A DNA stretch of 52,222 nt from a virus. The stretch is from positions 1-52,222 of IMG/VR virus record IMGVR_UViG_3300034407_000958; one strand, written 5' to 3'. The notes under the pieces were generated by a model, which saw only the letters and a program-made list of their open reading frames with translations, was not told the origin of the DNA and searched no databases. This document shows, piece after piece, positions 1-52,222 of this stretch (position 1 is its first letter; every line of letters begins with the position of its first letter). A program made the position numbers and the translations under genes.

Positions 1-26
1 TTTGATACTGTTGTTGGATGCATGAT

Positions 27-1370
27 TTATCCTGTTTCCGCAAATGGGGAGGCAAATCCACTTGATTGGCCCTGTAAGTCGCTCAACTCCTGAAGAGATG
101 TACGAAGGTTAATTGTTGCTCCACCCATTGATTGACCAGTGACATCAAATTTGTTGAGTAGGAGGTTACCAGTGCGATCAACTGAGCGGTTTGTTGTTCC
201 ACCATCTGCGTCGATGCTGCTTTCGATTAACTGACCTGCATCGTTGAAAGACGCTCCAAGCTGACTAAATTTAGTACGCATTGCAGGGTCTAGATTTGTC
301 AGTCGTGAAGCTGACTGTGCCTGATTACGGGCCTGTGTAATCTGTGAAGCATCCAGACCAGCTAGACCTTCAGCAAATTGTTCTTCCAAACCTACGGAGC
401 GTTCTTGTATTTCAGTAGTCAAATCTTCCTGACCCATTTGGAGTGCCTGAGAGTAGTCGCCAATATCTTCCCGCAGTTTCTCAGATTGATTGGCCTGTGC
501 TTCAAAAATATCATTTCGGGAGTTGGTTGCTAATTTCTGATCTTGCCCGTAGCGGTCAGTGTAATCGTCAAAGCTGCTTACAAATTGATCCTGTCCCTGT
601 TGTAGGGCTTCCTGATTTTGCATAGATTGGGCTGCATAAATATCCGCAGTGTCAGACATATTATCTAGATTTGTTTGTATATTAGCCTGACCGCCCAAGA
701 CGTTAGCTTGCGTCTGCGTCATTTGATCTGAGGTGTTGGCAAATCCTTGATCCATAGCTTGACCAGCGGCAGCGAAGCTTGCATCTGCTTGGGCAGCATT
801 AGCTGTGCGATTGGCCTGTGCATCAGTAAATCCCTGTGCCTGATCAACAAATCCTTGATCGACTGTGCCTTGCAGATTGCTAGTGGCTTGATCCACCGTA
901 TCGAAGCGGTTTCCCATGTCCTGAAAGCCAGCGGTCTGGCCTTGACTTAGGTTGCTGAATTGCTGTTGGGACGCAGTATTATACTGGCCCAGCAAGTCTT
1001 CAATGGACGCAAAACCTGTATTCACGTTAGATTTAATCTGACCAGTGTCGGATAAGATGTTGCCAGTGTCACCTAGTACGTTTGCAAAACCTGCATCCAT
1101 TGCCGCTGACTTAGCCAGATTGGAAGTGTCTATAGTCGGTGCTGGTGGAGGAGGTGGAGGAGGTGGAGGAGGTGGTGCTGTAGTTGTGGTTGATGTATTG
1201 CCCATAGCCCCATCGACTGCCATACCCGTAGTATCGGCAGCTAGACCTGTACCTGTAGTTACGGCAGTCGATGCGGGAGTAGCTGCGGGAGTACCGCCAC
1301 CGCCACCTTTAAATACAATAAGTCCTGAACTTCGTGGATTTAGGTGGCGCAATATTGGGTTAAACAGCAT
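27..1370 (-). CDS. Gln/Ala-rich virion-associated protein with poly-proline tract
   Basis: A 447-residue protein I cannot assign to a named family. A Gly/Thr/Ala-rich N-terminus is followed by an 11-proline run (about residues 66-76), then a long Gln-, Asn- and Asp-rich helical region full of short motifs such as DQGF, SQGQT and QANR, which suggests an elongated or coiled-coil structural protein. I chose the ATG at 1370 because it has an AGGAG site 7 bases upstream and follows the stop of the previous gene by one base (TAGAATG); a TTG six codons earlier is weaker. It lies between tail genes and the spanins, so an internal virion or tail role is likely but inferred. The low complexity makes homology weak evidence. 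Confidence 0.75.
   Translation of the reverse strand: MLFNPILRHLNPRSSGLIVFKGGGGGTPAATPASTAVTTGTGLAADTTGMAVDGAMGNTSTTTTAPPPPPPPPPPPAPTIDTSNLAKSAAMDAGFANVLGDTGNILSDTGQIKSNVNTGFASIEDLLGQYNTASQQQFSNLSQGQTAGFQDMGNRFDTVDQATSNLQGTVDQGFVDQAQGFTDAQANRTANAAQADASFAAAGQAMDQGFANTSDQMTQTQANVLGGQANIQTNLDNMSDTADIYAAQSMQNQEALQQGQDQFVSSFDDYTDRYGQDQKLATNSRNDIFEAQANQSEKLREDIGDYSQALQMGQEDLTTEIQERSVGLEEQFAEGLAGLDASQITQARNQAQSASRLTNLDPAMRTKFSQLGASFNDAGQLIESSIDADGGTTNRSVDRTGNLLLNKFDVTGQSMGGATINLRTSLQELSDLQGQSSGFASPFAETG
1144..1175. repeat. 9-bp tandem repeat encoding poly-proline
   Basis: The unit GGTGGAGGA is repeated about 3.5 times without error. On the minus strand it encodes most of the proline run of the protein at 27-1370. 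The unit length is a multiple of three, so copy-number slippage would lengthen or shorten the linker without breaking the frame. Confidence 0.9.
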
Positions 1371-1371
1371 T

Positions 1372-1827
1372 CTATAACTCCTGATCAAAAACGTAGTAGA
1401 GCGTCTTAAAGCTATTCCCGCTTCTACTTTTGAGTGGTTTCAACTTACGTTCCCAACCCTTGCGTCCCCAGACTTGCAAAGACTTGCAGCCGTTGTGTTT
1501 CGCAAAATCTTCTAGATTATGGAACTGATCCTTCATGTTGCGCACCGTATTATCGACAGAAGTGAGGCAAACAATGTGAAGGTGTTTTGTGTTTTGAGTG
1601 ACTATAATTTTTGTCACCGTCACACATGATAGTTTTTCATTGTGGTCTACTGTAGCCCAAACCTGAGCTTGATTGTTTAGTGCTAATTTGCAGATGTCGA
1701 ATGAGGTTAGTTCGCCTATACCGTGTTCTAAAGCTCTATCAATATGCGGTTCTAATACCGTCCAATATCGTATTACATTTTGAGCTGTTAAGACGAACGA
1801 CCTGTACTTATCAGGAGTATCGTTCAT
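1372..1827 (-). CDS. Small GNAT-like or unknown virion-cluster protein
   Basis: A 151-residue protein. It has a mixed alpha/beta pattern: a strand-like stretch (KLSCVTVTKI), a second one (HLHIVCLTS), a helix with LEDFAKHNGCKSLQVWGRKG, and a basic end before YYVFDQEL. The order strand-strand-helix with GCKSLQVWG is reminiscent of the C-terminal half of GNAT acyltransferase folds and of T7 gp13-type internal proteins, but no acetyl-CoA P-loop motif is visible, so enzymatic activity is not claimed. It is the first gene after a promoter-like sequence at 1862-1890 and ends one base before the Gln-rich gene, so the two are probably cotranscribed. There is no clear Shine-Dalgarno site before the ATG. 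Confidence 0.65.
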   Translation of the reverse strand: MNDTPDKYRSFVLTAQNVIRYWTVLEPHIDRALEHGIGELTSFDICKLALNNQAQVWATVDHNEKLSCVTVTKIIVTQNTKHLHIVCLTSVDNTVRNMKDQFHNLEDFAKHNGCKSLQVWGRKGWERKLKPLKSRSGNSFKTLYYVFDQEL

Positions 1828-1861
1828 TGTGTGTGGTTATACCTAGTTTAACAATATCACA

Positions 1862-1890
1862 ATTGTAGCACTTAGTTAAGTCATTAGCAA
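1862..1890 (-). promoter_or_regulatory. Sigma70-type promoter upstream of 1827 gene
   Basis: On the minus strand TTGCTA (1890-1885) and TACAAT (1867-1862) are separated by 17 bases, with 4/6 and 5/6 matches to consensus. It sits in the only gap between the tail-fibre genes and the following virion genes. A second possible -10, TATAAC, lies a little closer to the gene. This is prediction from sequence only. Confidence 0.5.
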
Positions 1891-1908
1891 GTGGTAATTG
1901 TAAGGGTA

Positions 1909-2421
1909 TTAAGGCTTAGTGGGCCAATCAGCGTCTTCGAGGTTAGGCCAGTTAGAATGAGCCGTAAGGTCACGCAGTGCCTGACGATACGTTGTCATCG
2001 CCGCATCCATTGTCACATCAGTGAGCGCAAAGTAATCAGTTTCAGCCAGCAAGGTATCACGCTTAGTGCGATTGCTTGCAGCTACATTGGCATCCAGTGT
2101 CGCCTGATATGCAGCCTCGTGCTGCGCTTTAGTCGTAGTCGCTACGTTGCCATCATCATCTGTCTCAGTCGTGTCGGCAAACATATCTCGAGCAACGTAG
2201 TTCTCGACCCAATTGCCGTTGCTATCCTGTACTACGCCATCACGAACAGAGTTCTGATACTGTGTAGTCGTAGCCGCTGGTGAAGCTAGGACAGCCTCTA
2301 GGTTAAGGCCAGCAAGTGTTGCAGCCTTCCATGTCCGAGGCAAAGATACGTTGCTGTAGTGGCTACGCCATTGCCCTTGGGTCTTAACTTCGCCTGTTTC
2401 TGTGTGTCTGTATTCAGCCAT
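1909..2421 (-). CDS. Tail assembly chaperone-like protein
   Basis: A 170-residue protein. The last 50 residues follow the pattern of the phage tail assembly chaperone family (Phage_tail_APC type): R-x-x-LLAETDYFAL, then DVTM, then YRQALRDLT, then WPNLEDADWPTKP at the very end. Proteins with this end are usually encoded next to tail fibre genes, as here, where four fibre-like genes precede it. The N-terminal part (EYRHTETGEVKTQGQWRSHY) also matches this type of protein. An AAGGAT ribosome site lies 8 bases before the ATG. It probably helps fold or attach the fibre proteins; the exact partner is unknown. Confidence 0.75.
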   Translation of the reverse strand: MAEYRHTETGEVKTQGQWRSHYSNVSLPRTWKAATLAGLNLEAVLASPAATTTQYQNSVRDGVVQDSNGNWVENYVARDMFADTTETDDDGNVATTTKAQHEAAYQATLDANVAASNRTKRDTLLAETDYFALTDVTMDAAMTTYRQALRDLTAHSNWPNLEDADWPTKP

Positions 2422-2450
2422 CAGAGTGATCCTTTCGTGATGCTGTTGAG

Positions 2451-4412
2451 TTATGCGATTGCGTAGAAGATGTATGTTGCACCAGATGCGTTCATATTAT
2501 AAGCACTTACATAGTTTATGGTAAAACCAGAGCTTAGAGGGTCTATAATATCATAGTTATTATCTTCTGCTGTAGTTGTATTCGGGCGAAGTATAGCGTC
2601 ATTTCCTGCAACAATACCCCTTGCAGTATCTAGTATAAACCACGTCCCACTTGAGTCTGTCCTTTTAAGGAGGACAAACCTTGCAGCTGTCGTAAAGCCA
2701 CAGTCAATGTCTTGTGAAGTGCCATTACCAGTAAACGAACCCACCTTGGATACGCCGGGGAGTGTGGCGAAGAGGTAGGCTATGTAGTTTTCGCCTGAAT
2801 TATTTACCGTATGGTCAGAGGCAACTGTAAATGATGATGCTGTTGGCTCAGTGTTGTTAAAATCACCTGCATCTGACCACGCATTGGTTAGGTTTAAGAA
2901 CATTTTCTTTGGGGTTCCACCGCTATCGGTTCCTGCGTAAACAACCCATTTATCTGATTGATCTCTGTTTTTTACCCATATCATCTCAGGTGCAACTGTT
3001 AAGTTATGGCTTACAGTACGACCCACTACTGAATTTCCGCTGTAAGCAACGACATCAAAGAAGCCGGGCGCTCTCTTCCACATCCATGAGTAAAAACTTG
3101 TGTTTGTTCCACTATCATACCAACCGTCCATGTAATCAAAGTCGGCATTGCTAAACCAGCTAACTTCTGCATCTGTTGAGTTAGTTTTAAGGTTCGGTGT
3201 GCGTCTTAGACGGTCTTTTACGTACCAATCATATGTAGTACCCACATTGCGAACTAAAGCAAGATCAACAGGAAAACCACTTTGAAATGCAGGGCTAGTG
3301 CTAGGACTTTGTAAAGCATCTACTGCAAACACCTCAGTCCCACTCTCAGGTTGAGCAAGGGGTCCACGGCGGATTGCCATGTAGATGTAGTTGCCACCAT
3401 TAATATTACATTCACCGTCGCCAGAATTTAATTGAAACCCTTGAGAGTTTGCCCCTATTCTGGGTTGAGATTCTTCTATCCCATTGTCATTAGCTCTAAT
3501 TCTAGCTCCATTACCAGAGGCTGGCATTCCACGTATCACATCATAAATTATCCAACTTTCATTACTATCGCTTCTTTTTACTAACACCCACTGCGCTTCA
3601 AAACCTAAGTTAATAACATGACCTGCTGTACTATTACCAGCATAACTACCACACTTGATAATGTCCGAACCATCGGGGCCGAACTCACCGTCATTATTGT
3701 TGTGTGCGAATAGGTAGGCTACGTAAGTGCCACCACTTGTACCTGTTTGATTATCACCGTAAACTCTAAAAGTTGTGCTGGTCATATTAGCAACACCGCT
3801 TGCAGTAAACCTACCACCAGCATCTCCTGAACTGTCAGAAACATTAAGCTGCAACATTTCCGAGGGAATACTTCTGTGCCATACAGCCCAGTTTTCTGCT
3901 GAGTTAAGTCTTTTTATTATAACAGTACCAGGTGCAGTACCTAAGTTATGAGATATATCTTGAAAGTCAGCGGCACCATTTCCTGTACCAGAATATGTAA
4001 CGCAATCAAAAAACTTAGGGGCCTTCCGAAAACTCCACGAGGCGTAGTCTTGACCAGACTCATTAAACTGTTTGTCGGTCCCGTTTTGCAGCGTAAAGCC
4101 ATTACTATTAAAACTACTGACACTTCTACTGGCAAAGTCTAATTCAGAAGTAGCTAGGTTGGGCATTACATACTTATAATTGCTGTTTGATCCAGTGCCT
4201 CTTTCGCTGTCAACTATCCAATGCTGGTCAGCAGAAGATCGTATTTTTCCCCAAATCATTCCACCTTCACCAGCAAGGTCAATACCGTTGGTAATCGTCT
4301 GTGCAGCACTCGTGCCAGCATATAAGTAAGTGCTGAACACGTCTGTAATATCAAGTGCAGCACCGCCAGCATTACCAGCAGCGGCTTGGAGCATTTTCTT
4401 TTTAGTAGCCAT
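2451..4412 (-). CDS. Tail/fibre protein with repeated Trp-rich beta domains
   Basis: A 653-residue protein made largely of repeated units of roughly 100 residues. Each contains a V/S-Y/F-x-G-N/T-G core, a HNLG/CGF segment, then VLVKR-x-D-S-x-x-W-x-I/V and later a YIAYLFA-type strand. Four copies of the KR-S/T-x-W motif can be seen: around ENWAVWHRS, ESWIIYDVIRG, DKWVVYAG and GTWFILDTARG. Such repeats occur in marine phage tail proteins and suggest a receptor-binding or baseplate-decoration role, which is inferred. The N-terminus (MATKKKMLQAAAGNAGG) is short and basic. The AAGGAG site 8 bases upstream fixes the start. It follows the 207-residue fibre gene with a 12-base gap. Confidence 0.75.
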   Translation of the reverse strand: MATKKKMLQAAAGNAGGAALDITDVFSTYLYAGTSAAQTITNGIDLAGEGGMIWGKIRSSADQHWIVDSERGTGSNSNYKYVMPNLATSELDFASRSVSSFNSNGFTLQNGTDKQFNESGQDYASWSFRKAPKFFDCVTYSGTGNGAADFQDISHNLGTAPGTVIIKRLNSAENWAVWHRSIPSEMLQLNVSDSSGDAGGRFTASGVANMTSTTFRVYGDNQTGTSGGTYVAYLFAHNNNDGEFGPDGSDIIKCGSYAGNSTAGHVINLGFEAQWVLVKRSDSNESWIIYDVIRGMPASGNGARIRANDNGIEESQPRIGANSQGFQLNSGDGECNINGGNYIYMAIRRGPLAQPESGTEVFAVDALQSPSTSPAFQSGFPVDLALVRNVGTTYDWYVKDRLRRTPNLKTNSTDAEVSWFSNADFDYMDGWYDSGTNTSFYSWMWKRAPGFFDVVAYSGNSVVGRTVSHNLTVAPEMIWVKNRDQSDKWVVYAGTDSGGTPKKMFLNLTNAWSDAGDFNNTEPTASSFTVASDHTVNNSGENYIAYLFATLPGVSKVGSFTGNGTSQDIDCGFTTAARFVLLKRTDSSGTWFILDTARGIVAGNDAILRPNTTTAEDNNYDIIDPLSSGFTINYVSAYNMNASGATYIFYAIA

Positions 4413-4424
4413 TATGTAAGCTCC

Positions 4425-5048
4425 TTATGCTAGAGCCTGACCAGCTGTGAATCCATACCAGTTTGTTCCACCGTCACGGGTGGTGAACACGAAGATGTCC
4501 TTAGCAGACGCAGTGGCTGTAAGGGTTGGTGCTGTAGCCGCTGGAAAGTCTACTGAGGCAGGCCATGTAACTGTGAAGCCAGAGGCACCGCTGTCTTGGA
4601 TGATCTCGATGCTAAAGGTGTAGGCTGTTCCAGATGCGGGTGGATTGCTAAACGTGAACGTGGTGTTCTCTGTCAGCGTGTGGCTAAACGAGTTGCCTGT
4701 CTCACAGTTGACCGTGGTGGCGTTAGAGCTTGATGTGACAGCGGAGTAGTTTTCGTTGTAGCTAGTGGCTAAAAGCTCACCAGTTACATCAACAGCACCA
4801 CTGAATGTACCACCAGATGCTGCACTTACAAAGTCTGTAGGTATAGTAGGCGTACCAGTGATGTCAGAGTAAGCACCACTTGTGGCAACGGTTGCTAGTG
4901 TAGGTGTACCAGTGATGTCAGAGTAAGCACCACTTGTGGCAACGGTTGCTAGTGTAGGTGTACCAGTCACCTCTGAATAAGCAATAGCCCCATCAGCCAG
5001 AGGATTACCCGCTGCGATAAGGTCTGCTAGGTCTCTTGCTTTTGTCAT
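4425..5048 (-). CDS. Short tail fibre protein with tandem repeats
   Basis: A 207-residue protein. An N-terminal helix (TKARDLADLIAAG) precedes about two and a half copies of an 18-residue unit YSDITGTPTLATVATSGA (residues 24-70), a pattern typical of marine phage fibre shafts. The C-terminal half, from about residue 95, is a beta-rich domain (TTVNCETGNSFSHTLTENTT, FTFSNPP, WYGFTAGQALA) resembling domains found at the tips of fibres. It lies four bases after the stop of the propeller-like protein gene, inside a run of four fibre-type genes, and has an AAGGAT ribosome site. A host-recognition role is inferred. Confidence 0.75.
   Translation of the reverse strand: MTKARDLADLIAAGNPLADGAIAYSEVTGTPTLATVATSGAYSDITGTPTLATVATSGAYSDITGTPTIPTDFVSAASGGTFSGAVDVTGELLATSYNENYSAVTSSSNATTVNCETGNSFSHTLTENTTFTFSNPPASGTAYTFSIEIIQDSGASGFTVTWPASVDFPAATAPTLTATASAKDIFVFTTRDGGTNWYGFTAGQALA
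4839..4979. repeat. 54-bp tandem repeat in fibre gene
   Basis: A 54-base unit (18 codons) occurs twice almost identically at 4872-4925 and 4926-4979, with a partial third copy down to about 4839. The two full copies differ mainly at one end, where the older copy reads YSEVTG instead of YSDITG. The near identity points to a recent duplication. Confidence 0.9.
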
Positions 5049-5052
5049 TGGG

Positions 5053-6600
5053 TTATCCTTTTACAGTAATTTTTGTTGTCGCAACCGCAAGTCCCGCATA
5101 GACATTAGGTGAATCTGGCGTAGTAGACAAAGACCCGTCTTTTTGAACGTAATGCTTGCTTCCTACCGTAAGACCAGACTGATTTTCATTAACAGAACTT
5201 ATAAGTTGAGCTGTTACGGTTGCGCCATTTGAATAAGCTGCATCCGAAAAACCAATAAAGTTTTCTTCCAGCAAGTTACTTGCAGAGTCACCGCCATCAA
5301 TAACCGAAGCCTCACCGTTATCATTTGTAGACGCCCTAAAAAAAGTGACTACTTTTTCAGCCACTGGTTCGTAAATGGAATCCATTGGGTCAGCCATATT
5401 AAAGGGTAACTCACCTGGAACCCCCACTGAAATACTGTTCCCAATAACTTCAAAAGGCACAACTTTAATTTTAGTGCCGTCAAGTTGGCTTTCGCCCATA
5501 ACCATAACCCTGTCATACTCCACAGAATAAACAGCACTGATATTATTAAGTGCATCCCCCTCTAAAAGTTTGGTGGCACTTCCGTAACTTATACTTGTGC
5601 CACTAATTGTCCCAACTCTTGCAAAAAGACCAAGGGTAGAATCTGCCGTTGCCCTATATACAGAAACTATTTTATTACCACTACTAACGAAAACAGTACC
5701 TGTGTAGTTTGAAGCCGCACCAAGGCCATCATCGTGTACCATTACGGCGCTGCCTAAGCTAATAGTGTCTCCGCTTACAGTCGCAACCACTGCTTTAATT
5801 GCATTGCTTCGTCTATAAGTATAAACAATTTTTCCACTGTTACTGTCGTAGGCCGAGCTTATATAACTTGCACTTGCTTCACCCGCAGTAACACTACCAA
5901 AGCTAACAGATGTGCCACTAATATAAGCAGTGCAAACCTCAAGAGATTGACCACTGTTGTTATCACTAACGGCCAAGACTACCCTGTTGGCAGCGGTATC
6001 ATAAACAGCACTCCCATAATAAGAGGAATATGCCCCATTAAATTGAGATTTGCTACCAAAAGAAATAGATGTACCGCTAACTGTGCCAACCACAGCTTCG
6101 GATACATTAGAACTTCCTCCGAAACCAATCACTACCTTGTTTGCATTAGAGTTAAAAGCTATTTGCATTTGCTCTGCTGCGTTTGTAGCTGTGGACTGAA
6201 TTACAACGGGAGTACCAAAACTTATGGAGCTACCTGAGACAGTCCCTACAACAGCCATTGGATATTGAGTGTTGTTACGATAAGCTACAACAATTTTATT
6301 AGAGTTGCTATCAAAAGCAGCCGCAGCAAAATATGCTCTTTCTGCACCATAAAACTCTGACCTTGACCCATAAGACAAACTAGTGCCGGAAATACCAACA
6401 GAGGAAACAGTGCCGTTTGTGTTTATCATCAGGGTATCCCCTGTAGAGATGGTTCCAGAAGCAATTGCGTCTAAGCTACCGCCACCTCCACCAATACCAG
6501 CCGTACCCAGCGCAGCTACAGTAGTCGCATCTACAGAGGTAATATTATTCAGCGCCCTGCTATCATCTATGACGGTTGTACCGCCTACTTTAATCGCCAT
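5053..6600 (-). CDS. Tail protein with predicted seven-bladed propeller
   Basis: A 515-residue protein. The N-terminus (MAIKVGGTTVIDDSRALNNITSV) is a common start of marine podovirus fibre proteins, followed by a Gly-rich linker (GIGGGGGS). Residues 69-434 hold seven units of about 52 residues, each with G-T-V/I-S-G-x-S-I-S-F/Y-G-S, then a variable segment, then AYDSNSNKIVVAYR-like strands. Seven four-strand units are what a seven-bladed beta-propeller needs, so a disc-shaped, possibly sugar-binding domain is inferred. The last 80 residues (EENFIGFSDAAYS, AGLAVATTKITVKG) form a separate domain. It is located in the fibre gene cluster. Confidence 0.75.
   Translation of the reverse strand: MAIKVGGTTVIDDSRALNNITSVDATTVAALGTAGIGGGGGSLDAIASGTISTGDTLMINTNGTVSSVGISGTSLSYGSRSEFYGAERAYFAAAAFDSNSNKIVVAYRNNTQYPMAVVGTVSGSSISFGTPVVIQSTATNAAEQMQIAFNSNANKVVIGFGGSSNVSEAVVGTVSGTSISFGSKSQFNGAYSSYYGSAVYDTAANRVVLAVSDNNSGQSLEVCTAYISGTSVSFGSVTAGEASASYISSAYDSNSGKIVYTYRRSNAIKAVVATVSGDTISLGSAVMVHDDGLGAASNYTGTVFVSSGNKIVSVYRATADSTLGLFARVGTISGTSISYGSATKLLEGDALNNISAVYSVEYDRVMVMGESQLDGTKIKVVPFEVIGNSISVGVPGELPFNMADPMDSIYEPVAEKVVTFFRASTNDNGEASVIDGGDSASNLLEENFIGFSDAAYSNGATVTAQLISSVNENQSGLTVGSKHYVQKDGSLSTTPDSPNVYAGLAVATTKITVKG
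5299..6396. repeat. Seven diverged 52-residue coding repeats
   Basis: The segment codes for residues 69-434 of the protein at 5053-6600, where the motif VSGTSISFGS and the strand AYDSNSNKVV recur seven times with a period of about 52 residues. The copies have diverged at DNA level, so this is an old protein repeat and not a recent tandem duplication. Confidence 0.8.
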
Positions 6601-6614
6601 CTTCGTATCCTTTA

Positions 6615-9020
6615 CTAGGTGATTGTTGCGTTAGTGTTGACGCTGCCAGCTACATCGAGGTTGCCGCTTGCATCTAATTTCATCTTGTTCGTGCCGCCTG
6701 TAGCGAAATAAAGGGAGCCGCCGCTTTCGGTGATTGTCCAGTTGCCAAAGTCAGCAGTTGTAACATTTGCTGTAACAAAGGTTGGACTAGACGTTGTTGT
6801 TAGTGCCTGATTTATAGCAGTTAAGTTAGCGTTGTACGCCTGAACAGTAGAACCAATGTCTGCATCTTTAAGGATAGTTGCATCAATAGGTTCGTACCGT
6901 GCGTCTGCCTGTGTCTTAGTATAAGTATCAGCTACGACAAAAGTACCAAAACCTACGATGTCTATCGTATCTCCTACGGATGCACCTGATGATAAGACAA
7001 TGGACGTACCACTTGTAGCCGTGAAGTCTGTGCCACTAATAAGCTTAACGCCATTGAGGTAAGCATCAACATAACCGGGGTCATACGTTGCAGCAAAGGC
7101 AGTCTGACCAGCGGTAGCAGTGTAAGTGTTACGGTTACTTGTACCATTCACAGATGAACCAGCGGCCTGCCAGCCAGAGCCACCGTAGACGTACATGATG
7201 TCCGTGGTAGTGTTGAAGTATAAAGCCCCAGATATAAGTGCATCGCCATCGTTATCCGTAGCAGGAGCGGAAGACTTAGCGCCAAGGTAACGATCATCAA
7301 AGCTATCGTATGATGCGGCGGCGGCTACAGCTGAACTAGCAGCGGAAGTAGCAGAGTTACCTGCATTAGTCTCACTGGTAGCAGCGGCTGTAGCAGAAGC
7401 AGCGGCTGCATTGGCATTGGTTTGTGCAGATTGCAAAGAACCTGTTATCGTATCAACATACGTTTTGTTTGTAAGATCAGAACCATTAACAGGTGCGTAT
7501 GTAGTTGTAATCTTCTGGCTACCCATGTCGATAGCACCAGACATAGTACCACCAGCTTTACCTAAATAAGTGGTGTCAGAAAATGACTTCGTGACTGCAT
7601 CTTGATTGGCAGTCGGATCACCTAGACCAGTGATTTTAGCTGTACCCATCGCTATTGCACCAGACATAGTGCCGCCAGCTAGTGGTAGCTTAGTAGCAAT
7701 GCTGGTTGTTATTGTATTAGCAAAGTCTGAATCGTCACCCAGCGCAGCCGCTAACTCATTCAACGTATCTAGTGTACCGGGGGCGCTATCTACTAAATTA
7801 GACACCGCCGTATCAACGTCTACTTTTCGGGCTGCGTCATTTGCATTTACAGGTGCTGAAAGATTAGTGATGGTAGCAGTCGTACCAGCGTTCATGTTCA
7901 GTGTGCCGTTGATAGTCACATCGGTGAATGAGGATGTGCCGCTAGACGCTGTTACATTACCTGCTACGTTGCCTGTAAGATTACCTACTACGTTACCCGT
8001 TACGTTACCCGCCACGGTTCCTGTAAGCGGCCCTACAAGGCTTGTACCTGTAATTGTCGTACCTGTTACGGCTGCAGGTGTTACTGCGCCAATACTTGTA
8101 CCGTCAATGTTACCACCGTTAATATCAACAGTAGCAAGGGTGGCCTGACCAGACGTACTTACCGTAGTAAAACTACCCGCCGCCGCAGTCGATGCGCCAA
8201 TGACTGTAGCATCAATAGCACCACCGTTTACGTCTACAGTCGCAAGAGTAGCAAGCCCATTAGATGTGATCGTAGTACCTGTAATAGCCGCAGGAGTAGA
8301 AGCTCCAATAGTAGTGCCGTCGATAGCACCGCCATTAATATCTACAGTGGCTAGTGTTGTGGTTCCTGTAGCAGAAAGTGTAGTGAAGCTACCTGCAACA
8401 GCGGTGGTATTACCAATTACAGTATTATCTATTACCCCAGAATTAAGATCTACGGATGTAATAGTCGTAGTTCCAGTAGCAGCTAAATTAGCGAACCCTG
8501 CATCGCCTGTTACGTTAAGTGTACCGCCCACAGCCACGTTAGTAGCCGCCGCAATCCCACCACTAAGAAACAAGTCCTGAAAACGAGTAGAAGTATTACC
8601 CAGATCGATAGTGTCGTTAGCAACAGGCAGTATTGCATTACCATTAGATACTTTTACTAACTCTTCCCATACCGCTGCGTTAGAAGAATTAACGATACAG
8701 ATATAGGTACGGCCTGTTGAAGTATTCTGCCACATGGAGCCTACTACATAGCCCTGAGAGCTATCGTTGGTGGCTATAGGTGCGGCTGTGGCGTCCATTT
8801 TATTTAGACCACCTACACCGCCATTTACGGCTGGCAAATACCCAGAAACGGAGGTCGCCAAAGGTATCTTAGGAGCATCACCTGTAGCGCCAGTATGTCC
8901 ATGACCAGTTGTGCCGTGAAATGCGTCAGCTACCTGATTAAACTCAGAATTAAGGGGAGGTGCAGTAATAGGCGACCCATTAATTATAGTGCCTGTGGAC
9001 TGCCGTGTGTAACCTGCCAT
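6615..9020 (-). CDS. Long tail fibre protein with 36-residue repeats
   Basis: An 801-residue fibre protein. The N-terminal domain includes HGHTGATGDAPKI (around residues 39-51), an HxH-type motif common in phage fibres, then an SLYFWQ-like small domain (GSMWQNTSTGRTYICIVN). Residues 183-326 are four exact-length 36-residue repeats (ATVDINGGAIDGTTIG), followed by GNVTGNVVGNLTGNV. Next come GGTMSGAI repeats of fibre shafts, an Ala-rich coiled segment (NANAAAASATAAATSET), a DUF-like insert (FAATYDPGYVDAYLNGVKL) and a short C-terminus (GGTNKMKLDASGNLDV). It is the first fibre gene after the nozzle gene, so it is probably the main fibre attached to the tail. No chaperone/S74 domain ends it. Confidence 0.85.
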   Translation of the reverse strand: MAGYTRQSTGTIINGSPITAPPLNSEFNQVADAFHGTTGHGHTGATGDAPKIPLATSVSGYLPAVNGGVGGLNKMDATAAPIATNDSSQGYVVGSMWQNTSTGRTYICIVNSSNAAVWEELVKVSNGNAILPVANDTIDLGNTSTRFQDLFLSGGIAAATNVAVGGTLNVTGDAGFANLAATGTTTITSVDLNSGVIDNTVIGNTTAVAGSFTTLSATGTTTLATVDINGGAIDGTTIGASTPAAITGTTITSNGLATLATVDVNGGAIDATVIGASTAAAGSFTTVSTSGQATLATVDINGGNIDGTSIGAVTPAAVTGTTITGTSLVGPLTGTVAGNVTGNVVGNLTGNVAGNVTASSGTSSFTDVTINGTLNMNAGTTATITNLSAPVNANDAARKVDVDTAVSNLVDSAPGTLDTLNELAAALGDDSDFANTITTSIATKLPLAGGTMSGAIAMGTAKITGLGDPTANQDAVTKSFSDTTYLGKAGGTMSGAIDMGSQKITTTYAPVNGSDLTNKTYVDTITGSLQSAQTNANAAAASATAAATSETNAGNSATSAASSAVAAAASYDSFDDRYLGAKSSAPATDNDGDALISGALYFNTTTDIMYVYGGSGWQAAGSSVNGTSNRNTYTATAGQTAFAATYDPGYVDAYLNGVKLISGTDFTATSGTSIVLSSGASVGDTIDIVGFGTFVVADTYTKTQADARYEPIDATILKDADIGSTVQAYNANLTAINQALTTTSSPTFVTANVTTADFGNWTITESGGSLYFATGGTNKMKLDASGNLDVAGSVNTNATIT
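8043..8474. repeat. Alternating 36-residue (108-bp) repeats in fibre shaft
   Basis: Four units of exactly 36 codons encode residues 183-326 of the long fibre. Units 1 and 3 end in AGSFTT and units 2 and 4 end in ITGTTIT or VTGTTIT, so the real period is a 72-residue pair that was itself duplicated. Confidence 0.85.
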
Positions 9021-9023
9021 AGT

Positions 9024-10688
9024 TTATCTTCTCCCTGCCGCAGTAAATTCAAAGACCATACCTTGGATGCTGAATGACTCTGTCTGACCTACCGTCACAA
9101 AAGTAGCTTGTGCAGAAAATCCTGATCCCTGAATGTCACTGGTCATAATTGGCTTAGATGAGCCGCCATACAGTACGTTTGTGGCAGCATAATTAATGTT
9201 CCTACCATCGTATTGGGTAGGCGCTCCTGAAGATGTCTGTGAGTATGTGGATGGCGTTGAAACAGCCCCGTCACCCCAATCGTAGGTCATGGAAAGTAAC
9301 ATTTCTAACGGGCCTTCTGCCCGAATAAAGGTATTAATCTTTCGCATTATTTTGCGTTGTTCTGTCTCGCCAAAATCTAGGTAAGGTGTAGCGTAAATGC
9401 TTACGATATCTTCGCCATTGAAGCTTATACCGTCTTCTTGCTTGTATACTTTGCCGTCATAGTCACCGTGTAATACGAACTCTGCGGTTCCAATATATCC
9501 GCTAGTACAACAGGAAGCCCGAATACCTAGAAGTTCGCCAAACTCCCAGCCAATAGAACCAGAGCTATTAGTTAAGCCGCCAATAATACCAAGACTATCG
9601 GCTGCTTCTGTAGTGTTATCACCGATAAAATATCTGACTTGCGACTTTGACCTAATGACAACGCCATTCAGTGTGGTCATGTCTTCGTTTTTAATGATAT
9701 CGACTAGGGTGGCCTGTATGGGCTTAGATAATGTTTCAAGCTCCACATCGCCTATTCGAGAAGTTGAGGCGCAAGGTCTGAAGCCATCAGGTGCGAGGAA
9801 CATTAGATCCCCGCCAATTTCCAATACGCTGTCCCTTGCCACGCAGCCTACGTTTGCGGTGACCTGTGCGAGAGTAAAGTTACCAGAGCCATCCACCCCA
9901 ATCTTTTTGATTGAGTTACCGCCGAAGACAAATAAGTCATCCCGAAAAGGTTTAATCTGTACTACATCAAAGCCAGAGGCCAGTTGTCCCGCACCCGCTG
10001 CCGTAGTCCAAGTATACGGATCATTAGGTGCGCTATGTGCTACTGCCGCTGCGGTAGCTTCATGGCCTGATAAAAACACATGGTTCTCAAACACATCGAC
10101 CAAAGCAGGGGCATTCAGCGCCTGTGGGCCACCCGCAGTATTGTTTGCCGCATCGTATCCACCAGAATGAGAAGATTTGATCTCTTTCCAGTTGGCTCCG
10201 TTAAATACTATGGCGGGATTTACGCCGTCTACGAAGATGATGTGGTTACCTGTGCCAAAGTTAAAAGTAGCGTGGCGCAGCTTATCTACGGTCAGGCCGT
10301 TTAGGGTCATCGGGCGAGATACTGAGTGATCTAGTGTATACTTACGCCAGCCGATTGATGCGGTGTAAAAGTAAAAACTATAAGTATTAGCTCCAGCATC
10401 CTGACGGGCGGCAATGATCTTAGTGGTATTCGTTACGTCTTCTTTAAAGATAGCCAGACCTAAGACCTTGCCCTGTCCCGTGGTCTGTCCATCAACCGTC
10501 ACTTCGCCGTAATCACTATCAAATTGTGAGTAGCCTTCAATACGACGATAGCCCCCAAAGAGGCCCGGTTCGTAGTTAACAAGTCGCGTGGCAGAGCCGG
10601 GGCTATTATCCGAAAGATCTAAATGATTTTCGTTACTATTCAGACCGCCACTACAAACTAATTTGAAGGATTGTATTTGATCTGGCAT
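9024..10688 (-). CDS. Tail nozzle / tail tubular protein B-like
   Basis: A 554-residue protein directly after the adaptor gene (stop and start adjacent) and before the long fibre. The N-terminus FKLVCSGGLNSNENHLDLSDNSPGSATRLVNYEPGLFGGYRRI, read here in parts, is the pattern of podovirus nozzle-type proteins, in which an early GGL...LVN-x-E-x-G...R-x-G segment enters a beta-propeller fold. Internal strands FRDDLFVFGGNSIKKIG and GDLMFLAPDGFRPC fit propeller blades. By position it should form the distal tail tube, equivalent to T7 gp12 or P22 gp10, but it is shorter than T7 gp12 (about 790 residues). The role is inferred from order plus motif. Confidence 0.75.
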   Translation of the reverse strand: MPDQIQSFKLVCSGGLNSNENHLDLSDNSPGSATRLVNYEPGLFGGYRRIEGYSQFDSDYGEVTVDGQTTGQGKVLGLAIFKEDVTNTTKIIAARQDAGANTYSFYFYTASIGWRKYTLDHSVSRPMTLNGLTVDKLRHATFNFGTGNHIIFVDGVNPAIVFNGANWKEIKSSHSGGYDAANNTAGGPQALNAPALVDVFENHVFLSGHEATAAAVAHSAPNDPYTWTTAAGAGQLASGFDVVQIKPFRDDLFVFGGNSIKKIGVDGSGNFTLAQVTANVGCVARDSVLEIGGDLMFLAPDGFRPCASTSRIGDVELETLSKPIQATLVDIIKNEDMTTLNGVVIRSKSQVRYFIGDNTTEAADSLGIIGGLTNSSGSIGWEFGELLGIRASCCTSGYIGTAEFVLHGDYDGKVYKQEDGISFNGEDIVSIYATPYLDFGETEQRKIMRKINTFIRAEGPLEMLLSMTYDWGDGAVSTPSTYSQTSSGAPTQYDGRNINYAATNVLYGGSSKPIMTSDIQGSGFSAQATFVTVGQTESFSIQGMVFEFTAAGRR

Positions 10689-11378
10689 CTAGAATTTAAT
10701 CCTAGTGTCTCGGATTGAGACATTGTTATTAATATATAATGTTTGGAGGTCTTTGATGCCCTTCTCGAAGGCGATATACGCTACCTGTGCGGACTCCACG
10801 TTATCTTTGAACATATATAAATGATACAGCGCCCCATCGATTAGGACGGTATCGTAGCTTTCTGGGATGCGGGTGACATCTGTTGCGCCAGTGATGTCAG
10901 TGTAGTTCAAAAAGTATCTAAACTTTATTGTGAACGCCCGGTTTGGTGAGGGGCTTACGCCATACCCATTGCCGTGGGAGGGGAATACAAACTCTGGGAT
11001 ATCTCGACCAGATGCGCCTGCGGTATAGTCATCGTCCCGGTAGTCCGAATACCATTCGTCCTGTTCTATGAATTTTAATGTCTTAAAGCCTGTGCGTAAA
11101 TTATCGTCGGCTTGGATTTGGAAGCTGTTCCAATCAACTACTTTAAAGTATTGTGGCCAAGAGTATTCTGTCTGTCCTACAATTAAAGTGTCGGTCTGTT
11201 CTGCCGCATTAAAGGGCCAGCCAAACTCTGCTTGATTTATCTTCGCTACAGAAGCCTTGACGGCATCTTTAACAAGCGCCTGCACACCTCGAACTGATCC
11301 GAAGTCAGCTTCAGCAATCTCCACCTCATTGAGGCGGCGTAGGGTCTGGTTACAAAGATCAATATAAGTAGATGGCAT
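10689..11378 (-). CDS. Tail adaptor / tail tubular protein A-like
   Basis: A 229-residue protein. It begins with MPSTYIDLCNQTLRRLNEVEI, typical of T7 gp11 / P22 gp4-type head-tail adaptors, which have an N-terminal helical bundle (CNQTLRRL...VQALVKDAVKASVAKIN) that docks on the portal. Later segments (EYSWPQYFKVVDWNSFQI, IPEFVFP, FRYFLNYTDIT, ESYDTVLIDGALYHLY) follow the usual order of this family, including the C-terminal helix pair. The length is close to T7 gp11 (196 residues). It lies just after the capsid gene and before the nozzle gene, separated from the capsid gene by a terminator-like hairpin. Confidence 0.85.
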   Translation of the reverse strand: MPSTYIDLCNQTLRRLNEVEIAEADFGSVRGVQALVKDAVKASVAKINQAEFGWPFNAAEQTDTLIVGQTEYSWPQYFKVVDWNSFQIQADDNLRTGFKTLKFIEQDEWYSDYRDDDYTAGASGRDIPEFVFPSHGNGYGVSPSPNRAFTIKFRYFLNYTDITGATDVTRIPESYDTVLIDGALYHLYMFKDNVESAQVAYIAFEKGIKDLQTLYINNNVSIRDTRIKF

Positions 11379-11389
11379 AGAGCTACCTT

Positions 11390-11426
11390 AAAAAAAGAGG
11401 TAAGGGGCCAGCACTAAGCCAGCCCC
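11390..11426 (-). terminator. Hairpin with U-run after the capsid gene
   Basis: On the minus strand a 9-bp stem (arms 11426-11418 and 11412-11404, two G-U pairs, 5-base loop) is followed, seven bases beyond the stem, by seven T residues (11396-11390). It lies between the capsid stop and the adaptor start. Because the U-run is displaced, it may act as a partial terminator that lets some transcripts read into the tail genes, as in the gene 10 terminator of T7. Confidence 0.55.
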
Positions 11427-11434
11427 TAGAAGTT

Positions 11435-12493
11435 TTATGCGAGGTTATAGTTCGCAGTGAACAACGCCTCTGGGCGAAGGATCTTGCGTCCATAGAGGCT
11501 CATGCCGCGCACGATGTCCGCGAATGTTGTAGGTGAGCGGAAAGTCTCAGTCTTAGCAATTTGTTGAGCCGTAGCTACCGCAGATGCGTGACCAGCAACC
11601 ATCACACCAAAGTTAGTTTCGGAGCCAGTGGATAAATTTACACCAGCGCCATTTCCGAGGTATGGAAGGTTATTGGACTTGTAGATTGAGAACCCACGAA
11701 GAGTACCCGGCAGACGGCCATTGCGAAGCTCATCACCGCCACCGAAGTCTGCGTTGATCAGTTTGCTTGACTCATCCATCAACACTTCAGCAAATACTGG
11801 GTCGATTACTACCCAGCGTCCGTCTGTGTCTACGTTGGCTTGATCCATTTGCCGTGCAATACGGTTCAGAATTGCCAATGGAGAAGTGATACCACCAGCA
11901 CCACCGCCAACGGCGATTGGAATGGATGTTACTTCGCCATCTACGCCAAGGTCACTTCCACCGAATGTTGTAATGTCCAGTCGGTTAGCTGCCAACATTT
12001 CATCGTTTCCGGCGTTAGTGTCTGCCTTAGTGCCGTTGATGTCGCCAGATGCTGAACGCCGCGCCCATGAACTGGGTGTCTTCCAGCCTGACATATAGCC
12101 CAGTACTTCTGCGTCGAAGGTATCGCGCAGACGGTAACCAGCACGATCTGAAGCCAAATCGCCAAAGCTGACGTGCTGCATGGATTCCTCAATATCGTCG
12201 ATAGCGAACTGGAAGTAGTTAGCTTGATCGACAACCATAGTGAAATCAGCGTCTGTCAAATCTTGTGTTGCCAGTTGAGTGCCGCGCTCATAGGTTGTGA
12301 TAGTGATATCAGGTTCTTTGATAATTTTAACACTATCTCCAAAGTTGGCGATCTCTCCCGAATAATCGGTGTTGGTCACCGACTCTACGATAGATGCCTT
12401 GCGGAGTGCCTTCTGAACTTTTTTGGAATAAATTACTGGGCTGAAATTGCCCAAATTAAGGTTAGTATAACCTGATGCCTTTGGAAATGCCAT
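11435..12493 (-). CDS. Major capsid protein
   Basis: A 352-residue protein with the features of HK97-fold coat proteins of marine podoviruses: an N-terminal segment with ANFGDSVKIIKEPDITITTY, a central ATQDLTDADFTMVVDQANYFQFAIDDIE-type strand-helix region, read here in parts (the E-loop/P-domain boundary), RDTFDAEVLGYMSGW in the spine helix, and WVVIDPVFAEVLMDE in the A-domain. It is preceded by the scaffold gene and followed by the adaptor gene, the usual podovirus order. An AAGGAG site lies 10 bases before the ATG. It has its own predicted extended -10 promoter and a 5' leader hairpin, which fits a protein needed in hundreds of copies. Confidence 0.92.
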   Translation of the reverse strand: MAFPKASGYTNLNLGNFSPVIYSKKVQKALRKASIVESVTNTDYSGEIANFGDSVKIIKEPDITITTYERGTQLATQDLTDADFTMVVDQANYFQFAIDDIEESMQHVSFGDLASDRAGYRLRDTFDAEVLGYMSGWKTPSSWARRSASGDINGTKADTNAGNDEMLAANRLDITTFGGSDLGVDGEVTSIPIAVGGGAGGITSPLAILNRIARQMDQANVDTDGRWVVIDPVFAEVLMDESSKLINADFGGGDELRNGRLPGTLRGFSIYKSNNLPYLGNGAGVNLSTGSETNFGVMVAGHASAVATAQQIAKTETFRSPTTFADIVRGMSLYGRKILRPEALFTANYNLA

Positions 12494-12710
12494 TTTGGAT
12501 GCTCCTTGAATGAAATGGCTTAAAATGAACTTCTAAAAATCAATTGACTTGTATTATTAGTTGGCGATAATGACGCCCAACAAAGTGTTTATAAATTGAA
12601 AATAGAAGCAGCTATAACAGACAATGTAACATCGGTGTCAGGGCATTAAGAGTATCGCCAAAGCGGGTCAAAACTTGCTGGTGGACCTATTACTATTATC
12701 TGGAGGGTTT

Positions 12711-12743
12711 GGCGTAGGGTGTACTTAATGAGTGTCCTACGCC
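12711..12743 (-). promoter_or_regulatory. Hairpin in the 5' leader of the capsid mRNA
   Basis: Perfect 8-bp arms GGCGTAGG (12711-12718) and CCTACGCC (12736-12743) enclose a 17-base loop. The hairpin begins about ten bases after the start point expected from the promoter at 12761-12789, so it would form the very 5' end of the capsid transcript. No U-run follows, so it is more likely an mRNA-stabilising leader than a terminator. The remaining leader, 12494-12710, holds no ORF that I can support. Confidence 0.5.
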
Positions 12744-12760
12744 TTAAAATCAATGGTTTC

Positions 12761-12789
12761 ATTATAACACAGAGATTTAATTACTGCAA
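12761..12789 (-). promoter_or_regulatory. Extended -10 promoter for the capsid gene
   Basis: On the minus strand the perfect TATAAT (12766-12761) is preceded by TG one base upstream, giving TGTTATAAT. A weak -35 TTGCAG (12789-12784) lies at 17-base spacing. It lies in the 318-base gap between the scaffold and capsid genes, just where a dedicated capsid promoter would be expected. Confidence 0.65.
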
Positions 12790-12811
12790 TAGTTAATTGC
12801 TTAGTTAGGTG

Positions 12812-13585
12812 TTATCGTGCAGCGCCGGAAATGTCATATGAAAAAGTACCCGCTGAAATTGCGGCGTTGATAGCTTCTTCATTTGCTTCGTATTCACGGT
12901 CTGACATTGCCTGTACCATACTCTCAGAGAATGAGGCCTTGCCGCCTATAGTGGGAGCCGAAGACGAAGTTCGACCGACTGCTTGAGCTGCCGACTTATT
13001 AGTCTTCCGCTTGCCCATATCTGCTTTGTACAGATCAATAGTACGAGAAGCCCAAGTGGCGTCCGTATTATTCTTATAGACGCTGTCTTGCATTGCAGAG
13101 GGCTGCATAGATACCCACTCATGGAACTTTGGATCTTGCCGTATCTGGGCAAAGTCTGGATGCAATTGAACTAGCTGTTGCTCTGCCGTCTTTTTATGCA
13201 GGCTGCGCTCAAAGTTTTCCACTTTCTTCAGTCGCTGTTCGCCCTGTTCTAGTGCTTCGTTGGCACGTTTACGGGCAATGGTATCAACAATCTTAGCCAC
13301 ATCGGGATAGCGATTTGACCAAGCCTCTACCTCTTCGTCAGTCTTTGGAAACCTAATTTGCTGCCGGGTGGCTGCATCTAGTTGTTTCTTGACTGCGGTT
13401 AATTCTTGATCCTTCTGATCTCGCACGTTTTGAATGTGCCGTTGAATATCTTGATAGCGTTTCTTATAGCTTTCTTCTTCAGCATCTAATTGCTCCACGG
13501 GCTGTGGAGATTGCTGCGCCATTTCTTCGCTGTAGGTCAATTCATCTTCCGCTTCTGGGGCGCGAGTATACTTTTCTTTTAACAT
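12812..13585 (-). CDS. Capsid scaffolding protein
   Basis: A 257-residue, highly charged, helical protein directly upstream of the capsid gene. Residues 30-75 (EEESYKKRYQDIQRHIQNVRDQ, KDQELTAVKKQLDAATRQQ) and 100-140 (IARKRANEALEQGEQRLKKVENFERSLHK) are coiled-coil-like. A middle segment LHPDFAQIRQDPKFHEWVSMQP is typical of scaffolding and capsid-assembly proteins of T7-like and marine podoviruses, and the C-terminus is a flexible Ser/Ala/Gly-rich tail. It should direct procapsid assembly and leave before packaging. An AAGGAA site precedes the ATG. Confidence 0.85.
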   Translation of the reverse strand: MLKEKYTRAPEAEDELTYSEEMAQQSPQPVEQLDAEEESYKKRYQDIQRHIQNVRDQKDQELTAVKKQLDAATRQQIRFPKTDEEVEAWSNRYPDVAKIVDTIARKRANEALEQGEQRLKKVENFERSLHKKTAEQQLVQLHPDFAQIRQDPKFHEWVSMQPSAMQDSVYKNNTDATWASRTIDLYKADMGKRKTNKSAAQAVGRTSSSAPTIGGKASFSESMVQAMSDREYEANEEAINAAISAGTFSYDISGAAR

Positions 13586-13624
13586 GGGGTTTCCTTATGG
13601 GTCCGATAATATTCGGGTATCCAC

Positions 13625-14815
13625 TTAAATTATGAATGCAAATTTCTGTTTTTTAAGCATTCCGGGGAGTTTTGATGTTTTAGAAACTGGCTCTTCAGTC
13701 TCTTCTTCATCGTCTAAAAGGTTGTCTACCTCTACGGTAGCTTCCTCTATGTCCATCTCTTTAGATGGTACATCTTCGTCTGCTTCGTGGTAACCTTTAC
13801 CTTCGCAGTGTTCACACCCAAAGCCGCTACACTCAGGGCAGGGTACTGTATCTTCAGATTCTTCGTCGCCTGCGTGTTGGATTAGGCCATCCATTTGCAT
13901 AGACATAAGACCCATCTCAGCTTCGGACTGCATCATCTGAATATGCTTCAGTCCGTGCCATTTAACTACATGGGCTGGGAGGACATACTCATCAGTACTT
14001 AGCTTTGCATCGATGTCATCACGCACGTTCTCAGCGTGGGAGCCTACTGGAATAGGATTACCAGACACATCGTCGTATCCCATGATACCGTCCATCATAC
14101 TGCCATCACAGGAGCCGTCACAGTCTCCTTCGCACCCGCAGGCCATGCCGCCGTGGTACATTTCCACGATCTCATCATTATCCATCGCCTTTTGGATGGC
14201 TTCGCCTTTGACTTCCTCGTACTTGCTAAGTTTACCGTCCTTGTCTGTGTCGGCCTTCTTCTTATCAAGTTGAAACTTCTTATCAGCCATATCTTTACCC
14301 TCTTGTGTGGTTATCCCTTTGTTAGCTGTAGCTAGGCCACCAAGTGCGTACTCTGGGGCATCGCCACCAAAGAAACCTACTACGTCATCTTTAATGTCCC
14401 CGGCATGAAACATTGCGTCTTTAATTCGGTCTTTAACGGTAATGTCTGAGCCGTCTTGCGGTGAGTACATATCGCTCTCACCCGTGTAGAACTGTTGCTC
14501 TGTGAGGTCGGTATTAAAGAGGTTTTGGGAGCGCCACTTAGAATACGCTGTAGCCGTAGGCTCATCTTCAAACATGGGCAGCTTCTCGCCCGTGTACATA
14601 TCGTAGGGGCCATTTTCATCATAATAGTCAAAGAGTTGATTTAAGTCGTAGGGCTTGCCGTTAGCTGGGTCGATTGTAGGGGTAACCAATATTGCATCAC
14701 CGTAATTAAAAGATGATGATTTCTCAGAGTATGGTTCTTTGTTCTCTGCATTCGTCCAAACAGGCTTACCGTTACGGGTGGTAACCCCAGCTACTTTCTT
14801 TGGCTCTAAGTCCAT
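13625..14815 (-). CDS. Virion-cluster protein with EF-hand loop and Cys-rich motifs
   Basis: A 396-residue acidic protein of unknown function between the large unknown protein and the scaffold. Around residues 188-199 is a textbook EF-hand calcium loop, DTDKDGKLSKYE (acidic ligands at 1, 3, 5 and Glu at 12). A Cys cluster follows at about 225-240 (CGCEGDCDGSC). A segment with LSTDEYVLPAHVVKWHGL is a motif often seen in phage head-region proteins. Near 330 come two adjacent DnaJ-type CxxCxGxG motifs (CPECSGFG and CEHCEGKG), predicted to bind one zinc. The C-terminus is Glu/Asp-rich. It may be a capsid-interior or assembly factor, which is an inference from position. Confidence 0.7.
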   Translation of the reverse strand: MDLEPKKVAGVTTRNGKPVWTNAENKEPYSEKSSSFNYGDAILVTPTIDPANGKPYDLNQLFDYYDENGPYDMYTGEKLPMFEDEPTATAYSKWRSQNLFNTDLTEQQFYTGESDMYSPQDGSDITVKDRIKDAMFHAGDIKDDVVGFFGGDAPEYALGGLATANKGITTQEGKDMADKKFQLDKKKADTDKDGKLSKYEEVKGEAIQKAMDNDEIVEMYHGGMACGCEGDCDGSCDGSMMDGIMGYDDVSGNPIPVGSHAENVRDDIDAKLSTDEYVLPAHVVKWHGLKHIQMMQSEAEMGLMSMQMDGLIQHAGDEESEDTVPCPECSGFGCEHCEGKGYHEADEDVPSKEMDIEEATVEVDNLLDDEEETEEPVSKTSKLPGMLKKQKFAFII

Positions 14816-14860
14816 AATAAATTCCTTGCAGGATATTAATTAGTGTAGTAATTAAGTGTT

Positions 14861-15037
14861 ATGAGTAATGCTGTAGATATAGAAAAACGTGATCGTATTA
14901 TTGATGAAGTTCATAAAGCGATTAAAATGTGTATTCCCGAAGATCAGGATGCGCCTTGGGCAGTTGATGGCCAAATAGAAAAAATATCAGATATGATAGA
15001 TGCTGCTATGGCGCACTCATTAGCCCGCCACGGTTAA
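14861..15037 (+). CDS. Possible 58-residue plus-strand protein inside the late operon
   Basis: An open frame of 58 codons on the plus strand fills the 190-base gap between two minus-strand late genes and overlaps the 3' end of the gene at 15006-17255 by 32 bases. The product starts MSNAVDIEKRDRIIDEVHKA and looks protein-like: charged, helical, with no runs of rare residues. No good ribosome site precedes the ATG, and an inverted repeat TTAATTA-N6-TAATTAA (14836-14855) lies just upstream. It may be a real gene transcribed against the operon, or chance. Confidence 0.4.
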   Translation: MSNAVDIEKRDRIIDEVHKAIKMCIPEDQDAPWAVDGQIEKISDMIDAAMAHSLARHG

Positions 15038-17255
15038 ATTTGTACCTAACCTGATTATTTATAGTACCGTCGCCTTTTGCGGAAAGTGGTTCAGGGGCAT
15101 CAGCTTTTTTCCAGTATTCTACGCCTTTGGCATAAACCCTATCTCTATACACTGTAGCAATATCAAAGCCTTTAACCGCTTGTCCTGTTTTCATGTCTAT
15201 AAATAAATGTTTATCCATTGGGTTAATGCCAACTTCTACTACAGTATCGTCCATTTCATTTAAGACATTGCGCTGCGAAGTAACCTTGCCCTGAACGGAC
15301 ATGGCCGGAACTTTCATACCATCTTCAGCTATTGCTCTGCGTTTATTTTGATCCACATGAAAAGTGCCGTTCTCTACAGTGACGGCTGGTAGATATGAGT
15401 CTGCGCTTCCGTATACAGGGTTACCCTTAGAATTTACTGGGTGTACCGTTTGTAACCTATTGAACGGGGCAGGGGGTCCATCTGGGTCTATTTTAGAGCT
15501 AAGGTTTAAGCGTATAGATTTTTCAGCGCCTTCTTCTATTGGTGCATTAATCTTTGCATTTTTCTTAGGTCCACCCGCTGTACTTCTACTTAAATCAATT
15601 GACTCTAAATCTTCTAGCGTGTGATTTTTTAGGACTATGTCTGGATTTTCTACATTAAATTTACTTGTACCTATTTCCAACTCAGGTCCGAACACATCAC
15701 CCATCTGATCGTCTAAGGGCGGTCCACCGTTATCCCCAAAGCGATAAATTTTAGGCTCTGGTTGAGGTCCACCTCCAGAGGGAAGACTTCTTAAATATTC
15801 TTCTTTTTCATAATCGCTTATTAGAGCTTTATACGCATTGACTTCATCAACCATCTGTTGGTCCGCAGGCATTACCGTATTTGACCTAAACCCTAGAGAC
15901 CTTTGATCATCTTGTCTCTTAAAGTTTCCAGAGCGTCTTGCCTCAAAGAAATTTCTTTGTAGAAGCTGCAAAGGAACATCTTCAAGTTCCCCGCTATATT
16001 CACCCGGTATTTGTCTATTGTATGTATTATGTCTTAACTGTGGACCCGACAAGAACTCGCCAGTTGGATTAACTCTACCAACACTAGAGGTTTGCATTTT
16101 AGGGGTCATTAATAGATCGTCTTCTGTAATGCCAACTCTAGCAAGACCCATCTGAGGAAAACCTGCTTCCTGATAATGCTTGGCATCTAATTCTTGCCAA
16201 AGAAGTCGGCGTTTGGTTCCACCTATACCTCCATCTTCGGGTAAGAGGCGTAAGTATTCTTTAGTCTCGGAGTTTAAAATACCGGGCCAATTAGGGTCTA
16301 CATTTTCTTTAACCCATTTATCATACTCCGCAGCTTTCTGTGGTTTAATCTCCGACTTATTAATTAACTCCATGACAGTATCACTCATCATAGTGTTAAA
16401 ATCGCCAGACTGACCTGCCATAGAGGTATAGGTTACATAAGGAGTATTGCCCCCATCTGCTATTTTGTCAGATAGTTGTACTACTTTTCCGGCGACTTTA
16501 TCGTCAGAAGCCCATAATCCTGTATAAGGATTACGCATGAACCCTCTACCACCATCTAGATCTACCGGGTTATCAAACTCAACGCCGTCTACACCGTATA
16601 AAGTTTCATCTGTAGCGGCACGATCACCTTGTGCGGGAATAAGTACGGCTTTATTTTTCTGTAACTCTTCAACAGTTAAAGGTCTTTTATCTATTAAGTT
16701 ACCACTTGAAACACTATCTTTAGGGATTTGATCTGCGTAATCAGAAAGCCTAGTCCCTGAAAGTCCGGCAGGGTCCAATTCACCTTTATTAGCTTTATTA
16801 ACAGGCTTTCTATCTGGGAACATATTGCCGCCCATAGAACCTAGAGTATTCGGATCATAGACGGGCATAGAGTCTACTACTTTATTAGTACCATCCGCCA
16901 TCATCCTTGCACCTGATCTAATAGCTGCGGCGGCTGCATCACCAGCACCCGGCACTAGTCCAATGATCGTAGCAGCGGCCCCTAAGCCGCCCATAGCGCC
17001 GATTAGATAGTAGTTAGGGTTTTCTTGAGATAGCTCCTCGCCAATCATCTGGACGGTCTCATAACCGCCCTTGATGTCTCCTATGATAGGGGTGAAGTCT
17101 AAGGCTACATTTCCTACGTCTTTCCAAGTAATCTCTGGGATATCTACTGCAAGTTTTTCTGCTTCCTGTGTCGCACCTTCTGCGGTAAACCCAAACATAG
17201 TTTCGGTCTCTTCAGAGGCCTCTTCCCCACCAAACATAAACTCGTACAGACCCAT
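15006..17255 (-). CDS. Large unknown virion-associated protein after the portal
   Basis: A 749-residue protein I do not recognise in full. The N-terminus (MGLYEFMFGGEEASEE) is acidic. Residues 50-110 contain DFTPIIGDIKGGYE and then YLIGAMGGLGAAATIIGLVPGAGDAAAAAI, a Gly/Ala-rich hydrophobic stretch resembling the pre-toxin or membrane-entry segments of polymorphic secreted proteins. The rest is a long, loosely packed region with RFGDNGGPPLDD near 505 and a conserved-looking C-terminus (TFHVDQNKRRAIAEDGMKVP, KHLFIDMKTGQAVKGFDIATVYRDRVYAKG). Its place between portal and scaffold genes is where head-delivered multidomain proteins are often encoded. It may enter the cell with the DNA; no catalytic motif is visible. 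Confidence 0.7.
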   Translation of the reverse strand: MGLYEFMFGGEEASEETETMFGFTAEGATQEAEKLAVDIPEITWKDVGNVALDFTPIIGDIKGGYETVQMIGEELSQENPNYYLIGAMGGLGAAATIIGLVPGAGDAAAAAIRSGARMMADGTNKVVDSMPVYDPNTLGSMGGNMFPDRKPVNKANKGELDPAGLSGTRLSDYADQIPKDSVSSGNLIDKRPLTVEELQKNKAVLIPAQGDRAATDETLYGVDGVEFDNPVDLDGGRGFMRNPYTGLWASDDKVAGKVVQLSDKIADGGNTPYVTYTSMAGQSGDFNTMMSDTVMELINKSEIKPQKAAEYDKWVKENVDPNWPGILNSETKEYLRLLPEDGGIGGTKRRLLWQELDAKHYQEAGFPQMGLARVGITEDDLLMTPKMQTSSVGRVNPTGEFLSGPQLRHNTYNRQIPGEYSGELEDVPLQLLQRNFFEARRSGNFKRQDDQRSLGFRSNTVMPADQQMVDEVNAYKALISDYEKEEYLRSLPSGGGPQPEPKIYRFGDNGGPPLDDQMGDVFGPELEIGTSKFNVENPDIVLKNHTLEDLESIDLSRSTAGGPKKNAKINAPIEEGAEKSIRLNLSSKIDPDGPPAPFNRLQTVHPVNSKGNPVYGSADSYLPAVTVENGTFHVDQNKRRAIAEDGMKVPAMSVQGKVTSQRNVLNEMDDTVVEVGINPMDKHLFIDMKTGQAVKGFDIATVYRDRVYAKGVEYWKKADAPEPLSAKGDGTINNQVRYKFNRGGLMSAP

Positions 17256-17470
17256 TATTCGGCTCCCTTAGTGACTTCATCTCTCAGGGTCTCTATGCGC
17301 TTCAATTCCGCTATAGCTCCCTGAATTTCTAATACTCGCTGGTGATCCTTCGTAGTCTCAAGCAGACCGTGGTAATGTAGGATACGGGCCTTTGCGTAGT
17401 CCTTTAATGAGGAGTACTGTTCTCTGTCGTTAACTAGGGGCAGAAGCTCCCTGAAAAACTGTTTGTCCAT
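17255..17470 (-). CDS. Small helical protein of the portal region
   Basis: A 71-residue protein, almost all helix, with FFRELLPLVNDREQYSSLKDY at the start and VLEIQGAIAELKRIETLRDEV at the end. Short proteins with this pattern are common near portal genes of marine podoviruses, function unknown. Its start overlaps the previous stop (TAATG), and its own stop overlaps the next start in the same way, so it is translationally coupled on both sides. Confidence 0.75.
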   Translation of the reverse strand: MDKQFFRELLPLVNDREQYSSLKDYAKARILHYHGLLETTKDHQRVLEIQGAIAELKRIETLRDEVTKGAE

Positions 17471-17748
17471 TATTTGCCTGTATTTTTAGGGACAGCCTTT
17501 GTGCCAAATTGGCGGATGTAGGTCATGTCCTCTGCATAGGCTTCGGCCCAGCGGTTTTCTGTAAATGTGGCGAAGAGTATTAATTGGTCTACGTCTAAGC
17601 CTATCACTTGGGTTAATTCGTGTAATTCAGAAACTTCTTTCTGCAAGCTTTCAATAATATATGCTTGTTGGGATACCCACCAGATTGCACCACCGAACTG
17701 GATAGCCATAGCTAGAATTAAAGCCGCAGGTAATTTTACTTTATCCAT
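17470..17748 (-). CDS. Membrane-anchored coiled-coil protein
   Basis: A 92-residue protein with one N-terminal transmembrane segment (about residues 6-25, LPAALILAMAIQFGGAIWWV), then a short coiled coil (QAYIIESLQKEVSELHELTQ) and a soluble tail. The layout is like that of inner-membrane spanins or small phage membrane proteins, but convincing Rz/Rz1 partners exist elsewhere (51799-52219), so a second spanin is not claimed. It overlaps the preceding 54-residue gene by 8 bases and couples by TAATG to the next. Confidence 0.75.
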   Translation of the reverse strand: MDKVKLPAALILAMAIQFGGAIWWVSQQAYIIESLQKEVSELHELTQVIGLDVDQLILFATFTENRWAEAYAEDMTYIRQFGTKAVPKNTGK

Positions 17749-17905
17749 TTTTTACCTCAAAACAGTAAATCGCAATGTTACTTGTTGTTACTAGAACTGT
17801 GGCCTTCGAAAGCTCTTGCTCACATTCTTTTTGGGTGGGGTATTGACCTAACTGGTAATGGGTCACGTTATTGTTAATTAGCTGAAAGAATATGAGTATC
17901 CACAT
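17741..17905 (-). CDS. 54-residue secreted-type protein with two cysteines
   Basis: A small gene between the portal and the membrane protein. Its ATG overlaps the portal stop (TAATG) and its stop overlaps the next gene by 8 bases, which strongly supports it. The product begins with a hydrophobic stretch (MWILIFFQL) and has the pattern YPTQKECEQEL ... IAIYCFEV, with two Cys that could form a disulphide. The protein at 23465-23662 has the same pattern (YSSQKECAVEM ... KPYCFSI), so the two may be distant paralogues. Function unknown. Confidence 0.75.
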   Translation of the reverse strand: MWILIFFQLINNNVTHYQLGQYPTQKECEQELSKATVLVTTSNIAIYCFEVKNG

Positions 17906-20052
17906 TACTGAACTGGGCCTTGAGGAGGTTGCTGTGGTTGTGGTGCATTACCGCCGTTAGCTCCACCGCCGCCGCCTGTGAAACCCGCTGCGTCAGGTTC
18001 AGGTGCTTGGCCGGGGGCTACGTTACCGCCACCGTTTCCTGTTGGGTCTTGTACGGAGGGTGGTCCGCCTTCAGGGGTTGCTCCCTGTGGAGGTACTGGG
18101 GGCTGGGGCATTAGTGCCTGTATCTCGGCCATCATCTTCTGTTGGATAGCCGCCTCGCGTGGATCGTTTAAGATCTTATCTTCGTCGAGGTCCATGCTGG
18201 AAGCCAACTCACGCAAGATGTAATCGTATTTAACAAACGGCTGCATCGCAGGGTTAGCCGTCATCTGCATGAACTGTAGAAGTCTCTGGCTACGAACTTC
18301 GTTACGCATGAGGCTCTCAGTACCCCGTGCCTTAACGTCGAGGTCGCCAATAAACTCTTTGTCGAAATTGAATTGCATATTGAAACTGAACAGACTGCGG
18401 CCAAGCGGAGCTAGTAAGTAGTCATCTATATTTCTGACAACGGCCTTAATGTTCTGAGCGGCAGCCCCCATGAGCATAGACATACCCGAAGCAGTCCTAC
18501 CTACACCGCCAACGGCTCCTGAACCGTGACTGTATGACGGGATACCTGTTGCTTCGTCTGCAAGCTGTCGACTCTTGTCAAACATCATCAGAAGCTCTTG
18601 GCTTACGTTAGGGAACTTAGTGCCATTAATCGCAGTACCCGGTTGACCTGACTGCCTCCGAAAGACCTTGCCGGGGTACACAGACATATCCTGTCCCGGT
18701 ACTAAGTTTGTCTCATCGATCTCAATTAATAGGTTACCAGACAGTGCGCCATTATCCACCGCCATACGCATGAAGCCATTCATCAACAATTGAGTATCAA
18801 GCATATTCTCAGCCACACCAATGCCGAAAAAGCTGTACGGATTAAGCTCGTATGGAACTGCTAAGTAAGGAATGCGGGTGGGTGTGAACGGATTTAGCAC
18901 CAAACGAAGGATTTGACCGTTAGATACCCAGATATTGACCTGAATTTCGTCCTGATCCTCTAATTCTTTAGGTATATCAATGTCGGCTTCTTCAGCCAAT
19001 TCTGCGTCTAATATGCCCCAATATTCCAGTACTTCGTAGCGATCCATAGAAGATGCTACTGTATCGTCTTCTAAGGCGTCCTCCCAGTACTCCCTCTGGT
19101 AGTCTGCGCCGTATTCTAAGGCTAATTCAATGCTCTCAGAGCGGAAGTGTGGCCGTTTCTTTAGTGAACGCATCTGAGTGCGGTTGAGTCGGTGTCGCTG
19201 GATGGTAAACTCAGCCTCAGACATATTCCTAGCGTCTGGATCGGGGTAGAAGTCCCAAATGCTGACGTATTCCATCTTAGGGATGGTCTCAAACAGTGGA
19301 TCGTAGTTACCTTCCGCATCCCAGCGTGGATATTCTTTATCCATAGCAAATGGACCCTTAAATACACCTGTACCGAAGAGTGTGGTCTCGAATGCTACTG
19401 ATCGAAGGTGCTTAGGCGCTTCAGTCTCTTCCAACTGGTCGTGCATTAGCTTTTCCATCTTCTGGGCGGCACGTTTTGCTGGCTCAAAGGTGATGGAACC
19501 CGGTGTTGTCTTACTACCTAGCTCTAATTCGTCTTTTACTGGCTCTAGGTTGTCTTTAAACAGGCCTAGCTCCTTAGCAATGTCAGGGCGGACGATAGAA
19601 GTTGGTACTTTGTAGTCTACCTTGACCTTTTCCTTGACTTTTTCGTCTGTCAGGGCGTTTGGATCGTAGGATACAGACTCAGCTAGGTTGTTTGGGAACT
19701 GCCGGGACTCAATACCGATAGGAAACTTGCTGCCAGCAAACAGAACGTCCACAACTTGGGCATAAGCGGCCAATACTTTCGTCTTAGTGACCTTAATAAA
19801 GGCTTTTGACTTCTCTGTGTCGGTAAATTGTACCTCACTGGAGTAAATACCGCGATAATTTCGGTAGGAGTCCAGCCAACGCTCTTCGTCGGAGTAACGT
19901 GCGTCCTTTGCGCGGGTATATTGGCTGTCTACAAAGGCCACCGCACCAGAAAAGTTAATATTCTCTTGCTCTACATCGCCATCTTCTTCAAGCGGTACTG
20001 CAATGTCAGTATCTGTTACGTCTTCTGGTAGTGGTTTTTCCATCAATGCCAT
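17905..20052 (-). CDS. Portal protein
   Basis: A 715-residue protein between terminase and capsid genes. Typical portal features: an N-terminal region with FVDSQYTRAKDARYSDEERW and YRNYRGIY, then KVTKTKVLAAYAQVVDVLF, the IWDFYPDPDARNMSEAEF motif, IPYLAVPYELNPYSFFGIGVAE, then DKSRQLADEATGIPSYSHGSG with GRTASGMSMLMGAAAQNIKAVVRNID in the crown-side helices, and a Pro/Gly/Gln-rich C-terminal tail. It forms the dodecameric DNA gate at one capsid vertex and docks terminase and the tail adaptor. It is slightly longer than P22 gp1-type portals because of the low-complexity tail. Confidence 0.92.
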   Translation of the reverse strand: MALMEKPLPEDVTDTDIAVPLEEDGDVEQENINFSGAVAFVDSQYTRAKDARYSDEERWLDSYRNYRGIYSSEVQFTDTEKSKAFIKVTKTKVLAAYAQVVDVLFAGSKFPIGIESRQFPNNLAESVSYDPNALTDEKVKEKVKVDYKVPTSIVRPDIAKELGLFKDNLEPVKDELELGSKTTPGSITFEPAKRAAQKMEKLMHDQLEETEAPKHLRSVAFETTLFGTGVFKGPFAMDKEYPRWDAEGNYDPLFETIPKMEYVSIWDFYPDPDARNMSEAEFTIQRHRLNRTQMRSLKKRPHFRSESIELALEYGADYQREYWEDALEDDTVASSMDRYEVLEYWGILDAELAEEADIDIPKELEDQDEIQVNIWVSNGQILRLVLNPFTPTRIPYLAVPYELNPYSFFGIGVAENMLDTQLLMNGFMRMAVDNGALSGNLLIEIDETNLVPGQDMSVYPGKVFRRQSGQPGTAINGTKFPNVSQELLMMFDKSRQLADEATGIPSYSHGSGAVGGVGRTASGMSMLMGAAAQNIKAVVRNIDDYLLAPLGRSLFSFNMQFNFDKEFIGDLDVKARGTESLMRNEVRSQRLLQFMQMTANPAMQPFVKYDYILRELASSMDLDEDKILNDPREAAIQQKMMAEIQALMPQPPVPPQGATPEGGPPSVQDPTGNGGGNVAPGQAPEPDAAGFTGGGGGANGGNAPQPQQPPQGPVQ

Positions 20053-20054
20053 AT

Positions 20055-21926
20055 TTAGTATCCAAATGTTGTGTCTGCGGGACGCCAGACTTGTTGTGGA
20101 ATGCCTTGGCCCATATCAAAGGGGCTGAATGCCTTGGGTCGGCTCATAACTGCGTATCTGACACTGTCGTATGCGTGGTCTGAGGCGTAGCGAGGGTCGA
20201 TGTCATCAGAACCTCGCGGGTCCGCTGGTATGACGGGCAGGTCTGCGATTATCTGTCGGCAGTTATTGAAGAACTGGATGCCCGGTAGGCCTGTATCTTC
20301 GTCTATTTTCAGAACTTCGTGGAAGCGGTTCTTGCCTGCCACCCGTGCGCCGTTAGTTCTGTCGCTAGGACGCCAGCGTGTACCCTGTGAAATCATCTCT
20401 TCGGCTATAGATGGGCCTAACTGACCGCGATTATGCCAACAACTGGAGTCCAGTACGCCGTAGTCAATACGCTCACCGCCTTCGGCTTCTATAACTGCCT
20501 TCGCTAGGTCTCTGCCTGTGTGCTTACTCAGGTATAGTTCCCGGTAATTGACTAGTGTCCCGTAGCTTGGATCAATAGCAAACCAGTGAACAGCACTATA
20601 AGAGCTATATCCGTAGTCACATGAGCGAAACCTGCGCCAATCAGTCGGTATGTCATACGGCTCAATGACGTGTACTGATGACCTAAACTCTGAAAACGCC
20701 GCACCATCTGCAACTGCCCAATCACCTTCAAGAAGTTGTCTCCTCTGCATCTCAGGTAGAGACAGCAAGTTAGCCTCGTACTGACCGCCTTCCATTAGGT
20801 AGGGATTATCCTTGAGGCTGGCTGGTATAAATCGACGGTAGAACAGTGGCTCCCCAGCCTTCTCATGGCCGTCAGGGTAGACCATGTCCTCGCCGCTCTC
20901 TAAGTCCCGTGCTACAAACTTTGTATTAGCTGGAGCCGGGTCAATAAAAGTGCGCTTTACCCATCCATGACCCGCACCACCGGGGTTTGTGGTCGCCCTC
21001 ATGTATATTGGCAGGGTAGGGTCGGTTGTACGAAGCCGAGATCTCATATAATTCCAAGCAAAATCAGTAGGATACTGAGTTAACTCATCGAATGCTACAT
21101 AACTAAAGGCCTGCCCTTGATAGCGTAAAACATCCTGATCTCTCTCTAGGTAGGTTAACCAGAGTTTGGCCCCGCTAGGAAACGTCCACTGTGACTTCTT
21201 CTCTGCCCACTTTGCCCCTTGAAATGCTCTGGGGTATAACTCCTGTGATTTCCAGATTAGTTCTCTTAGTTCATCATTGGTTCGACGTAGTATTAAGCCA
21301 TTGAAATTAGGGTTACTAAAGTAGCGCATGGGGTCTGCGAGAAGTCCAAAACTTTTTCCGCCTCCGGCTGCGCCGCCATAAAGTACCTCTCTTTCGCTGG
21401 CCGCTAGGAACTCTGTCTGTGGTCCCTCGTTGGGTGCGAATACGACTTCCTGCTTCTGCTTTTCGCTTTCGATGATAGAGAAGTCTAAGTTGGAAGTGTC
21501 TAATTCCTTTGCAGGCTGTAGCTCATTTAAGGCCTTCTTCGCCATAGTCAGCCTGCGTTTGGCATCTGTCTGCTTACGCTTGGCGGTGGCCAGTGTCTTC
21601 TCAGCCTTTGTCTTGGGCTTACGCTTGCGGTTTTCTTTGGCAAGCTGCTTCAGACGTTTGGATGGTTTCTCGCTGTCTGGGCCTCTACGGGCCTTCCATA
21701 TATGTATCAGACCCTGATGAGTAATCCTGTCACCAGTTTTGGATGTCAGCCACTCAGCTGTCTTGCGGGTGGAGTGCCCATCTTCCAGATAGTCTAAGGC
21801 CTCTTCTACCATTGTAGCTTTATCTTCGTCAGCTACTAAAACTAAGGGATCGTGGTCAGATTCCTTGTATGCGTATGGTATCTTAGCGGTCTTATTAGGT
21901 CTGGTCTTATCTAACCAAATGCTCAA
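20055..21926 (-). CDS. terL: Terminase large subunit
   Basis: A 623-residue packaging motor. Residues 40-90 (ALDYLEDGHSTRKTAEWL, THQGLIHIWKARRG) form a helix-turn-helix-like extension, followed by a very basic linker (KRKPKTKAEKTLATAKRKQT) before the ATPase. The ATPase shows Walker A GGAAGGGKS, Walker B YVAFDE and the coupling motif TTNPGG. The C-terminal RNase H-like nuclease has acidic residues in SCDYGYSS, YGVLDSS and SDHAYDSVRYAV. The start is TTG at 21926, overlapping the small-subunit stop (TTGA); no ATG exists before the extension. It translocates DNA through the portal and cuts it. Confidence 0.93.
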   Translation of the reverse strand: MSIWLDKTRPNKTAKIPYAYKESDHDPLVLVADEDKATMVEEALDYLEDGHSTRKTAEWLTSKTGDRITHQGLIHIWKARRGPDSEKPSKRLKQLAKENRKRKPKTKAEKTLATAKRKQTDAKRRLTMAKKALNELQPAKELDTSNLDFSIIESEKQKQEVVFAPNEGPQTEFLAASEREVLYGGAAGGGKSFGLLADPMRYFSNPNFNGLILRRTNDELRELIWKSQELYPRAFQGAKWAEKKSQWTFPSGAKLWLTYLERDQDVLRYQGQAFSYVAFDELTQYPTDFAWNYMRSRLRTTDPTLPIYMRATTNPGGAGHGWVKRTFIDPAPANTKFVARDLESGEDMVYPDGHEKAGEPLFYRRFIPASLKDNPYLMEGGQYEANLLSLPEMQRRQLLEGDWAVADGAAFSEFRSSVHVIEPYDIPTDWRRFRSCDYGYSSYSAVHWFAIDPSYGTLVNYRELYLSKHTGRDLAKAVIEAEGGERIDYGVLDSSCWHNRGQLGPSIAEEMISQGTRWRPSDRTNGARVAGKNRFHEVLKIDEDTGLPGIQFFNNCRQIIADLPVIPADPRGSDDIDPRYASDHAYDSVRYAVMSRPKAFSPFDMGQGIPQQVWRPADTTFGY

Positions 21927-22297
21927 TCGTCGCTCTTCGGTGGCAATATAAACATCGCCCCGCCTGTATTCTTAACTTCTACTTGCTCTTTCTTAATGAG
22001 GCCTGTGCGGTCCAGTATCTGGGAAGCCGCAGAGATAGAGTTACGAGCGCCCATAGCACCGGGATCGTCTAATACATCTACCATACCCCAAGCTGCCTTG
22101 GTGCTATTCATAGCCATCACCATAGCGGCTCTATCGTTAATCTCATCCTTCAGGGCGGATACAACTACAGTGCTAGAGGTGTTGTCCGCATAGCCAGCGG
22201 CCTGCATGGCCTTTTTAATATTGCCTTTGCACTCCTCAGACATAAGGGCGTCTAGGAACATCAACTGCTTTTCAGTATATTCTTTTTCAGTCTTCAT
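21923..22297 (-). CDS. terS: Terminase small subunit
   Basis: A 124-residue protein directly upstream of and overlapping the large subunit. It carries an N-terminal DNA-binding domain of the small terminase type: EYTEKQLMFLDALMSEECKG, then NIKKAMQAAGYADNT with the AAGY motif, then VVSALKDEINDRA. The second half (AWGMVDVLDDPGAMGARNSI, AASQILDRTGLIKKEQVEV) matches the oligomerisation and tail regions of this family. I chose the ATG at 22297 because of a GAGGA site and the ATGA overlap with the previous gene; a longer frame upstream is a shadow. Confidence 0.88.
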   Translation of the reverse strand: MKTEKEYTEKQLMFLDALMSEECKGNIKKAMQAAGYADNTSSTVVVSALKDEINDRAAMVMAMNSTKAAWGMVDVLDDPGAMGARNSISAASQILDRTGLIKKEQVEVKNTGGAMFILPPKSDD

Positions 22298-22569
22298 CCC
22301 ATCGTCCTCATATATACAAACCCAGCGCCTATTGAGGCTGTGAACACTATCCACCAAATCCGTTCAAAGAATTGAAGCTTGTGGCCTCTAGACGAAGTGA
22401 TCTGGTCTAGCTTAACGATGCGATCCCACATTGCTTTCTGTTGATCATCGATATTGTCCATACGCTTAAAAACGGTAATCATACGCTCCTCCATTCTGGC
22501 GAGAGTAACGACTGCATTTGAAAGTGCGTCCAATTTGTCCTCAATTCTAGTGAGGCGATCCTCTGTCAC
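22294..22569 (-). CDS. Coiled-coil protein with C-terminal membrane anchor
   Basis: A 91-residue protein, GTG start two bases after the previous stop. Residues 1-60 are a heptad-like coiled coil (DRLTRIEDKLDALSNAVVTL, MEERMITVFKRMDNIDDQQK), and residues 68-88 are one transmembrane helix (FERIWWIVFTASIGAGFVYM). The layout is that of XhlA-type haemolysin/holin-associated proteins and of T7-like class II holins, which are also encoded just before the terminase small subunit. It is the best holin candidate here, but the role is inferred from topology and position. Confidence 0.7.
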   Translation of the reverse strand: MTEDRLTRIEDKLDALSNAVVTLARMEERMITVFKRMDNIDDQQKAMWDRIVKLDQITSSRGHKLQFFERIWWIVFTASIGAGFVYMRTMG

Positions 22570-22571
22570 GG

Positions 22572-22706
22572 CTAGACCTTCTTTTTCTTCTTCTTGGGCC
22601 AGCCAGCCTTCATATCTTTATAAGCTTTATCACTTACGGTGCTGTTCTTTTTTGAGCGAGAAGTGTTATTTTTCTTACGCTTATTAATATTTTTTACTAA
22701 AGACAT
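22572..22706 (-). CDS. 44-residue lysine-rich protein
   Basis: A very small basic protein. It begins MSLVKNINKRKKNNTSRSKK, continues with TVSDKAYKDMKAGWP and ends in a run of lysines. Short proteins with the same KRKK...SRSK...AY..M..GWPKKKK pattern are common near terminase genes of marine phages. It starts 5 bases after the previous stop and ends 2 bases before the next start. It may bind nucleic acid because of its charge; function unknown. Confidence 0.75.
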   Translation of the reverse strand: MSLVKNINKRKKNNTSRSKKNSTVSDKAYKDMKAGWPKKKKKKV

Positions 22707-22710
22707 TAGA

Positions 22711-22980
22711 TCACCATTTTTTACAGGACCAATATCTGGCCGTTAATTTGCTAGTAGCCGTGTCGCACTTGTGCCTAGCTCTGAACGATTTTCGGGCTGC
22801 GGGATTATCTTTGCGGATTTCCATTTTCGGATCCCCGAAAGTAATATACTTAACCGTGTCACCCTCTACCGCCAGAACCTCGAACTTCTTTGGTCCGCCT
22901 CGCCGGGGCTTATTTACTGCGGTAAAGCCGTGACGTTTCTTACCAGCGGCGATCTTCTCAGCCTTAGTCTTGCCTGCCAT
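22711..22980 (-). CDS. Conserved phage protein with SFRARHKC motif
   Basis: An 89-residue basic protein of a widespread marine phage family, function unknown. Visible landmarks are KRHGFTAVNKPRRGGPKKFE, then VKYITFGDPKMEIRKDNPAA, then RKSFRARHKCDTATSKLTAR and a final YWSCKKW. The two Cys and the RARH segment are the conserved core and might bind metal. I chose the ATG at 22980, which has a GAGG site, over a TTG one codon earlier. It lies in the small-gene string that precedes terminase. Confidence 0.8.
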   Translation of the reverse strand: MAGKTKAEKIAAGKKRHGFTAVNKPRRGGPKKFEVLAVEGDTVKYITFGDPKMEIRKDNPAARKSFRARHKCDTATSKLTARYWSCKKW

Positions 22981-22987
22981 CAAAGCC

Positions 22988-23443
22988 TCACATTTTGTAG
23001 ATGTAGAAAAGGTAGCCGCCGCCTACCGCTAGACCTAAAATAATAATAACCCCGACGAAGATTGAGATGGCCTCTACAAGCTCCTCTCTCTCCTTCTTCC
23101 GCTGTCTCTCAGCCTCTTTCCTAGCCTTCCTAGCCTGCCCCTGATATTCCACCCAGCTATCGTAGAGGCCGGGTCGTCCGTACAGGCGCATATGAGATTC
23201 AAGCTGCCTACGCTGTTCCTTGATCTGATCGAGAGCTAGGAAGCTTTCAAAGTCGGCGGTGTCCTTACCCATGACCTTTTTAAAAATAGACTTCTTGTCA
23301 CTGTCAGCTTTTTCTTTAAGGCTATCCTCGGCAGTTAAGAAATCACTGATAGATTTACCGCACTGAGCTAATTCCCGGCCATTTTGCACCGCCGTTTTGA
23401 TTACCGAAAACGCGGCGTTGGCCATTGCAATTTCTGCAAGCAT
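22988..23443 (-). CDS. Conserved phage protein with C-terminal membrane helix
   Basis: A 151-residue protein. It starts with a helical part (AMANAAFSVIKTAVQNGREL, CGKSISDFLTAEDSLKE), passes through the motif YGRPGLYDSWVEYQ, has a basic coiled stretch (ARKARKEAERQRKKEREEL), and ends in one transmembrane helix (AISIFVGVIIILGLAVGGGY). Proteins of this type occur in many marine myo- and podoviruses, always with this order. A lysis-related role has been supposed but is not established. The start is uncertain: a GGGGGGAG run lies only 2-3 bases before the ATG at 23443, and GTG at 23446 is also possible. Confidence 0.75.
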   Translation of the reverse strand: MLAEIAMANAAFSVIKTAVQNGRELAQCGKSISDFLTAEDSLKEKADSDKKSIFKKVMGKDTADFESFLALDQIKEQRRQLESHMRLYGRPGLYDSWVEYQGQARKARKEAERQRKKEREELVEAISIFVGVIIILGLAVGGGYLFYIYKM

Positions 23444-23464
23444 CACTCCCCCCCGAAAGTTTTG

Positions 23465-23662
23465 CTAGATGTTGTGTCCCTCTATTGAAAAGCAGTAAGG
23501 TTTGGTCACCATTTGCAATCTGTTTGCTGCGTACTTGGCGATCTTAAACATCTCTACGGCGCATTCTTTTTGAGAAGAATAAATAGTCTTAGGCTTCATC
23601 TGTACGTCACAGCTAGATACGTCTGTTACCGACATACAGAGAAGCAAGACCCCGACAAACAT
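23465..23662 (-). CDS. Small secreted-type protein with paired cysteines
   Basis: A 65-residue protein. The first 20 residues are hydrophobic with Cys (MFVGVLLLCMSVTDVSSCDV), like a signal peptide, followed by TIYSSQKECAVEMFKIAKYA and a C-terminal KPYCFSIEGHN. The pattern of two Cys separated by about 25 residues recurs in the gene at 17741-17905. Its start overlaps the previous stop (TAATG). It may act in the envelope during lysis or exclusion; no function is known. Confidence 0.7.
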   Translation of the reverse strand: MFVGVLLLCMSVTDVSSCDVQMKPKTIYSSQKECAVEMFKIAKYAANRLQMVTKPYCFSIEGHNI

Positions 23663-23832
23663 TACTTCTTCTTGCCAGCCATCCCGCCGTAGCTATAGCC
23701 CGGTTTCTTCATGGCCATCCCGCCGCCGCCGTATGCTGGCTTCTTCTTAGTTACCATACCGCCCATATTTAGGGACGGCATCTTACGTTTCTTGGCTGGG
23801 CTAACATCCGCGCCACACGCTTTAGCTTTCAT
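23662..23832 (-). CDS. Gly/Lys/Met-rich small protein
   Basis: A 56-residue protein made of short GGM-K-K-K-P-type repeats (NMGGMVTKKKPAYGGGGMAM, KKPGYSYGGMAGKKK). Similar basic Gly/Met/Lys-rich peptides are found near head genes of many marine phages and may be minor head or DNA-binding components, which is an inference. I chose the ATG at 23832 because it has a GAGGA site 8 bases upstream and overlaps the end of the previous gene by 11 bases. Confidence 0.7.
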   Translation of the reverse strand: MKAKACGADVSPAKKRKMPSLNMGGMVTKKKPAYGGGGMAMKKPGYSYGGMAGKKK

Positions 23833-24079
23833 CGTCGAAGTCCTCATCAATAAGTTCTGGAATAAATCTTCTAGGCTCAAGCGGTATAGCTACTGAGCAA
23901 TCTTCAGTGGCAAAGTATCGACCATACCCGTCGAACTCTTTAGCTAAGGGATTGGCGTCTAACTCCGATTGAGTAACCAATCCCTCTTCTACTAACAGTC
24001 TCTTGATGTGATCGAACTTTAGCACTCGGCCTGTGCGCTCTTGAATTGCAGCGCGTATATAATATAAATTAAACGACAA
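23822..24079 (-). CDS. Unknown 85-residue protein, first gene of the late operon
   Basis: An 85-residue protein with an N-terminal helix-turn-helix-like stretch (IRAAIQERTGRVLKFDHIKR, LLVEEGLVTQSEL) and an acidic end (ELIDEDFDDES). I do not recognise a family; the pattern would also fit a small adaptor. The start is TTG at 24079 with an AAGGAT site 7 bases upstream and no better ATG in frame. It directly follows the promoter at 24095-24124, with a short leader, so it is probably the first gene of the long late transcript. Confidence 0.65.
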   Translation of the reverse strand: MSFNLYYIRAAIQERTGRVLKFDHIKRLLVEEGLVTQSELDANPLAKEFDGYGRYFATEDCSVAIPLEPRRFIPELIDEDFDDES

Positions 24080-24094
24080 TTTTATTTATCCTTC

Positions 24095-24124
24095 ATTTTA
24101 CCATTTAATGTAACACTTGGTCAA
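24095..24124 (-). promoter_or_regulatory. Promoter at the head of the late operon
   Basis: On the minus strand TTGACC (24124-24119) and TAAAAT (24100-24095) are each one base from consensus, spaced by 18. The start point would fall about 9 bases before the TTG start of the first late gene. An oppositely directed promoter begins 35 bases away. Confidence 0.65.
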
Positions 24125-24158
24125 GCCCCTAATTAGGTGCTGTTGCTAACTATTTACA

Positions 24159-24187
24159 TTGACAGTTAGGTAATTAATGGGTATAAT
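24159..24187 (+). promoter_or_regulatory. Perfect sigma70 consensus promoter pointing against the genes
   Basis: TTGACA (24159-24164), a 17-base spacer and TATAAT (24182-24187) match the bacterial housekeeping consensus in all twelve positions. It points rightward, while every gene from 24275 to 29965 lies on the minus strand, so its transcript is non-coding or antisense to the DUF1127 gene. The palindrome GTATA-CTA-TATAC at 24205-24217, just after the expected start point, could be an operator. Confidence 0.75.
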
Positions 24188-24193
24188 GAATTG

Positions 24194-24290
24194 TCGGTTG
24201 AGCGGTATACTATATACATACTCTAAGTCACCCTAGTATGGGGGTAGGTGCCTAAGTAGATTACTTAAAGCAGTCTACCCGCCAAATACC
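24194..24290 (+). ncRNA. Possible small structured RNA from the consensus promoter
   Basis: The transcript expected from the perfect promoter at 24159-24187 has no ORF longer than a few codons but can fold: GGGTAG (near 24243) pairs with CTACCC (near 24284), enclosing a perfect TAAGTA-GAT-TACTTA hairpin. No U-run follows, so the 3' end is unknown and the coordinates are approximate. It would overlap the 3' end of the DUF1127 mRNA in antisense. Confidence 0.35.
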
Positions 24291-24460
24291 GTAGAGTTAA
24301 TCTCTCCACGGGTAATGCCGATATCCCTTAAATCCTTGTCTGTCATATTCTGTAAGATCCAGTAGTCAGCCCTTTGCTGTTGGGTCTTCTGTAGGCTCTT
24401 GAGTAATGCACTCTCGCCTGTGAATGTGTGTACGAGTATTGCAAATAACTTAGTGAACAT
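24275..24460 (-). CDS. DUF1127 domain protein
   Basis: A 61-residue protein whose second half has the DUF1127 signature: RADYWILQNMTDKDLRDIGI followed by TRGEI. Proteins of this family are small, Arg-rich and typical of alphaproteobacteria, where some influence RNA turnover and phosphate or stress metabolism; a phage copy may have come from the host. The N-terminus (MFTKLFAILVHTFTG) is hydrophobic and amphipathic. It has a strong AAGGAG site and its own predicted promoter with a palindrome over the start point, so it seems to be regulated separately from its neighbours. Confidence 0.85.
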   Translation of the reverse strand: MFTKLFAILVHTFTGESALLKSLQKTQQQRADYWILQNMTDKDLRDIGITRGEINSTVFGG

Positions 24461-24479
24461 ATCTAATCTCCTTAACTAT

Positions 24480-24495
24480 ATGTGATCACATTATA
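24480..24495 (-). promoter_or_regulatory. Extended -10 promoter with palindromic operator for DUF1127 gene
   Basis: On the minus strand TGTTATAAT ends with the -10 hexamer at 24495-24490; there is no good -35. The 12-base perfect palindrome ATGTGATCACAT (24480-24491) touches the -10 and covers the start point, where a bound regulator would block transcription. The same TGTTATAAT occurs before the capsid gene. Confidence 0.55.
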
Positions 24496-24539
24496 ACAAT
24501 TAGGTAATCTAAGGAGTAGATAGATAAGTGGCATACCCG

Positions 24540-24965
24540 CTATGCTTGTAGGTATTGAATAGCTCTCTTTAGGTAGTCTACATCATCAGAGAAGCCGCCT
24601 AATGCACGGTTGCATCTATGACATAGCCAGCCTCTAAATTCATTAGACTTATGGCAGTGGTCTAATACCCAAGCCCTGTTACGCTTACCGCCAAAGTCTT
24701 TAACCTGATCTGTAGTCTTATTGCATATAGGGCAACAGTAGTCTGCCGGGGGTTCGCTAACAGTAGACCTAAGCCTGTTTCTAATGGCTACCATCTCATT
24801 CATGCACTTACGGCACTCAGGACGCTTCAGTCCGCCATTAACAGTCCCATACTCAGACAGAGACTTCTCAGTATTACACTTGGTGCATACCTTAGAATCC
24901 CCAACTACCTGAGATAGGCTTTCCCAGCCAAAGAGATTAGCTTGTTGGTCGATAGGTAGTATCAA
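24540..24965 (-). CDS. Endonuclease VII-like Holliday junction nuclease
   Basis: A protein of about 141 residues. It has one Cys pair early (CTKCNTEKSLSEYG, then CRKCMNE) and the recombination endonuclease VII / HNH core at the C-terminus: CCPICNK, then WVLDHCHKSNEFRGWLCHRC followed by NRALGGFSDDVDYLKRAIQYL, with the catalytic DHCH and the RG-x-LC-x-x-CN motif. T4 endonuclease VII resolves branched DNA before packaging. No ATG precedes the conserved part; the frame can start at TTG 24965, overlapping the preceding gene by 29 bases, and the exact start is uncertain. Confidence 0.82.
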   Translation of the reverse strand: MILPIDQQANLFGWESLSQVVGDSKVCTKCNTEKSLSEYGTVNGGLKRPECRKCMNEMVAIRNRLRSTVSEPPADYCCPICNKTTDQVKDFGGKRNRAWVLDHCHKSNEFRGWLCHRCNRALGGFSDDVDYLKRAIQYLQA

Positions 24966-25281
24966 AGAGGTCAGCTACATTATGGTCGCTGTCTTCTATC
25001 CTCTGTGCTAATTCCCGTAGCCTTTCCGCTTCTCTATTAAGTTCATTTGCTATGGCATATAGCTCACCGTAGTCATCTTCTACGTTGTCGATGATGTCAG
25101 TGATTATCTCATAGAAAGGTTTCAAGACAGTCAGCCTGTCTATGTCCCCGACTTCAATAGTAGACTGCACAAACAGTGTGCCGCTGTTGATTACCTGTAA
25201 GTCGTGATCGATGTAGAAGGGTATTCCAGCATCAAACAGTCTGCCGTCTGCCCCAGTATCCTCTGCGGGATGATCTCTCAT
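24937..25281 (-). CDS. Unknown 114-residue protein
   Basis: An acidic protein. A beta-rich N-terminal part (GRLFDAGIPFYIDHDLQVIN, SGTLFVQSTIEV) leads into a helical C-terminal half (LYAIANELNREAERLRELAQ) that looks like a coiled coil. No known motif. An AGGAC ribosome site lies before the ATG and a good promoter at 25326-25354. It overlaps the endonuclease VII-like gene, so the two are probably coexpressed. Confidence 0.7.
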   Translation of the reverse strand: MRDHPAEDTGADGRLFDAGIPFYIDHDLQVINSGTLFVQSTIEVGDIDRLTVLKPFYEIITDIIDNVEDDYGELYAIANELNREAERLRELAQRIEDSDHNVADLFDTTYRPTS

Positions 25282-25325
25282 GTGGTTGTCCTAGTCGCTA
25301 CAACTAGATTGGTACTTGGTGGCTT

Positions 25326-25354
25326 AGTATAGCAGTTAGCTAAATACTTTACAA
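25326..25354 (-). promoter_or_regulatory. Sigma70-type promoter for the 25281 gene
   Basis: On the minus strand TTGTAA (25354-25349) and TATACT (25331-25326) are spaced by 17 bases, with 4/6 and 5/6 matches. The start point lies about 37 bases before the ATG at 25281. It marks the left edge of the non-coding region. Confidence 0.6.
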
Positions 25355-25478
25355 GGTGCTTGTATACCTAAAAACCACTGCATCTAGTACCTTTACGAAT
25401 ATCGTGTACCTAGAAGTCGGCTTGGAGCCATTTACAGTTGCAAAATTCCCAAAATAGGCCGTGGTTGTATACGACACC

Positions 25479-25509
25479 GGGGGGGAGGGGGGTGGCAGTC
25501 GCCGGGGGT
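25479..25509 (+). other. G-rich block, possible G-quadruplex
   Basis: The plus strand carries runs of seven, six, two, five and two G within 31 bases. The first two runs are separated by a single A, and the five-G run follows after GTGGCAGTCGCC. Several combinations of four G runs could stack. Confidence 0.5.
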
Positions 25510-25817
25510 GGCCGCGATCTCGCTGAGAAAGATTAGATCATAGCAGAATATCTTAGGCTGTTGTTTTTATTAGGTAATACTTAAACCTACGACTGAGCAG
25601 TTGGCAGTCGATTGGGTAATTGTTAAAAGATTACAGCTATTTAAAAGATGGCGATAAAATTAATTATGGCACAATCTGCCACAAGCAAAATAATGTGAGA
25701 TAAATGTCACGATCTACCATAGATCAAGCCTACGCGCTGCGCCTAATCAGAGGTCTGACGATCACCTGACGGCAGAGCGAAGGGAGCGATTGTATACCCT
25801 CAGCCACCTGCCTCGAT

Positions 25818-25843
25818 GTCTACCCCAGCCGTCTACCCCAGCC
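25818..25843. repeat. 13-bp tandem duplication
   Basis: GTCTACCCCAGCC occurs twice in direct succession without mismatch, in the C-rich part of the non-coding region. Confidence 0.9.
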
Positions 25844-25912
25844 ATCCACTCTATCCGTCCACCTGAGCCGCCATTCATACGCCACCACCCTCGATCCATT
25901 GCTGGCTGCTAA

Positions 25913-25939
25913 CGTCACTGTGCGGCCTTCTCTGAGCCT
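25913..25939. repeat. 27-bp direct repeat, copy 1
   Basis: A 27-base sequence starting CGTCACTGTGCGGCCTTCTC and ending GAGCCT recurs at 26043-26069 with a single mismatch. The copies are 130 bases apart, both in the non-coding region. Confidence 0.9.
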
Positions 25940-26042
25940 GTCACTAGGTGTTGGCCGCGAATAGCCCACCATCACACAGCCACTCACAGCCTCTCTCAGT
26001 AGGGTAAACTATTCACTGCACTAATATGCCACTGCGCTATTG

Positions 26043-26069
26043 CGTCACTGTGCGGCCTTCTCAGAGCCT
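26043..26069. repeat. 27-bp direct repeat, copy 2
   Basis: The second copy of the repeat at 25913-25939, with A instead of T at its 21st position. It ends 33 bases before the U-run of the terminator at 26102-26124. Confidence 0.9.
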
Positions 26070-26101
26070 CTCAGGTGCATCCTACTTTTAACGTCAGGCA
26101 C

Positions 26102-26124
26102 AAAAAAACAGGCCCGGAGGCCTG
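26102..26124 (-). terminator. Rho-independent terminator of the early minus unit
   Basis: On the minus strand a perfect CAGGCC-TCCG-GGCCTG stem-loop is followed directly by seven T residues. It lies 26 bases past the stop of the last gene of the minus-strand accessory block. Confidence 0.9.
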
Positions 26125-26149
26125 CTTCATTCGTTTGTTATGATCGATG

Positions 26150-26383
26150 CTATCCCTCTGGATATGCTTCTGGATCAGGTTCCGGCAGTTGAAGCAATGT
26201 GTCACATAACCTATCGACTGATCCCTGCGTGATATTCAGCGTCGAGTGGATCAGGAGAGCAGCCAGTTCCTTCCTTCGATACTCAGGCTGGGTCAGGTTC
26301 AGTGCATTGATCAGTTGCTGCATTTCATCGTCTGTCATACCTCCGAAGGGGCCATGATTAGTGACGTTCAATACTGCTATCAT
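26150..26383 (-). CDS. Unknown 77-residue early protein
   Basis: A small helical protein with NHGPFGGMTDDEMQQLINAL, then YRRKELAALLIHSTLNITQG and LCDTLLQLPEPDPEAYPEG at the end. I do not recognise it. I chose the ATG at 26383: it has a GGGAGGG site 8 bases upstream and overlaps the previous stop (ATGA). It is the last gene before the terminator at 26102-26124. Confidence 0.65.
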   Translation of the reverse strand: MIAVLNVTNHGPFGGMTDDEMQQLINALNLTQPEYRRKELAALLIHSTLNITQGSVDRLCDTLLQLPEPDPEAYPEG

Positions 26384-26712
26384 TGCTCTACCCTCCCGGC
26401 TCTCAGCCGAATGCATAGCTCGTTTTCCATGAGGTTTTTTCTGATCTCTTGGTGATCGATCTCATCATTGCCCACATCATTATCCTGTCGGTAGTAACAG
26501 ATCAGACGATTGGTTGCTCCAAAGCCTGAAACCAGATCAGCGTCTGAAGTATTGTGAATTGCGTCTTTGATTTTCTGAGGTGGATCACCTAGAAAGATAT
26601 GCCCCAGAGTAACTGTCGAGGCCTTCCAGTTGCTGGCAGAATAATCTCCAGACGATGGCCAGCGATCGGCGGAAGGTAGAAGGTCCATTCTGTTTTTTGT
26701 TTGTACTAGCAT
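26380..26712 (-). CDS. Unknown 110-residue early protein
   Basis: The product has a short basic N-terminus, a segment PSADRWPSSGDYSASNWKAS, then VTLGHIFLGDPPQKIKDAIH and an acidic middle (RQDNDVGNDEIDHQEIRKNL). No family is recognised. I chose the ATG at 26712 because it overlaps the stop of the 36-residue membrane peptide (TAATG) and has GGAG 9 bases upstream; a longer frame to 26856 would run through that gene in another frame. Confidence 0.6.
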   Translation of the reverse strand: MLVQTKNRMDLLPSADRWPSSGDYSASNWKASTVTLGHIFLGDPPQKIKDAIHNTSDADLVSGFGATNRLICYYRQDNDVGNDEIDHQEIRKNLMENELCIRLRAGRVEQ

Positions 26713-26822
26713 TAGATGATGCTCCATTTGATTGCGATGTTTATGAAGTTGGCGATGACTAAAATCACCACGATGAATTGGACGGCTGCGGTCAGCCGCC
26801 CCAGTATTTTGACCGGGTCCAT
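26712..26822 (-). CDS. 36-residue single-pass membrane peptide
   Basis: The product starts MDPVKILGRLTAA and has one clear transmembrane helix (VQFIVVILVIANFINIAI), ending KWSII. Both ends show TAATG stop/start overlaps with the neighbouring genes at 26822 and 26712, which is strong support for so short a frame. Early phage membrane peptides of this size often inhibit or alter host envelope functions; here the role is unknown. Confidence 0.7.
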   Translation of the reverse strand: MDPVKILGRLTAAVQFIVVILVIANFINIAIKWSII

Positions 26823-27133
26823 TATTTAGTTCCCGTCTTGAGATCGAGGACATCATCCACCTGCATCAGATAGCGATAGACCACAGTCTGAAGTTCTTGC
26901 AGTGTGGCACGATTGGCCACCTCGAATAGCTCATGGCTGATGTGCTGCCTCTGCTTTTTGGCTGGTACAGGTGTCGGCTCGACAGCCTCGACAGCCACAG
27001 TCTTTTGCTGGCCGTTTAGGAATGCAATCAGTCCCGGCTTATCTGTCGGCACCTCGATCAGGTGAGCGTCGATCTTTTTGGCATCGATCTGCGTTCCGGC
27101 CCACTGGCCTTTGCTGTTAACATACAAGCGCAT
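26822..27133 (-). CDS. Unknown 103-residue early protein
   Basis: A protein with a beta-rich start (MRLYVNSKGQWAGTQIDAKK, HLIEVPTDKPGLIAFLNGQQ), a Pro/Val linker (EAVEPTPVPAKKQRQ), and a helical C-terminus (HELFEVANRATLQELQTVVY). I do not recognise it. Its start overlaps the previous stop (TGATG) and its stop overlaps the next start (TAATG). Confidence 0.7.
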   Translation of the reverse strand: MRLYVNSKGQWAGTQIDAKKIDAHLIEVPTDKPGLIAFLNGQQKTVAVEAVEPTPVPAKKQRQHISHELFEVANRATLQELQTVVYRYLMQVDDVLDLKTGTK

Positions 27134-27393
27134 CAGTAGGCCTCCACATAAACGATTGTGGAAGGCTTCAGGAATATCTCCCGGCCAATATCCTCGCTGT
27201 CAGTGCAGGAATAGTTTGCAGGTCCAAACTGATCTTTCCGATTGTAATGATTGCGAATGTATTCTGTTTTTGCAGATGGTTTGCGTTTGAAATATCCGCC
27301 CTCTTTGACTTTGCGCAGTTCGACTTTTTTAGTGAAGCCGCCAAAGATGTCAGCGGCCATTTCATTCAGTAGATTTAAGTTTGGTTGTGTCAT
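27133..27393 (-). CDS. Unknown 86-residue early protein
   Basis: A small basic protein with LLNEMAADIFGGFTKKVELR, GGYFKRKPSAKTEYIRNHYN and RKDQFGPANYSC near the middle. The ribosome site GGAGA lies 11 bases before the ATG, inside the shared early leader motif with repeated AACC units (27396-27420), so expression may follow the same control as the other early genes. It starts a five-gene chain of overlapping frames. Function unknown. Confidence 0.7.
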   Translation of the reverse strand: MTQPNLNLLNEMAADIFGGFTKKVELRKVKEGGYFKRKPSAKTEYIRNHYNRKDQFGPANYSCTDSEDIGREIFLKPSTIVYVEAY

Positions 27394-27395
27394 TT

Positions 27396-27420
27396 GATTG
27401 GTCTCCGGTTGGTTGGTTGG
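27396..27420 (-). promoter_or_regulatory. Early leader motif, copy at 27.4 kb
   Basis: On the coding strand repeated CCAA units (CCAACCAACCAACC) are followed by GGAGACCAATCAA and the ATG. The same arrangement occurs before the genes at 29455, 29965 and 30596. It includes the ribosome site. The gap 27421-27627 holds no gene that I can support. Confidence 0.6.
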
Positions 27421-27627
27421 TCGTCAGGCACACGGCCTGTGACCCAACACTAAGATAGTTGGTGCAGTTTAACAACTAATAAAGTGACAGATAAGATTTT
27501 AGCTAAATTAGCTAAGAGCGCCTGAGAGCGCCACTGAGTGCGTTAACAGTTTCTGCCATATCTCAGATCAAAAAAGATCGTTTCGGCAATGTACGGCGAT
27601 TTTGCTATTTTTGGGGTGGTCTAAGAC

Positions 27628-27656
27628 AAAAAAAGACCCCAGCATTTGCCGGGGTC
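27628..27656 (-). terminator. Rho-independent terminator
   Basis: On the minus strand GACCCC and GGGGTC arms, extended inside by GCA/TGC, are followed directly by seven T residues. It ends the transcript of the gene cluster 29455-27680, 24 bases past its last stop. Confidence 0.9.
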
Positions 27657-27679
27657 AGTTGGGATAAATTAGTGTCTAA

Positions 27680-28057
27680 TCAGCGGCTGTAAAATTCAGC
27701 CTCAGCCGCTGTCTCAATTCTATCGTGAATGGCCACACTGCCAGATGTATATGAACCTGCCGCGATTGGGTGCAGCATAGTTCTCAGCAATTGACCGAAC
27801 CGACTGTCAGATGATCGAGCTAGATTACCTCCAAACATAGTTCCCGTGCGAGGCTGACCATCGTCATCGAGCGGCACAATTTTTACACTGTCCGCCCAGT
27901 TTCCGGGGACCAACATCACTGCCGGGACATCCGCAGATGGCTCGAATGGGCCTTCTGCATTTACCAAGCATAGGCTGGTGGCGTAGGATGAGACCCCGCC
28001 ATTTGTGCAGTCATAACCATCCAAAAACGGGCGATAAACTTGTATATGCAAACCCAT
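27680..28057 (-). CDS. Unknown 125-residue early protein
   Basis: A protein with MGLHIQVYRPFLDGYDCTNG, then SLCLVNAEGPFEPSADVPAV, then MLVPGNWADSVKIVPLDDDG and an Arg/Ser segment (GNLARSSDSRFGQLLRTM). It looks like a compact alpha/beta domain of the kind seen in DUF932-linked plasmid and phage gene sets, but no family is certain. The ATG at 28057 overlaps the previous stop in the repeated junction GGAGGCAGCGTAATG; a longer frame to 28084 is unlikely. It is last in its transcript, before the terminator at 27628-27656. Confidence 0.7.
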   Translation of the reverse strand: MGLHIQVYRPFLDGYDCTNGGVSSYATSLCLVNAEGPFEPSADVPAVMLVPGNWADSVKIVPLDDDGQPRTGTMFGGNLARSSDSRFGQLLRTMLHPIAAGSYTSGSVAIHDRIETAAEAEFYSR

Positions 28058-28073
28058 TACGCTGCCTCCTCTT
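28057..28073 (-). repeat. Repeated stop/start junction, copy at 28.06 kb
   Basis: The coding-strand sequence GGAGGCAGCGTAATG contains a ribosome site, a stop (TAA) and the next start (ATG). It occurs at three consecutive gene junctions: here, at about 28327-28345 and at about 28557-28572. The first two copies also share AAAGAG upstream, and the last two share CGCAA downstream. Confidence 0.85.
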
Positions 28074-28329
28074 TGTAATACCAAGCGGTTGGATCGTCTG
28101 GCAAAACGTAGGGCTTGTAATGCTTCGGATTGCCATCCTCTCCCTTCACTGGGCGAAATTTGAATATCTCTCGCAGGTCGGACAATTTGCTTTGCATCTC
28201 CCGGAGCTGCGACAGGTCCATGTCTAAAATCTCATGGACGTTTGACGCAATGCGATCCAATTTATTGTAGACCTCCAAGATGGCTTTTAGATCATCCCGG
28301 CTCAATTTAGTTTTTGCTGTCTTGCGCAT
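28057..28329 (-). CDS. Unknown 90-residue helical early protein
   Basis: A protein with a basic start (MRKTAKTKLSRDDLKAILEV), two long helices (YNKLDRIASNVHEILDMDLS, LREMQSKLSDLREIFKF), and a C-terminal segment KHYKPYVLPDDPTAWYYKEE. It looks like a small dimeric coiled coil. It ends in KEEAA, like its upstream neighbour, because both share the junction repeat. Function unknown. Confidence 0.7.
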   Translation of the reverse strand: MRKTAKTKLSRDDLKAILEVYNKLDRIASNVHEILDMDLSQLREMQSKLSDLREIFKFRPVKGEDGNPKHYKPYVLPDDPTAWYYKEEAA

Positions 28330-28559
28330 TACGCTGCCTCCTCTTTTTCTTCATAGCCAATGCTCTCCAAAATCTGGCGAACATATTCACGGTCAGAGGT
28401 GTCACCTTCGAATGGAATATCTTTGCGGTGGGTCACTAATCTACAGGCTGCTCTGAGGGCTGAACGGGATGCTCCCAGATCATAAACTTCTCCAGTGCCA
28501 TAAAATCCCCAGCAATAATCCACAAACTCGCTCAATTCGCTTTGATATATTTTGCGCAT
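28329..28559 (-). CDS. Unknown 76-residue early protein
   Basis: A small protein with MRKIYQSELSEFVDYCWGFY and a helical second half (REYVRQILESIGYEEKEE). No family is recognised. The ATG at 28559 overlaps the stop of the DUF932-like gene within the repeated junction sequence; the longer frame to 28595 would start inside the preceding gene without a ribosome site. Confidence 0.7.
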   Translation of the reverse strand: MRKIYQSELSEFVDYCWGFYGTGEVYDLGASRSALRAACRLVTHRKDIPFEGDTSDREYVRQILESIGYEEKEEAA

Positions 28560-29455
28560 TACGCTGCCTCCAAGAAACGGTGATCTGACATCCACTTGTT
28601 GACCTCAAGTTCTCTCGCCATCATCGATGTCGCCATGGTCTCATTCTTGTTGGAGGTGTTACGCAGGTTGAACCCATTGCGGTCATCTGCATATGTGGCA
28701 TAATTTGAAAACGCGCTGACCAGAGCAAACTTATTTGCGCCGCGCACTTGGACCTCATCACGATATAGTTTGAACATTTTGTCGGCCTTGGTCTCGACGT
28801 TCCGGCGCTTGGCCTCTGGATCAGGTTTGGAAGTGTTCAACATATTATCCAACAGACGCTTCACTGTATTGTCCGCCAGTTCAGTCTGAGCAAATTGCTG
28901 GAGCTGTTCTGACTGTAGATAGAAGTCATTCTTTGACTGACGCAGTTGTTTGATGAATGCCTCAACAGAAAACTGCGAAGTGTTGCGCCGCCGGACTGTA
29001 GAGTATTCGCCGGAGACCTGACCGTTTAGACAAAAATTATCGATATTGCCAAACAGCGTAGTATTCGATCCAGAGCCGCCATCTATAGAGTGCAGCGCGA
29101 TGATACGCTGGGCCAATTCTGTAGTGTGGCCGTTGGTGGTTTGTATCCTTCTAGATACCGAAGGTAGTTGCACATCCATCATTGCAAATGCATTGGATCG
29201 ACCATGCTTATAGCTGATCTTTGCGCCTTCGATATCCTCTGGCGTCAGGTTCTCATTCACCTGACTATATACACCCTCAAAAAAGTCACGATGGGATGCA
29301 CAGGTAAAGGTGTCGCCAACGTGGCCGATCACTTCGCCTGTTACTTCATTGATTACATATTTGTGCTTTGCCAATCGCGAGGCTTCGAAAGTTGGCGCGA
29401 AGTCAATATTGGTTGGCAGTTCGAGGGCGTGATTAAAGTTTTGGAAGTCTAACAT
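28559..29455 (-). CDS. DUF932-like protein
   Basis: A 298-residue protein with features of the DUF932 (phage/plasmid-like, TIGR03299-type) group: an N-terminal KYVINEVTGEVIGHVGDTFT, AFAMMDVQLPSVSRRI, a central TLFGNIDNFCLNGQVSGEYS that matches the conserved Cys-Asn-Gly segment, and RRRNTSQFSVEAF. The function of the family is unknown; it is widespread on plasmids and phages, often in early or transfer regions. The C-terminus is helical and ends RFLEAA. I chose the ATG at 29455 because of an AAGGAT site; a TTG at 29476 is weaker. Confidence 0.75.
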   Translation of the reverse strand: MLDFQNFNHALELPTNIDFAPTFEASRLAKHKYVINEVTGEVIGHVGDTFTCASHRDFFEGVYSQVNENLTPEDIEGAKISYKHGRSNAFAMMDVQLPSVSRRIQTTNGHTTELAQRIIALHSIDGGSGSNTTLFGNIDNFCLNGQVSGEYSTVRRRNTSQFSVEAFIKQLRQSKNDFYLQSEQLQQFAQTELADNTVKRLLDNMLNTSKPDPEAKRRNVETKADKMFKLYRDEVQVRGANKFALVSAFSNYATYADDRNGFNLRNTSNKNETMATSMMARELEVNKWMSDHRFLEAA

Positions 29456-29477
29456 TTGTGATCCTTTCACGATCAAA

Positions 29478-29502
29478 GATTGGTCTTGTTGGTTGGTTGG
29501 TT
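29478..29502 (-). promoter_or_regulatory. Early leader motif, copy at 29.5 kb
   Basis: On the coding strand CCAACCAACCAACAAGACCAATC precedes the DUF932-like gene by about 23 bases. Here an AAGGAT ribosome site lies between the motif and the ATG, so the motif itself is not the ribosome site and may have another role. Confidence 0.55.
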
Positions 29503-29573
29503 AAGTGAACAAAATTGTTAAGATATCGAGCCAGAGCGATCCGGCTCCATAACAGAGCAAGAACAGCCTCACC

Positions 29574-29783
29574 TCACGACACTGAGGCGATCAGACCGTC
29601 TTTCATTACGATCTGTCCAAACCATTCGCGTCCATGCCCGGTGATATGTGGTCGGTTGCAGACGGTCAGTTTGCCGTTTGACTGATACTGTGGACCAAAT
29701 AGACTGGTCTCTAGGTATTGCAGCCGCTGGCCAATATGTTCTTTGCAGTTCTTTTTGGTTGGGTAATTTGCAATCAGTGTCAT
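29574..29783 (-). CDS. Small conserved phage protein
   Basis: A 69-residue protein. MTLIANYPTKKNCKEHIGQR, LQYLETSLFGPQYQSNGKLT and a final MKDGLIASVS follow a pattern I associate with short early proteins of marine phages, function unknown. It has a GGGAGGG site and a TAATG overlap with the previous gene. The 118 bases before the next gene hold only the leader motif and a weak 5-bp hairpin (29528-29547). Confidence 0.75.
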   Translation of the reverse strand: MTLIANYPTKKNCKEHIGQRLQYLETSLFGPQYQSNGKLTVCNRPHITGHGREWFGQIVMKDGLIASVS

Positions 29784-29965
29784 TATGATTGCCCTCCCTT
29801 TTTTATAACACGAATAAACTGCGGCAGGGACAGTTCGCCCATCTCGCGCTGCTCTTGAAGTGATTGGCTGAAATAGGTGGAAGCAAGCAGCGCATCGATA
29901 TCTGATGGCGTCTTGCGGTTATGTGTGGCGGCTTCCATTGCCACCAGTTGGTTTATTGTGATCAT
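29783..29965 (-). CDS. Small helical early protein, first gene of the minus unit
   Basis: A 60-residue protein with MITINQLVAMEAATHNRKTP, SDIDALLASTYFSQSLQEQR and a basic end (FIRVIKKGGQS). It resembles short early marine phage proteins; function unknown. I chose the ATG at 29965 because GGAGA lies 9 bases upstream within the leader motif. A promoter at 30017-30045 precedes it, so it is the first gene of the minus-strand early transcript. Confidence 0.7.
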   Translation of the reverse strand: MITINQLVAMEAATHNRKTPSDIDALLASTYFSQSLQEQREMGELSLPQFIRVIKKGGQS

Positions 29966-29967
29966 GT

Positions 29968-29990
29968 GATTGGTCTCCATTGGTTGGTTT
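29968..29990 (-). promoter_or_regulatory. Early leader motif, copy at 29.97 kb
   Basis: On the coding strand AACCAACCAATGGAGACCAATCAC leads directly to the ATG at 29965, read here in parts. It is the best match to the copy at 27.4 kb and lies downstream of the promoter at 30017-30045, thus inside the mRNA leader. Confidence 0.6.
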
Positions 29991-30016
29991 CGAAAAACGG
30001 CCAAAGCCGCACTAGG

Positions 30017-30045
30017 TGTATATAGACGACACTTATCAAAATCAA
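30017..30045 (-). promoter_or_regulatory. Sigma70-type promoter of the minus early unit
   Basis: On the minus strand TTGATT (30045-30040) and TATACA (30022-30017) are spaced by 17 bases. It lies in the 295-base divergent gap 29966-30260. On the plus strand of the same gap an AT-rich stretch (30150-30175) probably contains the promoter for the 30261 gene, but I could not pick one reliable pair. Confidence 0.5.
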
Positions 30046-30260
30046 CTGCTAATATCAAACGTAATACCTGAGTAAAACCGTCAGAGATATTTTAATTAGC
30101 TGCAATTTTTTATTTGAGCAACCTGCCGCCCAACGCCCAAAAAAGAACTTGAATTATATATATGATACTTATATGAAGTGATGTATGGCGTGTTCGCGCG
30201 GGGAAATTTTCTTTTATATCCCACTTAATTAAACAATTATTAAAGAGAAACGGATATACA

Positions 30261-30464
30261 ATGACAACTACACTTAATATAAATACTAAGCAGGCACTAG
30301 AGATAAGCGAAGCTCTTTATGATGCTGTAACTTCAACGGATAAGATGAAAAAAGACTATGTCGTTGTATATATGCAAAAATCAAATGCGGCAGTGGCAAT
30401 GCCCCATGAGACTGATGTATCGTTTGATAAGTGGGACATACTATATAAGGTATCTGCCACCTGA
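30261..30464 (+). CDS. Unknown 67-residue protein before the integrase unit
   Basis: A small protein with TLNINTKQALEISEALYDAV and later YVVVYMQKSNAAVAMPHETD, ending DKWDILYKVSAT. It looks like a compact alpha/beta fold. No family is recognised. It is a single-gene unit: it is followed by a strong terminator at 30492-30515 and lies divergently from the minus-strand early genes. A position at a divergent switch region next to an integrase would suit a regulator, but no helix-turn-helix is visible. Confidence 0.65.
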   Translation: MTTTLNINTKQALEISEALYDAVTSTDKMKKDYVVVYMQKSNAAVAMPHETDVSFDKWDILYKVSAT

Positions 30465-30491
30465 ATATACACCAGTTTGCGTAGGGAAATC

Positions 30492-30515
30492 AGACTGCTT
30501 CGGCAGTCTTTTTTT
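30492..30515 (+). terminator. Rho-independent terminator
   Basis: A perfect 7-bp stem AGACTGC/GCAGTCT with the stable TTCG tetraloop runs into a seven-T run. It lies 27 bases after the stop of the 67-residue gene and insulates the integrase unit. Confidence 0.95.
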
Positions 30516-30569
30516 GTGCCTTTTAACTTTTACTTGACCGCCTGTTAACTTATTTGTTAGATGGCCCTG

Positions 30570-30595
30570 TTAACCAACCAACGAGGACCAATAAC
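30570..30595 (+). promoter_or_regulatory. Early leader motif, plus-strand copy
   Basis: TTAACCAACCAACGAGGACCAATAAC precedes the ATG at 30596, read here in parts. It combines the AACCAACCAA element, a GAGGA ribosome site and ACCAAT, as in the minus-strand copies. A promoter-like TTGACC (30534-30539) with a weak -10 near 30557-30562 lies just upstream. Confidence 0.6.
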
Positions 30596-30853
30596 ATGAA
30601 CTTTGAATTAGGAAATTGCGTTGAACCTACACGCAGCATATCAGAAGTATCTAGCCCATCGGACGTTAAGGTGTGCTTCACTTTGGAAGAGATTAAAGCT
30701 CTGGCGCAGGACTACCACGCACAGAACTTTGAACACGGTGATGACGTTGTCTGCCAGACCACACGCCACCTAGAGTTTCGGAAGCGGGACGTAAACATAA
30801 TGTTGAAGATGCTCTACGCAATTGAACAGTATGAGGGTCAGTCTAATGGCTAA
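30596..30853 (+). CDS. Unknown 85-residue protein overlapping the integrase
   Basis: A protein with an acidic start (MNFELGNCVEPTRSISEVSS), then FTLEEIKALAQDYHAQNFEH and a basic helix (EFRKRDVNIMLKMLYAIEQY). The frame overlaps the start of the integrase by 8 bases, and a GAGGA site lies before its ATG. Genes placed like this before integrases are often excisionases or regulators, but I see no winged-helix or helix-turn-helix signature, so no function is claimed. Confidence 0.65.
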   Translation: MNFELGNCVEPTRSISEVSSPSDVKVCFTLEEIKALAQDYHAQNFEHGDDVVCQTTRHLEFRKRDVNIMLKMLYAIEQYEGQSNG

Positions 30854-31973
30854 AGCTCCCTATGTCCGCCCTCGTATGAAAGGTAACACCCGCGTCTATG
30901 ACATCAGGCCCACCGACGAACTGCTCAGAGCGTTCCCCGATCTAAAGCGAGACACACTTACGGACAGCGCCGAGGCTAACGCCCGTGGGTATGAACTGAA
31001 ACGTAAGTTTGAAGCTTGGAAGGCAGGTAATGTCGAGGATGTATTTGTAGATAAACGGTCAGTCGAAGCTCTGACTGAATACTATAAAAATTCCATGAAG
31101 TTTCAGACTATACCTAGTCCTTCTACCAAGAGGTCATACGATGACCACATCCGACACGTTCTACCCGAACACGTTACTGGTAAACCTTTTGGTAAACTTC
31201 ATGTGTCCGACGTTGACTACGAATATGCTAACGCCCTGTGGCTACACATAGCTAATAAGATTAGTACACACAAAGCTAACCACACCTTCAAGGTTCTAAA
31301 GATCATTTGGAACGAAGCTCTCCGCGCAGGGAAGGTCAAGGCTAACCCGTTTGCATTGGTCAAGCTTCCGCAACTTCCTGTTCGTCGGGTCTTATGGGAA
31401 TTAGATCAAATCGACGGGATGATTGAGTACTGTGACGAACAAGGCTTCTATAGCATGGGTACTATGATCCGTATGTGCTTTGAGTTTTGCCAGCGGCCTG
31501 TTGATGTACGCACTATGAAGTGGGCCAACATAGATGGGCTTACTGGAGTGTCTAATTTTACCCAGCAAAAGACAGGCAAGCAGATGCGTATTAAGGTCAC
31601 CAATGCTGTACAAGATCGTCTGCACCTTCACGCCAAGCGTAATTCAGACGATTACATCTTTGCCAATGAAAATACTGGCAAGCCGTTCACGCAGGATAGA
31701 TGCAACAAGATCTTCCGAAAGATGGCTGATGGCTACGGTCTACCTGAAGTCGCCTTAGAGGGACAATTCAACAAAGATGGCAGTCAAAAGTATTCGACGA
31801 TCTGGATGTCTGACCTACGGCGCACTGGAGCAACCCATGCAAGCCAATCAGGATGTACTGACAGACAGTTGATGTCCCTTACAGGCCACAAGAACCCTTC
31901 GATGCTAGTAGTCTACGCAATCGAGGGCGAGACTGAAAGTACCGCAGCTAATACTAAAAGAGGATTACTATAA
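30846..31973 (+). CDS. int: Tyrosine integrase
   Basis: A 375-residue site-specific recombinase. The N-terminal part (RPRMKGNTRVYDIRPTDELL) is an arm-binding-type region, residues 75-175 form a SAM-like core-binding domain (YDDHIRHVLPEHVTGKPFGK, HTFKVLKIIWNEALRAGKVK), and the catalytic domain has Arg in CQRPVDVRTMKW, Lys in QQKTGKQMRI, Arg in SDLRRTGATH, and GHKNPSMLVVYA with the nucleophilic Tyr. The usual His before the second Arg (HxLR) is Ser here. An attP-like tRNA fragment lies 850 bases downstream. I chose the ATG at 30846, with GAGGG upstream. It implies a temperate option. Confidence 0.9.
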   Translation: MAKAPYVRPRMKGNTRVYDIRPTDELLRAFPDLKRDTLTDSAEANARGYELKRKFEAWKAGNVEDVFVDKRSVEALTEYYKNSMKFQTIPSPSTKRSYDDHIRHVLPEHVTGKPFGKLHVSDVDYEYANALWLHIANKISTHKANHTFKVLKIIWNEALRAGKVKANPFALVKLPQLPVRRVLWELDQIDGMIEYCDEQGFYSMGTMIRMCFEFCQRPVDVRTMKWANIDGLTGVSNFTQQKTGKQMRIKVTNAVQDRLHLHAKRNSDDYIFANENTGKPFTQDRCNKIFRKMADGYGLPEVALEGQFNKDGSQKYSTIWMSDLRRTGATHASQSGCTDRQLMSLTGHKNPSMLVVYAIEGETESTAANTKRGLL

Positions 31974-32723
31974 ATGGGTATAGAACAAATAACTGTAGAG
32001 TATGTGCGACACACTGGCGACGATCTATCAGTGGTAGATGCGGCGAGGGTAAGTTACGACAAGAAAAGTGTAGCTTTGGGCTACACAGGTTCATCAGATA
32101 GTAATATGATACCCGTCATCCACGACAGTGATAAAAAACTTATTAAGTACTTAGCTGACCACCAACACTTTAGCCCCTTCAACCACGCATTTGTAACCTT
32201 CAGATGCACGGCCCCTGTTTTCTGTATCGCCCAACTTCAGAAACATGAGTATATGCCATGGAATCAGGTCAGCCGCAGATATATTGACACCGACCCTGAG
32301 TTCTACACTCCAGACGAATGGCGTGGTAAACCTAAAAACTCTAAGCAAGGGTCCAGCGGTGCGGCAGAGTCCCAGTACTTTCCTAACATTTACGCTAAAG
32401 AGATACATGAGAAGTGCTTGGGTGATTACAGGAAAATGATTGCCCAAGGCGTTGCCGCAGAGCAAGCCCGTATGCTGCTTCCTCAGTCGATGTTAAGCTC
32501 TTGGGTATGGTCAGGTAGCCTGAAGGCCGTGAGCAAGATGTGTAAGCTTCGTTGCGCCCACGACACTCAATATGAGAGCCGGGTAGTGGCCAATAAAATC
32601 AGTGAATATATGGAAGAATTGTTTCCAGTATCGTGGGCCGCGCTAATGGGGAAAGAGTATCCTACCATCCGATCAATGACTGCCGAAGAACGCCAACGAG
32701 CTAAAGAGCGTGAGAATCAGTAA
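31974..32723 (+). CDS. thyX: Flavin-dependent thymidylate synthase
   Basis: A 249-residue enzyme that makes dTMP from dUMP using FAD, NADPH and methylene-tetrahydrofolate. It shows the N-terminal VVDAARVSYDKKS, HQHFSPFNHAFVTFR for flavin and nucleotide binding, and a changed signature KHE-x7-S followed by RRYID where most ThyX have RHR-x7-S. Near the end come AEQARMLLPQSMLSSWVWSG and LRCAHDTQYESR with active-site Arg. The start directly follows the integrase stop (TAAATG), so int and thyX form one transcript. The change from RHR to KHE is worth noting but does not by itself mean inactivity. Confidence 0.93.
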   Translation: MGIEQITVEYVRHTGDDLSVVDAARVSYDKKSVALGYTGSSDSNMIPVIHDSDKKLIKYLADHQHFSPFNHAFVTFRCTAPVFCIAQLQKHEYMPWNQVSRRYIDTDPEFYTPDEWRGKPKNSKQGSSGAAESQYFPNIYAKEIHEKCLGDYRKMIAQGVAAEQARMLLPQSMLSSWVWSGSLKAVSKMCKLRCAHDTQYESRVVANKISEYMEELFPVSWAALMGKEYPTIRSMTAEERQRAKERENQ

Positions 32724-32733
32724 GTTACCTTTG

Positions 32734-32787
32734 AAAAAATGGTAGAAATGGCAGACTGCCACGATGCATTCTGCCATGCCATTTTTT
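32734..32787 (+). terminator. Terminator after int-thyX
   Basis: A long stem pairs AAATGG and ATGGCAGA-type left arms with TTCTGCCAT and CCATTTTTT right arms, with a 5-base bulge on the left and one base on the right. The right arm ends in a six-T run on the plus strand; the A-run at the left means it could also work on the minus strand. Confidence 0.85.
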
Positions 32788-32824
32788 CTAAATTATTGAG
32801 GTAAGTTGCTGTTATCTAAACAAT

Positions 32825-32861
32825 TGGCTCCGGCGGTAGGGATCGAACCTACGACCAATTG
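32825..32861 (-). other. attP core, 3' end of a tRNA-Asn-like gene
   Basis: Read on the minus strand, this is the 3' part of a tRNA: TTGGTC variable region, T-stem/loop GTAGGTTCGATCCCTAC, acceptor strand CGCCGGA, discriminator G and CCA. TTGGTCGTAGGTTCGA plus G73 is characteristic of tRNA-Asn. No 5' half is present, so it is not a working tRNA but the identity segment that restores the host tRNA gene after integration. CAATTGG and CCAATTG flank it as an inverted repeat, and two WAACGAT repeats (32884-32901) nearby could be arm sites. A host tRNA-Asn with this 3' end would be attB. Confidence 0.75.
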
Positions 32862-32956
32862 AGTGGTAGGAAGTATTGTATTTAAACGATAAATTAACGA
32901 TTATTATAAATACCTACTAACTTTAAGTGGCGTGGTAAAACAATTACAAATGCATT

Positions 32957-32992
32957 TAATTAGGTGTTGACAGGTTAAGTAATCTGTATAAG
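32957..32992 (+). promoter_or_regulatory. Promoter-like sequence before the primase gene
   Basis: AATTAGGTG is followed by TTGACA (32967-32972) and TATAAG (32987-32992), but the spacing is only 14 bases; TAAGCT at 16 bases is the alternative -10. The gap 32862-33037 otherwise holds AT-rich sequence and no gene. Confidence 0.35.
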
Positions 32993-33037
32993 CTGACGCT
33001 GTCCCTTTGGAGGGGCAGTATAACCAACGGCTAGTAA

Positions 33038-33805
33038 ATGACCTATCAAGAACAACTACAGATAATAAAAGATATACCTATCCAAGAAGGTGTTACAAAA
33101 GTAATAACCTGCCCATTCTGCTATGAACCAAAGAAGTTAGCTCTATCAAAGATTGATGGTAAGTTAATGTGGAACTGTTACAGAGCCAGTTGCTCTGCCA
33201 AAGGAATTTACACAGGTAAACGTAACCTTCAGGCAGTCAAAAACTATCTAGCAAATGAAGTTAGCATAAAGACTGCTTTTAGAAAGCCTGTACCTTCGAT
33301 GACTACATCAGTCAGAAACCATCAACCAGCCATCGACTACCTAGAAAAGAACAACAGCCTAGAAGCATACGAAAGCGGTTTGGTAGATGTCCGATATGCT
33401 CCCGCCGAAGACAGGGTGTTATTCTGTAGCGCAGAAGGTGCAGTAGGTAGATCACTCAAAGCATACGGACCCAAGTGGATTACATACGGATCACTTCCCG
33501 AAGGAATACACATTGGTACAGGTGACACCGCCGTCTTAGTTGAGGATGCCCCTAGCGCCTGTAGTGTGAGTCGCATCGATGGCTTAGTTGGTGTGGCATT
33601 GCTTGGTACTAATGTTACCCCAGCAATTAAAAATTCTCTGCATTTGTATTCCACAAAATATTTAGTGCTTGACAAGGATGCATCTAAAAAGGCATTACGA
33701 ATTAGTAAGGCGCTCGGAACTAAGATATTTGTAAGACTCACAAGTGATGATCTAAAGTGCCTATCAGTTAAGAAAATAACTAAGGTACTTAATTGTGATT
33801 ATTAG
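33038..33805 (+). CDS. DNA primase with zinc ribbon and TOPRIM domain
   Basis: A 255-residue protein. The N-terminal zinc-binding part has CPFC (residues 25-28) and WNCYRASC (about 46-53), as in T7-type primases. The TOPRIM domain follows, with VLVEDAPSACSVSRI (acidic Glu-Asp) and YLVLDKDASKKAL (the DxD-like pair). It lacks the helicase part that T7 gp4 carries; a separate helicase is encoded at 34319-35536. It synthesises primers for the lagging strand. There is no close ribosome site before the ATG (GGAGGGG lies about 27 bases upstream), so expression may be low or the leader structured. Confidence 0.85.
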   Translation: MTYQEQLQIIKDIPIQEGVTKVITCPFCYEPKKLALSKIDGKLMWNCYRASCSAKGIYTGKRNLQAVKNYLANEVSIKTAFRKPVPSMTTSVRNHQPAIDYLEKNNSLEAYESGLVDVRYAPAEDRVLFCSAEGAVGRSLKAYGPKWITYGSLPEGIHIGTGDTAVLVEDAPSACSVSRIDGLVGVALLGTNVTPAIKNSLHLYSTKYLVLDKDASKKALRISKALGTKIFVRLTSDDLKCLSVKKITKVLNCDY

Positions 33806-33998
33806 ACCCAATACTGCGTCAGGTGTTATATATACCTGCTCTCAATATGGGGAGAAGCCATCAAGCTGGCAAAATCCTCATCAGGCTCCCCCCTAAATAA
33901 ACTGAAATAAAAATATGGGGGGCGCAGTCAATCCGCTGCGTTAAAAAACATTCGTCTATGATTACCAGTACAGACGTTAAAGCAAAAGGAATGGTAAA
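33806..33998 (+). other. Structured gap between primase and small gene
   Basis: No gene is visible. Three hairpins are possible: CAGGT-N9-ACCTG (33820-33838), GGGGAG with CTCCCC (33849-33854 and 33886-33891) enclosing a smaller GCC/GGC stem, and CGCAG-N8-CTGCG (33923-33940) followed by TTAAAAAA. None has a proper U-run. They may be mRNA processing or stability elements. Confidence 0.35.
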
Positions 33999-34205
33999 AT
34001 GAAAGCTAGAGGTATAGCGATTTTAGACATGGAAATCGAAGGTGGTTTCCGAGAAGCAGGCATCGAGGAGGATGCACTGGAAAAACTAATCAAAGATTAC
34101 TGTGAAAATAACAAGCGCATAGTCCATTACCAAGTGGAATTGCGTGAGCGGCGGGGACCTCCCGGCTCGGTTAATTTATCTAAAATGAAGTTTAGATCAA
34201 ACTAA
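33999..34205 (+). CDS. Small conserved phage protein
   Basis: A 68-residue protein with RGIAILDMEIEGGFREAGIE, then KRIVHYQVELRERRG and a Lys/Arg-rich end (KMKFRSN). I associate the pattern ...AILDMEI...VHYQV...RERRG...MKFR with short proteins found beside replication genes in many marine and T7-like phages; function unknown. AAAGGA lies 8 bases before the ATG. The terminator at 34237-34266 follows, so it can be expressed as a short transcript. Confidence 0.75.
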   Translation: MKARGIAILDMEIEGGFREAGIEEDALEKLIKDYCENNKRIVHYQVELRERRGPPGSVNLSKMKFRSN

Positions 34206-34236
34206 CGAACAAAATCAACTACTTATAAATTAAATT

Positions 34237-34266
34237 AGCCTCACCTTCTCGGTGGGGCTTTTTTTT
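34237..34266 (+). terminator. Rho-independent terminator
   Basis: AGCCTCACC and GGTGGGGCT pair over 9 positions with one T-G wobble and a TTCTC loop, and an eight-T run follows. It separates the small conserved gene from the helicase gene. Confidence 0.9.
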
Positions 34267-34318
34267 GGTTTAAACATTCTATAAGGTGGCGTTATCGAGC
34301 AATTTTAAAGGCCAACTA

Positions 34319-35536
34319 ATGATAGACCAATCACTCATAAAAAGCTGCCTTGATGTTGATTTTTATAATCAAAACAAAGCAAAGCTGAGACCAAGTATAT
34401 TCGACGATGCAGTAAAGGATGTATATGAAACAATCGTAACTATGCACGATAAATTCAACAAGGACATTAGCTCCTTGGAGTTGTTTGCATTTTGGAAAGC
34501 GCAGAACCCAACATCTACTGGTTCGTGGACGGCTGAGATAGAAGACCAGATCAACTGCATAAGTAACGCGGAGACAATAGACGCAGAAATAGCCACAGAC
34601 GTTATAGAAAACCTATGGCGTCAGCACATTGGTACAGACGTAGCCAACCTTGGAATAATGATGTCCGAGGGTGACACTGGTGCGATGGATAAGCTGGTCA
34701 CTTTAGTAGACCGGGTATCAAACGGCTATATGCCAGATGATTTTGGCGAGGATGTGACCGACGATATTTATGAGTTGCTGTCAGTCGTAAGTAATGACAA
34801 CCGATTCAAATTTAACATAGAGACCTTAAGCCGCCACGTCTACGGTATTGGTCGAGGTGAGTTTGGTGTCATTGCTGCGTATTCAAATGTAGGTAAGACT
34901 GCCTTAGCCATCTCTTTGTGTGCATCACCGGGAGGTTTCTGTCAGCAAAACGCTAAGGTTTGCTATGTGGCAAACGAAGAAGTAGCCAAACGCACTAAGT
35001 TGAGAGCTATACAAGCGTACACTGGAATGACCAAGGACGAAATAGAGTTCGATCCTCACGCAGCGCAAGCCCGGTATTCAGGAATCAAGGACCGCTTAGT
35101 GTTTGCTGACGCCCAAGGTTGGGACATCCAGATGCTGGACGCATACTTAAACAAACAACAGTGCGGCGTATGCATCTTAGACATGGCCGATAAGATTGCT
35201 CTCACACAGCAATTTAATAGTGGTCACGAAAGACTGCGAGAACTGTACTATCGTCTGCGCGAGTTAGCCAAAAAACACAACTGTGCATTGATTGGTCTTA
35301 GTCAGGCCAGTGCAGAGGCAGAGGGTAAGACACGGCTTACTCCCACGATGCTTGAGGGATCGAAGGTAGGTAAGATTGCAGAGACCGACATCTTGATAGG
35401 TGCTGGTAAAATGAACGATGCAGATAACCCAGACGATCCCACACGGTATCTTACTGTGATGAAGAATAAGATCAGTGGATGGCACGGCACGGTAATTTGT
35501 AATCTCAATGCGCAGACCTCTCGCTATGAAGTGTGA
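34319..35536 (+). CDS. Replicative DNA helicase, DnaB/RecA-fold
   Basis: A 405-residue helicase. The N-terminal domain (MIDQSLIKSCLDVDFYNQNK) is the docking type found in phage DnaB-like helicases. The motor shows Walker A AAYSNVGKTALA, YVANEEVAKRTKLRAIQAYT, Walker B VCILDMADK, the sensor LIGLSQASAE, and a C-terminal EGSKVGKIAETDILIG with arginine finger-like residues. It unwinds DNA for the phage polymerase together with the separate primase. I chose the ATG at 34319 with AAAGG 8 bases upstream; the GTG at 34286 is in frame but has no ribosome site. Confidence 0.88.
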   Translation: MIDQSLIKSCLDVDFYNQNKAKLRPSIFDDAVKDVYETIVTMHDKFNKDISSLELFAFWKAQNPTSTGSWTAEIEDQINCISNAETIDAEIATDVIENLWRQHIGTDVANLGIMMSEGDTGAMDKLVTLVDRVSNGYMPDDFGEDVTDDIYELLSVVSNDNRFKFNIETLSRHVYGIGRGEFGVIAAYSNVGKTALAISLCASPGGFCQQNAKVCYVANEEVAKRTKLRAIQAYTGMTKDEIEFDPHAAQARYSGIKDRLVFADAQGWDIQMLDAYLNKQQCGVCILDMADKIALTQQFNSGHERLRELYYRLRELAKKHNCALIGLSQASAEAEGKTRLTPTMLEGSKVGKIAETDILIGAGKMNDADNPDDPTRYLTVMKNKISGWHGTVICNLNAQTSRYEV

Positions 35537-35672
35537 GATCTTACCCCCGCAACTTGCGCTGCTTCTATCCGAAGTAGGCGTAATTAATCCCACCCCTAAA
35601 CAGAAGCCAGTAGATCGTGACTACTCATTCAAGATGCCTGCGCTCGATGCCAATGGGGAGCCGCCGTTTTGA
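35526..35672 (+). CDS. 48-residue protein between helicase and polymerase
   Basis: A short frame overlapping the helicase end by 11 bases and the polymerase start by 4 bases, as real coupled genes do. The product starts MKCEILPPQLALLLSEVGVI and continues NPTPKQKPVDRDYSFKMPAL, ending GEPPF. No family is recognised. A small helper of the replisome is possible by position. No clear ribosome site is present, so it would depend on helicase translation. Confidence 0.6.
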   Translation: MKCEILPPQLALLLSEVGVINPTPKQKPVDRDYSFKMPALDANGEPPF

Positions 35673-37822
35673 AGATATTAGTATTAGATTTAGAAACAAC
35701 GGTAGAACGAATAGACGGTAGAATAGACAACAGCCCAAAGAACCCACGCAACAAGTGTGTGTCTGGTTATTGGGGCTGGCTAGGTGAAGATACAGTAGAT
35801 CACGTTAAGAAAGCTGTCTGGTATCACAAGGACTACGAAGGATGTGATCCTACGGACGAACTGCGGACGGACTTGCTGTCAGCGGATATGATGGTCTGCC
35901 ACAATACGAAGTTCGATGCTGAGTGGCTACTGGAGATGGGGTTCACTCTACCGCCGCTGGTATTTGACACGATGGTAGTCGAGTACTTGCTTTCCAAAGG
36001 TCAGCGTAGGCCGCTCTCTCTAAAAGAAAGTGCCATCAGGAGAAAAGTTAAGAGCCTGAAGAAGTCTGAGTTAATTGATGAAATGTTTAGGGACGGCGTA
36101 GACTTCTCAGAGATGCCTCTGGATGTAGTCAACGAATATGCCGAAGCAGACGTAAAGGCCTGTGGAGAGTTATACCTCGCACAACTCCCTATACTTGAGC
36201 GTGAGCATAATCAGTCACTTAAAAAAGTAATACCCTTCATGCACGAGATGCTTCTGTTTCTATGTGAGATAGAAATGAATGGCGTGAAGGTTGACTTAGA
36301 CGCGCTTGAGGAAGTTGAGCGTGAGTTTGAAGCTGAGAAGGAGATATTAGAGAAGCGGCTGAATGAGATCGTTGAAATGGTAATGGGTGATACGCCTATT
36401 AACCTACAGTCCGGCGCGGACATGACCAAGGTGGTCTACTCGCGTGAGGTAATCAGCCGGGAAGCTCACCAACAGACCTTTAACATCGGAACTAACGAGG
36501 CGGGTAAGTCACTCAGGCCACCCTTTATGACCCAATCCCAGTTTGTTGATGCTGTAAGGGCAACCACTAAGATCGTCCACAAGACTAGGGCGATCAAGTG
36601 CCATGACTGCAACGGCATGGGTTCGGTACAGAAATACAAAGTCAAAACCAAAATAAAGCTGGGTAAGAAGTACCGGGTTCAGACTGACGAACCTTATAAG
36701 AACAGGACTAAGTGCAAAACCTGTACGGGCGCTGGTGCAATTTACCAAAGTACTGGCGTTGCCGCTGGCCTGAGAATGTCACCTAGTTCCGCTTTCGACG
36801 CCAGCATAAATGGTTTCAAGACTGATAAGGAAACCATCAAAGGCCTTATACTTCAGGCAGAGCGTAAGAAGAATGACGTAGCAGTAGAGTTTCTGACTAA
36901 GAGCAGTCGGCTGAGTGCGCTGTCTGTGTATTTAGATAGCTTTGTGGCAGGTATCCAGCGAGGTACTAGAAACACGGGCTTCCTTCACGCCAACTTCAAT
37001 CAGTGTGTAGCTGCCACTGGTAGGCTTTCTTCCGGCGGCGGGATGTCAATCAACCTACAAAATCAACCGAAGAGAGGTTTCCCGGTAAGGAAGTGTTTCA
37101 TCAGTCGATTTGAAAACGGCATATGGATTGAATCCGACTACTCAGGCCTTGAATTTAGGACGGCTTGCGAACTGTCGAGAGATAGCCAAGGTCTTGCCGA
37201 TATTCTTGAGGGCAAGGACATCCACAGACAGACCGCCAGTATATGTCTTAAAAAGCCAGCCTCTCATGTGACAAAGGATGAACGCCAAGGCCATAAGTGG
37301 GCATCTTTCCAGCCCCTTTTTGGGGGTACAGGATTTGGTATGCCGGACCACATAAAGGCGTACTTCGACAGGTTTTATGGTATCTACAAAGGTATACACG
37401 GTTGGCATCAATCTCTGATGACAGGAACACTCAATAATGGAACTGTAGAGACACCTAGTGGCCGTCAATATTTCTGGCCTAATGTGGAGAGAACTAAGAA
37501 CGGCAGGGTGACTAGTGCAACCCAAATTCTTAATTACCCGGTGCAGGGCTTCAGCGCCGATCTTGTGCAATTAGCCTGCATAAGAGCGTTTAAACTGTTT
37601 AAACAAGCAGATTTACGCAGCAAGCTTACTCTTACCGTCCACGATTCAATTTGTGTGGACACTCATCCAGATGAGATTGAGCAAGTAAAATCTATCCTGA
37701 CTGAGGCCATGACAGGTGTCGGGGAAGAGGCTGAGAAGAGGTTTGGGTACAAGACAGTTGTGCCTCTAGACATAGAAATCAGCGGCGGACCAAATTGGCT
37801 AGAGCAACAGGAATATGCTTGA
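35669..37822 (+). CDS. polA: Family A DNA polymerase with DnaJ-type zinc-finger insertion
   Basis: A 717-residue replicative polymerase. The 3'-5' exonuclease has DLETT (Exo I, residues 7-11), NTKFDAEWL (Exo II) and YAEADVKAC (Exo III). The polymerase has ESDYSGLEFRT (motif A), R-x3-K-x3-F in the O-helix (position 762 equivalent is Phe, 766 is Phe) and TVHDSICVD (motif C). Between them, about residues 311-356, are CHDCNGMG and CKTCTGAG, two DnaJ-type CxxCxGxG motifs, as reported for the polymerase of HMO-2011-type phages. The start is TTG with GGGGAG 8 bases upstream. Confidence 0.94.
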   Translation: MKILVLDLETTVERIDGRIDNSPKNPRNKCVSGYWGWLGEDTVDHVKKAVWYHKDYEGCDPTDELRTDLLSADMMVCHNTKFDAEWLLEMGFTLPPLVFDTMVVEYLLSKGQRRPLSLKESAIRRKVKSLKKSELIDEMFRDGVDFSEMPLDVVNEYAEADVKACGELYLAQLPILEREHNQSLKKVIPFMHEMLLFLCEIEMNGVKVDLDALEEVEREFEAEKEILEKRLNEIVEMVMGDTPINLQSGADMTKVVYSREVISREAHQQTFNIGTNEAGKSLRPPFMTQSQFVDAVRATTKIVHKTRAIKCHDCNGMGSVQKYKVKTKIKLGKKYRVQTDEPYKNRTKCKTCTGAGAIYQSTGVAAGLRMSPSSAFDASINGFKTDKETIKGLILQAERKKNDVAVEFLTKSSRLSALSVYLDSFVAGIQRGTRNTGFLHANFNQCVAATGRLSSGGGMSINLQNQPKRGFPVRKCFISRFENGIWIESDYSGLEFRTACELSRDSQGLADILEGKDIHRQTASICLKKPASHVTKDERQGHKWASFQPLFGGTGFGMPDHIKAYFDRFYGIYKGIHGWHQSLMTGTLNNGTVETPSGRQYFWPNVERTKNGRVTSATQILNYPVQGFSADLVQLACIRAFKLFKQADLRSKLTLTVHDSICVDTHPDEIEQVKSILTEAMTGVGEEAEKRFGYKTVVPLDIEISGGPNWLEQQEYA

Positions 37823-37847
37823 TTACGCCACCTAACTGTCGTATAAT
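37819..37847 (+). promoter_or_regulatory. Sigma70 promoter for the ssDNA-binding-like gene
   Basis: TTGATT (37819-37824) and a perfect TATAAT (37842-37847) are spaced by 17 bases. The -35 overlaps the polymerase stop. The start point lies about 18 bases before the ATG at 37872. Confidence 0.65.
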
Positions 37848-37871
37848 GAGAGACCAAATTGAGGAAGAGTT

Positions 37872-38693
37872 ATGACTGAACTAGTAGTACAAGAAAACGG
37901 CTTATCGTTAGCAGAAATTAGCGCACAACTAGGCGCTGCATCAACATCAACAGGGCCAAGCATCCCTGCGTTGGGTATGAATTATGATGGAGAGAATGGG
38001 CCAATGGGTGCATTCTTTTTGAAGACCGGGCAAGATCATGTATATGCCACAGAGAATGTACGGTTTCGTGCCTTTAGTAATCACATTCAATTCCAGCATT
38101 GGGGAGATGACAATTCATTAGTCAATAAATCTCTGCTTATAAAAAATACCCGCGACGAAGCCAGAGATCAGCTTGGTGGTATTATGTGTGGGATGCCAAC
38201 TTACGAGCAATCTATTCAGATGTCCCCTGAACAGAAGGAAAAGTACAAAGGTATCGACAGATATAGAATTGTACGGGGTCTAGTAAATTACACAGGTAAA
38301 ACGTCAGACGGGCGGGAGATTACCATTGATAACCAGCCTTGTATTTTATCTGTTAAGCGTAAAAACTATGGGCCGTTTTACCATGATGTTTTAAAGAAGT
38401 TGCCACAAGGAATGAACTTGTGGGATTTTGAAAGCATCCTGTCAAAGGAAACAATGACAAATTCTTATGGTAAGAAGTTCTATGTTATGCACTTCCATCC
38501 TACATTTAACAGTCCGATCCCTATGGATCAGCTTACTTACGACAGCCTTGCTCACGTTACAAATCTAATTACATCAGAGAACAAGCGCATCGAAGAACAG
38601 TATCGTGAAGCATTATCACAGAAAGAAGACCTCGCTGAAGCTGATCGTATCATGGATGCTGTAGATACTCTCTCCCAAGACTACCGCGTATAA
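37872..38693 (+). CDS. Putative single-stranded DNA-binding protein
   Basis: A 273-residue protein between the polymerase and exonuclease genes. It has a beta-rich core with aromatic residues (MGAFFLKTGQDHVYATENVR, FRAFSNHIQFQHW, YRIVRGLVNYTGKTSDGREI) and an acidic, helical C-terminus (EDLAEADRIMDAVDTLSQDY), which is the layout of T7 gp2.5-type ssDNA-binding proteins. No exact OB-fold signature can be proven by eye. It has its own promoter, which fits a protein needed in large amounts, and a GAGGAAGAG ribosome region before the ATG. Confidence 0.6.
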   Translation: MTELVVQENGLSLAEISAQLGAASTSTGPSIPALGMNYDGENGPMGAFFLKTGQDHVYATENVRFRAFSNHIQFQHWGDDNSLVNKSLLIKNTRDEARDQLGGIMCGMPTYEQSIQMSPEQKEKYKGIDRYRIVRGLVNYTGKTSDGREITIDNQPCILSVKRKNYGPFYHDVLKKLPQGMNLWDFESILSKETMTNSYGKKFYVMHFHPTFNSPIPMDQLTYDSLAHVTNLITSENKRIEEQYREALSQKEDLAEADRIMDAVDTLSQDYRV

Positions 38694-39463
38694 TGGGCAT
38701 AATAGAAAATATGTCTAATGAGGAGTATCATTCACAGAATGGTATTTCTTCAACCGCAGTTAAGTCGGTATTTAAAAAGTCTCTTGCCCACTGGAAGGGC
38801 GAGAAACGCAGACAGACGGCAGCTTTCTCTATGGGGTCAGCGGTACACGCCCTCTTACTAGAAAAAGATCGTGACCTTGTTGTCAAAGGCCCAAAGACTA
38901 GGAAGTCTAAAGGTTTTACTGAGTTGGAAGAGAATGCTGGTCCTGATCAGATTGTCCTGACTGAAGTAGAATACCATGTAGCTCACCGTATGGCGACAGA
39001 GACACTGAAGAACCCGGTGTGCGAGAAGTCTTTGCGTCACAAGGATCGTCAAAATGAGGTCTCTATCTTTGCAGAGTGTGAACGTACCGGGCTAGTGCTG
39101 AAGACCAGACCAGACCTTTACATACCCTCAGAGGGGGCTGTGTATGATGTTAAGACTACTCAAGACGCTAGTCCCCTTGGATTTGCTAAAGAGTGCTGGA
39201 AGTACTCCTACGACATACAAGCAGCATTCTACATCTATACCTGTCGAATGGCGGGTATTTCTGTGGACAAATTTAAGTTCATTGCCGTGGAAAAAGCGGC
39301 TCCCTATGCCAGCCATATGCATATCGTAAGCCCCAACTTATTGGATAATGCTACCGAGAATATGCACAAGGTGTTGGCTACAATAAAAGAGGCAACCGAT
39401 AAGGAAGATTTTGGCACGGGCTGGGGTGAGTATTCGATCCTTGAACTCCCCAAGTGGCGATAA
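38693..39463 (+). CDS. RecE/lambda-exo-like PD-(D/E)XK exonuclease
   Basis: A 256-residue nuclease. The start MSNEEYHSQNGISSTAVKSV and AFSMGSAVHALLLE match the RecE-like / DUF3799 group. The PD-(D/E)XK core is visible in LKTRPDLYI and VYDVKTTQDASP (acidic residue then D-x-K), and YSYDIQAAFYIYTCRMAG provides the conserved Gln. These enzymes trim double-stranded ends for recombination or for host DNA breakdown. Its ATG overlaps the previous stop (TAATG). No recT-like annealing gene is beside it; the ssDNA-binding-like protein may fill that role. Confidence 0.85.
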   Translation: MGIIENMSNEEYHSQNGISSTAVKSVFKKSLAHWKGEKRRQTAAFSMGSAVHALLLEKDRDLVVKGPKTRKSKGFTELEENAGPDQIVLTEVEYHVAHRMATETLKNPVCEKSLRHKDRQNEVSIFAECERTGLVLKTRPDLYIPSEGAVYDVKTTQDASPLGFAKECWKYSYDIQAAFYIYTCRMAGISVDKFKFIAVEKAAPYASHMHIVSPNLLDNATENMHKVLATIKEATDKEDFGTGWGEYSILELPKWR

Positions 39464-39810
39464 AAACCTCAAGTGCCAAGGCGAAGGGCAGACGACATCA
39501 GCAATGGACTAGGGATAAAATACTATCCCTGTTTCCCAAAGCACTCCTCCCCGACGATGTCAGAAGCACTTCTATGGGCTCTGGCGGTGAAGACATACAA
39601 CTAAGTCCAGCCGCCAGACGCTTATTTCCATATTCAATCGAGTGCAAAGCGTTCAAGTCATTCGCCATCTACAAAGTGATGGATCAGGCGGCAGAGAACT
39701 GCCCCAAGGGTGCAGAGCCTGTGGCTATCATTAAGGGTGACCGTCAAAAGCCCTTAGCTGTTATGGACGCGGAGCATTTTTTCAAACTAACGAAAAAAGG
39801 CAAGAAATGA
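39454..39810 (+). CDS. Small PD-(D/E)XK-type endonuclease
   Basis: A 118-residue protein. The pattern KAKGRRHQQWTRDKILSLFP, GSGGEDIQLSPAARRLFPYS and IECKAFKSFAIYKVMDQAAE is that of small phage nucleases with a GED-x-x-LSPxAR and E-x-K active site, which may act as Holliday junction resolvases. It would cut branched DNA, overlapping in role with the endonuclease VII-like protein at 24540-24965. The start is GTG, overlapping the exonuclease gene by 10 bases. Confidence 0.8.
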   Translation: MAIKTSSAKAKGRRHQQWTRDKILSLFPKALLPDDVRSTSMGSGGEDIQLSPAARRLFPYSIECKAFKSFAIYKVMDQAAENCPKGAEPVAIIKGDRQKPLAVMDAEHFFKLTKKGKK

Positions 39811-40148
39811 AACTTCCTGAGAATACAATTCAAATTACTATGACCGTAGATCAAGACGATGATCTTCTTGAGGTGTCTTTAAATGAGAGCCTTAGCTCTT
39901 CGATGTCTGACGAACAGGAAACCTTCTACTTAGACCTGTGCAACGGCCTGATGGCTAAACTGAATACAAGTCTTGAAGAGTTTATAATTACGGGCAGGCT
40001 CTTGCGTAGAATATCTATGCTAGAGGACGAACTCTATGAAGACAGGGACGGCCTAGAAGTAACCTTTGAGCCTTCCGAAGAGCTTCTGGATGCCATGCGT
40101 CTAAATTCAGATGATAACGTATTAGCTTTTAAGAAGAAGCTACACTGA
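39807..40148 (+). CDS. Unknown acidic 113-residue protein
   Basis: A strongly acidic protein with IQITMTVDQDDDLLEVSLNE, SDEQETFYLDLCNGLMAKLN and DELYEDRDGLEVTFEPSEEL. No motif is recognised. Both ends overlap the neighbouring genes by 1-4 bases, so it is part of the replication operon. The negative charge could mimic DNA, which is only a speculation. Confidence 0.75.
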   Translation: MKLPENTIQITMTVDQDDDLLEVSLNESLSSSMSDEQETFYLDLCNGLMAKLNTSLEEFIITGRLLRRISMLEDELYEDRDGLEVTFEPSEELLDAMRLNSDDNVLAFKKKLH

Positions 40149-40390
40149 TGGCTACAGATATGGTGAACAGCCCGTCCCACTACAATCATACCATTGAGTG
40201 CATCGACGCCATGAAGGCTATGACAGAAGGCGGTAAAATACCCCCTAAAGTCTTAGTAACTCCGCATCAGGCACACTGTTGGCAGACTGTTTTTAAGTAC
40301 CTTTGGAGATGGCCATACAAAAACGGCCTAGAAGATCTTAAAAAATGCCGCTGGTACTTAGATCGATTAATTCAGGAGATAGAAAAATGA
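40148..40390 (+). CDS. DUF3310 protein
   Basis: An 80-residue protein with the DUF3310 signature: VNSPSHYNHTIECIDAMKAM, then the HCWQTVFKYLWRWPYKNGLE segment, then DLKKCRWYLDRLIQE. The family is common in phages and often sits beside nucleotide metabolism genes, as here before the MazG-like gene and RNR; a role in nucleotide metabolism is supposed but unproven. The start overlaps the previous stop (TGATG). Confidence 0.85.
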   Translation: MATDMVNSPSHYNHTIECIDAMKAMTEGGKIPPKVLVTPHQAHCWQTVFKYLWRWPYKNGLEDLKKCRWYLDRLIQEIEK

Positions 40391-40815
40391 TTACACAGGA
40401 GGATATTGACGCCTTTAAAGTATACAACCCGCCTTTATCTACCATGCAGCAACTTGTGACTGACTTTGCCCTACGCATGGATCAACCTATCAACCAGCCG
40501 TGGCTTAAAGATAAAGACCTAGAGGATTTCCGTTGGGGTTTAATTCAAGAGGAATACGGCGAAGCTTTTGATGAAAGCTGTAACCAAAATAATCCTGCAG
40601 ATATGTTCAAGGAACTGATGGATATTTTGGTCACCGTAATTGGTTACTGCGTGACGTATGGGTGGGATGTAGAACAAGGCTTCCGCTTAGTTATGGCATC
40701 AAACATGAGCAAATTAGGCGTAGACGGCAAACCTCTAAAGAACGCTTCAGGGAAAGTTCTAAAGGGACCGAATTATAAACCAGCAAATTTAAAACACTTA
40801 GTGGAGACCAATTAA
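40387..40815 (+). CDS. MazG-like nucleotide pyrophosphohydrolase
   Basis: A 142-residue protein. It contains RWGLIQEEYGEAFDESCNQN and DMFKELMDILVTVIGYCVTY, the paired E-x-x-E and E-x-x-D helices of the all-alpha NTP pyrophosphohydrolase superfamily (MazG/PRA-PH type), and ends in the usual LGVDGKPLKNASGKVLKGPN segment of the phage branch. It may hydrolyse dUTP, ppGpp or modified nucleotides. It lies just before RNR. I chose the ATG at 40387 because it has AGGAG upstream and the ATGA overlap. Confidence 0.85.
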   Translation: MITQEDIDAFKVYNPPLSTMQQLVTDFALRMDQPINQPWLKDKDLEDFRWGLIQEEYGEAFDESCNQNNPADMFKELMDILVTVIGYCVTYGWDVEQGFRLVMASNMSKLGVDGKPLKNASGKVLKGPNYKPANLKHLVETN

Positions 40816-42719
40816 TGAATAACTATTTACCAACCGATTATCAAACCTTTATCGCAACCAGCCGCTACGCACGGTGGATTGAGGAAGAAGGTCGCCGGGA
40901 GACTTGGGGCGAGACAGTATCTCGCTACATGGAAAACATCGTAAGACCTGTTGCGGGTGACGATAGCTATATAAAAGATATCGAACAGGCTATCCTCAGT
41001 CTGGAGGTAATGCCCAGTATGCGGTCACTAATGACAGCGGGTCCAGCGGCAGCGCGGGATAACACCTGTATGTATAACTGTAGCTACCTAGCCGTAGATG
41101 ACCCGAAGGCCTTCGATGAGGCTATGTTCATCTTGCTGTGCGGAACTGGGGTGGGCTTCAGTGTAGAGCGTCAGTGCATTGAAAAACTCCCTGAAATTCC
41201 TACACTCTTCGACAGCGACACTATCGTCATGGTTAAGGACAGTAAGGAAGGTTGGTCTAAGGCTTTCAGGCAAGTTCTGGCACTCCTCTGGGCTGGTGAA
41301 ATTCCTAAGTGGAATGTTGAAAAGGTACGGCCAGCGGGTGCGCGATTGAAAACCTTTGGGGGCAGGGCATCTGGACCCGCTCCTCTGATCGATCTGTTTA
41401 ACTTTGCAGTTAGCACTTTTAAGGAAGCACAGGGTCGTAAACTCTCATCTATTGAGTGCCATGACCTCATGTGTAAGGTCGGTGAAATAGTAGTCGTAGG
41501 CGGCGTTCGTCGTAGTGCCATGATTTCATTGAGTAATTTGTCAGATGACCGTATGCGCCACGCCAAGAGCGGTAAGTGGTATGAGCAAAACCCGCATAGA
41601 GGGCTGGCTAACAACTCTGTGGCCTACTCTGAGAAGCCTGACAGTATGTCATTCATGCGTGAGTGGATGGCTCTGGTGGAGTCTGGTTCAGGTGAACGGG
41701 GCATCTTCAATCGACAGGCAGCAAAGGTGCAGGCAGGTCTAAATGGTCGCCGCAAATCAGATGCAGAATTTGGTACAAACCCTTGTTCTGAAATAATTTT
41801 ATTACCAAGTCAGTTTTGCAACCTCAGTGAAGTAGTGATCAGGGCTACAGATACGCTGAAAGACTTAGAACGGAAGGTACGCCTAGCTACGATCTTAGGT
41901 ACTATACAGGCTACCTATACAAAGTTCCCTTACTTACGGAAGATATGGGAGAACAATACCTCTGAAGAGCGTCTGCTTGGTGTCAGTCTCACAGGTATTA
42001 TGGATAACCCTTTAATGACTACTGCTAATAGTGGACTTGATAAAACTTTGAGGCATTTAAAAGATGTTGCTATTAACACTAATGCTGAGTGGGCTGAACG
42101 CCTTGGCATCCCTGTCGCTGCTGCTATCACTTGCGTTAAACCTTCGGGTACAGTATCACAACTTGTTGATTCCGCCTCTGGTATTCATGCTAGGCACAGC
42201 CCCTATTATATTCGTACTGTTCGTGGTGATAACAAAGACCCACTAACACAGTTTATGATAGATCAAGGCATTCCCAATGAGCCAGAAGCATTTAAGCCTG
42301 AACAGACTACCGTGTTTAGTTTTCCAGTAAAATCTCCAGAGGGGGCAGTATGTACCCCAGACACCACTGCGATTGAACAGTTGAAGATGTGGTTGATGTA
42401 TCAACGACATTGGGCGGAACATAAACCTAGCGTGACTATCAACGTCAAAAAAAATGAGTGGTTTGATGTGGGAACATTTGTTTATAAGAATTTTGATGAA
42501 ATGAGTGGGGTTAGCTTTCTGCCATTTGCTGAACATACTTACCAGCAACCACCGTACCAAGATTGTTCTAAAGATGACTATGAAACTCTCCTATCTGTTA
42601 TGCCTGAAAAGATTAATTGGGCGGACTTATCAAAATACGAAAAGGAAGACACTACTGTCGCTATGCAGACTATGGCGTGTAGTGGAGACAGTTGTGAATT
42701 AGTAGATATCTCTGCTTAA
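40815..42719 (+). CDS. nrdJ: Class II ribonucleotide reductase, adenosylcobalamin-dependent
   Basis: A 634-residue monomeric reductase that makes deoxynucleotides without a separate small subunit. It has the N-terminal RYARWIEEEGRRETWGETVS, EVMPSMRSLMTAGPAAARDN, NCSYLAVDDPKAFDEAMFIL with the first redox Cys, LLCGTGVGFSVERQ, NPCSEIILLPSQFCNLSEVV with the thiyl-radical Cys and Glu, and KPSGTVSQLVDSASGIHARH near 430. The C-terminus has ACSGDSCE, a redox Cys pair. Requiring vitamin B12, it depends on host or environmental cobalamin. The start overlaps the previous stop (TAATG). Confidence 0.94.
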   Translation: MNNYLPTDYQTFIATSRYARWIEEEGRRETWGETVSRYMENIVRPVAGDDSYIKDIEQAILSLEVMPSMRSLMTAGPAAARDNTCMYNCSYLAVDDPKAFDEAMFILLCGTGVGFSVERQCIEKLPEIPTLFDSDTIVMVKDSKEGWSKAFRQVLALLWAGEIPKWNVEKVRPAGARLKTFGGRASGPAPLIDLFNFAVSTFKEAQGRKLSSIECHDLMCKVGEIVVVGGVRRSAMISLSNLSDDRMRHAKSGKWYEQNPHRGLANNSVAYSEKPDSMSFMREWMALVESGSGERGIFNRQAAKVQAGLNGRRKSDAEFGTNPCSEIILLPSQFCNLSEVVIRATDTLKDLERKVRLATILGTIQATYTKFPYLRKIWENNTSEERLLGVSLTGIMDNPLMTTANSGLDKTLRHLKDVAINTNAEWAERLGIPVAAAITCVKPSGTVSQLVDSASGIHARHSPYYIRTVRGDNKDPLTQFMIDQGIPNEPEAFKPEQTTVFSFPVKSPEGAVCTPDTTAIEQLKMWLMYQRHWAEHKPSVTINVKKNEWFDVGTFVYKNFDEMSGVSFLPFAEHTYQQPPYQDCSKDDYETLLSVMPEKINWADLSKYEKEDTTVAMQTMACSGDSCELVDISA

Positions 42720-42736
42720 ATATCTTATTTTCCTAT

Positions 42737-42768
42737 AAAAAAGCCCCCAGATCACTTGACCTGAGAGC
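42737..42768 (-). terminator. Terminator of the late minus operon
   Basis: On the minus strand a 12-bp stem with three G-T pairs (arms 42768-42757 and 42754-42743) runs directly into six T residues. It is past the last late gene, whose stop is at 42864, and lies just inside the end of the convergent plus-strand block. Confidence 0.8.
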
Positions 42769-42804
42769 ATAAAAACACTAAATTAATTCTCGAATAGGGC
42801 TAAA

Positions 42805-42830
42805 GATTGGTCGCCTTGTTCGTTGGTTGG
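42805..42830 (-). promoter_or_regulatory. Stray copy of the early leader motif
   Basis: The minus strand reads CCAACCAACGAACAAGG then CGACCAATCTTT, very close to the copy before the DUF932-like gene (29478-29502). Here no gene follows it on that strand. It sits between the two convergent terminators and may be a remnant of a moved early gene. Confidence 0.45.
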
Positions 42831-42866
42831 AAACCCCTGCTTTGGTTGGCGGGGGTTTCTTCATTA
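42830..42866 (+). terminator. Hairpin at the end of the plus block
   Basis: GAAACCCCTGC (42830-42840) pairs with GCGGGGGTTTC (42849-42859) in an 11-bp stem with an 8-base loop, followed by TTCATT. It has a less perfect U-run than the other terminators but lies where the plus-strand RNR transcript should end, facing the late operon. Confidence 0.55.
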
Positions 42867-45800
42867 CTGGATACCCAAACCCATCATTTGATCGTCTATG
42901 CTTACTGTTGGGTTTGTCTGATCTTGAGTATTACCTGTGACGGCACTGGGATAGGCAGTGCGCATAGTACTCATACTTTCTCCTACTTTATTGACCGCAG
43001 CGGATGATGCGGCAGAAACTGAGCCGGAGATACCTAGTTCTTTCAACCTCAACGAATACTCTTTTGCAGATTGGAACGCGGTCTTCCTTAGTGTCGGGTT
43101 TTTGGAGAACATACTGGCAAGCAGCTTCGGCTGTTTAAGTAGATTTTGCATTTCTACAGCCTGTTTACCTAAAGGGAACTGATCGATGTATTTCTTGAAG
43201 AATGCAGAACCAATAGCCGCTGCCTGTAGGCTGGCATTACCAGAGCCAAACAGTACACCAGCGTTAGCACCCGCTAGTCGAGCAATGTTTTTCTGGATGT
43301 CGGGGGTCTCTGCAATAGCTCTATCAAAGATCTTAGGGTCTCGTATACTCTTTTCAATTACCAAACCTTCGCTGAGTAAGTTAACTATAGCTTCCATCTC
43401 ACTAGCTTCTAGAATCCCGTTGTTTACCATGACATCTAATACGTTGACATCTCCCTTGCGCCCACTGACAGGCTTTAAAAGGTTTTCAGATATCTTGAGC
43501 ATATCAGGGCTACCGTCACTTTTAACAGCACCTCTAAATAACTCATCCATTGCAGCATTTCGGAAATCTATTTTAGCGTCAGGAGTAATAGCTTCCTTGG
43601 CCAACTTACTAAAAGTTTCTACCGGGGTGTCTGTAGAGAGAGCCTGACCAATAGCCTCTGGTAGCTTCTCGTTGTTAGCAGCCAAGCTTAGGTCTTCCAC
43701 AAGTCTGTCGGAAGTTCTTTGTGCATCATGTATGGATAGTATATCATCCCGAAGGTTAGGGAACTCAGCAATCAGCTTCTGGTTATTTTCCATAAAGGTG
43801 GTTAAAGCTTCCGGCGTAATGACATTGTCTATGCCAGCAAGCTCTCTAACCTTACCTCGTAGAAACTCTTCCTGCGCTGCCGACATATCATCCCCTAGAC
43901 TTATAGGAGTGTTGTCAGCCTCAGTAGTAAGGGCTTGCTGGTTAGGATCGCCACCTTCGTTTAGGACAAACTCTTCGTCAGGGGCTTCCGTAGTATTACG
44001 ATTATAGGTAGCTCCTTCGGGACGATTAAACATCTCATCCAATCTTGAGCCGTCTTGAGAACCTTCGGGAGGGAATATTACTGTGCCATCGTCGGTAGTA
44101 AATCCTTCTCCAGCTTGTCCTGCTGGATAAGAAGTATTCTCTGGGTAAATTACACCTTCATTAGTGGCTACATCTCTACCGCCTGTGGGACCACCCTCCG
44201 GGGCAGGTAAACTTCCAGCATCTGCATCAGCCGCATCACGGGCGCGTATTGCGTCCACACCGGGAGCTACTTCGTCTGGGAACTCAGAGGCCTCTCGTAA
44301 GTCTTGAAACTTGTTGTTGGCCTGATCTCCTCCGGCATTGAAACCTTCTTCAAGTAGTTCACTATCTCTAATACTAGTACCACCAAGCTTCTCGGTTGAG
44401 AGAGCATCTTTAGTAAAATACCTAGTAAACCTTTTGTTAAGCTGGACACTAAATCCACGAGCTAATTCAACGGCATCCCCGGCAGCACCTTCCAGCTTAT
44501 TAAGCTCATCGATACCTGCACCAGCAAGTTCATCGAATAGACCTGCTTGGAAGTAGTCATCTGAAGCACCAGCCTTCCTTGAGTTGGAAAGCATAATAGA
44601 ACGGAACTTTAGAATTTCGGATACGGAAAGACCTTTACCAGATTTAATTTTCTGGCTCATTGCATTGATGGCCTCATCAATCTGACCACCGCCAGCAATG
44701 GTCATACCATCCAAAAGCTTATCACTATAGATTTTATCAATGACTTCTGAGATGGCGTCACCAGATACTACCTGACCACCGTCTATGCGGCCCCATAGAT
44801 AAGTCTCCATCTCACGCATATTGGTTTTTGCGCTAAACAAAGTCTTCTGCGCCAATACGGATGCAGCCGCTTTGTCTGAACCCATTATAGCCTTCATAGC
44901 TTCTGCTACATTACCAGTGGCGTTGGCTAGGGTAGCATCGATCATAGAGGAGTAGGCCCGTGTCCTGAGTGCCTGCGCAGCGGCAGTGTTACCTGCCCGT
45001 GCCAGTAATTCAGATACCTCCAGAATACCTGAGATAGCTTCATTAGCCGTATTCATAGTTTCTTGTCTAAACTGAGGGCTTTGTCCCATCATCTCTTTTT
45101 GCATCGACTGCAATACGGGATTTGTAGTTAGATTACCTACGGACATACGGCCTACTGCTTCAGGAGTATTTTCTCCAAGAGCCAGCGCAGCTTCAATATC
45201 TGAGCGCATACGTTCAACTGTATACAACTCAGCCTCTGCCCTGAGAGAGTTTGCTAGTTCAGCATCTCCGTTTTTAGCAGCGACTTCCGCCTCTTTTAAT
45301 AAAGAAGTTCTACCCTGATCTGCGGCCTTTAGAATTTGTTCATATGCACCCATACGGGCGGCATCACTACTTAGACCCTTCATAACCTGATTACCTAAAG
45401 ATTTTACTCCTTGGTAAGCCATAGAAGCGGGGCTGTATTTTGCTATAGTAGATGCGTTACCGCCTACGAGAGCGCCCAGTACTTCTGCACCAGCCATCAC
45501 ATAGGGATTGTCTCCAAAGTCCAGTACCTCGGCGGTTGCGGCGGCACTAGCTGCACCTGTAGTGGCTGCGGCTTCCGCAGTTAAGAACGCCTTGGGATTA
45601 TTGCGAATGCCCTGCATCATAGGATTAGAAAGACCAATCCCTGACTTCGCGGCTTTTAAAGCAATTGCTGTTGGAGCTAGATTTTCCCCAACAACCCGTC
45701 CCGCAGTATAGTACCCCCGGTAGTCATCGGGGACTTCTTCTCGGCTGACAAATTTAGTCTCAGGAAGACCTACGGCTCTTTCAACTGGATTAACGACAGT

Positions 45801-46238
45801 TTCTATACCGCTGCGTATTGACTCGGCTCCACCAAATGGTTTGGTGCTGGAGAACAAGTAGTCCTCTGGATCAGTACTTAATTCTGTACCTGCCGCATAG
45901 TTAATACCCTTACGCACACCACCCTCAATGGCTTGTTGTGTAGAATTTAATATATCTACAGGTAAGCCTATCAAGTTAGTTAGACCTGTACCTGCACCCG
46001 CTATAGCGGCCTCTGCGCCACTGTCGATGTCAACTCTAATTTGCTTACCTGAAGTGATAAAGTCTAAGAGATCACTGGAATTTACTCCCGCTTCTATCGC
46101 AGCCTGTAGGTCTAATACATCTTCGTTTACGTTGAGTGTCCCACCACCATCCTTGACTAGGATATCTAATATTTCCTGATCACTAGCTCCATCTGATCTA
46201 AACTTTTTAATCAGGCCCACATCTATTTCATTTGCCAT
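42864..46238 (-). CDS. Large internal virion / ejection protein
   Basis: A 1124-residue protein, the largest here, last in the late operon. It is mainly helical and Ala-rich, with hydrophobic stretches (SGAEAAIAGAGTGLTNLIGL, EVLGALVGGNASTIAKYSPA) and long coiled-coil-like parts (LLKEAEVAAKNGDAELANSL). A Gly/Pro/acidic linker at about 690-790 separates a second helical half. No lytic transglycosylase or other catalytic motif is visible. Size, position and composition match the giant ejection proteins of podoviruses, which leave the head first and form a channel across the envelope; this is inference. GGAGA and a TAATG overlap mark the start. Confidence 0.75.
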   Translation of the reverse strand: MANEIDVGLIKKFRSDGASDQEILDILVKDGGGTLNVNEDVLDLQAAIEAGVNSSDLLDFITSGKQIRVDIDSGAEAAIAGAGTGLTNLIGLPVDILNSTQQAIEGGVRKGINYAAGTELSTDPEDYLFSSTKPFGGAESIRSGIETVVNPVERAVGLPETKFVSREEVPDDYRGYYTAGRVVGENLAPTAIALKAAKSGIGLSNPMMQGIRNNPKAFLTAEAAATTGAASAAATAEVLDFGDNPYVMAGAEVLGALVGGNASTIAKYSPASMAYQGVKSLGNQVMKGLSSDAARMGAYEQILKAADQGRTSLLKEAEVAAKNGDAELANSLRAEAELYTVERMRSDIEAALALGENTPEAVGRMSVGNLTTNPVLQSMQKEMMGQSPQFRQETMNTANEAISGILEVSELLARAGNTAAAQALRTRAYSSMIDATLANATGNVAEAMKAIMGSDKAAASVLAQKTLFSAKTNMREMETYLWGRIDGGQVVSGDAISEVIDKIYSDKLLDGMTIAGGGQIDEAINAMSQKIKSGKGLSVSEILKFRSIMLSNSRKAGASDDYFQAGLFDELAGAGIDELNKLEGAAGDAVELARGFSVQLNKRFTRYFTKDALSTEKLGGTSIRDSELLEEGFNAGGDQANNKFQDLREASEFPDEVAPGVDAIRARDAADADAGSLPAPEGGPTGGRDVATNEGVIYPENTSYPAGQAGEGFTTDDGTVIFPPEGSQDGSRLDEMFNRPEGATYNRNTTEAPDEEFVLNEGGDPNQQALTTEADNTPISLGDDMSAAQEEFLRGKVRELAGIDNVITPEALTTFMENNQKLIAEFPNLRDDILSIHDAQRTSDRLVEDLSLAANNEKLPEAIGQALSTDTPVETFSKLAKEAITPDAKIDFRNAAMDELFRGAVKSDGSPDMLKISENLLKPVSGRKGDVNVLDVMVNNGILEASEMEAIVNLLSEGLVIEKSIRDPKIFDRAIAETPDIQKNIARLAGANAGVLFGSGNASLQAAAIGSAFFKKYIDQFPLGKQAVEMQNLLKQPKLLASMFSKNPTLRKTAFQSAKEYSLRLKELGISGSVSAASSAAVNKVGESMSTMRTAYPSAVTGNTQDQTNPTVSIDDQMMGLGIQ

Positions 46239-48634
46239 TAGTTGGTTTCTCCAGATGTTTTATTTGGGTTTGATATAAAGGAGTTAGGCAGAGCAACTGG
46301 CTCAACTGAACCCTCAAAAGCCTCCAACACCGTAAGATATGTTTTCTCTAATTCCTTCAAAGAAGCTCTGGTGATCGTACTCTGAGAAATTTGAGCTTTT
46401 GCAACTGTGTTAGACTTGAGCGCCTTGTCGAGAAGTTTTAGACTTGTTTGAATACTACGAAGAGTTTCAACAGTCTTGTTCCTAGCTTCAATTGGACCCT
46501 CAAACACACGGGCGGGTTCAGGTAGAGTTGCAATAATTTGTTGCTTGTTCCAAACACTATCTCGCAAACCTCCAGCGGTAGCGGCTGCTAGGTTGATAAG
46601 AGTATTCAGGCGAAGATTACTCATAAAGGTAATTGCTTTGTTTTGCTCGGCTCTAAATTCTGCCCCAAATATATCACCAGCTTTACCTGCAAGCTTGTTA
46701 AGCGCGCCGCCTAGACCAAATGCTCCTTCTAGACCCGTTAAGTCTTCTACTTGTATTTTAAAGGACTCATTGTTTTGTACTTCAGCGGCGGTGAAAGTAA
46801 TTTGCTCACCATTCACTGTCAGTGTTAAGCCGTCTTCTTTCCAGTTAGGGTTAAATTGGCTGTACACTGCATCAAGGCTGTCCAAATTGCTTTGTTGTTC
46901 CGTGGGATTTCCAGAGGAAACTTGCTCAGAAGTACCCTGACTGATGTCAATGACTATAGGCTGACCTGCAAAGTTGGTAGATACTTTAAGTACACCGTTT
47001 TCAATTTGCGCCGCAGTCTTACGATCAACGTCTAGATCGGCCATAATCTGGGCAATGCCATCTAGTTTAACTCCGCTCCATCCTTCTTGTTCCAACTGCT
47101 TTTGTTGTTCTTGATCTAGTACTTTTATTTCTTTTCCGTCTTTGTAATAAGTACGGGCAACGTATTTTTCTTCGTTGGTTTTAACTATGCTGAAGCCCAT
47201 TGCTAAAGCGTTTGACATTTCTAAGGAATCTACAACTCGTATTTCTTTGTTACCGTTATAGAGGGTACGAGGTACAAAATCTTTTACCGTAGCTGGCTTA
47301 ACCTCGCCAAAGCCTGCGGTAGTATACCTATCCATGTCGGCCTTTGTGAATACTTGCACCTGTTTACCATCATCTGAATACAAAGTCCGACTGCTAAATT
47401 TAGGTGCGTCCGCAGGTTTAATTACACTGAAGCCCTCGTCTATTGCCGCATCCATTTCAGTTTGACTTTGTACTACTTGCTCAGTGCCGTCCTCTTCTTT
47501 GTACAGAGTGCGTGGTTTGAACTCTACGGCGTCCGCAGGTTTTGCGGCTTGCCATCCAGAAGCGATAGCCTCGTCATATTCTTCATTGGAGAATACTTTT
47601 AGTTCTGCACCATCTTTGTAAACAGATCTGCTTTCGAAATCTTCTTTAGCCGCAGGCTCAACAGGGGACCATCCGCCTGTAGCAAGGGCTGCGTTAAGAT
47701 CGCCTTGATTATATACCTCCAGTTTTTTTCCATCTTTATACAAGGTTCGTGGTGCAAAGTTAGGCGTGTTGGCAGGTTTTTGATTATTCCAACCATCGTC
47801 TAAAAGTTTATCTAATTCTTCTTGAGTGAAAACTTCTATCGAAGCTCCTTCTTTATAGACTGATCTTTTCTGGAATTTAGTTGGGGCGGCTCCTTTTACT
47901 AGGCTAAAGCCCTTTGCTAAAAACGAGGCTTCCTCTTCAGCGGTACGGGCGGTAACTTCACTTCCGTCTGGCTTATACAAGGTAGTAGGTTCATATGTCT
48001 TTGCGTCAGTCAGAGAAGCAAGTCTACGTTCTAGCTCTGCCCTACGTTCTGAAGTAATAGAGGAGTCACTAAGCTCAAAGCGAACTTCATCAAGCGCCAT
48101 ACTTAGTACGTCTTTTCCTCGGCTACCGCCAAATTCTATAGTACCTGTGCCTTTTTCCTGTTTGAGTATATCTTGCGTCTGCTTATCCACATCGCTCTCA
48201 GGCAACATATCAAATGGAACTTCGCCGGGAGCTACTTCCATAGATGGCACAGTACCCGCACTGTAAGTACTATACTGCTTCATATGAGCATCTAAAGCAG
48301 AGAAGTCGGTAAATTTTCCGCCTTTAATGACATTCATAATTGCAGATTTATTTTGGGGACTCGCATCTTGCCCAGTACTCGTAAAATAGAAGTTTGCTAG
48401 TTGCTCACGTTCTCTTTCGAGCTTATCCTCGGCATCCTGTTTGGCCTTAGTAGCCCGTGCAGCAACCCTAGCTTCCTGACGTTTAACTCGCTCTTCCTGA
48501 CGCTTCTCTTCGTCTTGCTTTTTTAAGCCGTAAGATAATTCATCTACAAAACCCTGAAAAGGATTAGACTTCTTTTGGTATCCGCCTGAAGCTATACCTG
48601 CGCGTACTCTTGCGGCCTCTGTCTTAAAGCTCAT
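46238..48634 (-). CDS. Internal virion-type protein with eight tandem repeats
   Basis: A 798-residue protein. It has a basic coiled coil (KKQDEEKRQEERVKRQEARV and following, about 38-80), then from about residue 214 to 525 eight repeats of 39-40 residues with the consensus RTLYKDGKEIEV-x10-ALxxGWSxVKPA. The rest (about 530-798) is helical and ends in a NSFISNPNK tail. By position among the ejection-type genes it is probably inside the virion or in the tail. The repeats suggest an elastic or multi-binding rod. It overlaps its upstream neighbour by 11 bases. Confidence 0.75.
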   Translation of the reverse strand: MSFKTEAARVRAGIASGGYQKKSNPFQGFVDELSYGLKKQDEEKRQEERVKRQEARVAARATKAKQDAEDKLEREREQLANFYFTSTGQDASPQNKSAIMNVIKGGKFTDFSALDAHMKQYSTYSAGTVPSMEVAPGEVPFDMLPESDVDKQTQDILKQEKGTGTIEFGGSRGKDVLSMALDEVRFELSDSSITSERRAELERRLASLTDAKTYEPTTLYKPDGSEVTARTAEEEASFLAKGFSLVKGAAPTKFQKRSVYKEGASIEVFTQEELDKLLDDGWNNQKPANTPNFAPRTLYKDGKKLEVYNQGDLNAALATGGWSPVEPAAKEDFESRSVYKDGAELKVFSNEEYDEAIASGWQAAKPADAVEFKPRTLYKEEDGTEQVVQSQTEMDAAIDEGFSVIKPADAPKFSSRTLYSDDGKQVQVFTKADMDRYTTAGFGEVKPATVKDFVPRTLYNGNKEIRVVDSLEMSNALAMGFSIVKTNEEKYVARTYYKDGKEIKVLDQEQQKQLEQEGWSGVKLDGIAQIMADLDVDRKTAAQIENGVLKVSTNFAGQPIVIDISQGTSEQVSSGNPTEQQSNLDSLDAVYSQFNPNWKEDGLTLTVNGEQITFTAAEVQNNESFKIQVEDLTGLEGAFGLGGALNKLAGKAGDIFGAEFRAEQNKAITFMSNLRLNTLINLAAATAGGLRDSVWNKQQIIATLPEPARVFEGPIEARNKTVETLRSIQTSLKLLDKALKSNTVAKAQISQSTITRASLKELEKTYLTVLEAFEGSVEPVALPNSFISNPNKTSGETN
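47060..47995. repeat. Eight tandem 39-residue coding repeats
   Basis: The segment codes for residues 214-525 of the protein at 46238-48634. Each unit starts with an aromatic residue, then xxRTLYKDGK and ends GWSxVKPA. Units 2 to 6 are most alike. At DNA level the copies have diverged, so the array is not new, though the even unit length shows selection for the period. Confidence 0.9.
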
Positions 48635-49181
48635 CTTCAGGCTCCTCTTCTACCATAGCACCAAGCATAGCCGCCTGTTCATCTTCAGGTGCTGCTACTG
48701 TATCAGGTCGGGTCATCAGACCCTCTACAGGAGCCTCTGGGGACGCCTCAGTGACCTGTTCGTCTGTCTGTGGGGTTGGTTCAGGTTTAGATGCATCCAT
48801 AAGCCCTATAGAGGCTCTTAGCAGGGTAGGGGTGAGTACAACGCGGTCCTTATCCTCAATTCCCATCTCATACTTAATACCTACGTCCTTAGCGGCTATC
48901 TCAATGTAACGGGCTAAAGGTCCAGCAATCAGGACGGCTAGGTCGATACCTATCTTACCCTTGCTGATGGCTTGTAGAAGAAGCGTGGAGACAACGGTAG
49001 TGATGTGGGCGTCTATACCCAACATAGCATATACTACTTCAATTTGTTCTGGCTCATCGATCTTATCAATCATGTAGCCTACAGCTTCATCGTAATCGAC
49101 TAAGTCAGGTGGCCTATGCCAAGAGTAATTTCGGGTATCTGCCGTAAAATTTGCGCCGGGAATAGGAGCCTCAAACCTCAT
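48624..49181 (-). CDS. Conserved structural-type protein, 185 residues
   Basis: The N-terminal segment APIPGANFTADTRNYSWHRP and PDLVDYDEAVGYMIDKI is a pattern found in many marine myo- and podoviruses at this place among virion genes (P-G-x-x-x-T...W-x-RPP...D...EA). A helical middle part (VVSTLLLQAISKGKIGIDLA) precedes a Pro/Glu-rich acidic tail. The role is unknown, probably structural. A GAGGAG site precedes the ATG, and the gene overlaps both neighbours. Confidence 0.75.
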   Translation of the reverse strand: MRFEAPIPGANFTADTRNYSWHRPPDLVDYDEAVGYMIDKIDEPEQIEVVYAMLGIDAHITTVVSTLLLQAISKGKIGIDLAVLIAGPLARYIEIAAKDVGIKYEMGIEDKDRVVLTPTLLRASIGLMDASKPEPTPQTDEQVTEASPEAPVEGLMTRPDTVAAPEDEQAAMLGAMVEEEPEDEL

Positions 49182-49365
49182 CTTCCATCTCCTCTTCCTT
49201 AGCCTTCTTGCTATCCGTAGGTTCTTCCAACAAATCTTCTTCTAATTCGTCAAAGTACTCAGGGGTGAAGAACAAGCCTTCTTCACTTATCTGACTTGTG
49301 TTCATGGGCATCTTGCCCTTCATAAACATTTTGATTGATTTCTTGATTGCTTCATCAAATGTCAT
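49171..49365 (-). CDS. Small acidic structural-cluster protein
   Basis: A 64-residue protein with MTFDEAIKKSIKMFMKGKMP and EEGLFFTPEYFDELEEDLLE, ending in an acidic tail. The combination of an amphipathic N-terminal helix and TPEYFDELE occurs in small proteins next to the PGANFT-type gene in related phages, as here. Function unknown. It overlaps the gene before by 11 bases and the gene after by 11 bases. Confidence 0.75.
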   Translation of the reverse strand: MTFDEAIKKSIKMFMKGKMPMNTSQISEEGLFFTPEYFDELEEDLLEEPTDSKKAKEEEMEDEV

Positions 49366-49579
49366 TGTTAATCATCCCATAATTTACCCGAAGATATCCG
49401 TTGTGATCCTCGACTACGGCCTTCGGGTGCGTCTTCTGTACCTCTTGCGCCAGTACTCCAAAGGGAGGGAATTGGTCGGCTCCAACTCGTTTGCCTTCAG
49501 CATTCCAATCCCAAGTATAAAAATTAATACCCTTCAAGGTGTCATAGTGCTGGATGTTTTCTTTCAGCCTAACGTCTGA
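49355..49579 (-). other. S74-like autochaperone domain region
   Basis: Codes for residues 741-814 of the upstream protein. Ser741 and Lys746 in SDVRLKENI are the expected self-cleavage pair. It is shorter than many S74 domains (about 100-130 residues) but keeps the start, the LAQEVQ helix and the final VNYGM strand. Confidence 0.75.
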
Positions 49580-51799
49580 TGGTAGAAGGCTTTTTAGCCA
49601 GCCTGCGCCAGTGCTGGTCCCTAAGAAAGCGCCACCTAATTGTAGTACGCTATCCATAAATCCGCCGCCGGAAGATTGACCTGCCTGTGCGGTCATCTGT
49701 GCGGTCAACAATCTAAGCTCACGCTCCATATCGTTGTCGGTAGTCTTCCAGATTAAATCTAGTATGCTATCTGTGCTATCCCAAAGCCTATTCTGGGCTT
49801 CCTGTGTTATGTCGAGGGAAGCTTTCACATCCGCTGTATGGGCATCAACCATTATCTGATTATTGGCAGTCTCTACGGTCTGCCGCCACTTAGCATTACT
49901 TCTATCAATTTCATTTTGAAAAGTTACATTAAACTTTTGGCGGTCATTCTTCATGTCCGAATTATACTGCGCAGCGTCATTAGTTTCGCCTGCATTAAAC
50001 TTCTTTAAGGCATTCATCTCAGATGAGTTGTGACGCTGTGCCGATACTGCAAGTTCACCCCAAAACTTATTGGCGTCATTTTCATTATCCGCCGTAAACA
50101 ACCGCTGTGCATTGATAGCGGCAGTATTATCGAACAGGGACTGAACATAGGCGGCTCGGTTTATTACCTCTGACTGTTGCTCGTTAGTTAAGTTCTGTAG
50201 GTCCATCTGCATAAAGTTTTTGGCGTTTTGTATTGCCGCCTGTGTCTTAACGTCTACGTTGTTCATCTCTAGGTTAGATAAAACATTAGCCTTGTTGATT
50301 ACTGCTTGCTGACGGTTGTCTAGATTTTTTATGGTCAGAGTTTGGAAAAAACTTGCATCCTTTTCGGCCACTCCCAGAGTAGCTTCCATAATTGCATTAC
50401 TAAAAGCTGCCGTTGCCGCAGTACCTGATATACCATTAAAGGCTACAGATTTTGAGGCATCTCGGTGCATAGACTGCGCCCAAGCGGGTATAGTAGGATT
50501 GCCGTTAGAGTCTTTAAACTCTTCCGATATAATCTTCATTTGACCTAAGACAGTAGCCTTAGAGTCGGTGTAGTTGCCTTCACCTAGCTTCTGGGCAAAC
50601 AACTTACCCGATACCGTACTTGTATCAATCACAGAACTAATGTCTTGAGAGGCAAAATCATTTAGAGCCTCGCCTAGAACACTGCGTGTGCCGTCTGCAT
50701 TTACACCAGTGGCCGCACCTTCGATGTCGGTAATCAGGTCATTGGCAGCTACTACTGCATCATCACTTACTGTCCCAGTGACTGCGGTTACCATTTCTTT
50801 GTCAGTAAGCTCTGACATCTGGGCGTCATAAGTAGCTGTGTCTGGTTGCACTACGTCTGCTACTGTGGCTGCATCGCCTGTAGAAGTGGCAGTGAACCCG
50901 TCATTTTCACCTAGACTGTACCTCGGATCATTGGGGTCTAGAAGTGTACCTTCCGCAGTCGCATCGATGGTCGGCATAATGTCTGCCAGTTTAAGACCCC
51001 TATCATTTAAAAACTTATTAGGGTCTGCAATTATAGCCTTCATGTCTTCTTGTGACTGTATAACTCCGGCTGCTTTAGCCATCTCCAGTATTTCGTCGGA
51101 ATTGGTTTCTACATTACTAGGTGGTTCTGTGGCAGCGTTATCTTCGGCCTCTGCCAAAAGCGCATCGGCTTGGTCATCATTACCCTGATCTCGGAGATCT
51201 TGAGCCATCGATGCGTAGCGAGTAGTTGATTGGTCATATCCGTCAGTGCCGGGATAGTTACCATTTGCATCCTGTGTTAATTTATCAACAACCTTACCGT
51301 CTATAATCTCAACTTCGTAGGGCTGTCCAAGAACATTGTAGGAATAAGACATCCCGCCTTCGCCAGCTTTGGTATATATTTGCCGCCCACCAATTACACT
51401 GCCATTTTTAATGTCGGCCTCTGGATCAAGGCCATTTACCCAGCCCATGAGTTTACCAGCTACAGTAGCCACTGCCGTCACAGGTGTAGCAAATCCTAGA
51501 ATGGAAGCTATTGTGCTGGGGGCTGAACCCGTTGGTACAAAGTCGTTGTTTGTAGTACCTGAAATGTTATCGGAATTTGTATTGATGCTATTCATGGAAC
51601 CCGTGTAAATGGAGTTACCCTTGTCATCGCTACCATATCCGCCAGAGGAGTTTTGCTGAACCACCGTACCTGCATTACTACCACTGTCATACGTCAATGT
51701 ACCGCCAACATACGAAGCCCCATCAGTCGGAGTAAACGTATTAGCCACACTCTCAGTGAAGCTGTTGCCATCGCCAATAGTATCTGCCCATAAACCCAT
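49355..51799 (-). CDS. Virion protein with C-terminal S74 chaperone-like domain
   Basis: An 814-residue protein. The N-terminal part is Ser/Gly/Asn-rich (SNAGTVVQQNSSGGYGSDDK), the middle acidic, and residues 500-700 are helical and Gln/Asn-rich (NRAAYVQSLFDNTAAINAQR). The last 74 residues (from Ser741) begin SDVRLKENI and continue INFYTWDW, FGVLAQEVQ and VNYGMI, the signature of the intramolecular chaperone / peptidase S74 domain with its Ser-Lys pair. That domain usually trimerises fibres and cuts itself off. Here the gene lies among ejection-type proteins, not fibres. An AAGGAT site precedes the ATG. Confidence 0.82.
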   Translation of the reverse strand: MGLWADTIGDGNSFTESVANTFTPTDGASYVGGTLTYDSGSNAGTVVQQNSSGGYGSDDKGNSIYTGSMNSINTNSDNISGTTNNDFVPTGSAPSTIASILGFATPVTAVATVAGKLMGWVNGLDPEADIKNGSVIGGRQIYTKAGEGGMSYSYNVLGQPYEVEIIDGKVVDKLTQDANGNYPGTDGYDQSTTRYASMAQDLRDQGNDDQADALLAEAEDNAATEPPSNVETNSDEILEMAKAAGVIQSQEDMKAIIADPNKFLNDRGLKLADIMPTIDATAEGTLLDPNDPRYSLGENDGFTATSTGDAATVADVVQPDTATYDAQMSELTDKEMVTAVTGTVSDDAVVAANDLITDIEGAATGVNADGTRSVLGEALNDFASQDISSVIDTSTVSGKLFAQKLGEGNYTDSKATVLGQMKIISEEFKDSNGNPTIPAWAQSMHRDASKSVAFNGISGTAATAAFSNAIMEATLGVAEKDASFFQTLTIKNLDNRQQAVINKANVLSNLEMNNVDVKTQAAIQNAKNFMQMDLQNLTNEQQSEVINRAAYVQSLFDNTAAINAQRLFTADNENDANKFWGELAVSAQRHNSSEMNALKKFNAGETNDAAQYNSDMKNDRQKFNVTFQNEIDRSNAKWRQTVETANNQIMVDAHTADVKASLDITQEAQNRLWDSTDSILDLIWKTTDNDMERELRLLTAQMTAQAGQSSGGGFMDSVLQLGGAFLGTSTGAGWLKSLLPSDVRLKENIQHYDTLKGINFYTWDWNAEGKRVGADQFPPFGVLAQEVQKTHPKAVVEDHNGYLRVNYGMINNDI

Positions 51800-52044
51800 C
51801 AGATTTTATCCTTTTCCTCATTACATCTACGGATACGATCACGAAGGTAGATGTAGTTTTTGACAGCCTCATCGATTGCCGTAGCCTCGGCGGGAAGACT
51901 TTCTAATTCGTCAGCTAATTGGTTGTTGAACCGCTCATCGTACTGCTTGATTTGTGGGCAGTAGATTTCAAGCTGGGTTCTATAGACCGTTTTTGCGCAA
52001 CCTGTCAGTGACAGAGCGGCGGTCAGTAAGAGTATCGCTCTCAT
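51799..52044 (-). CDS. Rz1: Outer-membrane spanin, Rz1-like lipoprotein
   Basis: An 81-residue protein with a lipoprotein signal: MRAILLLTAALSLTGC with a lipobox LTGC, so Cys16 would be acylated. The mature part (YCPQIKQYDERFNNQLADEL, then RDRIRRCNEEKD) is helical and charged. Its start lies inside the Rz-like frame (51980-52219) in another frame, the classic overlapping Rz/Rz1 arrangement. Together they fuse the inner and outer membranes at the end of lysis. I chose the ATG at 52044 because the longer frame to 52098 would lose the signal. The stop overlaps the next start (TGATG). Confidence 0.8.
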   Translation of the reverse strand: MRAILLLTAALSLTGCAKTVYRTQLEIYCPQIKQYDERFNNQLADELESLPAEATAIDEAVKNYIYLRDRIRRCNEEKDKI

Positions 52045-52219
52045 TTTCAGACATCGCCTTATAAAAATCAGACGCCTTTTTCTGCGCCTGTAGTTCATCC
52101 GTTAGAACTTTGTTCTTTTCTTTTGCCCGCCCTTTGATCTGCCCGAAGACGTAGATAATGGGCAGGGCCAATGCTAAAGTGGCAATGATGTACATCTTAA
52201 TCTTGCCGAAGATGAACAT
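51980..52219 (-). CDS. Rz: Inner-membrane spanin, Rz-like
   Basis: A 79-residue protein with one N-terminal transmembrane helix (about residues 8-26, KMYIIATLALALPIIYVFGQ), followed by a coiled coil (KEKNKVLTDELQAQKKASDF) and an end SVTDRLRKNGL. Together with the embedded lipoprotein it forms a spanin pair. The ATG at 52219 is 3 bases from the window edge, and no ribosome site is visible across a circular junction; an internal ATG at residue 9 is possible. It shares the strand and order of the late operon that continues at position 27. Confidence 0.75.
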   Translation of the reverse strand: MFIFGKIKMYIIATLALALPIIYVFGQIKGRAKEKNKVLTDELQAQKKASDFYKAMSENESDTLTDRRSVTDRLRKNGL

Positions 52220-52222
52220 CAG

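Follow-up and report, generated by a model that had tools for sequence, protein, structure and literature searches.

The defining feature of HMO-2011-type phages is a DNA polymerase A that contains a partial DnaJ domain and two CXXCXGXG motifs (PMC6918029). For the branch considered here, the only integration site that we found reported in the literature is that of CRP-3; hybrid reads together with PCR placed it in tRNA-Met (CAT), and its core overlaps the 3' end of the tRNA (PMC6918029). The isolate closest to the phage studied here is CRP-738, an HMO-2011-type phage whose host is Roseobacter strain FZCC0089 (PMC9038755). About a dozen isolates of the type now exist, so the statement in a preliminary description of this DNA that the type is known mostly from metagenomes no longer applies.

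The window (the whole 52,222-nucleotide stretch of viral DNA that was analysed) was assigned to this type in the same description, and the assignment is borne out by shared core genes in the expected order, with primase, helicase and DNA polymerase forward and terminase, portal and coat genes reverse, collinear with CRP-738. The window terL is 88% identical to that of CRP-738, 71-74% to those of CRP-3, CRP-212 and CRP-235, and 59% to that of HMO-2011, and the polymerase has both CXXCXGXG motifs (CHDCNGMG at 311 and CKTCTGAG at 349). As in int-bearing (subgroup III-like) HMO-2011-type phages, a tyrosine integrase lies upstream of the replication module. Reading rightward, int, thyX, the core described below, primase, helicase and polymerase follow one another, while the terminase and structural genes occupy the other strand. 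The integrase gene (int, 30846-31973, plus strand; PHROG_1 integrase, 6.8e-39; PF00589, 3.5e-14; PF13102) encodes a lambda Int-type protein of 375 amino acids; its reading frame is open from 30822, and homologues start with MAKAPYV. Between int and the candidate attachment site is thyX (31974-32723, plus strand), encoding an FAD-dependent thymidylate synthase (PF02511, 1.7e-42; PHROG_85, 3.9e-63). The DNA primase gene (33038-33805, plus strand; PHROG_47, 6.4e-15) begins 213 bp after the core start and serves as the anchor gene of the conserved order int-(thyX)-attP-primase; in relatives with tRNA-Asn, the core mostly lies 190-230 bp before it. Directly upstream of primase, at 32963-33037 in the window and also in the related contig L241, is a conserved block of the form TTGAC...TATAAGCTGACGCTGTCCCT...GGGGCAGT...ACCAACGG, which looks like a conserved promoter or leader of the replication operon.

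The minus strand at 32825-32862 reads TCAATTGGTCGTAGGTTCGATCCCTACCGCCGGAGCCA, a 38-nucleotide block identical to the final 38 nucleotides of a Shimia tRNA-Asn gene. In the numbering of Rhodobacteraceae tRNA-Asn(GTT), the block comprises nucleotides 39-76, from the base that opens the 3' strand of the anticodon stem through to CCA. The preliminary description was right in recognizing an exact tRNA 3' half on this strand, but its length of 37 bases was one short. It also correctly placed the integrase about 850 bases away (851 bp separate the end of int, at 31973, from the core, and thyX lies between them) and noted that a 5' half is absent: ARAGORN found no complete tRNA in the 52-kb window, no tRNA similarity is evident 5' of nucleotide 39, and the window reads GTGGTAG where the tRNA has the anticodon loop TTAACAG. 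A structural pattern for tRNA 3' ends (TGG, acceptor, T-stem, T-loop) occurs once on the two strands of the window, at 32825, and is absent from the opposite strand in 1.05 Mb of DNA from related phages, so the resemblance is not due to chance. The CCA-proximal 32 nucleotides match at least 119 genome contigs, nearly all of them Rhodobacteraceae by title, with a few titled only Alphaproteobacteria; the one clear exception is a bin labelled Akkermansiaceae, possibly a contamination. ARAGORN called tRNA-Asn(GTT) in 25 of 30 matching loci checked, confirming the Asn identity first proposed from the pattern of the fragment. A plasmid search gave no match.

The position of this fragment is the same as that of an attachment site already used in an experiment. 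In CRP-3, CRP-212 and CRP-235, the intergenic region that precedes primase contains the 3' end of a tRNA-Met, and these ends align with the tRNA-Asn fragments of the window and CRP-738. The published phage-side primers for CRP-3 (attL-R and attR-F) map to 2829 and 3642 and flank the tRNA-Met fragment at 3171; the position of attP in CRP-3 has therefore been validated by the experiment of others. Identity to the host tRNA and synteny with a verified attP are direct observations, and on these grounds 32825-32862 is very probably an attP core, as originally suggested. The mechanism would be a known one, to which the window phage adds a member, here shown for a group of ocean phages. Int would be held by its N-terminal domain on an array of arm-type sites left of the core, IHF would bend the DNA around the core and assist Int, and Int would recombine attP with the 3' half of the host tRNA-Asn(GTT) gene, which the phage-borne 3' fragment would restore upon integration. 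We consider it highly probable that this explanation holds as a whole, with the window representing an HMO-2011-type podovirus that infects Rhodobacteraceae and is temperate or at least potentially so, able by inference to recombine through its own Int and to form lysogens.

To get a broader view of this arrangement, we examined viral contigs retrieved through the core pattern and, avoiding selection on the core, further sets retrieved through primase or integrase. Every core-fetched contig in which an HMO-2011-type int, primase, helicase or polymerase gene is present has part of a tRNA, usually 200-225 bp upstream of primase. A tRNA 3' end is present in 57 of the 62 non-redundant primase-anchored loci whose upstream sequence was long enough (Met in 31, Asn in 21, Asp in 3 and another tRNA in 2), and the 62 non-redundant integrase-anchored loci with primase comprise 60 with Asn and 2 with none. 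Relatives that keep int without the fragment are the exception: 48 of 51 non-redundant primase-anchored relatives bearing int have a tRNA fragment at the homologous place, the exceptions including L344 and L347, close relatives with a 72-74% identical Int and no tRNA fragment upstream of primase. In L347 (IMGVR_UViG_3300017903_000068), the segment corresponding to the array and core of CRP-738 is missing upstream of primase at 2820. Subgroup I isolates (HMO-2011, CRP-1 and CRP-2 and, for CRP-207, CRP-345 and CRP-603, about 11 kb per phage) showed no convincing tRNA 3' fragment, also when the pattern was relaxed; they would therefore use other sites, or cores that are shorter.

Integrase and target are directly observed to go together. 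An integrase tree with 48 rows requires 6 changes of target, compared with 18.2 in shuffles, and the tRNA target is largely predicted by integrase clade, so that the targets of uncultured relatives can be predicted. On the primase tree, phages with tRNA-Asp are nested within the tRNA-Asn backbone, and their Int is only 27-30% identical; integrase and target have therefore been exchanged together. The tRNA-Asp-like 3' end before primase is found in L286, L295 and L298, and L323 and L327 have the 3' ends of other tRNAs, differing between the two, at the homologous place. L225 combines a tRNA-Asn-type attP with an Int from the tRNA-Met side of the integrase tree, possibly an independent target switch.

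For islands in tRNA genes, Islander gives sub-sites at the anticodon loop, the T-loop and the T/acceptor junction (PMC4383910). Across 34 diverse tRNA-Asn attPs, nucleotides 39-76 are constant except for host-type alleles and one substitution (in L287), whereas the anticodon loop varies, and the tRNA-Met copies, CRP-3 included, have a boundary equivalent to nucleotide 39. All sequence 3' of the crossover has to come intact from the phage, and the T-stem strands covary within phage copies; strand exchange would therefore most likely occur toward the anticodon loop, at nucleotide 39 or immediately 5' of it. A crossover in the T-loop is disfavored by the same covariation and by the exact conservation of nucleotides 39-53.

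Examination of bacterial genomes for the core showed an allele in 216 of 298 sampled Rhodobacteraceae genomes. Of 289 genomes sampled evenly from the Alphaproteobacteria, 4 matched with at most 3 mismatches, all of which are also in the Rhodobacteraceae sample. The alleles of phage and host correspond, a further direct observation: tRNA-Asn copies in phages have a T-stem of GTAGG or GTTGG and an acceptor of CGCCGGA or CGTCGGA, and the GTAGG, GTTGG and CGTCGGA variants all occur in tRNA-Asn genes of the sampled Rhodobacteraceae genomes. The identity extends over all 38 nucleotides of Rhodobacteraceae tRNA-Asn, well beyond 30 bases. These matches point to the family Rhodobacteraceae as host, with no genus resolved, and they speak against SAR11 and SAR116. 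The concrete host that the preliminary description expected from the core is thus obtained at family level; a finer prediction is prevented by the presence of the core in most of the family. Even so, this links a very abundant marine phage group to its hosts from sequence alone.

Prophages flanked by the core, which the same description suggested looking for, were not found: 397 sampled Rhodobacteraceae genomes (a sample without a positive control) gave no terL match and no close int match, and neither int nor primase of the HMO-2011 type is present in any of the 38 viral contigs whose tRNA-Asn extends into the 5' half. No repressor gene was identified. The mismatch between the anticodon loop of this attP and that of the tRNA, the degenerate IHF-like sites described below and the missing fragment in L344 and L347 likewise weigh against the attP reading. 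In the contigs L178 and L184, a tRNA-Asn and its 3' fragment enclose elements of about 10.4-10.7 kb. In L178, where the tRNA-Asn copies are at 499 and 10886, genes for integrase, TerL, capsid, prohead protease and portal lie in the bounded stretch, and the element resembles a capsid-forming satellite in the same tRNA-Asn gene.

The window Int has an N-terminal arm-binding-like domain, a SAM-like domain and a catalytic domain, and its nearest solved structure, by sequence and by fold, is lambda Int. All catalytic residues are present (R217, K242, R325, H348 and Y357); the first H position of the R-K-(H)-R-H-Y series is S322, a position that is variable across the family. In the AlphaFold2 model, the N-terminal domain folds into three strands and a helix (E7-12, E15-20, E36-38 and H41-59), and it is predicted to be the arm-binding domain.

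Flanking the core are two degenerate matches to the IHF consensus WATCAANNNNTTR (PMC8942017), each with 2 mismatches: TAAGTTGCTGTTA on the left (32802-32814, minus strand; -23 from the core) and AAACGATAAATTA on the right (32884-32896, plus strand; +59 from the core start). Counting sites in relatives with at most 1 mismatch, the left flank has one in 32 of 36 distinct tRNA-Asn and 13 of 21 tRNA-Met attPs, mostly at -11 or -23, and the right flank in 26 of 36 and 19 of 21, respectively, mostly at +56/57. The rate is 3-9% in the background and 10-20% in composition-matched shuffles. These consensus sites at fixed positions are putative binding sites for IHF.

Further left is an array of half-sites (32740-32781) consisting of TGGTA (32740-44), TGGCA (32749-53) and three copies of TGCCA (32757-61, 32772-76 and 32777-81). 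Most tRNA-Asn relatives have 4 or 5 half-sites in the same layout, roughly 50-87 bp left of the core. The word itself varies between phages (TGGCA, TCGCA, TTGCA, TTGTCA, TGGAA, CTGCA and GGGAT among tRNA-Asn phages, with classes assigned by eye), and copies within one phage largely agree. Among the window and the otherwise closely related L400-L403 and L405, the words TGGCA, TTGGCA, TTGGAA, GGGAT and CTGCA occur, covarying with the N-terminal domain of Int. Over much of the replication side of the locus, L402 and L405 show about 97% identity, which drops at the array and in the 5' portion of int: the C-terminal part of Int is 100% identical, the N-terminal domain 65% and the array 30%, though the two also differ in other short segments and the pair alone is no proof. 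Conversely, L124 and L279 share 83% of the N-terminal domain and 87% of the array, with a C-terminal part only 55% identical. Over 35 non-independent pairs with catalytic parts at least 85% identical, array and N-domain identity are correlated (Spearman 0.58), and the two change together yet are separated by about 1.7 kb of conserved sequence. Partial Mantel tests on all phages gave 0.25 (20/5000) for array against N-domain given the C-terminal part, and 0.36 (0/5000) for array against the C-terminal part given the N-domain; because this result is not clean, the arm-site reading relies mainly on the near-identical pairs.

The array is probably a set of arm-type sites, to which Int would bind, although a terminator hairpin, or an operator bound by a repressor or directionality factor, is possible if somewhat doubtful. 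The perfect inverted repeats would suit either of the latter, a T-run follows in some phages, the window among them, and near-identical N-domains can go with different words (96% identity for L276 and L368, 92% for L157 and L401), just as the word of L179 is common to phages with N-domains only 70-83% identical. A hairpin, however, needs no repetition of the word on one strand besides the inverted copies, the T-run is not conserved, and both the tracking of array by N-domain identity over the 35 non-independent pairs and the contrast between L402 and L405 count against either function. Whether the N-domain and the arm-type array form a fast-diversifying lock-and-key pair, with complete differences in arm specificity even where attB (tRNA-Asn) is common and the catalytic domain identical, and with every integrase acting on no genome but its own when related phages meet at that tRNA gene, is a proposal for which we hold belief and doubt in about equal measure. 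The hypervariability of the array and its apparent covariation with the N-domain are the more interesting part of this system. If the array does consist of arm sites, it would provide natural domain swaps for testing how integrases recognize their own phage.

The same covariation bears on whether the attachment site is still in use. The absence of prophages from the genomes and contigs sampled, the loss of attP in L344 and L347 with retention of int, and the degenerate IHF-like sites of the window clade could all reflect an attP left over from a temperate ancestor in a lineage that is now effectively lytic. Such a relic is improbable, given that the 38-nucleotide block is exact in the window and its near relatives (Int 97-99% identical) while the adjoining part of the anticodon loop has drifted, that the catalytic residues of Int are kept, and that array and N-domain evolve in step among relatives. 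A regulatory role unrelated to integration, for instance as a tRNA-fragment RNA or terminator, would fit the long intergenic region between two operons and the adjoining inverted repeats, but it is scarcely credible for a fragment whose tRNA identity (Asn, Met, Asp and others) switches with the integrase clade and whose Met version sits at the site used experimentally by CRP-3.

An attP core in use thus remains our preferred reading, and int, attP core, IHF-like sites and probable arm array are systematically present in this HMO-2011-type branch. CRP-738 (MZ892992) is most like the window, sharing its gene order, terL (88%), Int (72% amino acid identity), TGGCA array and a tRNA-Asn fragment at the homologous place (2934-2971, 201 bp before primase); it differs in its GTTGG T-stem allele, in a tRNA match that extends into the anticodon loop, and in having no thyX annotated between int and attP. 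The attP of CRP-3 is likewise located between int/thyX and primase, with a core running from the equivalent tRNA position to CCA and IHF-like sites at similar spacing, but its target is tRNA-Met, its Int is only 29% identical, and a TGGCA-type array was not found. Lambda shares with the window the domain order and fold of Int, IHF sites around the core and, by homology, arm-type sites bound by the N-domain; unlike lambda, the window has a tRNA gene as target, an array found on one side only, and no Xis identified. Related integrases of Cluster K mycobacteriophages have differing arm-type consensus sequences with matching changes in the N-domain, the sites of subcluster K1 differing by one or two bases (PMC3203893). 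Unlike Cluster K, the HMO-2011-type phages examined here have whole words replaced between near-identical phages.
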